NCBI RefSeq assembly: GCF_003008595.1
Contig: NZ_CP027669.1
Coordinates: forward strand, 2,542,001 to 2,606,000
DNA length: 64,000 bases
Source: Simplicispira suum
Lineage (GTDB): Bacteria; Pseudomonadota; Gammaproteobacteria; Burkholderiales; Burkholderiaceae_C
Direction of reading: 5' to 3'
Shown here piece by piece: positions 1 to 64,000 of the stretch (its first letter is position 1; each line of letters starts with the position of its first letter). The notes beneath the pieces were generated by a model, which was given only the letters and a program-made list of their open reading frames with translations, searched no databases and was not told the origin of the DNA. A program made the position numbers and the translations under genes.

Positions 1-303
1 GCCGCCGAACTGGGGCGCAACGTGGTGTCGCAGTCGGTTCCGGAACTGGTCGAAACTGCATTGCGCAAGGCCGGCGACAGCAGCGACAACGTCACCGTGG
101 TGGCGCTGGAATGGGAGACGCCTGACAGTTTCGAGTCCACGCAGGGCGTGTCCACCGACAGCATCAGCGACGACGTGTTTGCCTCCACCATCCAGGCCGG
201 ACCGCTCGATGGACTGGTGGACGACCTGGACGACGCCGCCATCGAGCGCTCGATTGCCGAGATCAACGAGGCCATTCGGCGCTCGGCCGAGCGCAGACGC
301 TGA
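1..303 (+). CDS. PP2C-type Ser/Thr protein phosphatase, 3' end only
   Basis: The reading frame is open from the first base and ends at TGA 301-303, so about 100 C-terminal residues are visible. The segment GDSSDNVTVVALEWE is the typical end of a bacterial PP2C/PPM phosphatase domain: the DN pair belongs to the last conserved metal-binding motif and is followed by the final beta strand. After it comes a poorly conserved tail of about 65 residues rich in Asp and Ser. In many betaproteobacteria a PP2C phosphatase gene, often with a Hanks-type kinase gene, lies directly upstream of rph, as here. Substrates and the catalytic N-terminal part lie outside the window. Family assignment is fairly sure; the partner kinase is inferred. 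Confidence 0.75.
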   Translation, partial: AAELGRNVVSQSVPELVETALRKAGDSSDNVTVVALEWETPDSFESTQGVSTDSISDDVFASTIQAGPLDGLVDDLDDAAIERSIAEINEAIRRSAERRR

Positions 304-387
304 CCATGCGTCGCGCAGAGCACTGCGCAGATTGGCTCGCGCCCCACAGGCCGGCGCTTTCATTTTTTCAGAAGAATCTTGCCCATC

Positions 388-1119
388 ATGAACCCAGTTT
401 CCCGCTCCGGCGGCCGCGCCAGCCATGCGCTTCGCCCGGTGCGCATCACGCGCCAGTTCACCATGCATGCCGAAGGCGCTGTGCTGATCGAGTTTGGCAA
501 TACGCGTGTGCTGTGCACCGCATCGGTCGAAGAAAAAGTGCCCCCGCACCAGCGCGGCAGCGGGAAAGGTTGGGTCACGGCGGAATACGGCATGCTGCCG
601 CGCGCCACGCACAAGCGCAGCGACCGCGAAGCTGCCAAGGGCAAGCAAAGTGGGCGCACCCAGGAGATCCAGCGCCTCATTGGCCGGTCGCTGCGCGCGG
701 TGTTTGATCTGGAGGCCCTGGGAGAGCGCAGCATCGTGCTCGACTGTGATGTGCTGCAGGCCGACGGCGGCACCCGCACGGCCGCCATCACCGGCGCGTG
801 GGTGGCCGCGCAGGACGCTGTCGCTTCGCTCGTAGCGCGCGGCCTGCTGGCGCGCTCCCCCATTCGGGACGCCGTGGCGGCCGTCTCGGTGGGCGTGGTG
901 GACGGAGTGCCCCTGCTTGACCTGGACTACCCCGAGGACGCCGCCTGCGACACCGACATGAACGTGGTTATGACCGGTGCTGGACACTTCGTGGAAGTGC
1001 AGGGCACGGCAGAAGGCGCGGCATTCAGTCGCGCAGAAATGAATGCGCTGCTTGACCTGGCGCAGCAAGGCATTGCCGAGTTGGTACTGTTGCAGCGTGA
1101 ATCGCTCCTAAAAAAGTAG
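388..1119 (+). CDS. rph: Ribonuclease PH (tRNA 3'-end phosphorolytic exoribonuclease)
   Basis: RNase PH removes nucleotides beyond the CCA end of tRNA precursors using phosphate. The 243-residue product has the usual length and motifs: [17 protein letters not shown] at the start, [28 protein letters not shown], and a metal/phosphate-site region [21 protein letters not shown] chose ATG 388; an in-frame TTG at 379 would add three residues and has no better ribosome site. The last residues (ESLLKK) and the TAG stop are encoded by a copy of the double-hairpin repeat that also forms the spacer to rdgB. First gene of an rph-rdgB-hemW run conserved in betaproteobacteria. Assignment is certain. Confidence 0.97.
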
Positions 1120-1157
1120 CTGCTGGCGATTTCTGGATAAGCGCTGGAGGCATATTT
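1104..1157 (+). repeat. Double-hairpin repeat family A, copy 1 (rph end / rdgB leader)
   Basis: This matches the family pattern: a first arm ending in GTAGCTGCT, a second hairpin with GATTTCTGGATAAGCGC, then GGAGGC and a short T run. The first arm encodes the last residues and the stop (TAG within GTAGC) of rph. The CTGGAGG at 1144-1150 sits about 11 nt before the rdgB ATG and probably serves as its Shine-Dalgarno sequence. The second hairpin has lost perfect pairing, so this is a diverged copy. Confidence 0.75.
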
Positions 1158-1161
1158 GACT

Positions 1162-1764
1162 ATGAAAATCGTTCTTGCATCGAACAACCTGGGCAAGCTT
1201 GCAGAACTGCAGGTCTTGTTCGCCCCGCTGGGCGTCTCGCTGGTGCGCCAGGCCGAGCTGGGCGTGGGCGAAGCCGAAGAACCGCATCGCACATTTGTCG
1301 AGAACGCGCTGGCCAAAGCACGCTTTGCCGCACAGCACACGGGCCTGCCGGCACTGGCTGACGATGCGGGCTTGTGCGTGGATGCATTCGGCGGGCTGCC
1401 GGGCGTCGACACGGCGCACTACGCCGTGCAGTTCGGCTACCCCAAGGGCGACGACAACAACGTGCGCGCCCTGCTCGAACAAATGCGGGGCCAGGACAAT
1501 CGCCGCGCCGCGCTGGTCAGCACCCTGGTGGCGCTGCGCAGCCCGCAAGACCCAGAGCCCTTGATTGCCGTGGGCCGGGTCGTGGGCGAGATCGCGCTTG
1601 CGCCACGGGGTGGGCACGGTTTTGGCTTTGATCCGGTGATGGTCATTCCTGAACTCGGCAAGACCTTTGCCGAGCTTGATCCGGAAGTCAAAAACAGCCT
1701 GAGCCACCGGGGCCGCGCGGCTCGCAGCATGCTGGCCTTGATGCGCGCCAACTGGATGGGATGA
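1162..1764 (+). CDS. rdgB: Non-canonical purine NTP pyrophosphatase (dITP/XTP, HAM1 family)
   Basis: Hydrolyses dITP, dUTP-like damaged purines and XTP to monophosphates, keeping deaminated bases out of DNA and RNA. The 200-residue product has the diagnostic N-terminus KIVLASNNLGKLAEL, then TFVENALAKARFAA, LADDAGLCVDAFGG, and the C-terminal GFDPV and SHRGRA motifs. ATG 1162 is preferred over an in-frame TTG at 1156 because GGAGG at 1146-1150 is correctly spaced. It follows rph by 42 nt occupied by a repeat copy and precedes hemW by 33 nt, so the three are probably one operon. Confidence 0.96.
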   Translation: MKIVLASNNLGKLAELQVLFAPLGVSLVRQAELGVGEAEEPHRTFVENALAKARFAAQHTGLPALADDAGLCVDAFGGLPGVDTAHYAVQFGYPKGDDNNVRALLEQMRGQDNRRAALVSTLVALRSPQDPEPLIAVGRVVGEIALAPRGGHGFGFDPVMVIPELGKTFAELDPEVKNSLSHRGRAARSMLALMRANWMG

Positions 1765-1797
1765 CCACCAGTTTGAGCCACTGCGTACCGCCACCCC

Positions 1798-3033
1798 ATG
1801 ACCATTCCCATCCTTCCCGCCGACGAAGCGGCGCCAGCGCCGCAGCGCGACATCCAGCACTACATGCGTCCCGGCCTGCTGCAACTGCGGGCGCTGCCGC
1901 CGCTTTCTCTCTATGTGCACCTGCCCTGGTGCCTGAAGAAATGCCCATACTGCGACTTCAACTCGCATGCCGTCGGGGGTGCGGGTGCCTTGCCCGAGGC
2001 GCGATACCTGGACGCCTTGCGCGCCGACCTGGAAGCCGCCTTGCCGCTGGTCTGGGGCCGACCAGTGCAGACGGTCTTCATTGGCGGAGGCACGCCCAGC
2101 CTGTTTTCGCCGGCCTCCATCGACCAGTTGCTGGGAGACATCCGCGCGCTGCTGCCGCTGACGGCGGGCGCTGAGGTCACGCTTGAAGCCAACCCCGGTA
2201 CCTTTGAAAAAGACCGCTTTCGCGCCTACCGCGCCGCCGGTGTCACACGCCTGTCCGTCGGCGTGCAAAGCTTCAGCGACACCCATCTGGCGGCGCTGGG
2301 CCGGGTGCACGACGGTGCGCAGGCCCGTGCCGCCGTAGAAGAGGCGGCGCAGGCTTTCGACACCTTCAACCTTGACCTGATGTACGCCCTGCCGGGGCAA
2401 GAGATGGCGGCGCTGGACGCCGATCTCGAGATTGCGCTGGCACTTGCGCCCCCGCACCTGTCGATCTACCACCTCACCATCGAGCCCAACACCGTTTTTG
2501 CCAAATACCCGCCGGTGGTTCCCGAGGACGATCTGGCCTACGCCATGCTGGACCGCATCACCGAACGCACTGCGGCGGGGGGTCTGCAGCGCTATGAGGT
2601 GTCCGCCTATGCGCGAGCCGGCCACGAATGCGCGCACAACCTCAACTACTGGCAGTTTGGCGACTACCTGGGCATCGGCGCCGGTGCGCACAGCAAACTC
2701 AGTTTTGCCCACCGCGTGGTGCGCCAGACGCGGTTTCGGGAGCCCGTGCTGTATATGGAGCGCGCGCTCTCGGGCAACGCCGTTGCACAAGATGCCGATG
2801 TGCGCCGCGCCGACCTGGCATTCGAGTTCATGCTCAACGCCTTGCGGCTGCGGGGTGGCTTTGGGCTACAGGATTTCGTTGAACGCACTGGCCAGAGTGT
2901 CGCCTCCATCGCCCCGGCGCTGGACAAAGCCGAAGCCCAGGGCTTGATTGCGCGCGACATGGTGCATGTGCGCCCCACGGAGCGGGGCTTTGACTTCTTG
3001 AGCAATCTGCAGGAATTGTTCCTGCCTGGCTGA
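1798..3033 (+). CDS. hemW: HemW, radical-SAM heme chaperone (formerly HemN-like)
   Basis: The 411-residue protein carries the radical-SAM cluster motif CLKKCPYC (CxxxCxxC) near residue 45, followed by FIGGGTPSLF, the region EANPGTFEKDRFRAYRAAGV, and LSVGVQSF, which mark the HemN/HemW family. HemW proteins bind and transfer heme and have CxxxCxxC with Cys-Asp after it. The extra Cys and N-terminal region typical of true oxygen-independent coproporphyrinogen oxidase HemN are not seen, so the heme-chaperone assignment is favoured. It is the last gene of the rph-rdgB-hemW run. The start at ATG 1798 lies inside no other gene; a later start would cut into the conserved LYVHLPWC segment. Confidence 0.93.
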   Translation: MTIPILPADEAAPAPQRDIQHYMRPGLLQLRALPPLSLYVHLPWCLKKCPYCDFNSHAVGGAGALPEARYLDALRADLEAALPLVWGRPVQTVFIGGGTPSLFSPASIDQLLGDIRALLPLTAGAEVTLEANPGTFEKDRFRAYRAAGVTRLSVGVQSFSDTHLAALGRVHDGAQARAAVEEAAQAFDTFNLDLMYALPGQEMAALDADLEIALALAPPHLSIYHLTIEPNTVFAKYPPVVPEDDLAYAMLDRITERTAAGGLQRYEVSAYARAGHECAHNLNYWQFGDYLGIGAGAHSKLSFAHRVVRQTRFREPVLYMERALSGNAVAQDADVRRADLAFEFMLNALRLRGGFGLQDFVERTGQSVASIAPALDKAEAQGLIARDMVHVRPTERGFDFLSNLQELFLPG

Positions 3034-3046
3034 CCTGGCCGACGCC

Positions 3047-3361
3047 TTACCCGCAGCGCGCCGCGACAATGCGCCCGCTGGCGTCCACGTCCAGATTCAG
3101 CCGCTCGGCGTCGTATTCCTTGGTCACCATTTGCCCTGGGCGAATGGTGCGTGCCATGCGGGCGCCTGCGGCGACGCGGGCCGCCTCCACGTTGCGTGCG
3201 GTGCTGTTCTGGCCAATGGCCGATTGCGCCGGGCCAGCGTCGCAGCGCCCCCCAGGCGGTGGAATGTTGGGCCGCACGTCGATCGGCGCAGGTGGTGGTG
3301 GGCTGGCGCAAGCCGCCAGCAGAGCGGCGGCGGCCAAGGCGGGAATCAGGCGGGGGTGCAT
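3047..3361 (-). CDS. Small lipoprotein, peptidase inhibitor I78 family
   Basis: 104 residues. The N-terminus MHPRLIPALAAAALLAACAS is a lipoprotein signal with lipobox LAAC, so the product is probably membrane-anchored in the periplasm. After a Pro-rich linker, the segment CDAGPAQSAIGQ, then ARMARTIRPGQ, and the end LNLDVDASGRIVAARCG match the I78 (Aspergillus elastase inhibitor-like) family, including the Cys pair. I78 proteins inhibit serine proteases in characterised cases; here this is inferred from family only. The start was placed at Met 3361 because upstream residues are not signal-like. It is convergent with hemW, with 13 nt between stops. Confidence 0.8.
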   Translation of the reverse strand: MHPRLIPALAAAALLAACASPPPPAPIDVRPNIPPPGGRCDAGPAQSAIGQNSTARNVEAARVAAGARMARTIRPGQMVTKEYDAERLNLDVDASGRIVAARCG

Positions 3362-3625
3362 GCAAGCGTTCCTTGGTTCAAAGCCTGCACCATAGCGTGG
3401 GCGGCAGGCCGCCCACGTCAGCATGCGTAACTGGGCATTTCAGCCCATCCCCGGCATGCCGCAGATCGCGGTGCGGACAGCGATGGGTGTCGGCAACGAG
3501 GTTTCCAGGCGCAGAGCTTCCGGTCTGGGCGGGTCGCGTCAGGGCGGTGGGAAACCATGGGATGTCGCGGATTGACAACCCACCGCTCTGGCGTATCGTG
3601 CTTTTCATCAAAGAGAGGGTATGCG

Positions 3626-4810
3626 ATGGGTGTTGTTTATCACTACGGGCTGGCAGATTTTCAAACCATTGCGGCCGGTGCGGCCGTGCTGGCCAGTGGT
3701 GGTGGCGGCAGCTACCAAGATGCCTGTTCGATCCTTCAGGAGCTGGCCAGCCAGGGCTGGAGTGGCACGGTTACCGTACAGGACTATGACGGCGCCACCA
3801 ATGCCTGTGTGTTGGCCATCATGGGCTCGCCCGATGCGGCCGACAGCCTCACGCTGTCGGCGGTGCAAAACTCGATCAGCAATACCGTCGCCGTGATGGA
3901 GGCCAGCACTGGCGCTGTACTGAGCGCCCTGATCCCCGTCGAGATCGGGCCCATCAACTCGCTGGTGCCGCTGATTGGCGCGGCCATGTCCCAGGGCGCG
4001 GTGTGGGTGGTGAACGGCGATGGCGCCGGCCGTGCGGTGCCCGAACTGCCCCAGACCACCTATACCGGTGGGGAGCAGCTCGCGCCATGCCCTGCCGCCC
4101 TGGCCAGCGATGCCTCCACCCTTGCAGATCTCGAAACGGCCGTGTTGGGGGCATCCAGCGCCGCGCGGGTCGAAACCCTGGCGGGCGGGGTGGTGGCTGG
4201 ATTTGGCGGGTATTCGGGCATTGCCATGTGGCCCTCCAACGCCAGCAACGGCTTTGCCTTGTCGGGCAGCTACCTTGCGGGCACGTTGGAGCAGGCGCGC
4301 GGCTTGGGGCAGTTTCTGCTGCAGGCTGCGACGCCGCCGGCCACCGCAATTGTGGCAAATACCATCACCACGCTGACCGGCCGCTCTGCCAGCGCGGTGG
4401 TGACCAACTTCTTCATCACCTCGGTCACGCAGTCCACGTCCAGCGCGTCGCTCGATTCGGGCATCATCCGCCTGGACAACACGCAGGACCCGGCCCAGAG
4501 TACCGAGACGCACTACCTGTACAACCTGAACGAGAGCCTCATCACGTACTCGTCTGCAAGCACGAGTCCCGACGTCATCGCCCCGGACTCCATCTGCTAC
4601 TACTCGGAGAGTACGGGGCGCGGCTTCTCCAACGCCAGCGACGACCTGGCCCTGTACTTTGACGCCACCATGGGCAAAAGCACGGGTCAGAGGGTGAGCG
4701 TGATTGCCGTGAAAGCGGCGCCCCAGCTTTACAACACGCCCGGTGTCGTGGCGTCGTTTGCTGCGCTTCTGCGCAATATGGGCTACGCAGGCGCCATGCC
4801 AGCGGCCTGA
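3626..4810 (+). CDS. DUF917 family protein (S-methyl thiohydantoin desulfurase-like)
   Basis: 394 residues. It matches DUF917: an early LASGGGGSYQDA loop, a central PVEIGPINSLVPLIGAAM segment followed by VNGDGAGRAVPELPQTTY, and a C-terminal NTPGVVASFAALLRN. Some DUF917 proteins work with hydantoinase/oxoprolinase-type partners in cyclic amide or thiohydantoin breakdown; no such partner gene is present here, so the substrate is unknown. The start is ATG 3626, with AGAGAGGG at 3610-3617 as ribosome site. An in-frame upstream extension from 3557 is not family-like. The next gene, a diguanylate cyclase, begins 21 nt after the stop and may be cotranscribed. Confidence 0.75.
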   Translation: MGVVYHYGLADFQTIAAGAAVLASGGGGSYQDACSILQELASQGWSGTVTVQDYDGATNACVLAIMGSPDAADSLTLSAVQNSISNTVAVMEASTGAVLSALIPVEIGPINSLVPLIGAAMSQGAVWVVNGDGAGRAVPELPQTTYTGGEQLAPCPAALASDASTLADLETAVLGASSAARVETLAGGVVAGFGGYSGIAMWPSNASNGFALSGSYLAGTLEQARGLGQFLLQAATPPATAIVANTITTLTGRSASAVVTNFFITSVTQSTSSASLDSGIIRLDNTQDPAQSTETHYLYNLNESLITYSSASTSPDVIAPDSICYYSESTGRGFSNASDDLALYFDATMGKSTGQRVSVIAVKAAPQLYNTPGVVASFAALLRNMGYAGAMPAA

Positions 4811-4831
4811 TGGATCCACTGGTTTGATGCC

Positions 4832-5890
4832 ATGGGTGATGAAGCAGACCTGAACAGGGAGCGGCTGGAGCTAGTGCTGGAAGCCGCGGGGCTGGATCTG
4901 TGGGAGAACGATCTGGTAAGCGGCCAGGTCACTCACAAGGCCACCAAGACATTTTTGGAGCTGGGCTTCACCGAGGACGAAATTGTCTCGGGGGTGCAGG
5001 ACATCTTTGGCCTGTTTCACCCCGGCGACCTCGACAGAGTGCAGCAGGCTGTGGCCGACCATGTGGCGGGCATCACGCCGCAATACCGCGCCGAGTTCCG
5101 GCTGCGCTCGAAGGCGGGCGAGTGGATCTGGTTTGCCAACTACGGCCGCATCATGGACCGCAGTAGCGCCACGCCCGGCAAACGCCTGATTGGCGTCACC
5201 TTCAATATCCACGATCGCAAGCAGAAAGAAGACGAGATTGCGCAAATCAACCACCAGTTGGTCGAGCAGAACAAGCTGTTGCAAGAGCTGAACGCTGCGC
5301 TGGAACTATTGGCGGCCCACGATGCGTTGACTGGCCTGGCCAACCGGCGCGCGCTCATGCAGATGGGGGCCAACGAATGCAAGCGCACCGAGCGTTTCGA
5401 TCACCCTCTGTCGCTGATGGTGGTGGATATTGACCTGTTCAAGACGGTCAACGATGCCTGGGGGCACTTGGCAGGCGACCGCATGATCTGCGCTGTGGCT
5501 CAGGCTTGTGCGGCGCGCAAGCGCAGTGGTGTGGACATCGTGGCGCGCTTTGGCGGGGAGGAGTTCGTCATCGTGTTGCCTGAAACCGATGGCGTCAGCG
5601 CCTTGCGCGTGGCCGAATCACTGCGCAACGAAGTGGCCGCGACGAGCGTGCCGGTCAATGATGAGGGGACGTGCCTGTCGGTCACCGTGAGCATTGGCGT
5701 GGCCACGATGCGCAAGGGTTCAGGGCTCGGTTTTGAAGAACTGGTGAACCGGGCCGACAAGGCTCTCTACCGCGCCAAGGAGAGGGGGCGCAATGCCGTG
5801 TACTGCGCGGATGTGCCGCAGGGTTCCGTTTCTGCAGTGCATATGCTCGTCGGTTCCGGTGAAGACAGGAGCGGCGCACTGCTCACTTGA
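4832..5890 (+). CDS. PAS-GGDEF diguanylate cyclase
   Basis: 352 residues without signal peptide or membrane segments, so cytoplasmic. Residues about 10-130 form a PAS domain with PAC motif (EFRLRSKAGEWIWFANYGR, then RLIGVTFNIHDRKQKE). A coiled coil of about 30 residues links it to a GGDEF domain (about 165-335) with DALTGLANRRAL, a DIDLFKTVNDAWGHLAGD metal site and an intact catalytic GGEEF in RFGGEEFVIVLPETD. The product should make c-di-GMP from GTP under control of the PAS sensor. The allosteric I-site RxxD before GGEEF is absent (SGVD). No good ribosome site precedes ATG 4832; coupling to the DUF917 gene is possible. Confidence 0.92.
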   Translation: MGDEADLNRERLELVLEAAGLDLWENDLVSGQVTHKATKTFLELGFTEDEIVSGVQDIFGLFHPGDLDRVQQAVADHVAGITPQYRAEFRLRSKAGEWIWFANYGRIMDRSSATPGKRLIGVTFNIHDRKQKEDEIAQINHQLVEQNKLLQELNAALELLAAHDALTGLANRRALMQMGANECKRTERFDHPLSLMVVDIDLFKTVNDAWGHLAGDRMICAVAQACAARKRSGVDIVARFGGEEFVIVLPETDGVSALRVAESLRNEVAATSVPVNDEGTCLSVTVSIGVATMRKGSGLGFEELVNRADKALYRAKERGRNAVYCADVPQGSVSAVHMLVGSGEDRSGALLT

Positions 5891-5940
5891 GCCAACTTGT
5901 AAGGCGGAGCGACCAGCAAATGCAGGGCGCCAAAATTCTA

Positions 5941-5995
5941 GTAAAAATGGGCTCTAGCGCTTATCTATAAAGCGTAGCAAGCTATAAAAAAAGAA
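5941..5995 (-). repeat. Double-hairpin repeat family A, copy 2
   Basis: Read on the minus strand: an A/T-rich first arm with TATAGCTTGCTA, a second hairpin pairing CGCTTTATAGATAAGCG, then CTAGAGCCCATTTTT. It lies between the diguanylate cyclase and tRNA-Ser and overlaps no gene. Confidence 0.8.
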
Positions 5996-6086
5996 GTAAA
6001 AATCAAGCATCCGCGCTTCATCAAGCTATTGGCATCGACCTGCAGCCTGATGAATCGCCGCCCGGATTCTCTGGTAGGTGCGCATT

Positions 6087-6174
6087 TGGCGGAGACTGTG
6101 AGATTCGAACTCACGGACGGTTGCCCGTCGGCAGTTTTCAAGACTGCTGGTTTAAACCACTCACCCAAGTCTCC
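6087..6174 (-). tRNA. tRNA-Ser (anticodon UGA)
   Basis: Read on the minus strand the gene begins GGAGACTTGGGTGAG and ends with AGTCTCCG followed by an encoded CCA (6089-6087). The 7-bp acceptor stem GGAGACT/AGTCTCC is perfect. The anticodon arm CAGTC-TTGAAAA-CTG places UGA in the loop. A long variable arm (GCCGACGGGCAACCGTCCG) is the class II feature of tRNA-Ser. The T arm contains GTTCGAATC. A TAGAAT hexamer on the minus strand at 6196-6191 may be its -10 box. Confidence 0.97.
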
Positions 6175-6210
6175 TGTGGCAGGCCCGCATTCTAGCGGGG
6201 CGCGCTGTTC

Positions 6211-6894
6211 TCACATGCCCAGCGAGCGCAGCAGCTCATCGGTGTCGTTGTCGGGTGGTGGTGGTGGGGCGACGTCGCGTGGGGCATTGGCTTCCGCCAT
6301 GACTTCATCGGGGTTGGCCCGTTGCTGCGGCTCGAAGTCGTAGAGCTTGAGGAACTCGGTGCGGTCAATCGCCAGCTCCAGGTAGAAAATGTTGTTGTTG
6401 CCTGTGTAGAAGGTCACGCGCCGGGCCTCGGGCTGGTCGAGGTTCGCGTCCACGCTCAACATCACCTGTTTGTTGAGCACCAGCATCTTGGGCTGATTCT
6501 GGGTGATGTGGGTTTGCAGTTCGCGCCGCACTTTGCCCGTGAAGTCGCCGGCCACCTGGTTCATCAACTCGCCCATGACATTGCTCACCTCGTCGGAGGT
6601 ATACGAGCGCGCCAGTTCGTCCTTGGACATGCCCATGCTCAGGAGGTAACTGGAATACAGCTCCATCGCCGCCTGGGCCGAGAAGTTGATCACCATCAGG
6701 CCCGAGAATCCGCCGTCGAACAGCACGAAGCAGCCAATATCAGGCCGCAGGCAGGTCTTGGTGATGCGCTGCACCATGGCCGAGTATTGAATCTGGCTCT
6801 GGGTTGCAACAGTCAGCACACGCGTTACCGAATTGCACAAACTGGTCAGCACATGTTCGGTGCTGTAGACGACGCGGTCGGTGGAGGAGCTCAT
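6211..6894 (-). CDS. DUF3334 family, CheX-like chemotaxis-phosphatase fold protein
   Basis: 227 residues. The sequence resembles DUF3334, distantly related to CheC/CheX phosphatases that act on CheY-P. The helix SDEVSNVMGELMNQVAGD contains the ELMN form of the ExxN signature used by these phosphatases for catalysis. A Pro-rich linker (APPPPPDNDTD) leads to the short tail DELLRSLGM, which looks like a docking peptide. There is no membrane segment or signal peptide. The start was set at Met 6894 because the longer upstream frame is low-complexity and unlike the family. No chemotaxis genes flank it, so a signalling role is inferred. It stands alone between tRNA-Ser and a membrane protein gene. 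Confidence 0.65.
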   Translation of the reverse strand: MSSSTDRVVYSTEHVLTSLCNSVTRVLTVATQSQIQYSAMVQRITKTCLRPDIGCFVLFDGGFSGLMVINFSAQAAMELYSSYLLSMGMSKDELARSYTSDEVSNVMGELMNQVAGDFTGKVRRELQTHITQNQPKMLVLNKQVMLSVDANLDQPEARRVTFYTGNNNIFYLELAIDRTEFLKLYDFEPQQRANPDEVMAEANAPRDVAPPPPPDNDTDELLRSLGM

Positions 6895-7042
6895 GGTGCG
6901 TTCTCGGTGGTGATGTGCTGGCGCGAAGCTGCATGGTAGGGCATGGCGCGACGAGGGCGTGCTGGAATTTTTGGCGTTGGGCGGGCGTGTGCACGATTTG
7001 AAGGGCCCGTTGGGCCCAGATTGAGGCTGCGCCGAGCGCGGC

Positions 7043-7522
7043 TCACAGCGGGCGCACCCGTCGCCGGGCGCCAAGCGATGCGGCCCCGAACGCCAGAATG
7101 GCAAGCCACTTTGCCGTTGCTGCCAAGGCCGCCAGCGCATACAGCGTGGACGCGGCGGCAGGCCTGCCATCGGTTAGCAGCAGGTGCAGGGCGTTTTCGC
7201 CCGCATCTGCCAGCGCTGCGACGGGAAGCGACCACACAACGAGCCAGGCCAGTCTGCGGTGCATAGCCCGCGCCGCCGCGCACTGCCGGCCGTAGGCAAA
7301 GCCAAAGGCGCCATACAGCACCAGGAGCACAAAGTCGGCCGAAAAATGGGCACGGTAGAGCGCGATGCCGTGCGCCTGCCACTGCTCCAATACGCCTTGA
7401 AACGATGACGCTGTGAAAGAAAACTGCAGCCGCAAGATGCCCGGCTCCAGCGGTGCGAGATACACGGCGATGCCGATGAACACGGCCAGTGCTGCGAGGC
7501 CAAGGTAAAGAGGGCGAAGCAT
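7043..7522 (-). CDS. Small integral membrane protein of unknown function
   Basis: 159 residues with four likely membrane spans: LGLAALAVFIGIAVYLAPL, DFVLLVLYGAFGFAYG, LAWLVVWSLPVAALADAG and TLYALAALAATAKWLAIL, followed by a basic tail ARRRVRPL. I do not recognise the family. Met 7522 was chosen because it lies just downstream of the pseudouridine synthase stop at 7557, whereas the upstream Met at 7603 would overlap that gene by 47 nt. Same strand and 34 nt spacing suggest cotranscription with the upstream pseudouridine synthase gene. Confidence 0.65.
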   Translation of the reverse strand: MLRPLYLGLAALAVFIGIAVYLAPLEPGILRLQFSFTASSFQGVLEQWQAHGIALYRAHFSADFVLLVLYGAFGFAYGRQCAAARAMHRRLAWLVVWSLPVAALADAGENALHLLLTDGRPAAASTLYALAALAATAKWLAILAFGAASLGARRRVRPL

Positions 7523-7556
7523 GGTGTCGAGGGCAGACGGTGTTGCGGGCTGTTTT

Positions 7557-8183
7557 TCAGGCAGGCAGATGGGGCACCACCTCGTGCCATTGTCCCGGTG
7601 CAAGGCCGTCCAGGCACCAGGGCCCGATCTGCACCCGCACCAGGCGCAGCGTGGGCAGGCCCACCGCAGCGGTCATGCGGCGCACCTGGCGATTGCGGCC
7701 CTCGCGCAGGGTGAGGGCAATCCAGTGTGTGGGAATCTGGGTACGTACGCGGATGGGCGGGTCGCGAGGCCACAGCGCGGGATCTGGCAGCAGAGCCGCC
7801 TCGGCCGGGCGCGTGATGCCGTCGCTCAGCCGCACGCCGGTACGCAATTTTTCCAACGCTGCTTCGTCGGGTGCACCTTCCACCTGCGCCCAATAGGTCT
7901 TGGGCAGCTTGTGGCGCGGGTCGGCAATGTGCGCTTGGAGTGCCCCGTCGTTGGTCAGCAGGAGCAGGCCTTCGCTGTCGCGGTCCAGCCGGCCGGCGGG
8001 ATAGACGTTGGGGACGTCGACAAAGTCGCTCAGGGTCTGGTGCGTGCCGTCGCCGCTGAACTGGCTGAGCACGTCAAAAGGCTTGTTGAGCAGGAGCAGA
8101 CGTGGCTCCGATGGCGCAGGCCGGGCTCTGCGCCGTACCTGGGGCTGCGCGGGGCGGGGGTGTGAGGGCGGCGCAGTCGCCAT
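7557..8183 (-). CDS. rluE: RluE-type 23S rRNA pseudouridine synthase
   Basis: 208 residues of the RsuA/RluB/E/F family. The catalytic motif GRLDRDSEGLLLLTNDG (catalytic Asp in RLD) is intact, preceded by LLLNKPFDVLSQFS and followed by LPKTYWAQVEG and EGRNRQVRRM. There is no S4 domain in front, as in RluE, which modifies the peptidyl-transferase region of 23S rRNA in E. coli (U2457). The N-terminal 25 residues are a basic, Pro-rich extension. Start chosen at Met 8183, between the upstream gene's stop at 8201 and the conserved core; a longer frame runs into the neighbouring gene and is unlike the family. Confidence 0.85.
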   Translation of the reverse strand: MATAPPSHPRPAQPQVRRRARPAPSEPRLLLLNKPFDVLSQFSGDGTHQTLSDFVDVPNVYPAGRLDRDSEGLLLLTNDGALQAHIADPRHKLPKTYWAQVEGAPDEAALEKLRTGVRLSDGITRPAEAALLPDPALWPRDPPIRVRTQIPTHWIALTLREGRNRQVRRMTAAVGLPTLRLVRVQIGPWCLDGLAPGQWHEVVPHLPA

Positions 8184-8200
8184 ACCTGTGGGCCGCCGTT

Positions 8201-8809
8201 TTAGCTGCCCGTCAGCGCCCGGTAGGCGCTGCGTGTTTCGGGGGACACCGAGGCCACCAGTTGGGCGTGGGGCGTGTGGTGCCGCGTCAGCATGCGCGCC
8301 GACGCCACCGCGCGCGACTTGCAGAACCAGTGGCAACTGTGTTGCATGAGGAACAGTTCGGCAGAAATGAGAAAGGCACGGTCGCGCGGCGAACGCGCTG
8401 CATCGGTGCGCAGGGCGCGCGCGATGCCGTTGGCATGCACGGCCAGCAGCTTGCGCATATCAAAGCTGGCATGCGGCAGCAGGGTGCTGGCCCAGGGCAG
8501 CGAGAACGCCAGCGTACTGGCCCGCGCCTGGGCAGCGGGCACGGCGGCAAAATCGCGCGCCAACTGGGCGAACTGGGTGGCAAGCTGCGCTTCGCTGCCC
8601 TCCAGTACGGCAAATATCTGCGCCTGGCGCGCGGGATCGCTCTCGCCCAGGGCGCGCAGATAGCCTTGCGTCACGGTTTCCATCAGCTTTTCAATTTGCA
8701 GTGGGCCCAGGTGGTGGGCGAGCAGGGCAATGCGCTGGCGCTGCTGGTGGCCGTTGGCCATCAGCAGGCCGCTGCCACCCAAGAGCAGAAGAAGAAAAAC
8801 GGGGTCCAT
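8201..8809 (-). CDS. Hypothetical protein with N-terminal membrane anchor
   Basis: 202 residues, not recognised. The start MDPVFLLLLLGGSGLLMANG is a hydrophobic segment that could be an uncleaved anchor. The rest is predicted mostly helical and contains four Cys/His-bearing stretches such as FLMQHSCHWFCKSRAVA without a known motif. Met 8809 was preferred over 8848 because the extra 13 residues are polar and would destroy the N-terminal anchor. It lies 17 nt upstream of the rluE start on the same strand and could be in its operon. Confidence 0.55.
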   Translation of the reverse strand: MDPVFLLLLLGGSGLLMANGHQQRQRIALLAHHLGPLQIEKLMETVTQGYLRALGESDPARQAQIFAVLEGSEAQLATQFAQLARDFAAVPAAQARASTLAFSLPWASTLLPHASFDMRKLLAVHANGIARALRTDAARSPRDRAFLISAELFLMQHSCHWFCKSRAVASARMLTRHHTPHAQLVASVSPETRSAYRALTGS

Positions 8810-8828
8810 GAATGTGCGTCGGGTTGAG

Positions 8829-9004
8829 GGCGATGCTGAATAAGTCACCGCGATGACGCGTGCCGTGCTTCGGGATGGGATGCAAGGGGGCGGCCCTCCG
8901 CGCGCGAACCGCAGTCATAGCGGCAGCTATGGCGAGGATTTGCAACGCCGCAGACCGCCCGAGGTGCGGATGCGCGGCGCGTAAGGGACTTGTTCAGCAT
9001 TGCC
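8829..9004. mobile_element. MITE-like element with 20-bp terminal inverted repeats
   Basis: The ends are inverted repeats: GGCGATGCTGAATAAGTCAC at 8829-8848 and the reverse complement of 8985-9004 (GGCAATGCTGAACAAGTCCC) agree at 17 of 20 positions. The 176-bp interior has no credible gene and contains a palindrome, CATAGCGGCAGCTATG. The right end abuts the panC stop codon (9005-9007). No transposase is present, so it would need one in trans. A target duplication is not clear. This looks like a non-autonomous derivative of an insertion sequence. I recall similar repeat-derived hypothetical proteins annotated in Comamonadaceae, but that is memory, not something shown here. Confidence 0.65.
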
Positions 9005-9877
<873 letters not shown>

Positions 9878-10771
9878 CTACCAGGCGTGCAATGCGTCGT
9901 CGGGGAAGGTCTGGGCCTTGACGGCGGCCACGTAGGCCTCCATGGCGCCGCGCACGCTGCCGGCGTCCTGCATGAAGTTGTGCACGAAACGCGCCATTTT
10001 CCCCAGGTTCATTCCCAGCATGTCGTGCAGTACCAGCACCTGGCCGGCCGTGCCCTTGCCGGCGCCGATGCCGATGGTGGCGCACTGGGTCAGTTCGCTG
10101 GTCAGCTCGGCCGATAGCTGCGCCGGCACCATCTCCAGCACCAGCATGGCGGCGCCGGCATCCTGCAGCTCGCGCGCCTGGCGGCGCAGCGCCTGAGCGG
10201 CCTGGTCGGTCTTGCCCTGTACGCGGTAACCACCCAGGGCGTGCACGGTCTGCGGCGTGAGTCCCAGGTGGGCGCACACGGGAATGCCGCGCTCCACCAG
10301 GAACTGCACGGTGGGCGCCGTCCAGCCGCCGCCTTCGAGCTTGACCATGTGCGCGCCGGCGCGCATCAGGGCGCAGGCGCTGCGCAAGGCTTGTTCGCGG
10401 CTCTCCGCATAGCTGCCGAAGGGCAGGTCAGCAATCAACCAGGCGGTGCCCTGCACGCGGTGCAGGCCACGCGCCACGCTCTCCGTGTGGTAGACCATGG
10501 TCTCCAGCGTCACGCCCACGGTGCTCGGCAGCCCCTGGCAGACCATGCCCAGCGAGTCGCCCACCAGCAGGCATTCGACGCCCGCAGCATCGGCCACGGC
10601 GGCAAAGGTCGCGTCGTAGGCGGTCAGCATGGTGATTTTCTCGCCGGACTCACGCATCTGCTGCAGGCGCGGCAGGCTGACCGGGCGGCGCTGGGGCAGG
10701 GGCGATGCGGGAGGCAGGGTGCCGTAGGGCGTGCCTGCGGGCTGGACAGGCGGGGCAAGCGGTTCGGTCAT
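9878..10771 (-). CDS. panB: Ketopantoate hydroxymethyltransferase
   Basis: Transfers a hydroxymethyl group from methylene-tetrahydrofolate to ketoisovalerate, the first committed step to pantothenate. 297 residues with the family motifs [20 protein letters not shown] (Mg-binding Asp), [19 protein letters not shown] and IGIGAG. The first 30 or so residues are a Pro-rich extension before [12 protein letters not shown]; a downstream start is possible but Met 10771 is the only ATG before the conserved core. Forms an operon with panC and is divergent from nadC, with a 106-bp gap that presumably holds both promoters. Confidence 0.95.
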
Positions 10772-10877
10772 GGCTGGCGGCGCTGAAACGATGGACCTGG
10801 GAGTGTAGTCGTGCCTCCTGTGCAGCTATTGCCCGGCCGCCGGATGTACCCCGCAGCCAGCGCTATGCTTGGCGCCC

Positions 10878-11753
10878 ATGAACTCTTCTTTGGACACCCT
10901 TGAAGCCCCGCTGCGCGCGCAGGTGCTGCTGGACGTGGCCCGTGCACTGCAGGAAGACCTGGGCGCCGGCGACCTGACTGCGGGCCTGGTGCCTGCCCAC
11001 CGGCGCGTGCGCGCCCGTATCCTGGTGCGCGAGGCGGCGGTGCTGTGCGGCGCCCCATGGGCTGAGGCCGCGCTGCGCACTCTGGACCCGGCCGTCGAAC
11101 TCACCTGGCATGTGGCCGAGGGCGGACGCTGCGCTGCGGACCAGATGGTGCTTGAAATGCAGGGTGACGCCCGTGCCCTGCTCAGCGCCGAGCGCACGGC
11201 TTTGAATTTTCTGCAGATGCTGTCCGCCGTGGCTACGAAGACGCGCAGCTACGTGGACGCCGTGGCCGGCACCAAGGCGCACATCGTGGACACGCGCAAA
11301 ACCCTGCCCGGCCTGCGCATTGCACAGAAATACGCGGTGCGGATCGGCGGCGGCACCAACCACCGCATCGGCCTGCACGACGCCGTGCTGATCAAGGAAA
11401 ACCACATTGCCGCTGCCGGTGGCGTGGCCGCCGTGCTGCGCGCAGCGGCCGAGGTGGCGGCGCGCGCCGAATTCATCGAAATCGAGGTCGAAACGCTGGA
11501 GCAATTGCGCGAGGCGCTGGACGCTGGCGCGCGCATGGTGCTGCTCGACAACATGGACATCGCCACGCTGCACGAGGCAGTGCGCACCAATGCGGCGCAC
11601 TCGGGCGGAGGCGCCATTCTTGAGATTTCGGGTGGTGTCACGCTGGATGGCCTGCGTGCGCTTGCAGAAACCGGGGTCGACCGCATCTCCACCGGAGCGC
11701 TGACCAAGGACGTGAAGGCCACGGACTTTTCGATGCGCATAGAAGTATGGTGA
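10878..11753 (+). CDS. nadC: Nicotinate-nucleotide pyrophosphorylase (quinolinate phosphoribosyltransferase)
   Basis: Converts quinolinate and PRPP to nicotinate mononucleotide in de novo NAD synthesis. 291 residues: [12 protein letters not shown] at the N-terminus, [12 protein letters not shown], the substrate-binding [11 protein letters not shown] and [20 protein letters not shown], and IEIEVET, DNMDI and ISGGV strands of the barrel. ATG 10878 is preferred to an in-frame TTG at 10869. nadA, the preceding enzyme in the pathway, is the next gene. The 235-nt spacer between them carries a repeat rather than a gene, so cotranscription is possible but not certain. nadB or an aspartate dehydrogenase is not in this window. 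Confidence 0.96.
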
Positions 11754-11756
11754 ACA

Positions 11757-11945
11757 ACCCCCTGCGTCGCCTTCGGCGCCTCCCTGCCGCCGTCAGAGAC
11801 GACTGCTCTTCGGGCACGTCCAAGCCTGCGTCGGCAGGCTTGGAGCCGCGGCCCTCAGCCCCTTCTCTCGCTGCGCGGGAAGGGGGACGACGCCAGTGCG
11901 GCGGGGCGGCCCTTGCACGGCGTCCGCTGGCCTTGGCCCTGCAAC
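11757..11945 (+). repeat. Repeat family B, copy 1 (nadC-nadA spacer)
   Basis: Shares several blocks in the same order with 39984-40184: a hairpin AAGCCTGCG-tc-GGCAGGCTTGG (arms GCCTGC/GCAGGC), then AGCCGCG, CTCAGCCCCTTCTCTC, GGAAGGGGGACG, CCAG, CCCTTGC, CGG and CCGCTGG. The open frames across it have no family resemblance and are better explained as repeat. It fills nearly all of the gap between nadC and nadA. Confidence 0.7.
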
Positions 11946-11988
11946 TTCGACGTTTGGCCGGTGCAGTGAAGCACCCTGGAGCACTGAA

Positions 11989-13116
11989 ATGAATTCTGTT
12001 ATTGCCATTAAAGAGATCGAGTACGAACAGCCCCGCGAGGGCACGGACGGCTCCACCTGCTCCACCAAATACGCGTGGGCGCGCGTGCCCACCGAGCTGA
12101 CGCAGGACGAGCGCGCTGCCACCAAGGACAAGATCCGCCGCCTGCTCAAGGAGAAGAACGCGGTGATGGTGTCGCACTATTACGTGCACCCCGACCTGCA
12201 GGACCTCGCAGAGGAAACCGGCGGCATCGTCAGCGATTCGCTGGAGATGGCGCGCTTTGGCCGCGACCACGCGGCGCAGACGCTGGTGGTCTCGGGTGTG
12301 CGCTTCATGGGCGAGACGGCGAAGATCGTCTCGCCCGAAAAGACCGTGCTTATGCCCGATCTGGATGCCACCTGCTCGCTTGACCTGGGCTGCCCCATCG
12401 ACGCATTCAGCGCGTTTTGCGACCAGCACCCGGACCGCACGGTGGTGGTCTACGCCAACACCAGCGCTGCGGTGAAGGCGCGTGCCGACTGGCTTGTCAC
12501 GTCGAGCTGCGCGCTCGACATCGTGCGCGCGCTCAAGGACGCCGGGCAAAAAATCCTGTGGGCGCCCGACCGGCACCTGGGCGCCTACATCCAGCGTGAG
12601 ACCGGCGCCGACATGGTGATGTGGAACGGCGCGTGCATCGTGCACGACGAGTTCAAGGCCTTCGAGCTGGAAGCGCTGAAAAAAGACCATCCCGGCGCCA
12701 AGGTGCTGGTGCACCCCGAGTCGCCGCCCGACGTCGTTGCGCTTGCCGATGCAGTGGGTTCGACCTCTGCCATCCTGCGAGCGGCGCAAGAGATGGATGC
12801 GCGTGAGTTCATCGTTGCCACTGACAGCGGAATGATGCACAAGCTGCGCACGCTGAACCCCGACAAGGTGTTCTACGAGGCCCCCACCGCTGGCAACAGC
12901 GCCACCTGCAAAAGCTGCGCCCATTGCCCCTGGATGGCGATGAACGGCCTGGCCGGCGTGGCTCAGGTGCTGGAAACTGGCGCCAACACCATCCATGTGG
13001 ATCCGGCCATCATCCCGCGCGCCCGCCTGCCGATTGACCGCATGCTGGCCTTTACCGCCGCGCTAAAGAAGGGGCAACCTGTAGCGGGGCTGGTGCCGAA
13101 TATTGGTGCGGCGTAG
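11989..13116 (+). CDS. nadA: Quinolinate synthase, [4Fe-4S] enzyme
   Basis: Condenses iminoaspartate with dihydroxyacetone phosphate to quinolinate. The 375-residue product carries the substrate motif [28 protein letters not shown], the first cluster Cys in [21 protein letters not shown], the second in [26 protein letters not shown], and the third in [16 protein letters not shown] 11989 has CTGGAG at 11977-11982 as ribosome site; the frame is open further upstream but only through the repeat. The start region includes an unconserved 35-residue leader before the core. It follows nadC, which uses its product. Confidence 0.96.
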
Positions 13117-13120
13117 AATT

Positions 13121-13176
13121 TGCTATTGTATTGATAGCTGTCAGCGCTTTCTACTTATGCGCTAGAGCCAATTTCT
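13121..13176 (+). repeat. Double-hairpin repeat family A, copy 3
   Basis: Starts TGCTATTGTATTGATAGC (hairpin 1), then TCAGCGCTTTCTACTTATGCGCT (hairpin 2) and AGAGCCAATTT. It begins 4 nt after the nadA stop and lies wholly between nadA and pabBC. It could act as a transcript-end structure. Confidence 0.8.
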
Positions 13177-13230
13177 CATAAGAAGAATGCGTTCCCTGAC
13201 TTCCTTCGGCTTGCTGCACCGTGCAAGGTC

Positions 13231-15072
13231 GTGCCTGCCGTGAAGCGCGTTTCCCCGCCAGAGGCCGAGACGGCCCGCATCGACTTTGCCCAGCCGCTGG
13301 ATGCCGCCGCTCCGCGCCTGCGCTGTGCCTTTGGCGTACCGCGCCAGGTGCTGGTGGCGCAGCAGGTGGGCGAGGTTCGCGCCGTGCTCGATGCCGTGCA
13401 TGCCGCCGCGCAGCAAGGCCACTGGTGCGTGGGCTATGTGCGCTACGAGGCGGCGCCTGCCTTCGATACCGCGCTGCAAACCTACACTGCAGACGGTCCG
13501 CTGGCCTGGTTTGCCGTGCACGATGCCCCCCAGCCCTGGCCTGCCGAGGAGCCGCAGGAGACGGCGCGTGTGGTGTGGAACAGCGGCCTGGAGCGCAGCG
13601 CCTTTGACGCCGCGCTGGGCCGCATCCAGCAGGCCATCGGCGCGGGCGAGCTGTACCAGGTCAACTACACCGGACCCCTTACCGGCGCGCTGCAAGGCAG
13701 TGCGGCGGCGCTGTTTGCCGCGCTGCAGCGCGCCCAGCCCGGCGGCTATGCGGCGCACATCGGTGCGGGAGGTGAGCAGGTGCTCTCCGTCTCGCCCGAA
13801 TTGTTTTTTGACTGGCAGGACGCACCGGGTGGTGGCGATATTCTGGCTCGCCCCATGAAGGGCACGGCAGCGCGCGGCGCCACGCCCGAGGAGGACGCCG
13901 CCCAGGCCACCCAACTGCGCACCGCGCCCAAGGAGCGCGCCGAAAACGTGATGATCGTGGACCTGCTGCGCAATGACCTTTCGCGTATTGCCCAGCCGAA
14001 CAGCGTGCAGGTACCTCGGCTGTTTCATACCGAACCGCTGCCCACCGTGTGGCAAATGACCTCTGACGTGCGCGCGCGCACCCGAGCGGGAGTCCGTCTC
14101 GCCGATGTGTTTGGTGCGCTGTTTCCGTGCGGCTCCGTCACCGGGGCGCCCAAGGTGCGCGCCATGCAGATGATCCGCAGGCTTGAGCCGGGGCCGCGCG
14201 GGGTGTACTGTGGGGCGGTGGGAGTGGTGCGGCCCGGCGGCCCGGCAGCTGCTGGCGGCTTGTATCCGGTGGCGGCCACCTTCAACGTGCCCATCCGTAC
14301 GGTGGTGCTTCGCACAGGTGAGACAGATTCGGGTACGGCGGTGCGCGTCACTTGCGGCATCGGCAGTGGCATCACTGTGGACTCCAACTGCCAGGGAGAA
14401 TGGAATGAGTGGCGCCACAAGCGCGCCTTTGTCGAGCGCGCCAGCGAGTCGTTTGACCTCCTTGAAACCCTGGCGTTGATAGAAGGCAAGTTCGATCATG
14501 CCGATCTTCACCTCGCGCGCATGGGTGAAGCCGCAGCGCATTTCGGCCTTCCATGGAACTTGCACGCTGTTCGACAAGAGCTGCAGATTGCCGCGCTCCA
14601 GTGCCACGTCGGTGCATGGCGCGTGCGCCTTTTGCTGTCGGTCGATGGAAGTGCGCGCGCCGAAACCTTTGCCATGCACCCCACGCCTACACCGGTGCAC
14701 CTGCAGCTTGCAGGCGAGCCGCTGCGAGAGGCCGCCGGAGAATTTTGCCGCTACAAAACCACACGGCGAGCGCACTACGACGCTTTTGCTCCGTCGCAAC
14801 CGGGCGTGTTCGACACGGTCCTCTACAACGAAGCCGGTGAAATCACCGAATGCACGCGCGGCAATGTCGCGATGCGACTGGAGGGTCGCTGGGTGACTCC
14901 GCCGCTCGCATGCGGCTTGCTGCCCGGGGTGGGGCGTGCACTGGCGCTTCGCTCTGGCAGGTTGGAAGAAGCCGTGGTCTGTCTCGAAGATGTCCCACGT
15001 GTCCAGGCGTGGGCTTTTGTCAATAGCTTGCGCGGGTGGCTGGATGCGAAGCTGGTGATACCCGTCGTCTGA
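13231..15072 (+). CDS. pabBC: Bifunctional PabB-PabC: aminodeoxychorismate synthase component I and lyase
   Basis: 613 residues. Residues about 15-400 are the chorismate-binding domain of PabB: YQVNYTGPLTG, KGTAARGATPEEDA, ERAENVMIVDLLRNDLSRI, and LFPCGSVTGAPKVRAMQMI followed by GVYCGAVG. Residues about 405-613 are a class IV aminotransferase-fold lyase (PabC) with the PLP lysine expected in CRYKTTRRAHYD, then LYNEAGEITECTRGNV and PPLACGLLPGVGR. Together they make p-aminobenzoate for folate once a PabA glutaminase, not in this window, supplies ammonia. Starts with GTG; 13231 and 13240 are both possible. This fusion is common in betaproteobacteria. Confidence 0.92.
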   Translation: MPAVKRVSPPEAETARIDFAQPLDAAAPRLRCAFGVPRQVLVAQQVGEVRAVLDAVHAAAQQGHWCVGYVRYEAAPAFDTALQTYTADGPLAWFAVHDAPQPWPAEEPQETARVVWNSGLERSAFDAALGRIQQAIGAGELYQVNYTGPLTGALQGSAAALFAALQRAQPGGYAAHIGAGGEQVLSVSPELFFDWQDAPGGGDILARPMKGTAARGATPEEDAAQATQLRTAPKERAENVMIVDLLRNDLSRIAQPNSVQVPRLFHTEPLPTVWQMTSDVRARTRAGVRLADVFGALFPCGSVTGAPKVRAMQMIRRLEPGPRGVYCGAVGVVRPGGPAAAGGLYPVAATFNVPIRTVVLRTGETDSGTAVRVTCGIGSGITVDSNCQGEWNEWRHKRAFVERASESFDLLETLALIEGKFDHADLHLARMGEAAAHFGLPWNLHAVRQELQIAALQCHVGAWRVRLLLSVDGSARAETFAMHPTPTPVHLQLAGEPLREAAGEFCRYKTTRRAHYDAFAPSQPGVFDTVLYNEAGEITECTRGNVAMRLEGRWVTPPLACGLLPGVGRALALRSGRLEEAVVCLEDVPRVQAWAFVNSLRGWLDAKLVIPVV

Positions 15073-15214
15073 ACAGCAGATGCTTGTACTGCTTGATCTG
15101 CGTCTATTGGTTGCATATGCTACGTAAGCTATAAGCGTTGTAGCAGCGCAGCATTGACCGCCCAGCGCTGGATGGCGCAGACCAGACAGCAAACCTTCCT
15201 GGAGGCGATGGAAT

Positions 15215-16819
15215 ATGGCTTTTGCGGGGATGGCCCTTAGCGAAACCGACGGCAAGGTATTTCTGAGCGTGGAGCCGGTGGATCGGCGCGAGTGCGTCGA
15301 TGCGATCGCGCTGCACGATTGGCTGGTGCTGGAAGGTTTCGGCGGATACCAGCTCCATCATGATGCGCTGGAGCGCGTCGCAAAAGACAGCGCTGTGGCG
15401 TCGTCCCGCTTTGTTCTGTTGGTTGCGCAGCGCAGTGACGCCGCCATTGGCATTCAGGTGGCGCTTGATGCCATGTCGGCGGCATTGACGATCCATCCTG
15501 CACAGGGCGGTCGGCCGGCGAACTCTGAAGACGTGATCAATGCCTTGACGCTGGCCGGCGTCGTCGCCGGTATCGACGAAACCGCTGTTGGGCAAGCCGT
15601 CGCAGCCGGGACCTGCGAGGGATTGGTCGTGGCGCGTGGAGCACTGCCTGAAGACGGCCACGACGCCGAGTTTGAAGAGCTGATTCCCGCAACGCCTGAC
15701 CGAACCCCCAAGCTGGATGAAAATGGGCTGATCGACTACCGCGAACACGATGGCTTCGTCATGGTGCATACCGGTGCTTTGCTGATGCGCCGAAAACCGG
15801 CCACGCCGGGGACTGCGGGTTTTACCGTGCGCGGTGATGTTCTCGCGGCCAAACCAGGTCTCGATGAGCCTTTTGCGCCCCAACTGGCGGGTGCCAAGGT
15901 GTCAGACGACGACCCCAATCTGCTGCAGGCCTGCCTGACTGGCCAACCGGTGCGCGTGCACGGCGGCGTCATGGTGGAACCTGTGCTGCGATTGGCCGAA
16001 GTCAGCATGGCTACCGGCAATATCTACTATGAGGGGACGGTCCATGTCGAAGGCGACATTGCCCAGGAGATGAAGGTCGAAGCCGGCGGCGACATCGTTG
16101 TCGGCGGCTTGGTGGATGGCGGTCTGCTGCAAGCGGGAGGCGACATCAATGTGGCGGGTGGAGTCATCGCACATGCCAGGCTGCACGCGCAGGGGTCTAT
16201 TGCCGCGCGTTTTGCCGAGGCATCGCTGCTCCATGCCGGAACCGTGATCGCAATCCATGACATGGCCATGGAATGCGAGCTGCAGTCTCTGAACCAGATT
16301 CTCATCGGTACCGGATCGCCGCGTCGCGGGCGGCTCATAGGCGGGCGCGCCACGGCCATGATGCTCATCAAGACGCCCTTGTTGGGGTCTCCCACCAGTG
16401 GCGTCACGCATCTGGTGCTGGGCGCCAACCCAGTGCTCGAAGCGCGCTACCGCGACTTGCTGGCGCGCCTGGAGCAGGAGCGGGTGGCGCAAGAGAGCTT
16501 GCGCAAGCTGATCGCCCAGCTGACCGCAAGCGGGGATCCCCGCAGCATGCTCGGTCGGGCTCAGGCTTCGCTGGACCATGCCTGCAGCACCCATGCCCAG
16601 ACCCAGTTGCAGCGCGACGAGGTCGAGCAACAACTGGCCTTGTCGCGCAGCGCCACGGTCGAAGTGGGCGTGGGAGTGGTGGGCGCGGCAGACTTGGCCT
16701 TTGGTAAGGTGAACATGCCGTTACGCCGCGAATTCCGTGCAGGCAACTTCCGACTTGATGCGGAAGGCGTGCTTGTCTATACCGATGGCAGCGGCTATGC
16801 GGTGCCAGTACTGCCGTAG
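15215..16819 (+). CDS. FapA/DUF342 family protein
   Basis: 534 residues. The middle part (about 150-400) is a Gly-rich beta-helix with FTVRGDVLAAKPG, GNIYYEGTVHVEGDI and VEAGGDIVVGGLVDGG repeats, characteristic of DUF342 (called flagellar assembly protein A). A coiled coil follows (about 400-480: ARYRDLLARLEQERVAQESLRKLIAQ). No signal peptide or membrane segment is seen. Characterised DUF342 members influence flagellar assembly or polar protein localisation; no flagellar genes are nearby, so the role here is open. ATG 15215 has a strong CTGGAGG at 15199-15205. The 142-nt gap upstream shows no gene. Confidence 0.8.
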   Translation: MAFAGMALSETDGKVFLSVEPVDRRECVDAIALHDWLVLEGFGGYQLHHDALERVAKDSAVASSRFVLLVAQRSDAAIGIQVALDAMSAALTIHPAQGGRPANSEDVINALTLAGVVAGIDETAVGQAVAAGTCEGLVVARGALPEDGHDAEFEELIPATPDRTPKLDENGLIDYREHDGFVMVHTGALLMRRKPATPGTAGFTVRGDVLAAKPGLDEPFAPQLAGAKVSDDDPNLLQACLTGQPVRVHGGVMVEPVLRLAEVSMATGNIYYEGTVHVEGDIAQEMKVEAGGDIVVGGLVDGGLLQAGGDINVAGGVIAHARLHAQGSIAARFAEASLLHAGTVIAIHDMAMECELQSLNQILIGTGSPRRGRLIGGRATAMMLIKTPLLGSPTSGVTHLVLGANPVLEARYRDLLARLEQERVAQESLRKLIAQLTASGDPRSMLGRAQASLDHACSTHAQTQLQRDEVEQQLALSRSATVEVGVGVVGAADLAFGKVNMPLRREFRAGNFRLDAEGVLVYTDGSGYAVPVLP

Positions 16820-16868
16820 CGAAACGCTGTTGTCGCCCCACATCTATTGGTGCGGCGCCTCGATTCTT

Positions 16869-16943
16869 TGGTCCCCCCGACAGGAATCGAACCTGTATCT
16901 AGCGCTTAGGAGGCACTCGTTCTATCCATTGAACTACGGGGAG
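16869..16943 (-). tRNA. tRNA-Arg (anticodon CCU)
   Basis: Read on the minus strand: acceptor 5' arm CTCCCCG pairs with CGGGGGG (one G-U), TA at positions 8-9, D arm GTTC-AATGGATA-GAAC, anticodon loop CTCCTAA giving CCU, T arm ACAGG-TTCGATT-CCTGT, discriminator A and encoded CCA at 16871-16869. Length 75. A TACAAT hexamer about 10 nt upstream of the 5' end on the minus strand is a likely -10 box. Convergent with the FapA gene. Confidence 0.96.
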
Positions 16944-17417
16944 TCTTGCTGGAGATTGTAAGTGGGGCTGAGGCGCAGGCAGCGGCGTCTCGCGGGCCAT
17001 CCGACGCGGTCATGCGAGTTGACTGGACCACAGGCCGCCAGCGTACTGCGAGCGCGAGAATGAAAGGCCCAAGCAGGCGAATGAAGTGCCCTGCTGGCGG
17101 CAAAATCCATCGGGTTATCGCGCGACGACGAGATGCCGTTCAGGTTATCTCACTTCCATTTCTCTTACATATGCCTGACAAATGACAGACATTTCATTCA
17201 GGGTTTTCGAGTCTTTCGGGGTACCGACTGCAGTGCTAAATTGCATACTGTTTCGCATGGGAAACGCCCTTTCTTTATATTTTAATGCAAGGGTTAATTG
17301 CGATTTTGATCGGTGTCGGCATTGCCCGGTGGACGACGAACTCTCATAGTCGCATTTCTTTGTAACTTATCGGGCGAGGCCTGGATTCTGTCCCGGCTGA
17401 ATTCAACGAGGAGAGAT
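16944..17417. other. 474-bp intergenic leader of the ABC transporter operon
   Basis: No credible gene is seen in either strand. The part from about 17150 on is AT-rich compared with the rest of the window and contains a 15-bp imperfect palindrome AAATGACAGACATTT at 17180-17194 (arms AAATG/CATTT) that could be an operator. The region probably carries the promoter of the transporter operon and that of tRNA-Arg on the opposite strand. Nothing else is recognisable. Confidence 0.5.
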
Positions 17418-18770
17418 ATGTCGGATTCCAAACTCCAAAACGGTGAAATTCCAGGAATTTCTCGTCGCAATGCGCTGCAGCTCAGTGCAGGTACCTTGCT
17501 GACAACTTTTGGCGGATTGCAATGGGCTTACGCGGCCGATCAGCCAGCCATGGGTACCTGGCCTGAAGGGTCCAAGGGCGATACCGTGTATCTGGGTGCG
17601 GCGGTTCCTCTGACTGGCACCTACGCCGTTCAGGGTGCGGACGAGCTCAAGGGCTGGGAGCTGGCGGTTGAGCACATGAATACCAACCACGCGCTGATGA
17701 AGAAGCTTGCGCCCAAGGTGAACAACGGTGTGTTGGGCAAAAAAGTGGCGCTGGTGTTTGCGGATTCGGGCGCCAAGCCCAATCAGGCGCTGCAGTCGCA
17801 GCAGACCTTCATCAACAAGAACAAGGTCGTGTTGATGACCGGATCCACCTCGTCGGCGGTGGCTGTGGCGTTGAACAAGTTTGCCCAGCGCGAAAAAATC
17901 CTCTACATGCCTGGAATTTCCGGCTCCAACGACACCACTGGCAAGGATTGTGTCCGTTACGGCTTCCGGCAGGGATTTTTCGGAGAAATGGCAGCCAATG
18001 CCATTGGTCCGGTGTTGGTGAAGAATTTCGGCAAGAATCGCAAGGCTGCGTTCATGACGCCGGATTATACCTATGGTCACACCACGACCCAATCTGTAGC
18101 GGATTATCTGACCAAGGAGGCCGGATGGACTGTGGTGACAAATCAGGTGTCCCCGCTAGGTACGCAGGATTTCAGCCAATATCTCACCAATATCGCCAAT
18201 TCGGGCGCCGAATTCCTGGTGAATGTCAATTGGGGTAGGGATGCTGTGTTGTCGAGCCAGCAAGCCAAGCAATTTGGCCTGTTGCCCAAGATGACTTTGG
18301 TTCTTCCGTACCAAATTCCTTTCTTTGCAAAAGAAGCGGGTGTGGAGATTAGTGAAGGGGTATTTGCCGCTACCGATTTCTGGTGGACGCTGGAAGACAA
18401 ATATCCTCTCGCCAAGATGTTTGTTGAAGCCTTCCAGAAGAAATATGGCTATCGCCCGGAATGGGGCGCAGAAAACGCCTATGTCAGCTTCGCCCACTGG
18501 GCGCGCATGGTGACCGAGGCAGGCAGCTTCTATCCGCCCGACGTCATCAAGCAGTGGGAAAAGGGTGAAGTCATTCCTTCGTTGCTGGGCGATTTTGCCT
18601 ACCGGGCGGAGGACCACCAGTACCTGCACCCCGTGGTCATCGTTCGTGGCAAGGCCAAGAAGGACATGAAAAATCCGGAGGACTTCTGGGAAGTTGTCGA
18701 AGTCGTGGATGGCGCCAAGGTCATCCAGCCCGCGAACGCCTTCGGCTGCAAGCTGGGCGACTACACCTGA
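17418..18770 (+). CDS. ABC transporter substrate-binding protein, branched-chain amino acid/amide type
   Basis: 450 residues. The N-terminus has a twin-arginine-type signal, ISRRNALQLSAGTLLTTFGG, ending near AYAAD, so export through Tat is likely. The mature part is a LivJ/urea-type type I periplasmic binding protein: VYLGAAVPLTGTYAVQG, ELKGWELAVEHMN, LMTGSTSSAVAVAL, and YTYGHTTTQSVADYL. The ligand cannot be told from sequence. ATG 17418 has GAGGAGAG at 17408-17415, an excellent ribosome site; the upstream frame extension is not signal-like. First gene of a five-gene run with permease, fused permease-ATPase, ATPase and a DUF1330 protein. Confidence 0.88.
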   Translation: MSDSKLQNGEIPGISRRNALQLSAGTLLTTFGGLQWAYAADQPAMGTWPEGSKGDTVYLGAAVPLTGTYAVQGADELKGWELAVEHMNTNHALMKKLAPKVNNGVLGKKVALVFADSGAKPNQALQSQQTFINKNKVVLMTGSTSSAVAVALNKFAQREKILYMPGISGSNDTTGKDCVRYGFRQGFFGEMAANAIGPVLVKNFGKNRKAAFMTPDYTYGHTTTQSVADYLTKEAGWTVVTNQVSPLGTQDFSQYLTNIANSGAEFLVNVNWGRDAVLSSQQAKQFGLLPKMTLVLPYQIPFFAKEAGVEISEGVFAATDFWWTLEDKYPLAKMFVEAFQKKYGYRPEWGAENAYVSFAHWARMVTEAGSFYPPDVIKQWEKGEVIPSLLGDFAYRAEDHQYLHPVVIVRGKAKKDMKNPEDFWEVVEVVDGAKVIQPANAFGCKLGDYT

Positions 18771-18785
18771 TCGGGTCGTTGGTTT

Positions 18786-18813
18786 GCCCCCTGCAGTCTC
18801 GCTGCGGTGGGGC
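18786..18813 (+). terminator. Hairpin after the binding-protein gene (attenuator or mRNA end)
   Basis: GCCCCCTGCAG and CTGCGGTGGGGC can pair around a TCTCG loop, 16 nt after the stop of the binding-protein gene. No T run follows, so it is not a classic intrinsic terminator. Such hairpins between a binding protein and its permeases often protect the upstream mRNA and give more binding protein than transporter; that role is inferred. Confidence 0.4.
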
Positions 18814-18938
18814 GCCAGCGTCGTGTTTTGCCTCTCTTGAACAAGGTCTTGGCAGGAGCTTACATCTTGTTCGGTCTAGCGGTGGGTGGCTGTAGTTGTC
18901 TCAATTTTTGAATCCATTTGCGATGAGGGCAGATCAGC

Positions 18939-19814
18939 GTGATTAATTGGGCTAATTTCATCTCGCAGTTGTTCAACGGGCTGGTGTTGGGGGCGCTGCT
19001 GGCGCTGATCTCCTCCGGCTTGACGATCATCTATGGCACGCTGGGCGTGCTCAATCTTGCGCATGGCGCGATGTTCATGCTGGGGGGGTATGCGGGCTGG
19101 GTGGCGTTCACCTACACCGGCTCATTCGTCGTTGCCGTGATAGCCGGTTCGCTGTTCGTCGCGCTGGTTGGCATCGTGATGGAGCGGCTCATTATTCGCC
19201 ACTTCTATAACCGACCCCACGAAGACCAGCTGCTTGTCACGTTCGGCCTGGGTATTGTGTTTGTTGAGCTGGTTCGCTTTGGTTTTGGCAGTCTGTCCAA
19301 ATCGGTGCCGCCGCCGGCACCTTTGGTCGGGATCACCGACCTGGGCTTTATGGTGTATCCCACCTATCGCCTGGCCTTGCTGGGCATCATTAGCGTGGCG
19401 CTGCTAGCGCTCTACCTTCTGCTGTACCGAACCCGTCTCGGCATGATTGTGCGCGCAGGTATCGAAGACTCGGTGATGGTCGATTCGCTGGGGATCAACG
19501 TCTACAAGATATTTATGGTGGTGTTTGGCATTGGCGCCATGGCGGCGGGCTTTGCGGGCATCGTCAACGCGCCGGTAGTGTCCATTGCCCCGGACGTGGG
19601 GGAGGCCATTCTGGTGCAGACCTTTGTGGTGGTCGTCATTGGAGGCGTGGGGTCGTTCCCTGGGGCGGTGCTTGGGGGCTTGATTGCAGGCGAACTCATC
19701 AGTCTGACCTCGATGGTCAATCCCGCTTACTCCTATGTGATGCTTTTCGTCGTGATGACGCTGGTGCTGGTGTTCCGTCCGCGCGGATTGCTTGGCGCTG
19801 TAGGCCGCGAATAA
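18939..19814 (+). CDS. ABC transporter permease, LivH family
   Basis: 291 residues, almost entirely hydrophobic, about eight membrane spans. Typical LivH signatures: FNGLVLGALLALISSGLTII near the N-terminus, GTLGVLNLAHGAMFMLGGY, and IGGVGSFPGAVLGGLIAGE close to the C-terminus (the coupling region to the ATPases). The start is GTG 18939; the frame is not open to a better ATG. The other half of the channel is the LivM part of the next gene, which starts 15 nt after this stop. Confidence 0.9.
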   Translation: MINWANFISQLFNGLVLGALLALISSGLTIIYGTLGVLNLAHGAMFMLGGYAGWVAFTYTGSFVVAVIAGSLFVALVGIVMERLIIRHFYNRPHEDQLLVTFGLGIVFVELVRFGFGSLSKSVPPPAPLVGITDLGFMVYPTYRLALLGIISVALLALYLLLYRTRLGMIVRAGIEDSVMVDSLGINVYKIFMVVFGIGAMAAGFAGIVNAPVVSIAPDVGEAILVQTFVVVVIGGVGSFPGAVLGGLIAGELISLTSMVNPAYSYVMLFVVMTLVLVFRPRGLLGAVGRE

Positions 19815-19829
19815 ACAGGATCTTGAGTA

Positions 19830-21665
19830 ATGCGTAGACAAATTCCTTTCTTGGTCGAGGCCCTGACAATTCTGGGCCTCATCGCCGCACCATTTGTGCT
19901 GCCGCACCTGGGTTTTACGCCGACCACCATCAACCGCATCCTCGTATGGGGATTGGTGGGTATAGGCTTTGACCTGCTCTTCGGCTATACCGGGCTGCTG
20001 TCTTTTGGGCAGTCGGCTTTCTTCGGCAGTGGTGGCATGTTCGCCGCCTATCTGCTGACGCAAACCTCAATGCAAAGCAGTATTGGCGCTTTGCTGATCG
20101 GCACAGTAGCGGCGGGCGTGATCGGGTTTTTCATCGGTCTGATTGCTCTGCGGCGCACCGGTATCTATTTCGCCATGATCACCGTGGCGATTGCCGAGGT
20201 ATTCTTTTTTGTTGAATTCAATCCACTGTCGGACTTTACTGGTGGAGAAAATGGTTTGCCCGGCGTACCTACGCCTATTCTGAATCTGGGTTTCACCATC
20301 ATCGAGTTCAGCGACAACTTGTCCATGTACGCGTTCCTTGCGTTCTGGTATTTCGTCGGGCTGGTGATTGCGCTGCGCCTCGTGCGCTCGCCCTTTGGTC
20401 TGGTGCTGCGTGCCATTCGGGAAAATCCGCTGCGTGCCCAGGCGCTGGGCCACAACATCCAGCGTTACAAGTTGGCAGTGTTTGTGGTGGCCGCCATGTA
20501 CGCGGGCTTTGCCGGTGGCTTGCTCGGCTTGATGCAAGGGTTCATGCCACCCGACGCCTTCATGTTCGCCACGTCGGGTGAGATCGTCATGCAGACGGCC
20601 ATTGGCGGCGCAGGGACCTTGTTCGGACCCTTGCTGGGTGCTGCGGTGTGGCTCTACCTGAGTGATTTTTTCCAGACCGTGCTCAATCTCGGCGCTACCT
20701 GGCGACTGATTCTTGGCATTGTGTTCGTGTTGCTGGTGGTCTTCCTGCGGCATGGTCTGGTAGGCGCAATTTCTGACATTTATCGCCGGGTGCGCCAAGG
20801 CAAGCAGACGGCGCAGCCGCAATCTGTTGCTGCGGTCGCCGCACGCAAGCCCTTGGCTGCCAACCGCGCAAAGCTGGGACACAAGGCCACCAAGAGCAAG
20901 GAGGGCGTGCTGCTCGCGGCTACCGGTCTGACCAAACACTATGGCGGTTTGGCTGCCAACAGCGACATCGACTTCAGCGTCGACCATGGCGAGATACGCG
21001 GCATCATCGGCCCCAACGGCGCTGGAAAGAGCACCTTCTTCAAAATGCTCACCTGCGAGGTCGAGCCGACCTCCGGAAAAATCGTCTTCGATGGCCGCGA
21101 TATCACCAAAATGGGTGTGATTGACGCTTGCCAGATGGGTTTGACCAAGAGCTATCAGATCAATCAACTGTTCGAGAAGCTGACGGTACGCCAGAACCTG
21201 GAAATCGCCGTGCTGGGCGTGGTGCGTGGGAAATTCAGGCTGGACATGTTCAGAGCGCTGCACAAGGTGCGCAAGCTGGATGCCCAAGTCGAGGGCACGG
21301 CAGAGTTGGTTCACCTGTCTGATCGTCTGGATGCAGCAGTGTCCGAACTGGCCTATGGTGAAAAGAGGCGTCTGGAGATTGGACTGGCGCTGGCCACTTC
21401 GCCCAGTCTGCTGCTGCTCGACGAGCCCCTGGCCGGAATGAGCACCCAGGAGCGTGTCGAAACGGTGGCGCTCCTCAAGGCGATTGCGGAGGGCCGCACA
21501 CTGATCGTCATCGACCACGACATGGATTCGCTGTTTGAACTGGCGGGCAAGGTCACTGTGCTGCAGGAGGGGCGAGTGCTGGTCGAGGGTACGCCTGAGG
21601 AAATCAAGAACAACCCCCTGGTCCAGGAAGCCTATCTGGGTGGTGTTCACGAGGAGATGGTATGA
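19830..21665 (+). CDS. Fused ABC permease (LivM) and ATPase (LivG)
   Basis: 611 residues. Residues 1-about 315 are a LivM permease: GFDLLFGYTGLLSFGQSAFFG, IALRRTGIYFAMITVAIAE, and IGGAGTLFGPLLGAAVW. A basic, Ala-rich linker (about 320-360) leads to an ATP-binding domain with Walker A GPNGAGKST, signature ELAYGEKRRLEIG (the LivG form of LSGGQ), Walker B LLLLDEPLAG and switch His in VIDHDMD. In E. coli these are two proteins. No frameshift or internal stop separates them, so this is a true fusion. It shares the ATGA overlap with the next ATPase gene. Confidence 0.92.
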   Translation: MRRQIPFLVEALTILGLIAAPFVLPHLGFTPTTINRILVWGLVGIGFDLLFGYTGLLSFGQSAFFGSGGMFAAYLLTQTSMQSSIGALLIGTVAAGVIGFFIGLIALRRTGIYFAMITVAIAEVFFFVEFNPLSDFTGGENGLPGVPTPILNLGFTIIEFSDNLSMYAFLAFWYFVGLVIALRLVRSPFGLVLRAIRENPLRAQALGHNIQRYKLAVFVVAAMYAGFAGGLLGLMQGFMPPDAFMFATSGEIVMQTAIGGAGTLFGPLLGAAVWLYLSDFFQTVLNLGATWRLILGIVFVLLVVFLRHGLVGAISDIYRRVRQGKQTAQPQSVAAVAARKPLAANRAKLGHKATKSKEGVLLAATGLTKHYGGLAANSDIDFSVDHGEIRGIIGPNGAGKSTFFKMLTCEVEPTSGKIVFDGRDITKMGVIDACQMGLTKSYQINQLFEKLTVRQNLEIAVLGVVRGKFRLDMFRALHKVRKLDAQVEGTAELVHLSDRLDAAVSELAYGEKRRLEIGLALATSPSLLLLDEPLAGMSTQERVETVALLKAIAEGRTLIVIDHDMDSLFELAGKVTVLQEGRVLVEGTPEEIKNNPLVQEAYLGGVHEEMV

Positions 21666-22360
21666 GCCTGCTGGAAGTCAATGGTCTCAACAGCTATTAC
21701 GGCGACAGCCATATCCTGTTCGATGTTTCTCTGCATGTGGAAAAGAACGAGGTGGTGGCCCTTTTGGGCCGCAATGGGGCCGGCAAATCCACCACCTTCA
21801 AGAGCCTGATGGGCGTGGTCAAGCCTCGCACTGGAAGCGTCAAGATGGATGGCGTCGAGCTGGCTGGCAAAAAAGCGCATTCCATTGCCCAACTGGGGAT
21901 GCAGCTCGTGCATGAAGAGCGCCGCATTTTCGGTAGCCTCACGGTGGAAGAGAACATCGTTCTCGCTGGCTTGACGGCGCAGAACAAATGGCCGATTGAG
22001 CGCATTTACGAAATGTTCCCGCGGCTCAAGGAGCGGTGCCTCAGCCGTGGAACGGATCTCTCAGGCGGCGAACAGCAAATGCTGGCGATTGCACGGGCAC
22101 TGGTGCGCGACCCGAAGATCATCTTGCTTGACGAGCCGTTCGAGGGCCTGGCACCGGTGATTGTGCAAGACCTCATGCGCATATGCCGGGAGTTGGCGCA
22201 GGCGGGCCAGACCATTTTCCTGATCGAACAGAACCTGGCTGCCACGCTGGCCTTGGCCAACCGCGTCTACATCCTGAGCAACGGGCACATTGCTCACGAG
22301 AGCACGGCGAAGGAGCTCAAGAGCCAGCCAGAAGTCGTGCAGCGCTATTTGGGCGTGTAG
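21662..22360 (+). CDS. ABC transporter ATPase, LivF family
   Basis: 232 residues with Walker A GRNGAGKST, Q-loop region LVHEERRIFGSLTVEEN, signature DLSGGEQQMLAIARAL, Walker B IILLDEPFEGLAP and His switch LIEQN in the LivF form. It starts inside the end of the fused permease-ATPase gene (ATGA overlap), so translation is coupled. It should form a heterodimer with the LivG domain of the fusion and power uptake by LivH/LivM. Confidence 0.93.
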   Translation: MSLLEVNGLNSYYGDSHILFDVSLHVEKNEVVALLGRNGAGKSTTFKSLMGVVKPRTGSVKMDGVELAGKKAHSIAQLGMQLVHEERRIFGSLTVEENIVLAGLTAQNKWPIERIYEMFPRLKERCLSRGTDLSGGEQQMLAIARALVRDPKIILLDEPFEGLAPVIVQDLMRICRELAQAGQTIFLIEQNLAATLALANRVYILSNGHIAHESTAKELKSQPEVVQRYLGV

Positions 22361-22457
22361 GCGAGGGTCTCTTTGAGGGCCGTGGCATCTTTGATAGGTG
22401 CCGCGCCCCTTCCACCAGTTTCCTTCACAAACTTGCGTCCCCTCTTTGGAGTCATCC

Positions 22458-22745
22458 ATGCCCGAAGCGTATGTGGTGGGTCACCTCACCGTCAAGAATG
22501 CACACATGTGGGAACAGTACCGCAGCAAGGTACCCCAGACCCTGGAGTCATGGGACGGTCAACTGGTCTTTCGTGGCAAGCAGGTGGCGGCGTTTGCAGG
22601 TGAGTGCCCGCATTCTGAGATCGTCGTGATTCGTTTTCCCAGTGCTGCGGCTGCCCAAGCTTGGTTCGCGTCTCCCGCGTACCAGGCCCTCCTCCCGATC
22701 CGTACCCAGGCGGCCGATGTGAGACTGATTTCCTATGAGATTTGA
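22458..22745 (+). CDS. DUF1330 family protein
   Basis: 95 residues, cytoplasmic, matching DUF1330, a ferredoxin-like dimeric alpha-beta barrel fold: AYVVGHLTVKNAHMWEQYR at the N-terminus and VVIRFPSAAAAQAWFASPAYQALLPIR at the C-terminus. Function is unknown in the family. It starts at ATG 22458, 97 nt after livF, and ends the transporter run. Because DUF1330 proteins often accompany catabolic or transport genes, a link to the imported compound is possible but unproven. Confidence 0.8.
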   Translation: MPEAYVVGHLTVKNAHMWEQYRSKVPQTLESWDGQLVFRGKQVAAFAGECPHSEIVVIRFPSAAAAQAWFASPAYQALLPIRTQAADVRLISYEI

Positions 22746-22787
22746 TCTCTTGTTCTGATTCTGACAGCCGAAAATCAGCAAGCCTCT

Positions 22788-25700
22788 TTACTCGTAGCGA
22801 ACGGTGTAGATGAGGTCCAGCCCAGTGCTGGTGCCGGTTTGCGCACGCAAGCGCAGGTGCCGCGAGAGGTCGTAGAAAATGTAGAGCGTTCCCAGCGTGC
22901 CCGAGAGGCTGCGCTCATATGTCAGGTACATATTTTTCGACACGCGCTTGCCGAAAGTGAGGGCAGCTCCGTTGGCGTTCTCGCCTGCGCCAGGGCCTTT
23001 GAAACCGATTTCGTCCAAGCCCAGGCGGCTTGCGATCCGGGAGCCTGTGCCACCGCCCTTGCCACCCAGCACAGCCAGCGCGGCCTGCTGCAGCACGGCC
23101 GCTTCGGCGCCGCCGGAGGCCGCGCTGCGGCCCAGCACCACCCAGGAGAGCTTTTCTGCGTCAGGCAAATCGGGCTCGGAATACAGGCGTACCCGGGGGT
23201 CGAGCGCGCTGCCTGTGACCTGCACGCCGGCGCGTACTTCGATGTTGGGGCGCAGCGCCAGGATGTCGAGCGAGGGGTTGTTGTACGGGCCGCTGAAGCG
23301 CACCAAGCCGGTCTCGACGTCGAGCATCTGGCCCCAGGCACGGTAGCGCCCCGCCACCGTGCGGACCTCGCCGAACACGCGCGGCGGCGCGTTGGCTACA
23401 GCGCTGCTGCGGATGTCCAGCTTGCCTTCCAGACGCGTGGTGATGCCCTGGCCCTGAAAGGCGAAGTCGTTCCCCAGATCCAGGGAGATGGCCACATCGG
23501 GTGGCAGCACGGTTTCTGCGCGCTGCGCGGCGCTGGCCGCTAGCTGTGCGTTCTTCTGCGCTGCCTCGTCGCGCACCTTGGAGCGCACCACCACATCGGA
23601 GCCCAGGCTGGGCGCGCTGGCGTCAGGCAACAAAATGCTGGCGCGGTCGATGCGCAAATCTCCGCGCAGCTTGAACTGGCGCTCGCGCAGCGTGGCCTCC
23701 AGCGTCCCCGAGACGCTGGCCTGGCGGTCGGCGCGCACCAGCACCTGAAAATGGTCGGCGCGGGCCTTGAAGTCCATGCGCAGGTCTGGCGCGCCACCGC
23801 TGCCGCTGCCTGGCCCCCATTGCACGCTGCCGCTGCCCTCCAGGCTGCCACCGTCCACGGGTGGCGCCGTGCGATTGCCGCTAAATCCCACGATGCGCGC
23901 ATTGCTGCCACGGCCGCCTTTCAGGCTGAACTCGGTGATGTTCACGCGGTCGCCCGCCAGCGTGGCGCGCAGCTTGCCGTCCTGCAAGTCGACGCCATCG
24001 AGCAGCGAGCGCACGGTGAGCTTGTCGGCGCTCAACTGCCCGCTCCACTGTGGGTTGCCGCGCGTACCAGACAGCGTCGCGTCCGCCTCCAGCGTGCCGC
24101 TGACGCGCCAGCCGGGCGGCGCCAATACCGACCACACACCTACTTGGGGCAGTCGTGCGCGCACCTTGCCGGCAAGCGCCGCGCTGTCTGACCACACCCA
24201 GCCGCCGCCCTGGCGCTGCAGGCGCGTGGAAGCCTCGGCGCGCACCTCGCCCGCTTGGGCGCTGTCCCAGGTGAAGCCGGCGCGCAGTGTGTCGCCCTCT
24301 GCATCAAGGGTGAGGGCAATGTTGCGCAGTCCCGCTGCGATGGTGTTGCTGCGCTCGCGCAGAGTTGCGGCGACCTTGGCGCCGTCGCCCTTGCTTTGCA
24401 CGCTGGTGGCAGATGGCGCATCTTCCATGGCGATGCGCACATCGCCGCTGCTGCGCTGCAGGCGTACGCTGGCGCTGAGCTGGTCACCTGCGTCTACGAC
24501 CCACTGACCGCCGAAGACAAGGTCGGTGTCGAGCCCGAATTTCTTCAGCAGCGGCGGCTCCTGCGCGTTGACCAGGTCGGCCCAGGCCAGCGGAATGCCG
24601 GTGATGGCGCCGCGCGTCTGCAAGGCCACGGCGCCGCTTGCCGATCGTGTGAAGTTGAGCGGCTCCCAGCGCAGGGCGACGTTCCCTGGTACGGGCGCCG
24701 TGAGTGCGGCACTGCCCGCGCCGACCTTGGCCGTGAGTGCGCCCTCAGCGCTGCGGCGCGCCTCGATGACAAAGGGCGTGCCTGTCTGCAGGGCCCAGTG
24801 GCCCTTGTGCATTCCGTCCTGCAGCGTCAGGTTCAGGCTTTGCACCTGTGCATTTGTGGCGATGCTGCCTTTTTCGGTGGCTTGAACCAGGCGGGCGATC
24901 GCGGTGCTCCGCACAGTGGCGCTTTGCTTGTCACGGCGCAGTTCGCCTTGCACCGAAATTTCGGCGCGCTCGGTGCTTCCGGTGGCGCGCAGGCGAACGC
25001 CGCGCAGTTCGATTTGGGTGGGGGTGGCGCCTTCTGCCTTGGGCAGATCAAGCTGCAGCTTCGGCGCATCGAGCGTGGCCTGCAATTGCGGGGCATGGGT
25101 GCCTTTGCCGTCGGAAACTGATCTCGTCCTGGGCAAGGCCAAAAAGCTTTCCCAGCCCCCGCGCCACTGTGCATTGACGGATGCACTGCCGTGCGCTGCA
25201 AACCCCGGTGCAAGTCTGGTAAGGCCGGGCAGGGTGCGCAGCCACGTCAGCGTCTGCTGCGCAGAAGTCGCCTGGACGGCAAGCGTGCCGGCGCCAAGGC
25301 GCGCGGCAAGCTTGCCGTCCACGTACGCGCTCGTGCCAGGTAGCGTGGCTTGCACTTTTCCGCTGATGGCCAAAGCGGGTCGTGTGACGACCTGCACATC
25401 GCTTGCCTTGATTTGCGCTTGCAGGGCTTCAATGTCGGCTTGCGGCAGGCGGAGTACGCCGTTCTTCCAGGTGCCACGCGCTGCCACGCGGTCGAGGCGC
25501 AGGGTTGCCGGCGCACTCTGGCGTGTGCTGCGCGCGCTGCTGGCCGCCAATTGCATTTCGAACCGGAGGTCTTGCGCGCTTCCCTCTGCCGTAGCGCGCC
25601 CGCTCAGCGGAGCCGCAGCGAGCGCCGTGTGCACCAGCGATGGGTCAATGCGTTCGACCTGCGCGTTGAGCGCGATGGCTTGGGAGTCGGGTGTGAAGCT

Positions 25701-26927
25701 GCCTTGCAAGCTCAGCGTCCCTTTGCCAATGCCAATGCGGGCGTCCTCAGTGCTCCACTGCGTTCCGTCAAAGTGCGCATGCGCCGAGACGGCACCCACC
25801 GGCAGTCCCTTTTTGTTCCAAGGGGCCGGGCGAGCGTTGCTCAGGTCCGCTCGAACGTCCCAGCCGCCCGGCGTCGGCCCGGCCGCGACGTGGCCGCTCA
25901 GCAGGGTGGCAGGGGCTTGCGGTGAGAGAGCTGCCAGGTTAACGCCTTGCAGATCGGCCTGTGCGGCGAGCAAGGCTTGGTTCGCCCAGGGCGCAATGCT
26001 GGCGCTGGCGTCAGCCTGCATGGGGGCAGCCTCCGGACCGGCGGGCGACTGCTGCGGCGCTGCGCGCAGCTTGGCCGTCAGTTTGATGCGCGCGTCTTGG
26101 CCGGCCAAGGTGCCTTTGGCCTGGGCTTCTATCTGGGCCCCAAGCGTTCGCTCAGGCTCTGCTTCCTCGTGGGGAAGCGGCGTCTGCAACTGCGCCTGCA
26201 ATTGGGCGTCCAGCGCCATCGGGGCATTGCCGGCTACGCGGATATCGGCGCTGATGTGTCCCTGCGGCAAATCCACGCCGGCAACTTCCAGGCGATGCGT
26301 GGCGCCGTCATAGTGATAGCGGCCAGTGAGCGCTTTGGCTGCCAAGGGCTGGTCCGCAGCCCAGACCAGTTCGTGCACGGCAAAAGGGATGTCAACGCGC
26401 AGCGGCAATTGCAGTTGCTGCAGCGGCGTGGGCGGTGTCTTATCGGCCTTGGGCTGCGGCAGGGGCGTAACGACGACACGTGCAGCTTCGAGCTTGCCCA
26501 GGCGCAGGGTGTTGTGCAGCAGGGGCGAGAGGCTCCAGCCAATGTCAATGTCTTGCACTTGCACGCTCAGGGTGTCGCTCTGCCAGTGCAGGCGGTCGAT
26601 ATGGCCACCGCGCCGCAAGGAGCCACGCACGCCCTCGGTTTGCAATTGCTGGCCGGTGGGCAAGCTCTGCGACGCGCGCTGCAGCACGTAGGCGAGGGAA
26701 TCGTCACGTCCGAGCATTTCCCAGACCAGCAGCGCTGCCAGCACCAGCAGCGCCAGCAAGGCAGAAAACGCCAGCGCGAAGCGGCGCAACCAGCGCTTGC
26801 GCTTCAAGGGCGGTTTGGGTCGGTGGCCCGAGCCCGCAGCAAACGCATCCGGACCGGGGGCTCGCGTGGCGCCCGCCGCAAAGACCTGGGGGCCGGCGTC
26901 TGGTGGCGTCTGGGGGCGCGTCGCCAT
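22788..26927 (-). CDS. tamB: TamB, inner-membrane-anchored periplasmic protein (AsmA-like, DUF490)
   Basis: 1379 residues. A membrane anchor (FALAFSALLALLVLAALLVW, residues about 50-70) follows a Pro-rich cytoplasmic start. A very long periplasmic region of beta-strand repeats leads to the C-terminal DUF490/TamB domain (GLDEIGFKGPG, LTFGKRVSKNMYLTYERSL and TSTGLDLIYTVRYE at the end). TamB-type proteins are thought to bridge inner and outer membranes for phospholipid transfer and work with TamA in outer-membrane protein assembly. The gene begins 2 nt after the tamA stop, so the two are cotranscribed. Confidence 0.9.
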   Translation of the reverse strand: MATRPQTPPDAGPQVFAAGATRAPGPDAFAAGSGHRPKPPLKRKRWLRRFALAFSALLALLVLAALLVWEMLGRDDSLAYVLQRASQSLPTGQQLQTEGVRGSLRRGGHIDRLHWQSDTLSVQVQDIDIGWSLSPLLHNTLRLGKLEAARVVVTPLPQPKADKTPPTPLQQLQLPLRVDIPFAVHELVWAADQPLAAKALTGRYHYDGATHRLEVAGVDLPQGHISADIRVAGNAPMALDAQLQAQLQTPLPHEEAEPERTLGAQIEAQAKGTLAGQDARIKLTAKLRAAPQQSPAGPEAAPMQADASASIAPWANQALLAAQADLQGVNLAALSPQAPATLLSGHVAAGPTPGGWDVRADLSNARPAPWNKKGLPVGAVSAHAHFDGTQWSTEDARIGIGKGTLSLQGSFTPDSQAIALNAQVERIDPSLVHTALAAAPLSGRATAEGSAQDLRFEMQLAASSARSTRQSAPATLRLDRVAARGTWKNGVLRLPQADIEALQAQIKASDVQVVTRPALAISGKVQATLPGTSAYVDGKLAARLGAGTLAVQATSAQQTLTWLRTLPGLTRLAPGFAAHGSASVNAQWRGGWESFLALPRTRSVSDGKGTHAPQLQATLDAPKLQLDLPKAEGATPTQIELRGVRLRATGSTERAEISVQGELRRDKQSATVRSTAIARLVQATEKGSIATNAQVQSLNLTLQDGMHKGHWALQTGTPFVIEARRSAEGALTAKVGAGSAALTAPVPGNVALRWEPLNFTRSASGAVALQTRGAITGIPLAWADLVNAQEPPLLKKFGLDTDLVFGGQWVVDAGDQLSASVRLQRSSGDVRIAMEDAPSATSVQSKGDGAKVAATLRERSNTIAAGLRNIALTLDAEGDTLRAGFTWDSAQAGEVRAEASTRLQRQGGGWVWSDSAALAGKVRARLPQVGVWSVLAPPGWRVSGTLEADATLSGTRGNPQWSGQLSADKLTVRSLLDGVDLQDGKLRATLAGDRVNITEFSLKGGRGSNARIVGFSGNRTAPPVDGGSLEGSGSVQWGPGSGSGGAPDLRMDFKARADHFQVLVRADRQASVSGTLEATLRERQFKLRGDLRIDRASILLPDASAPSLGSDVVVRSKVRDEAAQKNAQLAASAAQRAETVLPPDVAISLDLGNDFAFQGQGITTRLEGKLDIRSSAVANAPPRVFGEVRTVAGRYRAWGQMLDVETGLVRFSGPYNNPSLDILALRPNIEVRAGVQVTGSALDPRVRLYSEPDLPDAEKLSWVVLGRSAASGGAEAAVLQQAALAVLGGKGGGTGSRIASRLGLDEIGFKGPGAGENANGAALTFGKRVSKNMYLTYERSLSGTLGTLYIFYDLSRHLRLRAQTGTSTGLDLIYTVRYE

Positions 26928-26929
26928 GG

Positions 26930-28807
26930 TCAGAACGTAAAGCCCAGCCGCAGATGCAGACGCAGCTGCCTGGCCTGCACGCCATAGGCCAGGTCGGCCT
27001 GCAGAGGGCCGACCGGGCTGCGCCAGCGCAGGCCTGCACCCACGCCGACGCGTGCGTGCAGGTCGGCCACGCGGTCCGCGACAGCGCCTACGTCGACGAA
27101 CACGGCGCTTTCAAAGTCGCTCACCGTGCCGCCAAAGACGAGCGGGAGCTGCCATTCGGCGCTGGCCACGGCAAGGTAGCGCCCACCGTAGAGTTGCTTG
27201 TTTTCGGTGCGCGCGCCAATCGAGCGCAGGCTGTAGCCGCGTACCGTCGTGTCACCACCGGTGAGAAAGAGCTGCGTCACGGGAATCTGCGCACCGGCCC
27301 TGGCCAATACTGCACCGAGTTCGCTGCGCAGCGCCACCCGCGCGCGGCGGCTGCTGCCATCGGGCGCTGTGACTTTGCCCAGCGGCCTGAAATAGAGCCA
27401 GCGGGCAAGCGCGCGCACAAAGGGGTCGCGCTCAGGGCGCAGCGTCATGCCCACGCCCAGCTCGGTTGCCACGCCCCAGCCGCTGGTCGGCGCAGTGTCG
27501 TTGTCGAAATAGCGGCCTGTCCAACCGGTATTCACACTCAGCGCCGTGCTGTCGGGTGGCGCCATCGCCCCCTGGCTGACCGCACTGTCGTACTGGAGGG
27601 CGTAGTTGCGGTCGATGTGGTCGGTGCTCTGGCTGCGGCCAAAGCGCAGCCGCGTGCCGTTGACCTCATAGTCGCCCGTGGTTTCGCGCTGCAGTTGCGC
27701 GCCGGCCACCCAGCGCCAGCCATTGGCGCCCGGCAGCGCCGTCCACTCGGTGCCGATGCGCTTGGCCTTGTTGTCGAATGAGAGCTTGGACAGCGCCCGC
27801 CAGCCGAGCCAGGGAAGGCGGTTGTGGGTGTGGTCCAGCGACAGGCGCAGGCCGCTGTCGGTAGAAACGCCGATACCGAAAACAGCCTTTTGCAGCGGAG
27901 CTTCGCGCACCTGTGCGGTGATGGGCGCGGCGTCCGCAGGTTCGGCATCCGGCGCCAGCGTGAGGAACACCGCGTCGAAGTAGCCACTGCTGGCCAGGCG
28001 CTGCTGCGCGTCGAGCAATTCGCCTTCGTCGTACTCGCCCCCGGTGGGCAGGCGCGCGATGTGCTTGATGCCTTCGGCGTCGTAGCGCTCCATGCCTTTC
28101 AGGTGCAGCGGCCCGAACCGGTAGGCCGGCCCCGAATCGAAGGTGGCTGAAAGCGCGGCCTGGTGCGTGTCGGCGTCGATTTCAGCGCGGCTGTTGGAAA
28201 TGCTGGCCGTGGGGTAACGCTGCTTTTGCAGTGCGCGCAGGGCGCCTTTCTTGGCGTCGTCCCACGCTTCCTGGGTGAAGGGCTGACCCGGTGACAGCGT
28301 CCACGCTGCGCGCGCGCGGGCTTCCTGGCGCGTGGTGGTCTGGCCGGCATGGCCTTGCTCGATGTCGCCATGGAATTCCAGATCCAGGCTCTCGACATGG
28401 GTGCGCTCTCCTGGGTCGATGGTGACCACCACGGCGCGCGGGGCTCTGGCGGCGTCGGGCGTCTCGGTCAGATCGATCTGGATGTCCGGGCTGAAGTAGC
28501 CCAGCGTAGCGAGCAACTCGCGCGCGTTGGCGTCGGCCGCGCCCAGCAGGCGCGAAAGCTCGCGTTCCTGCAGGTCGGAGAATGCGCGGAAGCGCTGCAG
28601 TTCGAGGTGTTTCTCCAGGTAGTCGCGCACATCCTCGGGTGCGCGCACCTGCAAGGTAAAGGCCACTGCGCCGTTGCTCAGAGCGGCATTGGCGGGGGAT
28701 TCGTCCTTTTTGGGCGAAAGCAGGCCGCAGCCGGAGAGGGTGCAGGCAAACACTAGCGAGAAGAGCCATGCCAGCCGCCTGGCGCTGGCCGCGCAAGAAT
28801 GGGGCAT
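26930..28807 (-). CDS. tamA: TamA, outer-membrane BamA-family protein with lipobox
   Basis: 625 residues. The signal FSLVFACTLSGCGLLSP has a lipobox-like LSGC, unusual for an Omp85 barrel. Then come POTRA domains (about 50-290: FTLQVRAPEDVRDYLEKHL, SGPAYRFGPLHLKGMERYD) and a C-terminal 16-strand barrel with the conserved loop-6 motif region FLTGGDTTVRGYSLRSIG and the terminal Phe (LHLRLGFTF). TamA assembles autotransporters and other outer-membrane proteins with TamB, encoded directly downstream. Met 28807 was chosen since it begins the signal; a longer frame reaches into the neighbouring gene. Confidence 0.88.
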   Translation of the reverse strand: MPHSCAASARRLAWLFSLVFACTLSGCGLLSPKKDESPANAALSNGAVAFTLQVRAPEDVRDYLEKHLELQRFRAFSDLQERELSRLLGAADANARELLATLGYFSPDIQIDLTETPDAARAPRAVVVTIDPGERTHVESLDLEFHGDIEQGHAGQTTTRQEARARAAWTLSPGQPFTQEAWDDAKKGALRALQKQRYPTASISNSRAEIDADTHQAALSATFDSGPAYRFGPLHLKGMERYDAEGIKHIARLPTGGEYDEGELLDAQQRLASSGYFDAVFLTLAPDAEPADAAPITAQVREAPLQKAVFGIGVSTDSGLRLSLDHTHNRLPWLGWRALSKLSFDNKAKRIGTEWTALPGANGWRWVAGAQLQRETTGDYEVNGTRLRFGRSQSTDHIDRNYALQYDSAVSQGAMAPPDSTALSVNTGWTGRYFDNDTAPTSGWGVATELGVGMTLRPERDPFVRALARWLYFRPLGKVTAPDGSSRRARVALRSELGAVLARAGAQIPVTQLFLTGGDTTVRGYSLRSIGARTENKQLYGGRYLAVASAEWQLPLVFGGTVSDFESAVFVDVGAVADRVADLHARVGVGAGLRWRSPVGPLQADLAYGVQARQLRLHLRLGFTF

Positions 28808-28811
28808 GCGG

Positions 28812-29999
28812 CTATTTTGACAGCAGCCGCATGGTCTCTTCGAGGCCTTTGAGTGACAAAGGGAACATGCGGTTGCTGGTGAGCTGCTGAATGATGCTGA
28901 TGCTCTGCCGGTATTGCCACACGCCCTGGGGTTCTGGGTTGATCCAGGCAAACTTGGGAAAGGCGTGCGTGAGCCGCTGGATCCACTCGGCGCCCGCTTC
29001 CTCGTTGTTGTATTCCACGCTGCCGCCGGGCTGCAGGATTTCGTACGGGCTCATCGTGGCGTCGCCGACAAAGATCAACTTGTAGTCCTTGTTGTACTTG
29101 CGAATGATGTCCCAGGTCGGGAATTTTTCGGCAAAGCGGCGGCGGTTGTTCTTCCACATGAAGTCGTAGACGCAGTTGTGGAAGTAATAGAACTCCAGGT
29201 GCTTGAATTCGGTCTTGACGGCGCTGAACAGTTCTTCCACCCGTTGGATGTGTTCGTCCATGGTGCCGCCCACGTCCATCAGCAGCAGTACCTTCACGTT
29301 GTTGTGCCGCTCGGGCACCATCTTGATGTCCAGGTACCCGGCGTTGGCCGCCGTGCTGCGGATGGTGTCGGGCAGGTCGAGTTCCAGCTCATGCCCCTCG
29401 CGGGCGAACTTGCGCAGCCGCCGCAGCGCCACCTTGATGTTGCGCGTGCCCAGTTCCTGCTGATCGTCGTAGTCGCGGTAGGCGCGCTGCTCCCACACTT
29501 TCACCGCGCTCTTGTTCTTGCCAGCGCCGCCGATGCGGATGCCCTGCGGGTTGTAGCCACCGTGGCCAAAGGGGCTGGTGCCGCCGGTGCCAATCCATTT
29601 GCTGCCGCCTTCGTGGCGCTCCTTTTGCTCTTCGAGGCGCTTTTTCAGCGTCTCCATGAGCTCATCCCAGCCCATCTTCTCGATGGCGGCTTTTTGCTCG
29701 GGCGTGAGTTCGTTCTCCAGGATCTTGCGCAGCCAGTCGGCGGGCACTTCCTTGGTGAAATCGGCCACCATTTCCACGCCCTTGAAGTAGGCGGCAAAGG
29801 CGCGGTCGAACTTGTCGTAGTGCTTTTCGTCCTTGACCAGCACCAGGCGCGAGAGGAAGTAGAAGTCGTCCAGGCTCCAGGCGCCTTCCGACTTCGGCCC
29901 GACCACGCCGGCTTCCAGCGCTTCGAGCAGGCTCAGGTATTCCTTGACCGAGACCGGCAACTTGGCGGAGCGCAGCGTGTAGAAGAAGTCAATGAGCAT
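28812..29999 (-). CDS. VWA-domain protein, CoxE/ViaA-like
   Basis: 395 residues. An N-terminal helical part (LIDFFYTLRSAKLPVSVKEY) is followed by a charged central region and a C-terminal von Willebrand A domain beginning VKVLLLMDVGGTMDEH. The metal-site motif DxSxS is DVGGT here, a relaxed form. The segment HGGYNPQGIRIGGAGKNKSAV is a family-typical Gly-rich loop. Such proteins pair with MoxR AAA+ ATPases as chaperone or metal-insertion machines; the MoxR gene lies just upstream in the same run, separated by an acetyltransferase gene. The ATG at 29999 directly follows a repeat copy. Confidence 0.85.
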   Translation of the reverse strand: MLIDFFYTLRSAKLPVSVKEYLSLLEALEAGVVGPKSEGAWSLDDFYFLSRLVLVKDEKHYDKFDRAFAAYFKGVEMVADFTKEVPADWLRKILENELTPEQKAAIEKMGWDELMETLKKRLEEQKERHEGGSKWIGTGGTSPFGHGGYNPQGIRIGGAGKNKSAVKVWEQRAYRDYDDQQELGTRNIKVALRRLRKFAREGHELELDLPDTIRSTAANAGYLDIKMVPERHNNVKVLLLMDVGGTMDEHIQRVEELFSAVKTEFKHLEFYYFHNCVYDFMWKNNRRRFAEKFPTWDIIRKYNKDYKLIFVGDATMSPYEILQPGGSVEYNNEEAGAEWIQRLTHAFPKFAWINPEPQGVWQYRQSISIIQQLTSNRMFPLSLKGLEETMRLLSK

Positions 30000-30008
30000 T
30001 TTTAAGTA

Positions 30009-30064
30009 TTTTCAGCCGCTAGCGCTTATGCAGATTGCGCATGCAGCTCTAAAAGAGATAGCAA
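30009..30064 (-). repeat. Double-hairpin repeat family A, copy 4 (encodes end of GNAT gene)
   Basis: Read on the minus strand: TTGCTATCTCTTTTAGAGCTG, then GCATAAGCGCTAGCGGCTGAAAAT. The reading frame of the acetyltransferase passes through the first arm and stops at TAA (30028-30026) inside it, so the last dozen residues come from the repeat. The repeat fills the space to the VWA gene start. Confidence 0.75.
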
Positions 30065-30628
30065 TTGCGCCCGTGCCTCGGGCCATTCGCCGGCGCGCAT
30101 GCTGTACATCACGGTGTCGCGGATGGTCCCGTCGCGGCGCAGTGCGTGGCCGCGGATGACGCCGTCTTTCCGGGCACCCAGGCGCTCGATGGCGCGTTGG
30201 CTGGCAAAGTTGAAGTTGTCGGTGCGCCAGCCCACGACCTTGCAACCGAGTTGGTCGAACGCGTTGCCCATCATCAGCAGCTTGCAGGTGGTGTTGACAT
30301 GGCTGCGCTGCACACTCTTGCGGTACCAGGTCCAGCCAATTTCCAGCCGTTTTACTGCCGGCAGGATGTCGTGGTAGCTGGTGCTGCCCAGGACCTCGCC
30401 CGATGCGTCGTCGCATACGGCGAACGCAAAACGGTTGCCGTCTGCGCGCATCTGCAGCGCGTTTTCGATGTAGGCACGGGTGTCTTGCGGCTCGGGCACC
30501 GAGGTGATGCGCAGCTTCCACAATTGCCCGTCGGCGGCAGCTGCGCGCAGGCCCTCTTCGTGCTCCTGGGCCAGGGGCTCCAGGCGCACGCCGTTTTGGC
30601 ACATCACCAGCGGTTGAACGAAACTCAT
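30026..30628 (-). CDS. GNAT acetyltransferase, RimJ/RimL type
   Basis: 200 residues. The segments VCDDASGEVLGSTSYHDI, RLEIGWTWYRKSVQRSHVN and GCKVVGWRTDNFNFASQRAIERLGA match the RimJ/RimL-like branch of GNAT enzymes (acetyl-CoA binding then Asn-x-x-Ser helix). It probably acetylates the N-terminus of a protein or a small amine; the substrate is unknown. The gene sits between the MoxR ATPase and VWA genes on the same strand, 16 nt after moxR, so it is in the same transcript. Its last residues (LLSLLELHAQSA) derive from a repeat copy, suggesting the original C-terminus was replaced. Confidence 0.82.
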   Translation of the reverse strand: MSFVQPLVMCQNGVRLEPLAQEHEEGLRAAAADGQLWKLRITSVPEPQDTRAYIENALQMRADGNRFAFAVCDDASGEVLGSTSYHDILPAVKRLEIGWTWYRKSVQRSHVNTTCKLLMMGNAFDQLGCKVVGWRTDNFNFASQRAIERLGARKDGVIRGHALRRDGTIRDTVMYSMRAGEWPEARAQLLSLLELHAQSA

Positions 30629-30644
30629 GGCCAGACTCCGGGAA

Positions 30645-31499
30645 TCAACGGTTCCGCTGGTTCATGAAGACCAGTTTCTCAAAAAGGCTCACGTCCTGCT
30701 CGTTCTTCAGTAGCGCGCCCACCAGCGGCGGCACCGCCACCTTGTTGTCCGCGCTTTGCAAAGCAGAAAGCGGAATATCTTCTGCTACCAGCAGCTTGAG
30801 CCAGTCGAGCAGCTCGCTGGTCGAAGGTTTTTTCTTCAAGCCCGGCAGGTTGCGCACGTCGTAGAACGTCTTCATCGCCGCCGTCAACAGCTCGCTCTTG
30901 AGCGTGGGGAAGTGCACCGCCACGATCTGGCGCATGGTGTCGGCTTCAGGGAATTTGATGTAGTGGAAGAAGCAGCGACGCAGGAACGCGTCGGGCAGCT
31001 CTTTCTCGTTGTTCGAAGTGATGAAGACCAGCGGACGGTGTTTGGCCTTGATGAGTTCGCGCGTTTCGTAGCAATAGAACTCCATGCGGTCGATCTCGCG
31101 CAGCAGGTCGTTCGGGAACTCGATGTCCGCTTTGTCGATTTCGTCAATCAGCAGCGCCACGGGCTCGTCGGCGGTGAATGCCTGCCACAGCACGCCCTGA
31201 ACGATGTAGTTGCGGATGTCCTTCACTTTGTCGCCGTTTTCGGCACCACCGAGCTGGCTGTCGCGTAGCCGGCTCACGGCGTCGTATTCGTACAGACCCT
31301 GCTGGGCTTTGGTGGTGGACTTGATGTGCCACTGCAAAAGTGGCATGCCCAGAGCCTGAGCCACTTCTTCGGCCAGCATGGTTTTTCCGGTGCCGGGCTC
31401 GCCCTTGACCAGCAAGGGGCGCTGCAGCGTGGCGGCCGCGTTCACGGCAAGCATCAGATCCTGGGTGGCGACGTAGTTTTGGGAACCTTGAAATTTCAT
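30645..31499 (-). CDS. MoxR-family AAA+ ATPase
   Basis: 284 residues. Walker A VKGEPGTGKTMLAEEVA, Walker B ALLIDEIDKADIEF, sensor 1 FITSNNEKELPDAFLRRCFF and arginine finger region are intact. MoxR proteins act with VWA partners to activate or assemble target enzymes; the VWA/CoxE gene is two genes downstream. Starts at 31505 (MSMKFQ) and 31499 (MKFQ) are both possible; I used the latter because family members usually begin MKFQGS. It is divergent from the cytochrome c4 gene, with about 100 bp between. Confidence 0.9.
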   Translation of the reverse strand: MKFQGSQNYVATQDLMLAVNAAATLQRPLLVKGEPGTGKTMLAEEVAQALGMPLLQWHIKSTTKAQQGLYEYDAVSRLRDSQLGGAENGDKVKDIRNYIVQGVLWQAFTADEPVALLIDEIDKADIEFPNDLLREIDRMEFYCYETRELIKAKHRPLVFITSNNEKELPDAFLRRCFFHYIKFPEADTMRQIVAVHFPTLKSELLTAAMKTFYDVRNLPGLKKKPSTSELLDWLKLLVAEDIPLSALQSADNKVAVPPLVGALLKNEQDVSLFEKLVFMNQRNR

Positions 31500-31543
31500 G
31501 GACATGTGCAAATGAGTTGACTATCGGGCTTGACAGCGCTGGC

Positions 31544-31549
31544 TATAAT
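31544..31549 (+). promoter_or_regulatory. Putative -10 box of the cytochrome c4 gene
   Basis: A perfect TATAAT lies 54 nt before the cytochrome c ATG in the MoxR/cytochrome divergent region. A TTGACA at 31530-31535 is only 8 nt upstream and too close to act as its -35; TTGACT at 31517-31522 is 21 nt away, longer than optimal. So the -10 is convincing by sequence, but the -35 is uncertain. Confidence 0.45.
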
Positions 31550-31602
31550 TGCCCGTTAAATTGGGCCCTGGGGGCGGAACTTCATACGATTGTGCGCGCA
31601 AA

Positions 31603-32271
31603 ATGAACAAGACGTTAACGACGATATTGGCCCTGGCTGTCGCTCTGGGGACGGCGGCGGTTGCTCAGGCCGAAGAACTGAAGGGCGACGTAAAGGCGGC
31701 CGAAGGCAAGATCGCGATGTGCATTGGTTGCCACGGCATCGTCGATTACAAGACTGCCTTTCCTGAGGTGTACCGGGTGCCCAAGATTGCTGGCCAGAAC
31801 GAAGCCTATCTCGCTGCGGCCTTGCATGAGTACGCCAAGGGCGAGCGACGCCACCCGAGCATGCGCGGCGTTGCCGAGTCGCTTTCCGACCAAGACATCG
31901 CCGATGTGGCCGCCTATTACGCGCAGCTTGGCGTAAGCGCCGATACAGCAGCTCCTGCCAAAGTGTCCAAAGAGCCCAGTACCTTGGTAGCGGGTCTGCT
32001 CGCAAAGGGTGCCTGTGTTTCCTGCCATGGCGACAATTTTTCCAAGGCGATTTCCCCTGCGTATCCCCAATTGGGAGGCCAGCACCCCGACTATTTGTAT
32101 GTTGCGCTCAAGGCCTACAAAGACAGTACGAACTTGTTCGTGCGCCGCGACAACTCCATCATGGCCGGCATGGCCGCGCAGTTCAGCAACAAGGAACTCA
32201 AGGCGATTGCGGACTACATTGGCTCGCTCGATGGTGGTTTGAAGACTGTGCCGCAATCGCATTTTCGCTGA
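31603..32271 (+). CDS. Diheme cytochrome c, c4 family
   Basis: 222 residues. A Sec signal (TLTTILALAVALGTAAVAQA, cleavage after AQA) sends it to the periplasm. Two heme c sites, CIGCH at about residue 40 and CVSCH at about 140, lie in two similar domains, with Met ligands expected in SMRGVAESLSDQDIADVAAYYA and IMAGMAAQFSNKELKAIADY, the c4 arrangement. It probably carries electrons to a terminal oxidase. A strong intrinsic terminator follows the stop. Confidence 0.92.
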   Translation: MNKTLTTILALAVALGTAAVAQAEELKGDVKAAEGKIAMCIGCHGIVDYKTAFPEVYRVPKIAGQNEAYLAAALHEYAKGERRHPSMRGVAESLSDQDIADVAAYYAQLGVSADTAAPAKVSKEPSTLVAGLLAKGACVSCHGDNFSKAISPAYPQLGGQHPDYLYVALKAYKDSTNLFVRRDNSIMAGMAAQFSNKELKAIADYIGSLDGGLKTVPQSHFR

Positions 32272-32297
32272 TTCAAGGCGCAATGCGGTCTGCTTAG

Positions 32298-32323
32298 AAA
32301 CCCGCCGCCAGGCGGGTTTTTTT
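32298..32323 (+). terminator. Intrinsic terminator of the cytochrome c4 gene
   Basis: AAACCCGCC and GGCGGGTTT pair perfectly around the loop GCCA, followed by a run of T to 32323. It begins 27 nt after the cytochrome c stop. Confidence 0.93.
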
Positions 32324-32341
32324 GTGACCGATATTTGAGAA

Positions 32342-32396
32342 AAATTCGCCTGTAGGGCTTTATTGGCAAGCGTTTGCAGCTATAAATATTGGAGCA
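32342..32396 (-). repeat. Double-hairpin repeat family A, copy 5
   Basis: Read on the minus strand: TGCTCCAATATTTATAGCTGC, then AACGCTTGCCAATAAAGC, CCTACAGGC and ATTTTT. Both hairpins are imperfect. It starts right after the stop of the DUF1841 gene. Confidence 0.6.
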
Positions 32397-32831
32397 TTAA
32401 TTGCGCGTAGCGCGCCGCTGCACCCGCTCCACGTACGCCTCGCCGTCGGGTGGCTTTCCCGAGCGCTGGCTCTCCCACAGCATCTCGCCCAGGCACTCCA
32501 TGGCCACATGGTGGGCGTCGTGCAGCGAATCGAGGCGGTGCGCCAGCAGTTCCACTGCCTGGCGGATACCGCGCGGCTGGTCGATGCTGCATTGCTCGCT
32601 GACCGACAAGTGCATCGAGAGATGCAAGAACGGATTGCTGCGCTCCGGCGTGTCGTCGTAATTGCGCGCCACGGCGGCGTCGGCGTCCTGCAGATCGGCG
32701 TGGTACTCGGGGTGCTCGGCAATCCACAGGCTGGCCAGGGTTTCGATGGCTTCCATCGGCGCCTGCGCAGCGGTCTTGGCATGTACGCCGCACAGAAAGC
32801 GGCGCACGTCGGCTTGGGTCGGGTTGAACAT
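32397..32831 (-). CDS. DUF1841 family protein
   Basis: 144 residues. MFNPTQADVRRFLCGVHAK at the start, IAEHPEYHADLQD and NPFLHLSMHLSVSEQCSIDQP in the middle, and AMECLGEMLWESQRSGKPPD near the end match DUF1841, a betaproteobacterial and gammaproteobacterial family of unknown function. The conserved His residues (SMHL, HHVAMECLGEM) could bind a metal, which is speculation. Met 32831 was chosen because family members begin MFNPT; a longer frame starts at 32903. No operon partners. Confidence 0.85.
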   Translation of the reverse strand: MFNPTQADVRRFLCGVHAKTAAQAPMEAIETLASLWIAEHPEYHADLQDADAAVARNYDDTPERSNPFLHLSMHLSVSEQCSIDQPRGIRQAVELLAHRLDSLHDAHHVAMECLGEMLWESQRSGKPPDGEAYVERVQRRATRN

Positions 32832-33028
32832 GCCTGCATTGTCCCGCAGGCGGAACGGCCGCGCAGCAGCCATGATTTCCGCTGAATCATGAATGCCGTT
32901 CATGTCCTGCGATGCTGAAAGATCATTAGGCGTAGGGTGAGTGACGGCCTAGGATGAATTGCTGCAGGGCGGTTGCACCTGAGCGTGCGCAAGTCCAATA
33001 ACTGAAGTGGAATACCCAATAAAGTCCG

Positions 33029-33793
33029 ATGAAATCTCGCTACGTTATATCGTCAGAAGACGCCAATCCTTATTCTCCAGCCAACCATACAGGTACCAGC
33101 AACCAGCGTGTGATAAGCCGGGAGACGGTGGGGGCCAAATATGTCGAAGTGCTGATAGGCACCATTGAGAAAGGCCATGGCGCACTTCGGCATCTGCACC
33201 CGAACCTGGAGCAGGCCTCGTACCTGCTGCAAGGAGAGGGGCTGGCCGAATTCAATGGCGTAGAAGAGATGGCCAGGCCCGGCCGTTGGATGTTGACGCC
33301 CGAAGGTGCGCCCCATCGTTTCACCGTGACCAGCGAGATCCCTGTCAAGGTGCTCGTGGTCTATGCACCACCTTATGCGGAGAACCCCAGGGCTGCGGTC
33401 AACTGCGAAGACGCGCCTGCTGCGCTTGACGAAGCGGGACTGGGCGTACGAGACGACGCCTTGCGAAACGCCAGCAAGCCATTCGCACCCAAGCATTCCG
33501 ACGGTGTCCATTTTTCCTATGCCTTGGACTTGCCTGAAGGCACAGCCAGGCACATGGCTATCTTCGACGCCCGCTTTGACAGCGGGGCAAGGGTATCGAG
33601 CCATACGCTCGAAAAAATGGAGCAGGTCATTTTTCTTCGCAAAGGTTCTCTGGCGGGATCTATTGCGGGAGATGAATTTCAGGCTCGGGAGGGCGATTGG
33701 ATATTCTTTCCAGACGGCGCCCCCCATGAATATTCGGTTTCATCAGCAAATGGAGCCGAGGCTTTTGTCATCCACGCATTTTCATTCCATTAA
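33029..33793 (+). CDS. Bicupin protein of unknown substrate
   Basis: 254 residues with two cupin domains. The first (about 40-110) has HLHPNLEQASYLLQGEGLAEF and PGRWMLTPEGAPHRF; the second (about 170-250) has ARVSSHTLEKMEQVIFLRKG and REGDWIFFPDGAPHEYSV. His and Glu residues in both could bind a metal. Bicupins include ureidoglycine aminohydrolase (AllE), dioxygenases and isomerases; none of these can be preferred from sequence. The next genes, a Bug-type solute receptor 12 nt downstream and an MDR oxidoreductase, suggest an uptake-and-degradation unit for a small organic acid. Confidence 0.72.
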   Translation: MKSRYVISSEDANPYSPANHTGTSNQRVISRETVGAKYVEVLIGTIEKGHGALRHLHPNLEQASYLLQGEGLAEFNGVEEMARPGRWMLTPEGAPHRFTVTSEIPVKVLVVYAPPYAENPRAAVNCEDAPAALDEAGLGVRDDALRNASKPFAPKHSDGVHFSYALDLPEGTARHMAIFDARFDSGARVSSHTLEKMEQVIFLRKGSLAGSIAGDEFQAREGDWIFFPDGAPHEYSVSSANGAEAFVIHAFSFH

Positions 33794-33805
33794 CAAGGAA
33801 AAATC

Positions 33806-34804
33806 ATGACTTCATTTGCTTCAACGGTTCGCACCGCCCGCAGAAACTTTGTTCTGGCCGGCATTTCCATCGCTGCCATGGGTTTTTCGGTCGCACAGGC
33901 CGCCGACTATCCCACCAAGCCGATCAAGCTCATCGTGCCCTTCACCGCCGGCAGCGGCACCGACCTCATTGCACGGGTGATCTCGGCGGGCCTGCAAGAG
34001 AGTCTCAAAACCCCTGTGGTGGTGGACAACCTGCCCGGAGCATCCGGCCAGATCGCAGCCTCTGCCGCAGCCAAGGCCAAGCCCGATGGCTACAGCATTT
34101 TCTTCACCACCAACACCACACAGGCGGCCAACCCCTCGCTGTTCAAGTCCCTCCCTTACGACCCCATCAAGGACTTTGCCCCCATCACGCTGATCAGCGA
34201 GACGCCGTTTTTGCTTCTGGTGCGCAAAGACATGCCGGTCAAGAACGTCAAGGAACTCGTGGCCTGGCTCAAGGCCAATCCGGCTGAAGCGGCCTATGGC
34301 TACGGGAACAGCACGGGACAAGTCTCCGGCGCAGCGGTGATGAAGGCGGTGGGGGTGAACGCCATTGCGGTGCCCTACAAGGGCACGCCAGCGGCTGCGG
34401 CCGACGTGATCGGAGGGCGCTTGGCGTTCATGTTCATCGATACCGCTGCCGCACAGGCCTTCATGGGCCCCGCCGGACAATTGCGCCCGCTGGCCATTAC
34501 CTCGGCGGCGCGCAGCCCGCTGGCTCCCGATGTGCCTACGCTGTTTGAGGCCACGGGCGTGGAGGGGCTGGACCTGGTGTCCTGGTTGGCGGTCTACGCG
34601 CCTGCAGGCACCCCGGCAGAAATCATTGCCACGCTCAAGACGGCGATCCATCAGACCACCTCGTCGCCAGAGTTTGCCGAGCGGATCAAGAATTTGTCGA
34701 GCGACCTCAAGAACTCCTCGCCGGAAGAACTCGGCGCCTATACCAAGGCTTCGATCGAGAGCTGGAGAACCAAAATCAAGGCGGCCGGGATCCAGCCGCA
34801 GTAA
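33806..34804 (+). CDS. Bug/TctC family periplasmic solute receptor
   Basis: 332 residues. A signal peptide (NFVLAGISIAAMGFSVAQAAD) is followed by the family start YPTKPIKLIVPFTAGSGTDLIAR, VVVDNLPGASGQIAA, and FFTTNTTQAANPSL. These receptors bind carboxylates or similar compounds, classically for tripartite tricarboxylate transporters, but in Burkholderiales most are orphans without TctAB, as here. It lies between the bicupin and oxidoreductase genes and is likely cotranscribed with them. Confidence 0.9.
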   Translation: MTSFASTVRTARRNFVLAGISIAAMGFSVAQAADYPTKPIKLIVPFTAGSGTDLIARVISAGLQESLKTPVVVDNLPGASGQIAASAAAKAKPDGYSIFFTTNTTQAANPSLFKSLPYDPIKDFAPITLISETPFLLLVRKDMPVKNVKELVAWLKANPAEAAYGYGNSTGQVSGAAVMKAVGVNAIAVPYKGTPAAAADVIGGRLAFMFIDTAAAQAFMGPAGQLRPLAITSAARSPLAPDVPTLFEATGVEGLDLVSWLAVYAPAGTPAEIIATLKTAIHQTTSSPEFAERIKNLSSDLKNSSPEELGAYTKASIESWRTKIKAAGIQPQ

Positions 34805-34837
34805 GTTTTTGGTCTGTCCCGTTCGAAGAAAATCTGT

Positions 34838-35983
34838 ATGAACTCCATCCATCTCCCTGACGGTCAGCAGGTTTTTGTTGATGCTTTCGGTGAAAACCCG
34901 CTGGAAGCAGTCGAGCAGAACATGCGCATCGTGTCGGTGCGGGCGCCCGATCCGGCAGCGCTCAAACCCCACGAAATCATTTTGCGTATCCAGAGTGCGT
35001 CGGTGAACCGGGTGGACTTGCTGATGGCGAGCGGCCAGTACCAGAAAATGCCCAGCCCGCCGTACACGCCGGGGCTGGAATACAGCGGCCGGGTGGTGGC
35101 CATGGGCAGCGCGGTTGCGCGCGTTTCCTTGGGCGACGCGGTGCTGGTGGACGGCATGCAGGCCGGTGCCCGCTCGGGTGGCGACTACCAGGCTCAAGGC
35201 GGCTACGCACCGTACGCCGTGCTGCCGGAAACCGCTCTGCATCGCATTCCCGAAGGTCTGTCGTTTGACGAGGCCTGCTGTTTGCTCGGAAATTTCGAAA
35301 CTGCCTACTACGCCCTGGTGCAGCGCGCGAAGCTGCAGGCGGGCGAGACGGTATTGATCCATGGCGCGTCGGGCTCCATTGGCCTGGCTGCGGTACAGGT
35401 GGCGAAAATTCTGGGCGCTACGGTGATTGCCACCGGGCGCTCCGATGAAAAGCTCGCCGTCGTCAAGGCCCAGGGTGCCGACCATGTCCTCAATACCACC
35501 GCGCCAGCGGGCGAGACCGGCGTGCGGCGCTTTCGCGACGAAGTCAAGGCGCTGAGCGGCGGCAAGGGCGTGCACGTTGTCTATGACGGCGTGGGGGGTG
35601 ATACCTCACTCGAAAGCATGCGCTGCGTGCGCTTTGGTGCGCGCTTTCTTATCGTCGCGTGGACTTCCACCCCCGATGTGGCCCACGGCCGTGGCCAGCG
35701 CGGTGCGCCGCGCGCCAACCAGTTGCCGACCAATCTGATGATGATGAAGGGCCTGGACGTGTTGGGCTGTCCGACGGTGATTTCGACGGAAAACAACCCT
35801 GCCTTGCGCCCGCCACGCCTTGAACAACTGATGCAGTGGGCTGCCACAGGTCGCATTCGTCCCCGAATTGCAAACACCTATCCCTTGGCGAATTTTCGTG
35901 ACGCCATGCGCGCCACCTGGCATTCACAGGTACCGGGCACCTGCGTGCTGCACCCCTGGGACGATGGGAAGGCGAAGCCTTGA
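34838..35983 (+). CDS. MDR-superfamily NAD(P)H-dependent oxidoreductase (quinone oxidoreductase-like)
   Basis: 381 residues. An N-terminal GroES-like part (ILRIQSASVNRVDLLMASGQY, PYTPGLEYSGRVV) precedes a Rossmann domain with LIHGASGSIGLAAVQVAKILGA and VHVVYDGVGG. Zn ligands of alcohol dehydrogenases are absent, so it is a zinc-independent quinone-reductase or enoyl-reductase-like member. The C-terminus TYPLANFRDAMRATWHSQVPG is typical. It follows the Bug receptor by 33 nt. The substrate is unknown. Confidence 0.85.
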   Translation: MNSIHLPDGQQVFVDAFGENPLEAVEQNMRIVSVRAPDPAALKPHEIILRIQSASVNRVDLLMASGQYQKMPSPPYTPGLEYSGRVVAMGSAVARVSLGDAVLVDGMQAGARSGGDYQAQGGYAPYAVLPETALHRIPEGLSFDEACCLLGNFETAYYALVQRAKLQAGETVLIHGASGSIGLAAVQVAKILGATVIATGRSDEKLAVVKAQGADHVLNTTAPAGETGVRRFRDEVKALSGGKGVHVVYDGVGGDTSLESMRCVRFGARFLIVAWTSTPDVAHGRGQRGAPRANQLPTNLMMMKGLDVLGCPTVISTENNPALRPPRLEQLMQWAATGRIRPRIANTYPLANFRDAMRATWHSQVPGTCVLHPWDDGKAKP

Positions 35984-36032
35984 GCGCCGTGCACAGCCGC
36001 AGGACTGCACTGCGTTTTTTCAGGTCATGAAA

Positions 36033-36089
36033 TGCTATTAAAAATATAGCATTGTACGCAATCGGACAAAGCGCTAGGGCCTGATTTTT
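36033..36089 (+). repeat. Double-hairpin repeat family A, copy 6 (overlaps antiporter stop)
   Basis: Begins TGCTATTAAAAATATAGCA (perfect first hairpin, arms GCTAT/ATAGC), then GTACGCAATCGGACAAAGCGCTAGGGCC and ATTTTT. The CTAG provides the TAG stop of the antiporter gene on the other strand, and the tail encodes its last residues (KIRP). Confidence 0.8.
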
Positions 36090-37978
36090 CTGGTATTTTC
36101 GGGTTCGTGCGCGGCGTCTGCTGCAAGGGCTTGCTCGTTCTCCCCGTAGCCGGGGTAGCCCATGCCTGCCGCGCTGCGCAGGCTGCGCTCTTCCCGTTCC
36201 TTGGCCAGTTGTTCAGCCAGCTGGCCGCGGCCTTCGCGGGCCACGGCGATCATGCGGGCCTGGTCCTTGTGGTGCGGATACATGCGGTCGGCCAGCGCGA
36301 TGTTGTGCTCGCGAAAGCGCGCCAGCAGTGCGTCGGTCTCGTTCTCTTCCAGGCCCATGTGTTCCAGCACGCTGCGCGCGCTCAGCAGGCTGGACTCGAA
36401 CAGCTCGCGTTGCACCTGGGTGACGCCCAGGTCGCGCAGATCGTTCCAGTGCGTGAGGTCCCGGGCGCGCGCCACGATTTTCAGGTGCGGGAAGTGTTCG
36501 CGTGCCAGCGCCGCGATCTTGAGCGATGGCCCCGGTGCGTCCACTGCCAGCACCAGCACGCGCGCCTGCGCCGCGCCTGCCATGCGCAGCAGGTCCAGTC
36601 GCGTGGCGTCGCCATAGAACACGCGGTAGCCAAAGGTGCGCGCGACTTCCAGGATGTCTACGCTGTGGTCCAGCACCGTGGCCGGAATGCCCTGGGCCAG
36701 CAGCACGCGCGCCACGATCTGCCCGTAGCGTCCGAATCCGGCGATGAGCACCGGCGCCGTCTGCGGCTCGGAGATTTCGCCCTCGGGCGGCGCACGCAAC
36801 GTGGTGGCGTAGCGCGGCAGCACCAGACGGTCGAGCAGCACCAGCAAGAGCGGCGTGCACAGCATCGACAGTGCCACCGCGCCAATCAGCAGCGACGCCA
36901 TCTCGCCCGGCAAGGCGCCGGCACCGGCAGCGGCCTGGAAGACGACGAAGGCGAATTCTCCGCCTTGCGCCAGCAGCAGCGTGAATACCGGCCGCTCCTG
37001 GTACGGGATCTTCACGGCCCGCGCCAGCGCGTAAATCACCACGCTCTTGATCGCCACAAAGCCGATGAGCAGCAAAGCCACCAAGAGCGGCGCGCGCAGC
37101 ATGGCGCCAAAGTCGATGCTCATGCCCACGGCGATGAAGAACAGGCCCAGCAGCAGGCCTTTGAAGGGCTCGATGTCGGTCTCCAGCTCGCGCCGGAATT
37201 CGCTTTCGGCCAGCAGCACACCGGCCAGAAATGCGCCCAGCGCCATCGACAGGCCGACCAGCACCATCAGGTAGGCAATCCCCACGACCAGCAGCAGCGC
37301 GGCTGCCGTGAATATTTCTGGCGTGCGGCTGCGCGCAATCCAGCGCAAGAGCGGGCGCAGCAGCAAGCGCCCGCCGAGCACGATGGCGGCAATCACGCCG
37401 ACGATCTTGAAAACCTCCAGCGCCACGCTGGCGGGCGTGTGCTGGCCTTGCACGCTTTGCGTACCCAGCAGGGCCACCAGTGCCAGCATGGGGATGGCGG
37501 CGATGTCCTGGAACAGCAAAATGGAAAAGGCCGATTCGCCGCTGCTGGTGCGCAGCTGGTTGCGCTCGCCCAAAGACTGCAGCGCGATGGCGGTGGACGA
37601 CAGCGCCAGCCCCAGGCTGCCCACCAACGCCACCCGCCACGAAAACCCCGCCAGCAAGGCGGCTGCGCACAGCAGCAGGGCGCAGCCCAAGACCTGGGCG
37701 CTTCCCAGGCCAAAAATCGGCCGGCGCAGGCTCCACAAGCGGGTGGGTTGCAGTTCCAGACCCACCAGAAACAGCATCAGGACCACGCCAAATTCGGCGA
37801 AATGCAGGATGTCCTGCACATTGCTCACCCAGCCAAAGCCCCAGGGCCCGATGGCAATGCCAGCCGCCAGATAGCCAATGATGGCGCCCAGTCCCAAGGC
37901 GCGCGCCACCGGCACAGTGAGCACGGCTGCCGCCAGGTAGAGAAAGGAGTAGCTGAGCCAAGCAGGGGCGTGGGACAT
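36074..37978 (-). CDS. CPA2 monovalent cation:proton antiporter, KefB/KefC type
   Basis: 634 residues. About 12 membrane spans (residues 5-385: LYLAAAVLTVPVARALGLGA, GVVLMLFLVGLELQPTRL, and MALGAFLAGVLLAESEFR) are followed by a cytosolic TrkA-N/KTN domain with VLIAGFGRYGQIVARVLLAQG (Rossmann GxGxxG) that binds nucleotide and probably gates the channel. A charged helical tail ends the protein. Related proteins exchange K+ for H+, often in response to glutathione adducts; no KefF/G flavoprotein is nearby. The last four residues and stop come from a repeat copy. Confidence 0.9.
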   Translation of the reverse strand: MSHAPAWLSYSFLYLAAAVLTVPVARALGLGAIIGYLAAGIAIGPWGFGWVSNVQDILHFAEFGVVLMLFLVGLELQPTRLWSLRRPIFGLGSAQVLGCALLLCAAALLAGFSWRVALVGSLGLALSSTAIALQSLGERNQLRTSSGESAFSILLFQDIAAIPMLALVALLGTQSVQGQHTPASVALEVFKIVGVIAAIVLGGRLLLRPLLRWIARSRTPEIFTAAALLLVVGIAYLMVLVGLSMALGAFLAGVLLAESEFRRELETDIEPFKGLLLGLFFIAVGMSIDFGAMLRAPLLVALLLIGFVAIKSVVIYALARAVKIPYQERPVFTLLLAQGGEFAFVVFQAAAGAGALPGEMASLLIGAVALSMLCTPLLLVLLDRLVLPRYATTLRAPPEGEISEPQTAPVLIAGFGRYGQIVARVLLAQGIPATVLDHSVDILEVARTFGYRVFYGDATRLDLLRMAGAAQARVLVLAVDAPGPSLKIAALAREHFPHLKIVARARDLTHWNDLRDLGVTQVQRELFESSLLSARSVLEHMGLEENETDALLARFREHNIALADRMYPHHKDQARMIAVAREGRGQLAEQLAKEREERSLRSAAGMGYPGYGENEQALAADAAHEPENTRKIRP

Positions 37979-38106
37979 GGGCGAGGGAAAGGCGGAGGGG
38001 GAGGCAAGAGCGCAGATTCTTGCACTTCGGCGATGCGCGCGGGCCCGCCACGTTCTAAGATGCCAGCCCGTTTCCCCGCTGTCACTTCATTTTTCCGATT
38101 CCCACC

Positions 38107-38745
38107 ATGGATCTGTCTACCTGGCTTGCTTTTGTTGCTGCGACCTGCCTCATCGCCCTTTCGCCGGGCTCCGGCGCCGTGCTGTCCATGAGCCATGGCC
38201 TGTCCTACGGGGTGCGCAAAACCACCGCCACCATCTTCGGCCTGCAGCTGGGCCTGGTGCTGTTGCTGCTGGTGGCGGGGGCGGGCGTGGGCTCGCTCCT
38301 GCTGGCCTCGGAGCTGGCGTTTGGCGTGGTCAAGGTGGCTGGAGCCTGCTATCTGATCTACGTGGGCTGGAGCCAGTGGCGCTCGGGCGCCAGTGCTTCG
38401 CTGGTGGGCACCACCGTGGAGCCGGCAGGCCGCTGGCAGCGCCGTTTTGCCACCGGTTTTCTGACCAATGCCACCAACCCCAAGGGCATTGTCTTCATGG
38501 TGGCTGTGCTGCCCCAGTTCCTGACCGATGCGCGGCCGCTGTGGCTGCAACTGCTGGTGATGGCGGCAACCTCTGTGGTCATTGACCTGACCGTGATGCA
38601 CGGTTACGCCCTGGGCGCCAGCAGCCTGCGCCGCCTGATGCAAAGCCCGCGCGCGCAGCGCAACCAGAACCGTGTATTCGGCGGGGTGTTGATGGCGGTG
38701 GGCGCGGGCCTGTTTTTTGTTCGCCGTGGTGCACAGCCCACCTGA
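38107..38745 (+). CDS. LysE/RhtB family exporter
   Basis: 212 residues, six predicted membrane spans. The start LAFVAATCLIALSPGSGAVLSMSHGLSYG carries the family motif near the first loop (SPGSG), and TGFLTNATNPKGIVFMVAVLPQF is the second signature. These proteins export amino acids or homoserine lactone-like compounds; substrate unknown. It is divergent from the antiporter gene with 128 nt between. Confidence 0.9.
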   Translation: MDLSTWLAFVAATCLIALSPGSGAVLSMSHGLSYGVRKTTATIFGLQLGLVLLLLVAGAGVGSLLLASELAFGVVKVAGACYLIYVGWSQWRSGASASLVGTTVEPAGRWQRRFATGFLTNATNPKGIVFMVAVLPQFLTDARPLWLQLLVMAATSVVIDLTVMHGYALGASSLRRLMQSPRAQRNQNRVFGGVLMAVGAGLFFVRRGAQPT

Positions 38746-38754
38746 CGGATCAGA

Positions 38755-38813
38755 TTGCTATTGAAAATATAGCTAATTGCGCTTATGTATCATGCGCTAG
38801 GGGCCGTTTTTAC
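38755..38813 (+). repeat. Double-hairpin repeat family A, copy 7
   Basis: TTGCTATTGAAAATATAGC forms hairpin 1; the second arm TGCGCTTATGTATCATGCGCTAGGGGCC follows, then GTTTTTA. It lies between the exporter and ParA genes; its end is about 20 nt before the ParA ATG. Confidence 0.82.
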
Positions 38814-38833
38814 CTAAAATTTTGGAGTCTCCC

Positions 38834-39454
38834 ATGTCTGTGATCGTGGTTGCCAACCCCAAGGGCGGTGTCGGCAAGTCAACACTGGCCACCAACATCG
38901 CCGGCTACCTGGCCAGCCAGGGTCACCCGGTGCTGCTGGGCGACGCCGACCGCCAGCAGTCGGCCAAGCTGTGGCTGGGCCTGCGCCCAGCGGCGGCGCG
39001 GCCTATCGGCAGTTGGGACGTGAGCGCCGACGTCATTGCCCGCCCGCCGCGCGGCGCCAGCCATGTGGTGCTCGACACGCCGGCTGGGCTTGCAGGCTGG
39101 CGCTTGGGAGACGTGCTCAAGCTGGCCGACCGCATCGTGGTGCCGCTGCAGCCCAGCGTGTTCGACATTTTTGCCACCCGCGAATTTCTTGACCAGTTGG
39201 CCGCGCACCGGGCCAGTGCCAATACACCGGTGGGCATCGTCGGCATGCGCGTCGACCCGCGCACGCGCGCCGCAGAGCAACTGGCGCATTTCGTGGACAG
39301 CCTGAATCTGCCGGTGCTGGGCACTTTGCGCACGACGCAAAACTACCTGCACCTGGCCGCGCACGGGCTCACCTTGTTCGACGTGGCTCCAGGCCGCGTG
39401 GCGCGCGATCTGGAGCAGTGGCAGGGCATTTGCCAGTGGCTGGACGCGGAGTGA
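38834..39454 (+). CDS. Orphan ParA/MinD-type ATPase
   Basis: 206 residues with deviant Walker A PKGGVGKSTLATNIA, a short switch region LLGDADRQQSAKLW, HVVLDTPAGL as Walker B, and ADRIVVPLQPSVFDI. It resembles small cytoplasmic ParA-like proteins that position cargo such as chemoreceptor arrays or enzyme complexes. No ParB or parS-like repeat is seen nearby, so it is not a plasmid or chromosome partition pair here. ATG 38834 has GGAG at 38824-38827. Its partner is unknown. Confidence 0.85.
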   Translation: MSVIVVANPKGGVGKSTLATNIAGYLASQGHPVLLGDADRQQSAKLWLGLRPAAARPIGSWDVSADVIARPPRGASHVVLDTPAGLAGWRLGDVLKLADRIVVPLQPSVFDIFATREFLDQLAAHRASANTPVGIVGMRVDPRTRAAEQLAHFVDSLNLPVLGTLRTTQNYLHLAAHGLTLFDVAPGRVARDLEQWQGICQWLDAE

Positions 39455-39511
39455 TCCCGCCCTGTCCCATGGCCGACACCTGCGCGGCAGGACCAGCGCT
39501 ACATTGGCGCC

Positions 39512-39976
39512 ATGAAAACCTTTCATTCCTACTCCGAAGTCGCGGCCTGCGTGGGCCAGGAAGTCAGTGTGACCGACTGGATCACCATCACGCAGGAACA
39601 GGTGAACCAGTTTGCCGAAGCCACCGGCGACCACCAGTGGATCCATGTGGACCCCGAGCGCGCGCGCCAGGGCCCGTTTGGTGTGCCCATTGCGCATGGT
39701 TTTCTCACGCTCTCACTCATACCGCGTTTCTTCGAAACGGGCATTGCCATCGAAGGCGCGCGCATGGGGGTGAACTACGGCCTCAACCGCGTGCGTTTCA
39801 CGGCGCCGGTGCCCGTGGGCAGCCGGCTGCGCGCGCGCCTGCAGCTGCAGTCGACCGAACCGCTGCCACCCGATGGCCTGCAAATGGCCTGGCTGGTGAC
39901 GGTCGAGCGCGAGGGCAGCGACAAGCCGGTCTGCGTGGCCGAATCGCTGTCCCGCAACTACGGCGCAGCGGTATAG
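39512..39976 (+). CDS. MaoC-like (R)-enoyl-CoA hydratase
   Basis: 154 residues, hotdog fold. ATGDHQWIHVDPERARQGPFG contains the Asp-His pair of hydratase 2 active sites, followed by IAHGFLTLSLIPRFF. The closest functions are (R)-specific hydration of enoyl-CoA for PHA or fatty-acid metabolism. It follows the ParA gene by 57 nt on the same strand. No PHA genes are in the window. Confidence 0.88.
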   Translation: MKTFHSYSEVAACVGQEVSVTDWITITQEQVNQFAEATGDHQWIHVDPERARQGPFGVPIAHGFLTLSLIPRFFETGIAIEGARMGVNYGLNRVRFTAPVPVGSRLRARLQLQSTEPLPPDGLQMAWLVTVEREGSDKPVCVAESLSRNYGAAV

Positions 39977-39983
39977 GGTGCCA

Positions 39984-40184
39984 ACCCCCTGAGCGGCTGG
40001 TGTGCTCCGTGCAGTCGCCAGGCGCGGCTCCAAGCCTGCGCAGGCAGGCTTGGAGCCGCGCCTCTCAGCCCCTTCTCTCTCGCATCGCTTCGCGATGTGA
40101 GGAAGGGGGACGCCACCAGCGCCTGTACCGAGGATTGCTGGCGACCCTTGCGCGGTGGCCGCTGGTCCGGGCCATGTCCCGTGC
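39984..40184 (+). repeat. Repeat family B, copy 2 (MaoC-LysR spacer)
   Basis: Shares ordered blocks with the nadC-nadA spacer: CCAAGCCTGCG-ca-GGCAGGCTTGGAG, AGCCGCG, CTCAGCCCCTTCTCTC, GGAAGGGGGACG, CCAG and a GC-rich end with CCCTTGCGCGG and CCGCTGG. It also has a short hairpin CATCGC-ttc-GCGATG. There is no credible gene in it. Confidence 0.7.
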
Positions 40185-40203
40185 TGGGTGGGGAGGCTAA
40201 GCG

Positions 40204-41124
40204 ATGGACCGCCTGCAAGCCATGAGGGTGTTTGCCCGCGTCGCCGACGAAGGCGGCTTTGCCGCAGCGGCGCGCGCGCTCGATATGTCGCCCCCGGTGG
40301 TCACGCGCGTGGTGGCCGAACTGGAGCAGCACCTCAACACCCGCCTTTTGCACCGCACGACGCGCAAGGTGGCGGTCACCGAGGCTGGTGACGCCTACCT
40401 GCAGCGGGTGCGCAGCATCTTGAGCGACATCGACGATGCTGAAGCGGCCGCCACAGCGAGTACGCGCGATCTGCAGGGCACGGTGCATGTGCTGGCACCC
40501 GCCGCGCTTGCCACCTATTTTCTCGCGCCCCTGATTCCGCGCTGGCGCGAGCGCCATCCGCGGCTGGTGCTTGACCTCACCACCGACCATGTCGCCACAG
40601 GGCGCGTGGATGAGTTTGACGTCACTTTTCTCGTCGTGCCGGATGATTTCGACGGCAACGTGGTGGCGCGCAAGCTCTTTCAGGGCGAAGCGATTGTGGT
40701 TGCCTCGCCCGGCTATCTTCTGCGCCGGGGCGCGCCGCAGCAGCCGCAGGATCTGGAAGCGCACGACTTTCTGCGCGATACCGGCAATGGCCGGCGTGGG
40801 GTGCGCAAACTTTGCCTCAAGCCGCTGTCGGGTGAAGGGGAGAGCCACGAGGTGAGCTTGCCAGTGGTGCTTCAGTCGACCAGCACCGACGTGCTGCTGC
40901 GGGCTGTGCTCGACGGTACGGGCGTCGCCGTGATTCCGCGCCTACTGGCGCAGCGCCACCTGAGCGCCGGGGCCTTGGTGCATGTGTTGCCCGAGTGGAT
41001 TCTTTCGCGCTACACCATCTACGCGGCCCTGCCCACGCAGCGCATGCTGCCGGCACGCACACGCGCCTTTCTTGATTTTGTGAGCGAACAAACGCCCGAA
41101 GCGCTGGCTGCGCAGGAAATCTGA
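40204..41124 (+). CDS. LysR-family transcriptional regulator
   Basis: 306 residues. An N-terminal winged helix-turn-helix (MRVFARVADEGGFAAAARAL, then VVTRVVAELEQHLNTRLLHR) is followed by a LysR substrate-binding domain (GTVHVLAPAALATYFLAPLIPRW). It is in the CrgA-like subgroup by its start MDRLQAMRVF. Its target is unknown; LysR regulators usually control a divergent gene, but the upstream gene is in the same direction across a repeat. Its stop codon abuts the trmL stop (TGA|TCA at 41122-41127). Confidence 0.92.
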   Translation: MDRLQAMRVFARVADEGGFAAAARALDMSPPVVTRVVAELEQHLNTRLLHRTTRKVAVTEAGDAYLQRVRSILSDIDDAEAAATASTRDLQGTVHVLAPAALATYFLAPLIPRWRERHPRLVLDLTTDHVATGRVDEFDVTFLVVPDDFDGNVVARKLFQGEAIVVASPGYLLRRGAPQQPQDLEAHDFLRDTGNGRRGVRKLCLKPLSGEGESHEVSLPVVLQSTSTDVLLRAVLDGTGVAVIPRLLAQRHLSAGALVHVLPEWILSRYTIYAALPTQRMLPARTRAFLDFVSEQTPEALAAQEI

Positions 41125-41625
41125 TCAGGCGCGCAGTTCCGCCGGCACACTCTCGACAGCACCCGCACCAAAGCTGTTTTGCCGCCAGGCCTCAAAGACC
41201 GTGACCGCTACCGCGTTGGACAGGTTGAGACTGCGCTGCCCCGCCATCATCGGCAGGCGAACCTGCTGTGCGGGAGCAAAGGTTTCGCGCAGCTCGGGTG
41301 GCAACCCACGCGTTTCGGCCCCGAAAACCAGCCAGTCGCCCGGAAGAAAGCAGGTGTCGAATGCGCTTTGCGTGGCGTGCGTAGTCAGGGCAAACATGCG
41401 CGCCAGATCCGGTTGCACGGTGCGCAGAAACGCCGTCCACCCCGCATGCCGCTGCACCTGCGCGAACTCATGGTAATCCAGCCCGGCACGCCGAAGCATG
41501 CGGTCTTCCATGGAAAAACCAAGTGGCTCGATCAAGTGCAGAGTGCAGCCCGTGTTAGCCGCCAGGCGGATGATGTTGCCCGTGTTTGGCGGAATCTCGG
41601 GCTCAACGAGAACGATATGAAACAT
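41125..41625 (-). CDS. trmL: tRNA (cytidine/uridine-34-2'-O)-methyltransferase
   Basis: 166 residues of the SPOUT class. The motifs PEIPPNTGNIIRLAANTG at the start, VFGAETRGLPPEL and MMAGQRSLNLSNAVAVTVFE at the C-terminal trefoil knot are those of TrmL, which methylates the wobble ribose of tRNA-Leu isoacceptors. ATG 41625 (MFHIVLV) was taken as start, since family members begin here and the 11 upstream residues are unlike it. It converges on the LysR gene with no spacer. Confidence 0.93.
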   Translation of the reverse strand: MFHIVLVEPEIPPNTGNIIRLAANTGCTLHLIEPLGFSMEDRMLRRAGLDYHEFAQVQRHAGWTAFLRTVQPDLARMFALTTHATQSAFDTCFLPGDWLVFGAETRGLPPELRETFAPAQQVRLPMMAGQRSLNLSNAVAVTVFEAWRQNSFGAGAVESVPAELRA

Positions 41626-41693
41626 GGCGGCATTCTGTCGGCATTTGCCTGTGTGCAATGGCGCAGGCGCGTAAAAGTGCGTATCTGTGCCTT

Positions 41694-42434
41694 CTATTGC
41701 CCAGACTGCGGGGCCCGTGCGAGAACCAGCGCAGTCAGGTGCGTGACGCCGGCCTGTCGCAGCACCTGGGCCGCCGCGTGCAGCGTCGCGCCGGTCGTCA
41801 TCACATCGTCCACCAGCACCGCGCGCCGGCCGCGCAGTGCATCGACGCGCAGCGGGTCCACAGCGAAAGCGCCTTGCAGGTTGTGCAGGCGCTGCGCGCG
41901 GCTCAAGGTATGCTGGTCAGCACCGGAATGCAGGCGCAGCAGCAGGCGCGGTGAGGCTTTCTGCGCACAGAGCGCGTGCGCCAGGCGCTCGGCCTGGTTG
42001 AAACCCCGCTCGCCCAGGCGGGTGGGTGAGAGCGGCACCGGAATCAGCCAGTCGGCGGCATCGATGGCCGGTTCTGCCCAAGGCGTGCTGCGCATCAACC
42101 TTGCCAATGGTGCTGCCCAGGCCGGGTCGCCACGAAACTTGAACTGCGCCAGCACCCCAGCCCAGGGGTAGGCGTAGTCGAGCGCCGCAATGCAGGCGTC
42201 GAGCAAGGGAGGATGTCGCAGGCAATGGCCACACTGACGTGCGCCCCCGGCCAGCGGCAGGGCGCAGGTGCTGCAGCGCGGGCGCGGCTGCGCAAAACGC
42301 GCGATGCAGGCCTCACACAAACGCTGCGCCGGCCAGCCGCCACACACGGCGCACTGGCTGGGCAGGCGCGCTGCCCAGGCGCTGAACGTGCGCAAGGGAC
42401 TCCAGGGTTGGGCAAAGAGGCTGCGGCGTGCCAT
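41694..42434 (-). CDS. comF: ComF-family phosphoribosyltransferase
   Basis: 246 residues. An N-terminal zinc-ribbon-like set (CAVCGG, LCEACIARF, RCSTCALPL, CGHCLRHPP) precedes a phosphoribosyltransferase-like domain with RGFNQAERLAHAL and the PRPP loop VLVDDVMTTGATLHAAA. ComF proteins are needed for DNA uptake in naturally transformable bacteria but occur widely; the exact biochemical role is unknown. ATG 42434 was preferred over an in-frame TTG at 42446. Divergent from bioC, as commonly seen in betaproteobacteria. Confidence 0.9.
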   Translation of the reverse strand: MARRSLFAQPWSPLRTFSAWAARLPSQCAVCGGWPAQRLCEACIARFAQPRPRCSTCALPLAGGARQCGHCLRHPPLLDACIAALDYAYPWAGVLAQFKFRGDPAWAAPLARLMRSTPWAEPAIDAADWLIPVPLSPTRLGERGFNQAERLAHALCAQKASPRLLLRLHSGADQHTLSRAQRLHNLQGAFAVDPLRVDALRGRRAVLVDDVMTTGATLHAAAQVLRQAGVTHLTALVLARAPQSGQ

Positions 42435-42517
42435 GGTGGTGTCCAATATAGGGCACGGCGCTGGGGTTTTTGTGCCCAGTTGGTGGGCTCAAGCGGCGCT
42501 GTCTGTAACACTCCCCC

Positions 42518-43420
42518 ATGGCTTCCGATCTACCTCCCACTATTGACCCCGTAGCCGCCGCGCGCTGGCATGAGCGCGCTCCAGCCCTTTCACCCTGGTT
42601 GCACGAGGAGGTGGCGCGGCGCATGGAGCAGCGTTTGGGCTGGATTCGCGAGGCGCCGCGCGCCTGGTGCCATTGGGACCCGGTGCGCGGCGGTCTGGAG
42701 GCCCACGCCTTGCTCCGCCAGCGCTACCCCGATGTGCCCTGCCTCGTCAACGAGACGGCCCGGCATCGGCAGGCCGCAGCCCACGAAGCGCTCGCGCCTG
42801 CCTGGTGGAGCACAGAGCGCTGGGGGCGGGGAGCGGTGACGTTTGGCGCGCCGCAGAAAGGCTCGGTACAAATGCTCTGGGCCAACATGCTGCTGCACAG
42901 CGAGGCCGACCCGCGTGCCTTGATCGGCGCCTGGCAGCGCGCGCTGGACGTCGATGGCTACCTGATGTTCAGCTGTTTTGGCCCCGACACGCTGCGCGAG
43001 TTGCGCGCCGTGTATCAGAAGCAAGGCTGGCCGGAGCCCGCCCACGCGTTCACCGACATGCACGACTGGGGCGACATGCTGATAGAAGCAGGTTTTGCAG
43101 AACCCGTGATGGACATGGAGCGCATCACGCTCAGTTTTGCGACGCCCGAGCGATTGCTGCAGGAGCTGCGCGAGCTGGGCAGCAACCTGCATCCGGCTCG
43201 GCATCCAGCGCTGCGTGGGCGGCGCTGGCATCGCACTTTGTGCCAGGCGCTGGCCACCGACCTCGCTTTGCCAGACGCCGATGGCCAACTCGCCTTGAGC
43301 TTCGAGATTGTGTATGGGCATGCCTTCAAGCCCGTGCCGCGCGTCCCGGTGGCTGCGCACAGTGCGGTTTCTCTGGACGAAATGCGCAGCTTGCTGAAAA
43401 GCAAGGTGCCACGAACATGA
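42518..43420 (+). CDS. bioC: BioC-like malonyl-ACP methyltransferase
   Basis: 300 residues. The C-terminal half has VDGYLMFSCFGPDTLRELRAV, DMHDWGDMLIEAGFAEPVMDME and VYGHAFKP, typical of betaproteobacterial BioC, which methylates malonyl-ACP to open biotin synthesis. The N-terminal half is diverged; the canonical glycine-rich SAM motif is not obvious and RQRYPDVPCLVNE may be its remnant. That divergence, plus absence of other bio genes here, keeps the assignment at likely rather than certain. It is transcribed away from comF. Confidence 0.75.
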   Translation: MASDLPPTIDPVAAARWHERAPALSPWLHEEVARRMEQRLGWIREAPRAWCHWDPVRGGLEAHALLRQRYPDVPCLVNETARHRQAAAHEALAPAWWSTERWGRGAVTFGAPQKGSVQMLWANMLLHSEADPRALIGAWQRALDVDGYLMFSCFGPDTLRELRAVYQKQGWPEPAHAFTDMHDWGDMLIEAGFAEPVMDMERITLSFATPERLLQELRELGSNLHPARHPALRGRRWHRTLCQALATDLALPDADGQLALSFEIVYGHAFKPVPRVPVAAHSAVSLDEMRSLLKSKVPRT

Positions 43421-43763
43421 GCGCAAATAAGCGCAAATCATGCCCATTGCTCTTGATGTAGAGCAAATTTGCGCCTCAGTCTCGTGAGTTTCCCTTGTCT
43501 CTCTGATCTGAAACAAGCCACGCTACAATCGCCCACCGCAAGAGCATGTCGTTTTCCGCGCAATGCGTGCCCTTTCAAGGGTGTGCAGCTTGCGCCGGAA
43601 AGCGCAAGTGCTGGTTTGTGCGGGTGGTGGACTGGGCGGGGCGCGTCTATCTTTTCGGCTACCCCTTAAGGCGTGCCGGCTGCATTGCACAACATGGCGC
43701 AGGCGCCATGGGTGCCGATCGGGATAGGGCGAGTTAACTGAGGCTTAGAAGCAAGTGAGAACT
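43421..43763. other. 343-bp structured leader of the cytochrome oxidase locus
   Basis: Contains several stem-loops but no recognised gene. (1) GCGCAAAT at 43431-43438 pairs with ATTTGCGC at 43467-43474, enclosing TTGCTCT/AGAGCAA (43447-43453, 43460-43466). (2) CTTGCGC-CGGAAA-GCGCAAG near 43591-43612. (3) CATGGCGC-AG-GCGCCATG at 43693-43710. A TACAAT at 43524-43529 is a possible -10 box. A 63-codon frame from ATG 43546 (MSFSAQCVPFQGCAACAG, Cys-rich) is open but unsupported. Confidence 0.5.
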
Positions 43764-44933
43764 ATGAAGAGCATTTTCAAGAGGTTGGCCCACGCTCTGA
43801 TGCTGGCGGGCACCTGGGCAGCAGGTTCCGCCCACGCAGTCAATGATTTGCCGGGTGGTCCGAGCGTGAATCAGTTGAACCTGACTCGGGGCGTTACGCG
43901 CATCGCTGAGGAGCAGAGCAATCTGCACTGGATGATGCTCATCATCTGTACGGTGATTTTCATTGCCGTTTTCGGGGTGATGTTTTATTCGATCTGGAAA
44001 CACCGCAAATCGCAGGGCGCGAAGGCCGCCAATTTTCACGAATCCGTCGCGGTGGAGATCACCTGGACGGTGGTTCCTTTTCTGATCATCATTGGCATGG
44101 CGCTTCCAGCAACCAAGGTGCTGGTGGCGCAGAAGGACACGACCAACGCCGACCTCACCATCAAGACCACCGGGTACCAATGGAAGTGGGGTTACGACTA
44201 CATCAAGGGTGAAGGCGAAGGCCTCGCCTTCATTTCGACCCTCGACCCGGCGCAGCGCGCGATGTCCAATAGCGGCGACGTATCGCAGGCGCCGGACAAC
44301 TACCTGTTCAAGGTGGACAACCCGCTGGTGGTTCCGGTGGGCAAGAAGATTCGCATCATCACCACGGCCAACGACGTGATCCACTCGTTCATGGTGCCTG
44401 CGTTTGGCATCAAGCAGGACGCCATCCCCGGTTTCGTGCGCGACACCTGGTTCCGCGCCGATTCGGTGGGCGATTTTTACGGCCAATGCGCCGAACTCTG
44501 CGGCAAGGAGCACGCCTACATGCCGATTCACGTCAAAGTGGTGTCGGCAGCGGACTACACGGCTTGGGTGGGCGGTGAAATGAAGAAAGTCGCGGCCAAG
44601 CAGGACGACCCGAACAAGGTCTGGGCGCTGGAGGACATCCTCAAGCGCGGCGAGAAGGTCTATGGCTCAAACTGCGCCGCCTGCCACCAGGCCAATGGCA
44701 AGGGTGCCGGCCCGATCAAACCGCTGGATGGTTCGGCCGTCGTGCGCGATGCCGACCATGCGCACCAGATCCAGATCGTCCTGCACGGAGCCGCGAATGG
44801 CGCCATGCCTTCGTGGAAGGCGCTCAGCGACACCGATCTGGCCGCAGTGATCACCTACACCAAGAACGCCTGGTCGAACAAGACGGGTCAGATCGTGCAG
44901 CCTGCTGAAATCGTCGCCCAGCGCAGCAAGTAA
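43764..44933 (+). CDS. coxB: Cytochrome c oxidase subunit II with C-terminal cytochrome c domain
   Basis: 389 residues. Signal peptide ([19 protein letters not shown]), two membrane spans ([20 protein letters not shown] and [17 protein letters not shown]), then the periplasmic CuA domain with [12 protein letters not shown] giving the Cys, Cys, His, Met ligands, and a C-terminal monoheme domain with CAACH (about residue 305). The extra cytochrome makes this a caa3-like subunit that takes electrons from a c-type cytochrome directly. First gene of the oxidase run; ATG 43764 follows the structured leader. A GTG at 43755 is less likely. Confidence 0.95.
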
Positions 44934-44965
44934 ACGGCGTTGCAAAGAGTATTGAGGAATCCAAC

Positions 44966-46597
44966 ATGAGCGCAGTTCTTGACAATCCCGGGCACGTCGG
45001 CGGCCACGACCACGGCGACCACGCCCACCCAACCCCGACCGGTTGGCGCCGGTGGCTTTATGCCACCAACCACAAAGACATTGGTACGTTGTATCTGCTT
45101 TTTTCGTTCACCATGCTGATGGTGGGCGGCGTGCTGGCGCTGCTGATTCGTGCCGAGCTGTTTCAGCCCGGCCTGCAACTGGTCAATCCCGAGTTGTTTA
45201 ACCAACTCACCACCATGCACGGCCTGATCATGGTGTTCGGTGCCATCATGCCGGCCTTCGTGGGTTTTGCGAACTGGATGATTCCGCTGCAGATCGGCGC
45301 CTCCGATATGGCGTTTGCGCGGATGAACAACTTCAGTTTCTGGCTGCTGGTGCCTGCTGCCATCATGCTGGTGGCCGGGTTCTTCATGCCCGGTGGTGCG
45401 CCGGCTGCCGGCTGGACGCTGTACGCGCCGTTGTCGCTGCAGATGGGCATGTCCATGGATTCGAGCATCTTTGCGCTGCATATCATGGGGGCCTCGTCCA
45501 TCATGGGGGCGATCAACGTCATCGTCACCATTTTGAACATGCGCGCGCCTGGCATGACGCTGATGAAGATGCCCATGTTCTGCTGGACCTGGCTGATCAC
45601 GGCCTACCTCTTGATCGCGGTGATGCCTGTGTTTGCCGGCGCCATCACCATGACACTGACCGACCGCCACTTTGGCACCAGCTTCTTCAATCCAGCAGGT
45701 GGCGGCGATCCAGTGATGTACCAGCACATTTTCTGGTTCTTCGGTCACCCCGAGGTCTACATCATGATCTTGCCGGCCTTCGGCATCATCAGCCAGGTCG
45801 TTCCGGCGTTCGCGCGCAAGAAGCTGTTTGGCTACGCCTCCATGGTCTATGCGGTGGCCGCAATTGCCATTCTCTCGTTCATCGTCTGGGCACATCACAT
45901 GTTCACCACCGGCATGCCGGTGACCGGGCAGCTGTTCTTCATGTACGCCACGATGCTCATCTCGGTGCCGACGGCGGTGAAAATCTTCAACTGGGTGGCC
46001 ACAATGTGGCGTGGTTCGATGACTTTCGAGACCCCGATGTTGTTTGCCATTGGCTTCATTTTTGTGTTCGCCATTGGCGGTTTCACGGGGCTGATTCCGG
46101 CGATTGCCCCCATTGATACCCAGATTCAGGATACCTACTACATCGTCGCGCACTTCCACTACGTGCTGGTGGCGGGTTCGCTCTTTGCCATGTTTGCCGG
46201 TGCGTATTACTGGCTGCCCAAGTGGACCGGTTTCATGTACTCCGAGCGCAGGGGTCAGATCCACTTCTGGTGGTCGATGATTTCCTTCAATATCACCTTT
46301 TTCCCGATGCACTTTCTGGGCCTTGCCGGCATGCCGCGACGCTACGCCGATTACCCAATGCAGTTTGCCGACTTCAACATGATCGTCAGCATCGGTGCCT
46401 TTGGTTTTGGTTTTGCGCAGGTGTATTTCTTCCTGTTCGTGGTGCTTCCGGCAATGCGTGGACGCGGCGTGCCCGCGCCCCAGCGGCCCTGGGATGGTGC
46501 CGAAGGTCTGGAGTGGGAAGTGCCTTCGCCCGCCCCCTTCCATACCTTTGAAAACCCGCCCAAGCTTGACGAAACCGCAACCCGCGTGATTGCCTGA
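44966..46597 (+). CDS. coxA: Cytochrome c oxidase subunit I (heme a, heme a3-CuB)
   Basis: 543 residues, 12 membrane spans. Conserved ligand motifs are present: [16 protein letters not shown] (heme a His), [17 protein letters not shown] (CuB His and the Tyr cross-link region), [12 protein letters not shown] (CuB His pair) and [12 protein letters not shown] (heme a3 and heme a His). The K and D channel regions appear intact, which suggests proton pumping of the A1 type. Subunits II and III are encoded on either side. Confidence 0.97.
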
Positions 46598-46599
46598 CC

Positions 46600-46716
46600 A
46601 TGGCCCAGACACCCGAGCAGAAAAAAAGCAACCTGCGTCTTGGCTTGGTGCTTGCATCCATCGCGGCCACGTTTTTCATCGGGTTCTTGGTGAAGTTCAT
46701 TTACCTGTCTCACTGA
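46600..46716 (+). CDS. Cytochrome oxidase small assembly protein, 38 residues
   Basis: A short gene of 39 codons beginning ATG at 46600, 2 nt after the coxA stop, and ending TGA 46714-46716. The product MAQTPEQKKSNLRLGLVLAS continues as IAATFFIGFLVKFIYLSH, a single membrane span with a polar, Lys-rich N-terminus, as in the small assembly protein found between subunit I and CtaG in many betaproteobacteria. Spacing to ctaG is 10 nt, so it is translated with the operon. The function is not established; the name rests on position and resemblance. Confidence 0.8.
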   Translation: MAQTPEQKKSNLRLGLVLASIAATFFIGFLVKFIYLSH

Positions 46717-46726
46717 ATGGTGGACC

Positions 46727-47335
46727 ATGTCTGAGCGCCGTGAAAATGCCCGTATGGTGGGCAAACTTGCCATCGTTGCGCTGGGTATGTTTGCCTTCGG
46801 CTACGGTTTGATTCCGGTCTACAAACGCATTTGCGAAGTAACCGGCATCAACATCCTGGCACTGTCCGAGCGCCAGGTTCCGGGCAATGGAAAAGCCGGC
46901 AAGGACGTGCGCATTCCCAGCAACTCGCAGGTCGATCGCAGCCGCACCATCACCGTGGAGTTCGATGCCAACGCGCGGGGGCCGTGGAGTTTTCATCCTG
47001 CCAAGCGCTCGCTGGAAGTCCATCCTGGCGAACTCACGACAGTGATGTACGAGTTTCAGAACGTGCAAAACCGGCGCATGTCGGCGCAAGCCATACCGAG
47101 CTACGCCCCGCGCCAGGCTGCACCCTACTTCAACAAGGTCGAGTGCTTCTGCTTCAACCAATACACGCTGGAGCCCGGTGAGAAAAAGGAATGGCCTGTG
47201 GCCTTCGTCATCGATCCGAAGCTCTCCAAGGACGTAAAGACCATCACGTTGTCGTACACCTTCTTTGAGGTGGGCGCTGGAATTCCCCAGGCGCCCACGG
47301 CGGCATTGGTGATTGATGGGAAGGTGGGTTCATGA
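46727..47335 (+). CDS. ctaG: Cytochrome c oxidase assembly protein CtaG/Cox11
   Basis: 202 residues. One N-terminal membrane span (LAIVALGMFAFGYGLIPVY) is followed by a periplasmic immunoglobulin-like domain with the copper motif KVECFCFNQYTLEPGE (CFCF) that delivers copper to the CuB site of subunit I. The product ends in an ATGA overlap with the next gene. Context within the oxidase run agrees. Confidence 0.95.
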   Translation: MSERRENARMVGKLAIVALGMFAFGYGLIPVYKRICEVTGINILALSERQVPGNGKAGKDVRIPSNSQVDRSRTITVEFDANARGPWSFHPAKRSLEVHPGELTTVMYEFQNVQNRRMSAQAIPSYAPRQAAPYFNKVECFCFNQYTLEPGEKKEWPVAFVIDPKLSKDVKTITLSYTFFEVGAGIPQAPTAALVIDGKVGS

Positions 47336-47553
47336 GCGAAGCGCCGAACCCAAAGGTTCGCTCTTCGGCGGAAGGCGGTTCGTTTCTTCGCAGCATGAAG
47401 GCGGTGGCGTGGGCCTTCCTGGGCCTGCGAAAGCGCAGCGAATACCAGCAAGATCTGGAGCAAATTCATCCACTGCACATCATTGCAGCCGGATTGTTGG
47501 GTTTTCTCCTGATCGTGGTATCGCTGGTGGCCCTGGTGCATTGGGTGGTGTGA
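47332..47553 (+). CDS. DUF2970 small membrane protein
   Basis: 73 residues. AVAWAFLGLRKRSEYQQDLEQ, then IHPLHIIAAGLLGFLLIVVSL as the one membrane span. It matches DUF2970, a family found almost only in betaproteobacterial cytochrome oxidase loci. Overlaps ctaG by the ATGA of its start, so translation is coupled. Function unknown, possibly an oxidase accessory. Confidence 0.85.
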   Translation: MSEAPNPKVRSSAEGGSFLRSMKAVAWAFLGLRKRSEYQQDLEQIHPLHIIAAGLLGFLLIVVSLVALVHWVV

Positions 47554-47608
47554 GCTTCATTCGACACAAGACAGATACAAAGACAATAGATAGAGAGCAG
47601 GAGCTGAA

Positions 47609-48490
47609 ATGAGTGCAACGACCTCGGGCGCAACCCCGTATTACTTTGTCCCGGCGGAATCGCCCCATCCCATCATGGCGGCCATCGGGCTGTTTTTTGT
47701 GATCCTGGGTGCGAGCCAGTGGATCAACAGCCATGCCTGGGGCATGTACGCTTTTATTTTCGGACTCGTGTGGTGGTTGGTCGTGCTGTTTCAATGGTTT
47801 CGCCAGGCAGCGCACGAGAGCGAACGCGGCCTGTACGGCTACAAGGTGGACCTCTCGTTCCGCTGGAGCATGAGCTGGTTCATCTTTTCAGAGGTGATGT
47901 TCTTCGGTGCCTTTTTCACCGCCTTGTGGTGGGCACGCGCGCACTCGGTGCCGGCGCTGGGGGGACTCGAAAACGCCTTGCTGTGGCCCGATTTCAAAGC
48001 GGTATGGCCAACGGTGGCTGCCGGTGCCACCGCTTCGCCGGCTGGGATCGTCGAACCGTTTCAGACCGTGGGTCCGTTTTGGTTGCCCACCATCAACACT
48101 GCTTTGCTCCTGAGTTCCGGCGTGACCTTGACCTTCGCGCACCATGCATTGCGTGCCAGCCAGCGGGGTCGCACGATTGCGCTCATGTGGCTCACCGTCG
48201 CCCTGGGCTTCACGTTCCTTTGCGTGCAGGGCTACGAGTACTATCACCTCTACACGGAACTCAATCTCAAGCTGAACTCCGGGATTTACGGCACCACATT
48301 TTTCATGCTGACGGGATTCCACGGCTTCCACGTGTTTCTCGGCATGTTGATGCTGTTGTTTATTACGCTTCGTCTGCAAAGCGGACACTTCACTGCAGAG
48401 CGGCACTTCGGTTTTGAAGGTGCGGCCTGGTATTGGCACTTTGTGGACGTGGTCTGGCTGGGGCTTTACGTGCTGGTCTATTGGATGTGA
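47609..48490 (+). CDS. coxC: Cytochrome c oxidase subunit III
   Basis: 293 residues with seven predicted spans. It has PYYFVPAESPHPIMAAIGLFF at the start, SERGLYGYKVDLSFRWSMSWFIFSEVM, and the C-terminal GFHGFHVFLGMLMLLFI and WYWHFVDVVWLGLYVLVYW. Subunit III stabilises the oxidase and assists proton uptake; it has no metal centre. A bidirectional hairpin follows the stop and separates it from the convergent DUF2909 gene. Confidence 0.96.
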   Translation: MSATTSGATPYYFVPAESPHPIMAAIGLFFVILGASQWINSHAWGMYAFIFGLVWWLVVLFQWFRQAAHESERGLYGYKVDLSFRWSMSWFIFSEVMFFGAFFTALWWARAHSVPALGGLENALLWPDFKAVWPTVAAGATASPAGIVEPFQTVGPFWLPTINTALLLSSGVTLTFAHHALRASQRGRTIALMWLTVALGFTFLCVQGYEYYHLYTELNLKLNSGIYGTTFFMLTGFHGFHVFLGMLMLLFITLRLQSGHFTAERHFGFEGAAWYWHFVDVVWLGLYVLVYWM

Positions 48491-48510
48491 TGGCTTCGGC
48501 CGCACTGCAA

Positions 48511-48532
48511 AAAGGCGCCATGGGGCGCCTTT
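48511..48532. terminator. Bidirectional hairpin between coxC and the DUF2909 gene
   Basis: AAAGGCGCC at 48511-48519 pairs perfectly with GGCGCCTTT at 48524-48532 around ATGG, flanked by A-rich bases on the left and T-rich on the right. It lies 20 nt after coxC and just before the convergent gene's stop, so it can end transcription from either side. Confidence 0.72.
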
Positions 48533-48533
48533 G

Positions 48534-48752
48534 TTACTCCAACGGGACGCCCGTAGGCTGGATGTATCCCAGCTTCCAGGCCAGCAGCATGCATACAAAC
48601 AGAAGAATCGACAGCCCGACGCGCAGCGCCAAAGCCCAGGCCATGCGTTGCCCGCGCTTCTGGTCGTCTTTGCCCGTGCGCATCATGAAGAAGAGGGCGG
48701 AACCAAGGCTGGCGAGAATGGCAAGAAAGCCCAGTGCGACAAGAATTTTCAT
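48534..48752 (-). CDS. DUF2909 twin-transmembrane protein
   Basis: 72 residues: MKILVALGFLAILASLGSAL and SILLFVCMLLAWKLGYI flank a polar loop RTGKDDQKRGQRMA. It fits DUF2909, a two-span family associated with cytochrome oxidase genes. The only gene on the minus strand in the oxidase locus. The start is ATG 48752; an upstream in-frame ATG at 48761 would add three residues. It is divergent from surf1, with 15 nt between the start codons, so promoters must overlap coding sequence. Confidence 0.78.
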   Translation of the reverse strand: MKILVALGFLAILASLGSALFFMMRTGKDDQKRGQRMAWALALRVGLSILLFVCMLLAWKLGYIQPTGVPLE

Positions 48753-48767
48753 GAAGGCCATTATCTG

Positions 48768-49535
48768 GTGAGCGCTTCTTTTTCGCTGCGCAGCAGTCTC
48801 CGTTTGTGGCTGGTTTCGCTGGCGGCCTGTGCGGGCATTTTGAGCACGGGTGCGCTCGGGCGCTGGCAATGGGAGCGTGCAGCAGAGAAAGAGGCGCTGG
48901 CAGCGGAACTGGCGGCGCGCAGCGTTCAGGCACCGCTTGCGGGGGCGGAACTGCAAGCGGCGTTGGCGCCCCGGACTGCAGAGAGCAATCCAGACAAGTT
49001 TCTATTCCACAGTGTGAAGCTGCATGGCCGGTGGCTGCCAAAGTACACGGTGTACTTGGACAACCGCCAGATGGACGGACACCAGGGGTTTTTTGTGATC
49101 ACGCCGCTGCAGCTTGCTGGCCAAGACACCGTGGTCCTGGTTCAGCGCGGCTGGGCGCCGCGCAATTTTCTGGAGCGGACCGCACTGCCGCCGGTACTCA
49201 CTCCAGAGGGTGAAGTCGAGGTCAACGGGCACTTGGTGGCTGAAACAACGCCGATCTATGCCTTGGGAAGTGGCCAGGGGGAACAGGGGTTTTTGCGTAT
49301 CCGGCAGAATCTGTCTCTTGATGCCTTTCGTGCCGAGACCAGCTTGGCGCTTGCCGGCCTGGTGGTGGTGCAGGACGGCGCTCCCTCCGAGGGCTTGCTG
49401 CGCCACTGGCTGCCGCCGGATACCGGTGTGCAGAAGAATTACGGCTACGTCTTCCAATGGTTCGCGCTTTGCGGCCTGATTTCGGGTTTATATGTCTGGT
49501 TCCAATTCATCCGACCTCGCCGCCACCGTGCGTGA
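48768..49535 (+). CDS. SURF1-family cytochrome oxidase biogenesis protein
   Basis: 255 residues. A first span (LRLWLVSLAACAGILSTGALG) and a last one (WFALCGLISGLYVWFQFI) enclose a periplasmic domain with LGRWQWERAAEKEAL, VQRGWAPRNF and VVVQDGAPSEGLLRHW, the SURF1 signatures. SURF1 proteins help heme a insertion. The start GTG 48768 is the only candidate after the divergent gene; the long upstream open frame crosses that gene and is not real. It overlaps the next gene by 44 nt. Confidence 0.9.
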   Translation: MSASFSLRSSLRLWLVSLAACAGILSTGALGRWQWERAAEKEALAAELAARSVQAPLAGAELQAALAPRTAESNPDKFLFHSVKLHGRWLPKYTVYLDNRQMDGHQGFFVITPLQLAGQDTVVLVQRGWAPRNFLERTALPPVLTPEGEVEVNGHLVAETTPIYALGSGQGEQGFLRIRQNLSLDAFRAETSLALAGLVVVQDGAPSEGLLRHWLPPDTGVQKNYGYVFQWFALCGLISGLYVWFQFIRPRRHRA

Positions 49536-50220
49536 TGGCGCTGCAGCCCATCCCTTGGGCCTGACCGTCCATGGTCTGCCGCCTGTGGGTGATGCCGTGC
49601 GCTCAGCCCAGAGCGGGCGCGGTGCGCGCTGGAAGCTGCTGGCGCTGCTGCTTGTGTGCGCCGCACCAGTCGTGGCGTCGTACTTCACCTATTACGTCAT
49701 TCGGCCGGAGGGACATCGCAATTTCGGCAGTTTGATTGAGCCGCAGCGGCCGATGCCGGCGCTGCCCACTGTCGATCTCCAAGGTCGTACCGGGAATCTG
49801 GCCGCACTGAAAAATCAATGGTTGCTGGTCAGCGTGGCGCCTGCGGCGTGCCCCTCCGATTGCGAGCAGCGCCTGTACCTGCAGCGGCAGCTGCGCGAGA
49901 GCCTGGGCAAGGAAAAAGAGCGCGTCGACTGGGTTTGGCTGCTCAGTGATGGAGCGGCCATACCCGAGGCGCTGCGAGCAGGGGTTTCCACTGCGAAGGT
50001 GCTGCGCGTGGATCCCCAGGCGCTGGCGGGCTGGCTGCAGCCCGACGCTGGACACGCCTTGCAAGAGCACCTCTACGTCGTCGACCCCATGGGCCATTGG
50101 ATGATGCGGTTTCCACCCAACATGGATGCGGCTGCTGCAGCGCGCGCCAAGCGCGACATGGAGCGCCTGCTGCGCGCATCTGCCGGATGGGATACAGCCG
50201 GGCGACCGAGCGAGCCATGA
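49492..50220 (+). CDS. SCO-like membrane-anchored thioredoxin-fold protein
   Basis: 242 residues. One membrane span (WKLLALLLVCAAPVVASYFTYYV) precedes a periplasmic domain with CPSDC (CxxxC as in SCO proteins) at about residue 125 and a C-terminal HLYVVDPMGHWMMRFPPNMD resembling the end of SCO1. The copper His of SCO is not in its usual place; two His lie close by. I infer a redox or copper chaperone for CuA or disulfide control. The start at 49492 overlaps surf1; later in-frame GTG codons are possible. It ends in an ATGA overlap with ctaA. Confidence 0.7.
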   Translation: MSGSNSSDLAATVRDGAAAHPLGLTVHGLPPVGDAVRSAQSGRGARWKLLALLLVCAAPVVASYFTYYVIRPEGHRNFGSLIEPQRPMPALPTVDLQGRTGNLAALKNQWLLVSVAPAACPSDCEQRLYLQRQLRESLGKEKERVDWVWLLSDGAAIPEALRAGVSTAKVLRVDPQALAGWLQPDAGHALQEHLYVVDPMGHWMMRFPPNMDAAAAARAKRDMERLLRASAGWDTAGRPSEP

Positions 50221-51410
50221 ACAGCGCGCAGCCACTCTACGATCTTGCCCCGCTGCTGCGCATGCTGGCACTGGGCGCGCTCATCGCGCTGGTCCCGCTG
50301 GCCTGGGTGCTCTGGCGCAACCGCGGCGCACAGCGCTCGCGCCGCTGGCAGGCGCTGACCGTGCTGACCCTGTTTCTCACCTTTGACCTGGTGTTGTTTG
50401 GCGCCTTCACTCGCTTGACCGACTCCGGCCTGGGCTGCCCGGATTGGCCGGGGTGCTACGGCAACGCCAGCCCGTTGGGAGCGCACGCAGACATTTCAGC
50501 GGCGCAGACGGCGTTGCCCAGCGGCCCCGTGACCCACGGCAAAGCTTGGGTGGAGATGGTGCATCGCTATCTCGCTACCAGCGTCGGAGCGTTGATCACC
50601 GTCTTGGCCGTGGCTGCGTGGCTAGGGTGGTGGCGTGCACGCCGCGCTGGACGAAGTACTTTCGACGGTCCAAGCCCCGGCTGGGCGACGCTGACCCTGG
50701 TCTGGGTTTGTATACAGGGCGCGTTTGGCGCACTGACGGTGACCATGAAGCTGTTCCCCGCTATCGTCACCCTGCATCTTGCTGGTGGTGTGGTGCTTTT
50801 GGCCTTGCTGTGCGTGCAGGCAGTGCGCCAGACGGCGGTCAAAACCGACGAGATCACGCTGACCCAACCCGCCGGACTGCGCAAGCTTGCCTGGTGGGGG
50901 CTCGCCATGCTGAGCCTCCAGGTGCTGCTGGGAGGCTGGGTGAGCACCAACTACGCCGTGTTGGCATGCAGCAGCTTTCCCTCCTGTCAGGGGAGCTGGT
51001 GGCCGGACATGAATTTCGCCCAAGGTTTTTCGCTGTGGCGTCATCTGGGGGTTTTGTCCGATGGGCGTCCCATCGATTTTTCTGCACTGACCGCCATCCA
51101 CTACACGCACCGCTTGTTTTCTTACGCGGTGTTTGTCGTCCTTGGCTTTCTGGCTTGGCGACTGCACCGCGCAGGTGCGGGACTTTGGTCCCGGCAGGCG
51201 CGATGGCTGGCGGGCCTGTTGTTGCTGCAGTTCATGACCGGGTTGAGCAATGTGGTGCTTGACTGGCCTTTGCCGGCGGCGGTGCTTCATACCGGCGGCG
51301 CAGCGGCGCTGGTCGTGGTGCTTACCTGGATTCTTGAAACGCAGCGCCCGCGCGCACAGGCTGCTCCCGCGCCCATGGTCCAACCGCGTATCGTGGAGGC
51401 ACAGCTATGA
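50217..51410 (+). CDS. ctaA: Heme A synthase (COX15/CtaA)
   Basis: 397 residues with eight predicted spans. [21 protein letters not shown] near residue 65 and [17 protein letters not shown] hold the expected first Cys pair and heme His; [34 protein letters not shown] and [15 protein letters not shown] hold the others. The enzyme oxidises heme O to heme A. ATG 50217 overlaps the previous stop (ATGA). Cotranscribed with ctaB. Confidence 0.95.
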
Positions 51411-52309
51411 CGACACTGACTTCTGGAGAGCTGGGCCTGCGCTCTCGCGTGGCTCAGTACTATGCGTTGGCCAAGCCGCGCGTCATCCAGCTCATCGTTT
51501 TCTGCGCCCTGATCGGCATGGTGCTGGCTGTGCCTGGATGGCCTACGGCGGCCGAGCTGCTGCGTATGGCGATTGCCTGCCTGGGCATCTGGCTCGTGGC
51601 TGGTGCTGCTGCGGCTTTCAACTGCCTCGTCGAAAAAGGTATTGATTCGCGCATGAAGCGCACGTCCTGGAGGCCCACGGCCAAAGGCGAGCTGTCGGAC
51701 AGGCAGGCGCTGATGTTCTCTGCCGTGCTGGTGAGCGTCGGCTCGCTCATCCTGTACATCTGGATCAACCCGCTGACCATGTGGCTGACATTTGCCACCT
51801 TTGTCGGCTATGCGGTGATCTACACCTTGGTGCTCAAACCCCTGACGCCACAGAACATCGTCATCGGCGGTGCCTCGGGCGCCATGCCGCCGGTACTGGG
51901 CTGGGCGGCCATGCGGGGCGACGTAGGGCCGGAGGCACTGATCCTCTTCCTCATCATCTTTCTGTGGACGCCGCCGCATTTCTGGGCGCTGGCTCTGTAC
52001 CGCGTCGAAGACTACCGCAAGGCGGGCCTGCCCATGCTGCCGGTCACGCATGGCAACGTCTTTACCCGTCTGCAGGTGTTCCTGTACACCTTGATCCTGT
52101 TTGCCGGCTGCCTGATGCCTTTTGTCTATGGCATGAGTTCCTGGATTTATCTGGTGGCCGCCGTGGTGTTCAGCACCGGTTTTTGCGTGTATGGCTTTGC
52201 GCTGTGGCGAAACTATTCCGACGCCCTGGCCCGGCGTACTTTTCGTTTTTCACTGATCCACCTGAGCGGCGTGTTTGCCGCTCTGCTGGTGGATCACTAC
52301 CTTTTGTGA
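51407..52309 (+). CDS. ctaB: Heme O synthase (protoheme IX farnesyltransferase)
   Basis: 300 residues, UbiA-type prenyltransferase with about nine spans. [19 protein letters not shown], the Asp-containing [33 protein letters not shown] and [18 protein letters not shown] are family motifs. Transfers farnesyl to heme B; its product goes to CtaA, whose gene overlaps this start by ATGA. Confidence 0.96.
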
Positions 52310-52316
52310 ATCCTCC

Positions 52317-52928
52317 ATGTTCCGTAGAAATGCTCTTCAATTAATAGCTATTAGCGCTTTATCCATAAGCGCTGGAGGCCTTTTGACCGCTTGTTCCAAG
52401 TCTGCACCAGAGTTTCGCGGCGTGGACATCACTGGCGCCGAGTACGCACATGATTTCGCCTTGCCCGACCAGGACGGCAAGGTCCGCAGTCTCAAGGATT
52501 TCGCTGGCAAGGTGGTGGTGGTGTTCTTTGGCTACACCCAGTGTCCCGACGTTTGTCCGGCCACGATGCAGGAACTTGCGCAGGTCAAGGAGATGCTGGG
52601 CCCCGATGGCGAGCGCCTGCAAGCGGTGTTTGTCACCGTAGATCCAGAGCGTGATACGCCCGAGCTGCTCAAGGCCTACATGGCCAATTTCGATCCCAGC
52701 TTTGTCGCGCTGCGTGGAGACGACGCGCAGACGATCGCTGTTGCCAAAGACTTCAAGATCTATTTCAAGAAGGTGGACGGCCAGACGCCGACGAGCTACA
52801 CGATGGACCATTCGGCGGGCAGCTACATTTTTGACCCGGCAGGGCGGGTGCGCGTCTACAGCCGCTACGGAAGCGGCCCGGACGCCGTAGCGCAGGATGT
52901 GCGCAGTTTGCTGAACGAGGCGAAATAA
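52317..52928 (+). CDS. SCO1/SenC copper chaperone, lipoprotein
   Basis: 203 residues. The signal MFRRNALQLIAISALSISAG ends in a lipobox (LLTAC), so it is a lipoprotein. The periplasmic domain has FGYTQCPDVCPATMQELAQ (CxxxC copper ligands), FVTVDPERDTPELL and MDHSAGSYIFDPAGRV (third ligand His). It delivers copper to the CuA site of subunit II. The hydrophobic core of the signal is encoded by a copy of repeat family A. It follows ctaB by 7 nt. Confidence 0.93.
   Translation: MFRRNALQLIAISALSISAGGLLTACSKSAPEFRGVDITGAEYAHDFALPDQDGKVRSLKDFAGKVVVVFFGYTQCPDVCPATMQELAQVKEMLGPDGERLQAVFVTVDPERDTPELLKAYMANFDPSFVALRGDDAQTIAVAKDFKIYFKKVDGQTPTSYTMDHSAGSYIFDPAGRVRVYSRYGSGPDAVAQDVRSLLNEAK
52331..52386 (+). 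repeat. Double-hairpin repeat family A, copy 8 (encodes SCO1 signal peptide)
   Basis: TGCTCTTCAATTAATAGCTA, then TTAGCGCTTTATCCATAAGC, GCTGGAGGCC and TTTT. It lies inside the SCO1 gene. The frame reads Asn-Ala-Leu-Gln-Leu-Ile-Ala-Ile-Ser-Ala-Leu-Ser-Ile-Ser-Ala-Gly-Gly-Leu-Leu, that is the whole hydrophobic core of the lipoprotein signal. Confidence 0.88.
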
Positions 52929-52947
52929 GCCGCTGCGTCAGGGCGGT

Positions 52948-54249
52948 TCAGGCCGCAGCGCCGGCCGAGTGCGCGCGGGCTGCGCGGGAGCGCTCTGGCG
53001 GCAGGTAGCGCGAGAGGGCCAGACCATCGGTGCGGATTTCTGGCGTATGCCCCATGGTCAGGTCGGCGACCAGCTTTCCCGAGCCGCAGGCCATGGTCCA
53101 TCCGAGTGTGCCGTGGCCGGTGTTGAGCAGCAGGTTGGCATACGGCGTGGCGCCAACGATGGGCGTGCTGTCGGGGGTCATGGGGCGCAGTCCGGTCCAG
53201 AATTCGGCTTTGGGCAGGTCGCCGCCGGGGAACAGATCGCTCACCACCATCTCCAGCGTCGCGCGCCGGCGCGGATTGAGCGACAAGTCAAAGCCGGCCA
53301 GCTCCGCCATTCCGCCGACGCGGATGCGATTGTCAAAGCGCGTGACCGCGACCTTGTAGGTCTCGTCGAGCACGGTCGACTGCGGCGCCAGTTCGGAGTT
53401 CAGCAGCGGCACCGTCAGCGAATAGCCTTTCACCGGATACACCGGGAGCTTGAGCCCCAGGGGCTCCAGGAAACCGCGTGAATAGCTGCCAAAGGCCAGG
53501 ACGTAGCGGTCGGCTGTCAGTACCTGCCCGCCGACCCGCACACCGGTGATGCGATTGCCTTCGGTGACCAAGCCCTCAACGGTCTGATCGAAGCGGAAAT
53601 CGACGCCCAGGCCCCGCGCCAGTTCGGCCAACGCCTGGGTGAACATGTGGCAGTCGCCGGTTTCGTCGTTGGGCAGGCGCAGCCCGCCGGTCAGGCGCTC
53701 GCGTGCTTGCGCCAGCGCCGGCTCAGCGGTGGTGAGCTGGTCGCGGTCCAACAATTCATAGGGAACGCCGCATTCCTTCAAAACCGCCACGTCACGCTGC
53801 ACGGCATCGAGTTGGGCCTGCGTGCGAAACAGTTGCAGCGTGCCCTGGCTGCGGTGTTCGTAGGCAATGCCAGTGTCAGCGCGCAGTTGGCGCAGACAGG
53901 CGCGGCTGTACTCGGCGACGCGCATCATGCGTTCCTTGTTGACCGCGTAGCGGTCAGCCGAGCAGTTCTTCAGCATGGCCGCCATCCAGCGCAACTGGAA
54001 CAGGCTGCCGTCCGGGCGAATGGAGAGCGGTGCATGCTTCTGGAACATCCACTTCATCGCCTTGAACGGAATGCCGGGCGCGGCCCAGGGCGTGGAATAG
54101 CCGGGGGACACCTGGCCGGCGTTGGCGAAGCTGGTTTCTTGCGCGACGCTGTTCTGGCGGTCAAGTACAACCACCTGTGCGCCCGAGCGGGCCAGGTAAT
54201 ACGCAGTCGTGGTACCGATCACGCCGCCACCGAGAATTATGACTTTCAT
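52948..54249 (-). CDS. dadA: D-amino acid dehydrogenase, small (catalytic) subunit
   Basis: 433 residues. It starts [20 protein letters not shown] (FAD-binding GxGxxG in a GGG form), then [21 protein letters not shown] and the C-terminal [20 protein letters not shown], all typical of DadA, which oxidises D-alanine and other D-amino acids to feed the respiratory chain. It is divergent from an Lrp-family regulator, the usual arrangement. ATG 54249 was chosen; a longer frame begins at 54270. Confidence 0.93.
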
Positions 54250-54335
54250 CGCGCACTCCCGTTCAAACAAGATTTATAGGAAGTTTATTGACTATGTCGC
54301 GATAAATTTCACTTAAAAATGTGCATGTAACCAGA

Positions 54336-54349
54336 ATTTCAGCTGAAAT
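54336..54349. promoter_or_regulatory. Perfect 14-bp palindrome in the dadA-lrp divergent region
   Basis: ATTTCAGCTGAAAT is self-complementary and lies 30 nt before the lrp-type ATG. With the flanking CAG it gives CAGAATTTCAGCTG, which loosely resembles the Lrp consensus with CAG and CTG ends. I infer an autoregulatory or shared operator for the regulator and dadA. Confidence 0.5.
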
Positions 54350-54379
54350 AGAGGGCCCTTTTGTTGCCGGACGCTTCAA

Positions 54380-54847
54380 ATGACTGAGCTCGACCGCATC
54401 GACCGAAAAATTCTCGATATCCTGCAGCGCCAGGGACGCATTTCCATGACCGACCTGGCCGAGCAAATCGGCCTGTCAACCTCACCGTGCTCTGAGCGGG
54501 TGCGGCGCATGGAGCGCGAGAAGGTCATCACCGGCTACCACGCGCGCGTTGACCCGGCGGCGCTCGGCAAGACACTGCTGGTCTTCGTGGAAATCACGCT
54601 GTCGTCCAAGTCCGGCGATGTCTTTGACAAAGTGCGCCAGGAGCTGCTGCACCTGCCCGAGGTGATGGAATGCCACTTGGTCTCTGGCAGCTTTGACTAC
54701 CTTGTCAAGGCGCGGCTCGGCGGCATGAACGAATACCGCCATCTGCTCGGGGACATGCTGAAAAAGCTTCCCGTCACCGCCCAGTCCCACAGCTATGTGG
54801 TGATGGAGGAGGTGAAGGAAAGCCAGGTCCTGCCGATGGACCGCTGA
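54380..54847 (+). CDS. Lrp/AsnC-family regulator (probable DadR)
   Basis: 155 residues. An N-terminal helix-turn-helix (LDRIDRKILDILQRQGRISMTDLAEQIGLS) and a C-terminal RAM effector domain (DVFDKVRQELLHLPEVMECHLVSGSFDYLVKARL). Related regulators activate dadA in response to alanine or leucine. The divergent placement beside dadA and the palindrome between support that role. The protein starts at ATG 54380. Confidence 0.9.
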   Translation: MTELDRIDRKILDILQRQGRISMTDLAEQIGLSTSPCSERVRRMEREKVITGYHARVDPAALGKTLLVFVEITLSSKSGDVFDKVRQELLHLPEVMECHLVSGSFDYLVKARLGGMNEYRHLLGDMLKKLPVTAQSHSYVVMEEVKESQVLPMDR

Positions 54848-54875
54848 GGAGTGCCGCGCTGCGCTGCGGGGCGGT

Positions 54876-55877
54876 CTATTGCGCGGTGATGTGGTGCGCG
54901 CGAATGACGTCGCCGAGCATCTGCGCATCGCTCTGCACACGCCGTGCCAGGCCTTCCGCAGTGGTGCCAGTCACTTGCCAGCCTTGCTGGAACAGTTTTT
55001 CGCGAATCTCGGGCCGCCGCGCAATCTCGGCGAACAGCGCCGAGAGGCGCGCCACCACTTGCGGCGGCATGGACCTTGGTGCTGCCACGGCGTTCCAGAT
55101 TTCCAGGTGGAAGTCCTTGACCCCGGCTTCGGCGAGGCTCGCGTATTCCGGCACCAGGGCACTGCGTCCGGCCGACGTGATGCCGACGATGCGCAGTTTG
55201 CCGCCGCGCGCCTGTGCTGCGGCCATGGCAGGGGGCAGAAGCGCAAGCTGCACCTGGCCACTGATGAGGGCATTGATCACCTGGGGGTTGCCGGCATAAG
55301 GCACGTGCACTGGGCGTATGCCCGTTTTTCCCTTGAGCAGTTCCATACCGATGTGGGCCACGGTGCCCACGCCGGGTGTGGCGTAGTTCCAGGTGTCACC
55401 GGCTTCACGTGCCGCAGCGAAAAACTCCTGGGCCGTGGTGCCCGGTGCGTTGGCGGGCGCTGCCAGTGCCAGGGGTGCGGTGCCAATCAGACTGACTGGC
55501 GCAAAGTCCTTCAAGGGGTCGTAGTTCAGACGCGGTTGAATCAACTTGGCGATCGTCATGTTGCCGTTGATCATTACGCCCAGCGTGTGCCCGTCTGTGG
55601 CGTGCGCAACGGCGCTGGCCGCAATGTTGCCGCCCGCGCCCACACGATTTTCCACCACCACGGTCTGACCCAGGGCCTGAGCAAGCGGCTCGGCCAGTGT
55701 GCGCGCCACCAGATCGGGCGACGAGCCGCCTGGAAAGCCAACGACCAGCTTGAGCGTACGGCTCGGCCAGCGCGGCATGGTAGCCGTGTCCGCAGCGTGG
55801 ACCCCAGGCAATGCGGTTGCGAGCAGTGCGCCCGCGCCATAAGCGAGCGCACTGCGGCGCGAAGGACATGCAGACAT
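54876..55877 (-). CDS. Bug/TctC family periplasmic solute receptor
   Basis: 333 residues. Twin-Arg-like signal PSRRSALAYGAGALLATALP ending near GVHAAD, then RWPSRTLKLVVGFPGGSSPDLVAR, VVVENRVGAGGNIAA and YDPLKDFAPVSLIG typical of Bug receptors. Ligand unknown; no transporter genes adjacent. Met 55877 was selected because GAGGGG lies 5 nt upstream; 55889 (MRGLMSAC) is an alternative. It is downstream of rpoH and separated from it by a terminator, so it is probably an independent unit. Confidence 0.87.
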   Translation of the reverse strand: MSACPSRRSALAYGAGALLATALPGVHAADTATMPRWPSRTLKLVVGFPGGSSPDLVARTLAEPLAQALGQTVVVENRVGAGGNIAASAVAHATDGHTLGVMINGNMTIAKLIQPRLNYDPLKDFAPVSLIGTAPLALAAPANAPGTTAQEFFAAAREAGDTWNYATPGVGTVAHIGMELLKGKTGIRPVHVPYAGNPQVINALISGQVQLALLPPAMAAAQARGGKLRIVGITSAGRSALVPEYASLAEAGVKDFHLEIWNAVAAPRSMPPQVVARLSALFAEIARRPEIREKLFQQGWQVTGTTAEGLARRVQSDAQMLGDVIRAHHITAQ

Positions 55878-55893
55878 CAAACCCCTCATATTT

Positions 55894-55926
55894 AAAAAGG
55901 CGCGCAACCGGTGAGGGTGGCGCGCC
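55894..55926 (-). terminator. Intrinsic terminator of rpoH
   Basis: Read on the minus strand: GGCGCGC, a 14-nt loop, GCGCGCC, then a run of five T and TAAA. The 7-bp GC stem with T run is a clear rho-independent terminator 20 nt after the rpoH stop. Confidence 0.9.
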
Positions 55927-55946
55927 TACTGGCAAACCTTGAACGA

Positions 55947-56882
55947 TCAGGCGTACTCGGCCAGCGTCTTCTTCATTTTCTTCATGGCCGCGACTTCAAT
56001 CTGGCGAATGCGCTCGGCGCTGACGCCGTACTCGGCCGCGAGTTCGTGCAGCGTCATGCCGCCCGAGCCATCGTCGTTCACATTCAACCAGCGCTGTTCC
56101 ACGATGCGTCGACTGCGATCATCCAGGCTGGTCAGGGCGGTGGCAATGCCGTCGGTTGCCAGCATGTCGCGTTGGTGCGATTCGATCATCGCCGTAGGTT
56201 CGTGCGCGGCATCGGCCAGGTAAGCGATAGGGCCAAAGGCCTGTTCGCCATCGTCGGACGGAGCGGGATCGAGCAGGATGTCGCCGCCGGACATGCGAAC
56301 TTCCATCTCCATCACCTCTTCGCGCTTGACCTTGAGTTGGTCCGCAATCACGCCGATCTCGTGTTCCGATAGACGGCTGCGGTGCGTGTCCTCGTCCAGG
56401 GCATCGGCCTTGAAACCTTGCTTCATGGAGCGCAGGTTAAAGAACAGCTTGCGCTGCGCCTTGGTGGTGGCCACCTTGACCATGCGCCAATTCTTCAGGA
56501 TGTACTCGTGAATCTCGGCCTTGATCCAGTGCATGGCGTAGCTCACCAAGCGCACGCCTTGGTCCGGGTCGAAACGCTTGACGGCTTTCATCAAGCCCAC
56601 GTTGCCTTCCTGAATCAGATCGCCGTGCGGCAGGCCATAGCCCAGGTACTGGCGCGAGATGGAAACGACCAGGCGCAGATGCGACATGATCAGCCGCCCT
56701 GCTGCGTCCAGGTCGTTGTTCTGGCGCAGGCTGCGCGCGGCGGCTTGCTCTTCTTCGAGCGTAAGCAGCGGCAGGCGGTTGGCGGCTGAGATATAGGCGT
56801 CCAGATTCCCCAGCGGCGGCACCAGCGCCCACGGGTTGGCCGGGGCCAGCGCGGTTGTTGCAGATCCAGAGGGGAGTTTCAT
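55947..56882 (-). CDS. rpoH: Heat-shock sigma factor RpoH (sigma-32)
   Basis: 311 residues. Region 2 (SHLRLVVSISRQYLGYGLPHGDLIQEGNVGLMKAVKRF), the RpoH-box segment KAQRKLFFNLRSMKQ, and region 4 (LHELAAEYGVSAERIRQIE) are all present; the RpoH box separates it from housekeeping and stationary sigma factors. Directs RNA polymerase to chaperone and protease genes. The start is Met 56882, preceded by AAGGA 8 nt upstream; an in-frame upstream ATG at 56903 would overlap the operator-like spacer. A CIRCE element sits about 30 nt upstream of the start, suggesting control by HrcA. Confidence 0.96.
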   Translation of the reverse strand: MKLPSGSATTALAPANPWALVPPLGNLDAYISAANRLPLLTLEEEQAAARSLRQNNDLDAAGRLIMSHLRLVVSISRQYLGYGLPHGDLIQEGNVGLMKAVKRFDPDQGVRLVSYAMHWIKAEIHEYILKNWRMVKVATTKAQRKLFFNLRSMKQGFKADALDEDTHRSRLSEHEIGVIADQLKVKREEVMEMEVRMSGGDILLDPAPSDDGEQAFGPIAYLADAAHEPTAMIESHQRDMLATDGIATALTSLDDRSRRIVEQRWLNVNDDGSGGMTLHELAAEYGVSAERIRQIEVAAMKKMKKTLAEYA

Positions 56883-56912
56883 TCCAGCGTTCCTTTCTTC
56901 CATTGCCAAATA

Positions 56913-56939
56913 TTAGCACTCTCTTAGAGAGACTGCTAA
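56913..56939 (-). promoter_or_regulatory. CIRCE operator (HrcA site) upstream of rpoH
   Basis: TTAGCACTC, a 9-nt spacer TCTTAGAGA, then GACTGCTAA. This is the CIRCE consensus TTAGCACTC-N9-GAGTGCTAA with a single mismatch in one arm. The site lies 31 nt upstream of the rpoH ATG, in the promoter/leader. HrcA with GroEL represses CIRCE genes. I infer heat-inducible control of rpoH by HrcA. Confidence 0.88.
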
Positions 56940-56993
56940 CTGCTTAGTTCCCCGTTCGATCGTCGGACCAAGCCGACACTTGGGAAATAGAAG

Positions 56994-57048
56994 AAATTCG
57001 GGTCTAGCGCATGGTGATGTTGCATTTATTGCTATTGATGCAATAGCA
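56994..57048 (-). repeat. Double-hairpin repeat family A, copy 9 (degenerate)
   Basis: On the minus strand TGCTATTGCATCAATAGCA forms hairpin 1; the second arm is decayed (AACATCACCATGCGCTAGACCC) and ends in AATTT. It lies in the divergent rpoH-cutA region. Confidence 0.6.
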
Positions 57049-57095
57049 TGCTGCGATGTGTTCTGCATACCGCCCCACAGGCGCGAGGAAATTGA

Positions 57096-57428
57096 ATGAT
57101 CTTTTTGGAAGCATCCGCCGACTTGGCGGCCGTCACCACGACCGTCTCCAGTGCCCAGGAAGCGCGGAGCCTGGCGCAGGCGGTGCTGGGCCAGCGCCTC
57201 GCCGCCTGCGTGCAGGTGGAGGCGGTGGTTTCGCACTATCGCTGGGAGGGTGCGCTGCAGGAAGCGGGCGAGCACCGGCTGGTTTTCAAGGCGCTGCCTG
57301 AAGCCGTGCCCGCGCTGCTCGGCGCGCTGCGCGCCCTGCATCCTTACGACTTGCCCGAGCTGGTGGTGCAGCCGCTGCGGGCGACAGCGGAATATGCCGA
57401 TTGGGTTCGGCAGGAGGCGGCAGCCTGA
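57096..57428 (+). CDS. cutA: CutA1-family divalent ion tolerance protein
   Basis: 110 residues. TTVSSAQEARSLAQAVLGQRLAACVQVEAVVSHYRWEG and YDLPELVVQPLRATAEYADWV match CutA1, a trimeric PII-like protein. It was linked to copper tolerance in E. coli, but its role is unclear. ATG 57096 has GAGGAA upstream (57087-57092). It ends 3 nt before the convergent ftsY stop. Confidence 0.9.
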   Translation: MIFLEASADLAAVTTTVSSAQEARSLAQAVLGQRLAACVQVEAVVSHYRWEGALQEAGEHRLVFKALPEAVPALLGALRALHPYDLPELVVQPLRATAEYADWVRQEAAA

Positions 57429-57431
57429 CCC

Positions 57432-58967
57432 TCAGGTCAACAAGGCCAGCGCAAACTCGCGCGCGTTGAAGGTCTCCAGATCTTCGAGTTGTTCGCCGAC
57501 GCCGATGAAGTACACCGGCAGCGGACGCTCCTGGGCAATCGCGGCCAGCACGCCGCCCTTGGCTGTGCCGTCGAGCTTGGTGACCACGAGGCCGGTGAGC
57601 TGCAGAGCGTCGTCGAAGGCGCGCACCTGAGCCAGTGCGTTCTGGCCGGTGTTGCCGTCAATGACCAGCAGGACCTCGTGCGGCGGCTGGCCGATGCCGG
57701 CGGCGCCTGGACTGCTGCCTGCCTTGGCGATGGTGCGTTTGATCTTGCGCAGCTCTTCCATCAGGTGCAATTGGGTGGGCAGGCGCCCTGCGGTATCGAC
57801 CAGGACCACGTCCTTGCCGCGCGCCCGCCCGGCCATGACAGCGTCAAAGCTCACCGCAGCCGGGTCACCGCCCTCCTGGCTGACGATTTCCACGGTATTG
57901 CGGTCCGCCCAAACGCCCAGCTGCTCGCGCGCCGCAGCGCGGAAGGTGTCGGCTGCAGCCAGCAGCACGCTGGCGCCGGCTTGCGCGAGGTGGCGCGTGA
58001 GCTTGCCAATCGATGTGGTCTTGCCGGCACCGTTGACGCCGGCCACCATGATCACCGTGGGCGTGAATTCGCCGATCACCAGGGATTTTTCGAGGGGCCG
58101 CAGCAGATCGGTCAGCGCATCGACCAGCAGGCCTTTGACGGCGGCCGGGTCGGTGGTGCGGCTGTCTTTGACGCGGCGCTTGAGATCGGCCAACAGGTAT
58201 TGCGTGGCCTTGACACCGGTGTCGGCCATCAGCAGGGCTTCTTCCAGCTCCTCGTACAGCGCCTCGTCGATGCGTGTTCCTGTGAACACGGTGGCGATGC
58301 TGCTGCTGGTTTTGCGCAGGCCGCCGCGCAGGCGTTCCATCCAGTTCTTGCGAGCCGGTGCAAGCGCGTCAGGGGTGTCGGTCAAGACGGGCGCCTGGGT
58401 TTGGGGGGCTGCTGGCTGGATGGCTGGCGCCACGGGACTGCTGATGGGTGCGGGCGAGGCCCGTGCTGGCGTTGGGCTGTCCCGCGTCTCTGACGGCTGC
58501 GCCCCGGATGCCGGCGCGAGGGTGGGTGCGGGCGTTGGCTCGGGCGCCGGCGAGACCGCAGGCGCAGGCGCAGGTATGGGCGCACTGCGTGCAAAGGGAT
58601 TGCGCAGCCAGGCGCGGGCGCCCGTCGCCGGTGCCTCTGGGGTGGGCGCTGCAGTGGACACGGTTGCGAGTGTTGCTTGAGGCAGCGGCGCAGGCACAGG
58701 CGCGGTTGCCGACTGCGCAGGTTCAGTCCCGGACGCCGGAGGCGAAACGACTGAAACGACAGGCGCTTGCGTCGCAACAGCCGGGGCGATGACGGGAAGG
58801 TCAGCGGGCGAAATGGCCGGAGGCGCTGCAGGCAGCGTGGCCGGCGTTGCCGTCGCGTTGCCGGTCTCCGGCGCGCCTGTGGAATCAGGGTCCACCAAGC
58901 TGTCTGATCGGAGGTCTTCGGGGGCGGGCGCACCGGGCGCCGGCTTTTTCTTGAAAAAACTGAACAT
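57432..58967 (-). CDS. ftsY: Signal recognition particle receptor FtsY
   Basis: 511 residues. MFSFFKKKP at the start gives the membrane-targeting basic patch. Residues about 10-210 are a Pro/Ala-rich low-complexity A region instead of the acidic one of E. coli. The NG domain follows with GVNGAGKTTSIGKLT (P-loop), DTAGRLPTQ, TKLDGTAKGG and the closing FIGVGEQLEDLETFN. It receives SRP-bound ribosomes at the membrane. ATG 58967 was chosen because orthologs begin MFSFF. Divergent from the M16 peptidase gene with 28 nt between. Confidence 0.95.
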   Translation of the reverse strand: MFSFFKKKPAPGAPAPEDLRSDSLVDPDSTGAPETGNATATPATLPAAPPAISPADLPVIAPAVATQAPVVSVVSPPASGTEPAQSATAPVPAPLPQATLATVSTAAPTPEAPATGARAWLRNPFARSAPIPAPAPAVSPAPEPTPAPTLAPASGAQPSETRDSPTPARASPAPISSPVAPAIQPAAPQTQAPVLTDTPDALAPARKNWMERLRGGLRKTSSSIATVFTGTRIDEALYEELEEALLMADTGVKATQYLLADLKRRVKDSRTTDPAAVKGLLVDALTDLLRPLEKSLVIGEFTPTVIMVAGVNGAGKTTSIGKLTRHLAQAGASVLLAAADTFRAAAREQLGVWADRNTVEIVSQEGGDPAAVSFDAVMAGRARGKDVVLVDTAGRLPTQLHLMEELRKIKRTIAKAGSSPGAAGIGQPPHEVLLVIDGNTGQNALAQVRAFDDALQLTGLVVTKLDGTAKGGVLAAIAQERPLPVYFIGVGEQLEDLETFNAREFALALLT

Positions 58968-58995
58968 TTGGCCGCTTCTTAGAATCAGCCATTCT

Positions 58996-60423
58996 ATGAA
59001 ACGCACCTTTACTGCTCTGGGCCTGGCGCTTTGCGCTGCTGGCTTCCTCCCCGCGCATGCGGCCACCACGGATGCCGCCCCTGTGGTGGCGCAAGCGGTG
59101 GCCCCGTCGCAATTCACGCTAGCCAATGGCATGCAGCTCATCGTCCAGCCCGACCGGCGTGCGCCCACGGCGGTGCACATGGTCTGGTTGCGGGTCGGGT
59201 CCATCGATGAAGTCGATGGCGTCAGCGGTGTCGCCCATGTGCTGGAACACATGATGTTCAAGGGCAGCAAAACGCTCGCTCCCGGCGAGTTCTCGCGCCG
59301 CGTGGCGGCCCTCGGCGGGCAGGAAAACGCCTTTACCAGCCGCGACTACACCGGTTACTACCAGCAGATTCCAGCAAACAAGCTCGAAGACGTGATGCGG
59401 CTCGAGTCGGACCGCTTTGCAAACAACCAGTGGCCGGACGATGAGTTCAAGCGCGAGCTCGAAGTGGTCAAGGAAGAGCGCCGCATGCGCACCGAAGACC
59501 AGCCGCGCGCCTTGCTGTCCGAGCAGCTCAACGCTGCAGCGTTCATTGCAGCGCCCTACCACCGCCCCGTGGTCGGCTGGATGAGCGACCTTGACGCAAT
59601 GACGCCCGACGACGCCCGCGCCTTCTACCGCCAGTGGTACGTGCCGGGCAACGCCGTCATTGTGGTGGCGGGCGACGTGGACCCGCAGAAGGTGCTGGCG
59701 CTGGCGCAAAAAACCTATGGCGCGATTCCTGCGCGCGCCGTGCCGACCCGCAAGCCGCGCACCGAGCCGGCGCAGATAGGCATGCGCCGCATTGAAGTCA
59801 AAGCCCCGGCGGACCAGGCCTATGTGGCGCTGGCGTACCGTGCCCCTTCGCTCAATTCCCTGACCGAACCGACCGCCAGCGACCGCGACGCGCTGGCGCT
59901 GTTGCTGCTCTCGGGCGTGCTCTCGGGCTACGACGGGGCGCGTCTGGAGCGTGGGCTGGCGCAGGGTCCTGACCGTGTGGCCGACAGCGCCAACAGCGGC
60001 GCCTCGGTGTTTGGCCGGGGGCCGTCGCAGTTCTTCCTCTCGGGCGTGCCGGCCACTGGCAAAACGGCGGCGCAGGTCGAAGCCGCGCTGCGGGCCGAAG
60101 TGGCACGCGTGGCCAAAGATGGCGTGAGCGAGGCGGAACTTACCCGTGTCAAAACGCAGTGGATTGCCAGCCGCGTCTACGACCGCGATTCGCTGCAGAG
60201 CCAGGCGAGCGAGCTGGGCAGCAACTGGGTGCAAGGCCTGCCGCTGGATGCCGAAGACCGGCTGCTGACCCTGCTGCGCGGCGTGCAGCCGAGCGAGGTG
60301 CAAAGCGTGGCCCAGCGCTACTTTGCCGATGACCAGCTCACCGTCGCCACGCTGCTGCCCCAGCCGGTGGCCCCCGGCACGCGCAAGCGCCCTGCGGCCG
60401 ACGCCGGCGGCGCCATCCACTAA
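58996..60423 (+). CDS. M16 zinc peptidase, catalytic partner
   Basis: 475 residues. A signal peptide (TFTALGLALCAAGFLPAHA) sends it to the periplasm. The inverted zinc motif HVLEHMMFKGS (HxxEH) is present, and the distal Glu is expected in the EVVKEERRMR segment 77 residues later. M16 peptidases degrade peptides in a clam-shell chamber. The C-terminal domain has GARLERGLAQGP but lacks the Tyr of the R/Y substrate pair, which the next gene supplies. Gap to that gene is 33 nt, so they are an operon. Confidence 0.9.
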   Translation: MKRTFTALGLALCAAGFLPAHAATTDAAPVVAQAVAPSQFTLANGMQLIVQPDRRAPTAVHMVWLRVGSIDEVDGVSGVAHVLEHMMFKGSKTLAPGEFSRRVAALGGQENAFTSRDYTGYYQQIPANKLEDVMRLESDRFANNQWPDDEFKRELEVVKEERRMRTEDQPRALLSEQLNAAAFIAAPYHRPVVGWMSDLDAMTPDDARAFYRQWYVPGNAVIVVAGDVDPQKVLALAQKTYGAIPARAVPTRKPRTEPAQIGMRRIEVKAPADQAYVALAYRAPSLNSLTEPTASDRDALALLLLSGVLSGYDGARLERGLAQGPDRVADSANSGASVFGRGPSQFFLSGVPATGKTAAQVEAALRAEVARVAKDGVSEAELTRVKTQWIASRVYDRDSLQSQASELGSNWVQGLPLDAEDRLLTLLRGVQPSEVQSVAQRYFADDQLTVATLLPQPVAPGTRKRPAADAGGAIH

Positions 60424-60456
60424 GCCTGCGCCACTCCCATTTTCAGGATTATTTCC

Positions 60457-61803
60457 ATGAATGCTATTAAAAAGATAGCTGCTCGCGCTTGTGCAATAAG
60501 CGCTGGAGTGGTTTTTTACTCACAATCTGCCTGGGCCCTGCTGCCCATTGAGCATTGGACCGAGCCCAGCGGCGCGCAGGTCTGGCTGGTGCAAAGCCCG
60601 GCGCTGCCCATGGTGGATGTGCAGATTGATTTTGACGCCGGCAGCCGGCGCGACCCGGCGGCTCAGGCCGGGCTGGCCAGTGCCGCAGCCACCATGATTA
60701 CCAAGGGTGTTCGCGCCGTGGGTGATGCCCCGGCCATCGACGAGAACGCTTTGGGCGAAGCCTGGGCCGACCTGGGGGCCTCGTTCGCGGCCGGCGCCGA
60801 CAGCGACGCATTGAGCTTTTCGCTGCGCTCGCTGACTGATCCGCCCCTGCTGGCCCGCGCGGCGCAACTGGCTTCGCGCCAGATGGGTCAGCCTGCCTGG
60901 CCCGAGGAGATCTGGCAGCGCGAGCGTGCCCGCTGGAGTGCAGCGATTCGCGAAGCCGACACGCGCCCCGGCACCGTGGCCGGCAAGGCGTTTGCCAAAG
61001 CGGTTTACGGTTCGCACCCCTATGGCCAGCGGGCCACAGCCGAAACGCTTGCGCAGATCAACGTGGCCGACCTGCGTGCCTACGCCGAGCGCAATATACA
61101 AGCCTGCCGCGCCAGGGTGGCCATCGTGGGCGCCGTCTCGCGCCCGCAGGCCCAGACCTTGGTGAGCACCCTGTTGGCGCACCTTCCGAGTGGCGCGCCC
61201 TGCACAGCCCTGCCGCCGGTGCCCGCAGTACAGCCCTTGGCAAAGGCCGAGGAAATCAAGATTCCCTTTCAGTCGGCGCAGGCCTATGTGCTGATTGGCC
61301 AGCCCGGCTTCAAACGCAGCGACCCGGATTTTCTGGCACTGCTGGTGGGCAACCACATTCTGGGTGGTGGGGGCTTCACCTCGCGCCTGACCGAAGAGGT
61401 GCGCGAGAAGCGCGGCCTGAGCTACAGCGTCTACAGCCAGTTCGCCCCCGGCCTGAATGCCGGCGCGTTTGCCATCAGTCTGCAGACGCGTCCCGACCAG
61501 GCGGCCGAGGCACTGAAAGTTTCGCGCGCAGTGCTGGAGCGCTTTGTGGCTGAAGGCCCCACCGAAGCGGAACTGCAAGCCGCCAAAGACAACCTGATTG
61601 GCGGATTCGCGCTGCGCATCGACAGCAACCGCAAACTGCTGGGCAACGTGGTGAACATCGCCACCAATGGCTTGCCGCTCGACTATCTGGAGGGTTGGAC
61701 CGACCGCGTGGCCGCGCTCACCGTGGCCGACGTGCGCGCCGCCATGGCGCGCAAGCTGAGCCCTGAGCGCATGGTGACCGTGGTGCTGGGAGCGCAGCCT
61801 TGA
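60457..61803 (+). CDS. M16 peptidase-like protein without zinc motif, partner of the upstream gene
   Basis: 448 residues. The HxxEH is replaced by AGLASAAATM, so it cannot bind zinc alone. The C-terminal GGGFTSRLTEEVREKRGLSYSVY carries the Arg and Tyr substrate pair. Such non-catalytic and catalytic pairs form heterodimers (compare mitochondrial processing peptidase alpha/beta). The signal peptide NAIKKIAARACAISAGVVF comes from a repeat copy. ATG 60457 has AGGATT upstream. A third ORF, rsmD, begins overlapping the stop. Confidence 0.88.
   Translation: MNAIKKIAARACAISAGVVFYSQSAWALLPIEHWTEPSGAQVWLVQSPALPMVDVQIDFDAGSRRDPAAQAGLASAAATMITKGVRAVGDAPAIDENALGEAWADLGASFAAGADSDALSFSLRSLTDPPLLARAAQLASRQMGQPAWPEEIWQRERARWSAAIREADTRPGTVAGKAFAKAVYGSHPYGQRATAETLAQINVADLRAYAERNIQACRARVAIVGAVSRPQAQTLVSTLLAHLPSGAPCTALPPVPAVQPLAKAEEIKIPFQSAQAYVLIGQPGFKRSDPDFLALLVGNHILGGGGFTSRLTEEVREKRGLSYSVYSQFAPGLNAGAFAISLQTRPDQAAEALKVSRAVLERFVAEGPTEAELQAAKDNLIGGFALRIDSNRKLLGNVVNIATNGLPLDYLEGWTDRVAALTVADVRAAMARKLSPERMVTVVLGAQP
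60462..60516 (+). repeat. Double-hairpin repeat family A, copy 10 (encodes signal peptide of second M16 protein)
   Basis: TGCTATTAAAAAGATAGCTG, GCGCTT-gtgcaat-AAGCGC (perfect hairpin 2), TGGAGTG and TTTTTT. It lies wholly within the coding region, right after ATGA. In the frame of the gene the copy reads Ala-Ile-Lys-Lys-Ile-Ala-Ala-Arg-Ala-Cys-Ala-Ile-Ser-Ala-Gly-Val-Val-Phe, which is a Sec signal. Confidence 0.9.
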
Positions 61804-61856
61804 AGCGCCCCGCACCGGGCGCCGTGCGCGCCAAGCCGGCCAGCGCACCGGGCAGC

Positions 61857-62429
61857 ATGCGTACCAAGCTCGCCGCCGCACCCGGCGAGGTGCGCATCAT
61901 TGGTGGTCAATGGAAGCGCACGCGCCTGCCGGTGGCCAAGCTCGAAGGGCTGCGCCCCACGCCCGACCGGGTGCGGGAAACGCTGTTCAACTGGCTCGGT
62001 CAGGATCTCACTGGCTGGCGCTGCCTGGACGCCTTTGCCGGGACCGGCGCCCTGGGTTTCGAGGCCGCTTCGCGTGGCGCAGTTGCCGTGCAGTTGGTGG
62101 AAAGCGAACCGTCACTGGTAGCGCAGTTGCACGCATTCCAGCAGCGCTTGCAGGCCGCGGCCGTGCGCGTGCAGCGCGGCGACGGTGTGACGGCCTTGCG
62201 CCAGAGTGCACCTGCCAGCCTGGACCTGGTGCTGATCGATCCGCCATTTGGTAGCCAGCTGTTTCAGCCTGCGCTGCAGGCGGCCGTGCCGGCACTGGCG
62301 GCCAAGGGGTTTATCTACCTCGAAGCCCCCGAGCGCTGGAGCGATGAGGCGCTGCAGGCGCTGGGTCTGGTGCTGCACCGCCATCTGCGTGCCGGTGCCG
62401 TGCATGCCCATTTGCTTCAGAAAGAATAG
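61857..62429 (+). CDS. rsmD: 16S rRNA (guanine-966-N2)-methyltransferase
   Basis: 190 residues. VRIIGGQWKRTRLPV, TPDRVRETLFNWLGQD, CLDAFAGTGALGFEAASRGA (SAM site) and LVLIDPPFGSQLF (catalytic DPPF) define RsmD, which methylates G966 of 16S rRNA during 30S assembly. ATG 61857 was chosen; the frame is open to a TTG at 61800 that overlaps the previous stop and to a GTG at 61824, so the start is uncertain. The final residues and TAG stop lie in a repeat copy. coaD follows on the same strand, a common linkage. Confidence 0.92.
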   Translation: MRTKLAAAPGEVRIIGGQWKRTRLPVAKLEGLRPTPDRVRETLFNWLGQDLTGWRCLDAFAGTGALGFEAASRGAVAVQLVESEPSLVAQLHAFQQRLQAAAVRVQRGDGVTALRQSAPASLDLVLIDPPFGSQLFQPALQAAVPALAAKGFIYLEAPERWSDEALQALGLVLHRHLRAGAVHAHLLQKE

Positions 62430-62470
62430 CTGGTAGCGCTTATGGAATAAGCGCCGGAGGCTATTTTTGC
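62424..62470 (+). repeat. Double-hairpin repeat family A, copy 11 (rsmD stop)
   Basis: GAATAGCTGGTAGCGCTTAT, GGA, ATAAGCGCCGGAGGC, then TATTTTT. The TAG in ATAGC is the rsmD stop codon. The first arm is truncated; the second hairpin AGCGCTTAT/ATAAGCGC is nearly perfect. Confidence 0.85.
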
Positions 62471-62552
62471 CTCAAATTTCAGGACTGCGCGTGGCAGCGC
62501 TTGTCAACCCATAATGGTTGCCCGCGCAGCGCACAGCCATTGAAAGAAGCCC

Positions 62553-63065
62553 ATGACCCAGAAGAACGTCATCGCTGTCTACCCAGGCACCTTTGACCCG
62601 ATCACGCTCGGCCACGAAGACATCGTGCACCGGGCCACGCAATTGTTTGGCACGGTGATCGTGGCGGTGGCTGCGGGCCACCACAAGAAAACCCTGTTCA
62701 GCCTGGAAGACCGGCTGGCCATGGTGCGTGAGGCCGTGGCGCCGTATGCGCAGGTCAGCGTAGACAGCTTCGGCGGTCTGGTGCGCGACTTTGTCGTCGC
62801 CAACGGCGGTAAGGCGATGGTGCGCGGCTTGCGCGCTGTGACCGATTTCGACTATGAATTCCAGCTTGCCGGCATGAACCGCGCGCTGATGCCCGAGGTG
62901 GAAACCGTGTTCCTCACGCCGGGTGACAAATTTCAGTTCATCAGCAGCACCTTTGTGCGCGAGATTGCGCTTCTCGGCGGCGAGGTGGAAAAGTTTGTTT
63001 CGCCGGGCGTTCTGGCCCGGTTGGCGCAGAAGGTGCGAGAGCAGAAGATCCTGCCGCAAGCTTAA
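62553..63065 (+). CDS. coaD: Phosphopantetheine adenylyltransferase
   Basis: 170 residues. IAVYPGTFDPITLGHEDIVHRA (nucleotidyl HxGH), VRGLRAVTDFDYEFQLAGMNR and FISSTFVREIA (ISST) define CoaD, which makes dephospho-CoA from phosphopantetheine and ATP. Together with panB and panC elsewhere in the window it belongs to CoA synthesis. The TAA stop shares bases with the convergent gene's stop (TTAA at 63062-63065). Confidence 0.96.
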   Translation: MTQKNVIAVYPGTFDPITLGHEDIVHRATQLFGTVIVAVAAGHHKKTLFSLEDRLAMVREAVAPYAQVSVDSFGGLVRDFVVANGGKAMVRGLRAVTDFDYEFQLAGMNRALMPEVETVFLTPGDKFQFISSTFVREIALLGGEVEKFVSPGVLARLAQKVREQKILPQA

Positions 63066-64000
63066 CTTTGCGCCTGCGACCGGCTCTGCACCAGTTCGTG
63101 CACGAACTGTAATTTGCGCAGTGCGCCGCTCGATAGGGCAAACGGGTAGGCGTCCTCCTGCCCCAGGCTGCGGTTGAGGCTGTTGAGCAGCAGCGTCAGC
63201 GGCGACCAATGCTCAACCATGGTGCCAAAACTGGGCGCCTTGGCACCATACGGGCTGGCCACGCGCACGCGCTCGGCAGACGGCGCGCCGGGCAGTTCGA
63301 GCGAGGTGTCGTAGGCGGCGGCCGTTTCGAGCAAATCCACCATGTGCAGGTAGTGCGCCCAGGTTTCGGCCCAGTCTTCCCAGGGGTGCGAGCTGGCATA
63401 GCTGCTGACGAAGTTCGCGTGCCAGTCGGCGCTCTCGGACTGGGCGTAATGGCGCTCCAAAGCCTGGCTGTAATCCTGGCGCTCGTCGCCGAACAAGGAG
63501 CGAAAGGCGTCTTCATGGCCGGACCCCAGCACCAGACGGTCCCAGTAATAGTGTCCCGATTCGTGGCGAAAATGGCCCAGCAGCGTGCGGTAGGGCTCGT
63601 GCAGATTCACCCGGTGGTGCAGGCGCTGGGCGTCGTCGGCTTCAGCCACGTTGATGGTGATGGTGCCGCCGGCATGGCCGGTGAGCACAGGCTCGCCATC
63701 TGGCCAGTCGGCCAGAAACGCATAGCGTGGACCGGGGTCGGGTGCATTGCCATCGTCCACGCTTTGCAGCCCCAAACGGGCGAGCGTATAGAAGAGTTGG
63801 CGCTTGGCGGCTTCCAGGCGCGCCCAACTGGCTACGTGGCCGGGCAAGGACAGGTCAGGCAGGGCTACCGTCTGGCGGCAGGCCACGCACAGCAGGCTGC
63901 TGCTGTGCTCCGGTACGGCAAAGTTGCAGGCCTGCCACTGTGTCTGGTTGTAGCACTGCCGGTAGAGCGTGGTCGAATTTTCTGCCGGCAGCAGCGACCA
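63062..64000 (-). CDS. Putative zinc metallopeptidase (DUF/Peptidase_Mx type), 5' end outside the window
   Basis: 312 residues visible, reading frame open to the window edge. At the N-terminal side is a zinc-ribbon-like set with QACNF and LLCVACRQTV. The core has HHRVNLHEPYRTLLGHFRHESGHYYWDRLV with HESGHYYW, the putative metallopeptidase motif, followed by ALERHYAQSESADWHANFVSSYASSHPWEDWAETWAHYLHMV. Cytoplasmic, since no signal is seen. The substrate is unknown. It converges on coaD with overlapping stop codons. Confidence 0.8.
   Translation of the reverse strand, partial: WSLLPAENSTTLYRQCYNQTQWQACNFAVPEHSSSLLCVACRQTVALPDLSLPGHVASWARLEAAKRQLFYTLARLGLQSVDDGNAPDPGPRYAFLADWPDGEPVLTGHAGGTITINVAEADDAQRLHHRVNLHEPYRTLLGHFRHESGHYYWDRLVLGSGHEDAFRSLFGDERQDYSQALERHYAQSESADWHANFVSSYASSHPWEDWAETWAHYLHMVDLLETAAAYDTSLELPGAPSAERVRVASPYGAKAPSFGTMVEHWSPLTLLLNSLNRSLGQEDAYPFALSSGALRKLQFVHELVQSRSQAQS

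Follow-up and report, generated by a model that had tools for sequence, protein, structure and literature searches.

REPs lie at the 3' ends of genes. Other short repeats have been described within genes: the Rickettsia and Wolbachia palindromic elements (RPE/WPE; Ogata and co-workers) are short palindromic repeats that lie in frame inside conserved genes, according to the available part of PMC2229807. The Yersinia/enterobacterial repeats RU-2 and RU-1f (Delihas 2007) have a hydrophobic frame that forms part of predicted signals or membrane segments, as in YPO1552 and YE2643 (available parts of PMC2229807 and PMC2759123). The BRE of Bordetella, Polaromonas and Delftia are 75-91 bp long, 69% GC in Bordetella and sometimes tandem, as the accessible text of PMC3110155 describes them. 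In the open-licence literature that we searched, we found no description of the 71-bp element reported here.

We analysed a 64,000-nucleotide stretch of DNA from Simplicispira suum (the window), which occupies positions 2,542,001-2,606,000 of the 3.92-Mb contig of a 4.15-Mb genome of 3 contigs. An earlier note on this DNA had claimed that a repeat forms the lipoprotein signal of a SCO1-like protein in the same frame in which it forms the signal of an M16 peptidase, and both copies are indeed present in that frame:

52317..52928, plus strand, SCO1/SenC lipoprotein gene, ATG at 52317, 203 aa
52328..52398, plus strand, repeat copy that makes up most of the SCO1 signal, with its ATAGCT core at 52344
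52317..52391, plus strand, SCO1 signal peptide MFRRNALQLIAISALSISAGGLLTA, with Cys at 52392-52394 and presumed cleavage
60457..61803, plus strand, M16 peptidase-family gene (Peptidase_M16_C, Pfam)
60459..60529, plus strand, repeat copy in the M16 signal, same frame as in SCO1

The product of 52317-52928 is matched by Pfam SCO1-SenC at 1.3e-46, and the SCO1 ATG follows 7 nt after the end of the upstream ORF (51407-52309). Among titled records, the SCO1 proteins closest to it come from a Burkholderiaceae MAG (99%), a Giesbergeria MAG (90%) and Simplicispira hankyongi (84%). The N-terminus, MFRRNALQLIAISALSISAGGLLTAC, includes the peptide given in the earlier note and ends in the lipobox-like LTAC, which we take to be the lipobox. 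Most of the lipoprotein signal is encoded by the repeat copy, inside which codons 5-23 (NALQLIAISALSISAGGLL) fall; because the match to the profile ends at about position 63 of 87, the last part of the copy looks like gene sequence. The copy scores 51.6 bits against a profile made without the SCO1, M16, LolA and DsbD copies (the other two signal copies, Chalcone_3 and DUF1775, were never part of it) and 64 bits (E 3e-9) against model R1, whose training included the SCO1 copy, and it has 0 mismatches to the 25-letter core. Chance is ruled out as the source of its membership in the repeat. The residue pattern previously read as common to the SCO1 and M16 signals was borne out overall, with three variable residues, not four, between N-A and I-A.

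In the aligned copies, information is confined to positions -16 to +54 around ATAGCT, which gives a unit of 71 bp with a consensus of roughly AATTGCTATTAWWTTRATAGCTGCTAGCGCTTNNNNNATAAGCGCTAGAGGCCAWTTTNACTTAAAATTTT, where W, R and N are mixed positions and several other letters are merely the commonest. Fixation is 86-100% for the letters of ATAGCT and 43-51% in the loop. Positions -5 to -3 read TTT or AAA and positions 38 to 41 read ATTT, TTTT or AAAA, as if A/T-richness alone mattered there. The 25-letter core matches 229 places in the genome with at most 3 mismatches, and the reversed pattern matches 0. A profile search with R1 scored at least 150 places, and from the stretches around these, plus a few more, we examined 183 distinct copies scoring 20 bits or more; since the core count is 229, some tens of copies lie outside the 183. 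Genes were called by a codon-usage script, without annotation, and frames were read through each copy; because the codons of the repeat look non-coding, automatic gene starts are wrong near it. The window holds these further copies:

1100..1170, plus strand, repeat copy whose 5' part lies over the 3' end of a called gene
5931..6001, minus strand, repeat copy
13118..13188, plus strand, repeat copy
29996..30066, minus strand, degenerate repeat copy, 29.8 bits
32329..32399, minus strand, degenerate repeat copy, 34.9 bits
36028..36106, plus strand, weak match of 21.4 bits, included in the 183
38753..38823, plus strand, repeat copy
62410..62480, plus strand, repeat copy that provides the stop of the rsmD-like gene before it, present or absent among relatives

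A second, unrelated palindromic repeat (TCCAAGCCTGCG..GCAGGCTTGGA) has two copies in the window that are 92% alike, at 11819-11869 and 40029-40079.

The normal location of the 71-bp repeat is at gene ends. Gaps that bear a copy are co-directional in 108 cases, convergent in 49 and divergent in 7, as against 150, 26 and 81 among gaps of at least 50 nt without a copy, and many of the copies extend over the 3' end of a called gene. The 183 copies are split equally between the strands (92/91). The even spacing that an organising site might have was not seen among them (CV 1.07). All copies among the places listed (60; 150; 100 of the 229) were on contig 1 and none on contigs 2 and 3; as these two smaller contigs amount to 5.7% of the genome, the probability that 0 of 150 places would fall on them is about 1.5e-4.

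The copy at 62410..62480 is flanked by genes that are presumably rsmD and coaD. The last codons and the stop of the rsmD-like gene (window 62380-62480) come from the repeat. The gap between the two genes measures 10 nt in two genomes and 94 nt, with the repeat, in a same-genus relative, so that at this site the 71-bp unit comes or goes whole; in this one pair of empty and filled sites the flanks were strongly diverged where a target-site duplication was sought. In MoeA (L066:1524-2876) an in-frame antisense copy forms a linker of about 29 extra residues relative to E. coli MoeA (PDB 1fc5); a 37-residue linker at this site is common to 103 of the 120 homologues listed, Acidovorax-type homologues included. 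The discrete unit at one orthologous site, the in-frame MoeA insert and the scarcity of copies within genes and in divergent gaps all favour a reading in which the copies are selfish or REP-like insertions, tolerated because signals accept nearly any hydrophobic stretch, with no force acting on the DNA sequence. We consider this reading unlikely: it predicts uniform decay, in place of the sharply uneven conservation of ATAGCT and the loop, and a drift over some ten genera to GC-rich synonymous codons, where the spelling of the repeat has instead been kept (see below). Mobility was considered and rejected: matches to the consensus were found in 4 of 72,556 plasmid records and in 0 of 50,697 phage records.

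At the signals themselves, repeat-free orthologues from three genomes (G002, G005 and G008) align without gaps, have about equal length and keep a residual likeness, for example KKYIARTCVLGAG against KKIAARACAISAG in M16, which gives no support to insertion at the signals. The repeat-free signals are probably eroded relics. Alternatively, the motif may have grown in place.

The reading frame used in SCO1 and M16 has no stop in 108 of the 177 copies that remain when the six signal copies are set aside, whereas the other two sense frames are stop-free in only 2 and 22, and the antisense frames in 73, 55 and 13. The shared frame of SCO1 and M16 is thus no coincidence, as it is the sole sense frame that usually lacks stops, and a gene that reads through a sense copy will mostly use it. 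For the same reason the identical frame, which had been offered as independent evidence, does not count as such. This frame translates as (F/N)AIKxIAASAYxISAxGxF, a sequence that suits the hydrophobic core of a signal peptide. Among the 177 non-signal copies, 56 are both open and hydrophobic in this frame (KD of at least 1.6 over 11 residues, a cut-off that we set), against 5.0% of mononucleotide shuffles. The suggestion that the frame is inherently signal-like was well founded to this extent, and it was based on two N-terminal copies where there are in fact six. These six of the 183 copies (proteins identified by Pfam, signals read from sequence) are located as follows:

SCO1, window 52317
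M16, window 60457
chalcone-isomerase-like protein (Chalcone_3), L085
DsbD, L094
DUF1775 protein, L147
LolA, L165

Under uniform placement, 2.03 copies would be expected to fall in frame in the first 40 codons of a called gene, and so the comparison with random placement proposed by the earlier note came out in its favour, modestly in this plain form (6 observed, Poisson p = 0.018). For exported genes the expectation is 0.41, an estimate that assumes that 20% of genes are exported. A stronger signal emerges when coding copies are compared with one another. Three sense copies in the signal frame are internal (in YhhN, an APH-type kinase and ECH_2), so that 6 of 9 such coding copies are N-terminal against an expected 8% or so (2.03 divided by the 26 expected in a sense coding frame; p = 1.5e-5). 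Eight antisense copies are internal, including those in HemD, a NuoF-like protein, PurK, HsdR and MoeA, and the N-terminal to internal ratio is therefore 6/3 for sense and 0/8 for antisense copies (Fisher p = 0.007). If the internal sense copy in a different frame (L034) is counted in, the two p-values become 3.6e-5 and 0.011; dropping any one antisense row, of which L123 is a weak one (24 bits), gives p = 0.010. The counts are drawn from 25 read-through rows (13 sense and 12 antisense), of which L034, antisense L086, L108, L109 and L136 and sense L110, L132 and L148 stand outside the 6/3 and 0/8; in all of these but L034, either the gene's own start comes after the element or the call is unclear.

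It had further been proposed that the repeat is a possible source of new exported proteins. This was not supported: the proteins belong to established families and are not new, and their orthologues outside the genus mostly start, by eye, with other signal-like N-termini. The repeat supplied or rewrote a signal, and the creation of proteins by the repeat is without support.

We scored the 5' ends of orthologues with the profile that lacks the SCO1, M16, LolA and DsbD copies. Within the genus, and with our own genome included, the repeat is present in 20 of 23 SCO1 loci and in 15 of the 18 M16 loci that have a 5' end. It is likewise present in 14 of 16 evaluable LolA loci, in 14 of 17 evaluable DsbD loci (cut-off 7 bits; three are weak, at 7.4, 9.0 and 13.0), in 8 of 8 Chalcone_3 loci, two of them with unsure starts, and in 3 of 4 DUF1775 loci. 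The misses for SCO1, M16, LolA and DsbD all fall in G002, G005 and G008, which are the genomes with 0, 1 and 0 copies of the repeat; the DUF1775 miss is in G010, despite the 15 copies in that genome. Among named Comamonadaceae, 57 of 80 SCO1 loci carry the copy at the orthologous place (at least 12 bits). These belong to Acidovorax, Simplicispira, part of Giesbergeria, Diaphorobacter, Alicycliphilus, Extensimonas, Paenacidovorax, Oryzisolibacter, Paracidovorax valerianellae, Comamonas granuli, Polaromonas and untyped MAGs.

The presence of the repeat at the signal follows the presence of the repeat family in the genome. In 49 genomes (48 named ones and our own; cut-offs 12 bits and 4 copies), 24 have both the signal repeat and the family, 22 have neither, 3 have a weak signal match alone (L270, L271 and L281, at 12-16 bits with 0-1 copies) and 0 have the family alone. 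Giesbergeria anulus, Acidovorax sp. Root219 and A1169, Paracidovorax anthurii, Paracidovorax konjaci and Diaphorobacter aerolatus are among the genomes with 0-2 copies. The Spearman correlation is 0.86 over the 49 genomes and 0.84 after correction for locus GC in 48. GC was rejected as a confounder, as the median at the SCO1 locus is 0.617 in genomes with fewer than 4 copies and 0.653 in the others, and few-copy genomes are thus not GC-richer. In a tree of the mature part of SCO1, in which 31 of the 76 inner branches lack support, repeat-free rows are nested among repeat-bearing ones; Acidovorax sp. Root219, A1169 and S00198 (98*), for instance, fall inside a mostly Acidovorax group (98*). Independent contrasts, of which there were 2 well-supported pairs (6 on the best tree), were not significant, and went in the same direction or showed no difference, never the opposite.

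Erosion where the family has been lost, together with hundreds of copies, equal strands, a gene-end bias and a preferred reading orientation at the signals, is what would be seen if the motif were a self-recognition tag in the manner of DUS/USS, maintained by biased uptake and recombination, with signals tolerating the tag in frame. Biases toward gene ends and in orientation are known for uptake sequences, according to the accessible part of PMC2346458. At 71 bp, however, the unit far exceeds the 10-12 bases of such tags, and it comes and goes whole. We regard a drive of this kind as distinctly unlikely, with the qualification that it overlaps with the explanation that we prefer below, as it names one possible force.

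Beyond what the earlier note had claimed, we found that synonymous positions within the signals follow the sequence of the repeat. At third positions where the motif reaches 80% A/T or more, SCO1 codons match the repeat at 405 of 513 sites against 30.4 expected (65 genes). The same test gave 116/120 for M16 (14.2 expected), 73/112 for DsbD (9.1), 69/112 for LolA (5.6), 46/57 for Chalcone_3 (3.7) and 19/21 for DUF1775 (0.8), so that the six families sum to 728 of 935 against about 64 expected, an excess that is inflated because rows were picked by repeat score and registered on the motif. For M16 this choice retained 15 of the 18 same-genus loci with a 5' end, the other three coming from genomes of 0-1 copies. 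DsbD and LolA are less tightly frozen than the other signal families. Where the motif has C at a third position, C is kept likewise. At the motif site of SCO1, Ile is spelled ATA in 56 of 57 cases (64 rows), compared with 6 of 268 in the mature parts, and in the codon that follows, Ala is spelled GCT in 60 of 61, compared with 58 of 1128. This exact DNA spelling at the signals argues that the repeat itself is probably functional.

Gene starts often have A/T-rich codons, and signals are hydrophobic; ordinary signals could for these reasons come to resemble the repeat by chance or through codon usage. This is extremely improbable given that repeat-free SCO1 signals use ATA in only 2 of 21 Ile codons, that third-position C is kept as well, and that the SCO1 copy reaches its 51.6 bits against a profile from which it was excluded. 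A further possibility is concerted evolution, in which other copies would overwrite the signal copies again and again by gene conversion. It would account for both the frozen synonymous sites and the dependence on family size, but variable and loop letters (TATCC in 16 of 64) agree more often between SCO1 orthologues than between the copies of one genome: identity at variable motif positions is 0.605 among SCO1 copies and 0.378 among the non-signal copies of our own genome. The variable bases common to SCO1 orthologues are thus evidence against continual conversion, although protein constraint may partly explain the sharing; on balance we find concerted evolution very unlikely.

We also considered an RNA structure as the conserved feature. 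Across 176 copies, each of the stem pairs 9/29 to 15/23 has 0-1 compensatory changes and is disrupted in 1-45 copies; a main stem that breaks without compensation favours the sequence over an RNA hairpin as the conserved feature, and z-scores of five copies ranged from -0.40 to -2.37. The adjoining pairs 8/30, 16/22 and 17/21 have 20, 11 and 11 double changes, and given these there may be some pairing constraint. Apart from two tRNAs, an Rfam gathering scan of the window gave no hits. We found no trans-acting factor that binds the motif.

Alongside the observed position, frame and orthologous occurrence of the copies, their shared variable bases, the freezing of synonymous sites and the co-occurrence of signal spelling with the family, we consider it reasonably probable that this is a repeat that has been exapted recurrently and that is under constraint as DNA, probably as the recognition site of a putative trans-acting factor. 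The repeat is abundant in Acidovorax/Simplicispira-type Comamonadaceae, normally at gene ends, and where a copy stood at the 5' end of a gene for an exported protein it would have been taken over as the signal, in at least six genes, and then inherited. A family-wide force would keep the nucleotide sequence of each copy, whether coding or not, and the likeliest such force would be a trans-acting factor that recognises the motif as DNA. Were the recognition system lost, the copies would erode and the signal would persist solely as a hydrophobic stretch of protein. We advance more tentatively, at somewhat less than even confidence, the stronger proposal that the motif, recognised by a putative chromosomal system, is under such strong constraint as DNA that it dictates the codons and even the amino acids in the signals of the core periplasmic proteins SCO1, DsbD, LolA and M16 throughout a bacterial family, and that with loss of the system the motif is erased and the signals are rewritten. 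The repeat offers a case, followed through many genomes, in which a dispersed element has repeatedly been exapted as a signal peptide. The freezing of synonymous sites allows protein-level and DNA-level selection to be told apart in a single sequence. That the family is patchily absent also provides a route to the putative factor, whose gene should be missing along with it.

In comparison with known systems, the 71-bp repeat is like REP/BIME in its more than 100 copies, palindromic core and 3'-end placement, and unlike them in length and sequence, as far as the available part of PMC2817692 describes them. The GT(A/G)G head on a short hairpin, as defined there, was absent by eye from the 71-bp profile, which has an inner palindrome and none of the terminal inverted repeats of a MITE. 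A link to RAYT was rejected: a single Y1_Tnp (PF01797) gene was found (G000:C1:2421692-2422024), with no repeat in its 3.3 kb locus. The resemblance to BRE lies in short, mostly intergenic elements, some of them within coding sequence, that are reported from Comamonadaceae too; the 71-bp repeat is A/T-rich, and is set apart from BRE by the description in the accessible text of PMC3110155 rather than by sequence. With DUS/USS it has in common an abundant chromosomal motif, a gene-end bias and a preferred coding orientation; the tags are 10-12 bases in what PMC2346458 makes available, against 71 bp for a repeat that we know from sequence alone. Like RPE, it has in-frame copies inside conserved protein genes, but its sense copies concentrate at signal peptides and its synonymous spelling is kept across genera, which distinguishes it from RPE as partially documented in the source cited above. 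The closest precedent is provided by the RU repeats, whose hydrophobic frame also forms part of predicted signal peptides; in the portions of the reports available, the RU cases concern putative proteins of a single genus or species group, whereas here there are six families, mostly well known, in several genera. The 71-bp repeat is distinct from these precedents in the number of conserved host proteins, in the breadth of genera and in the freezing of synonymous sites.
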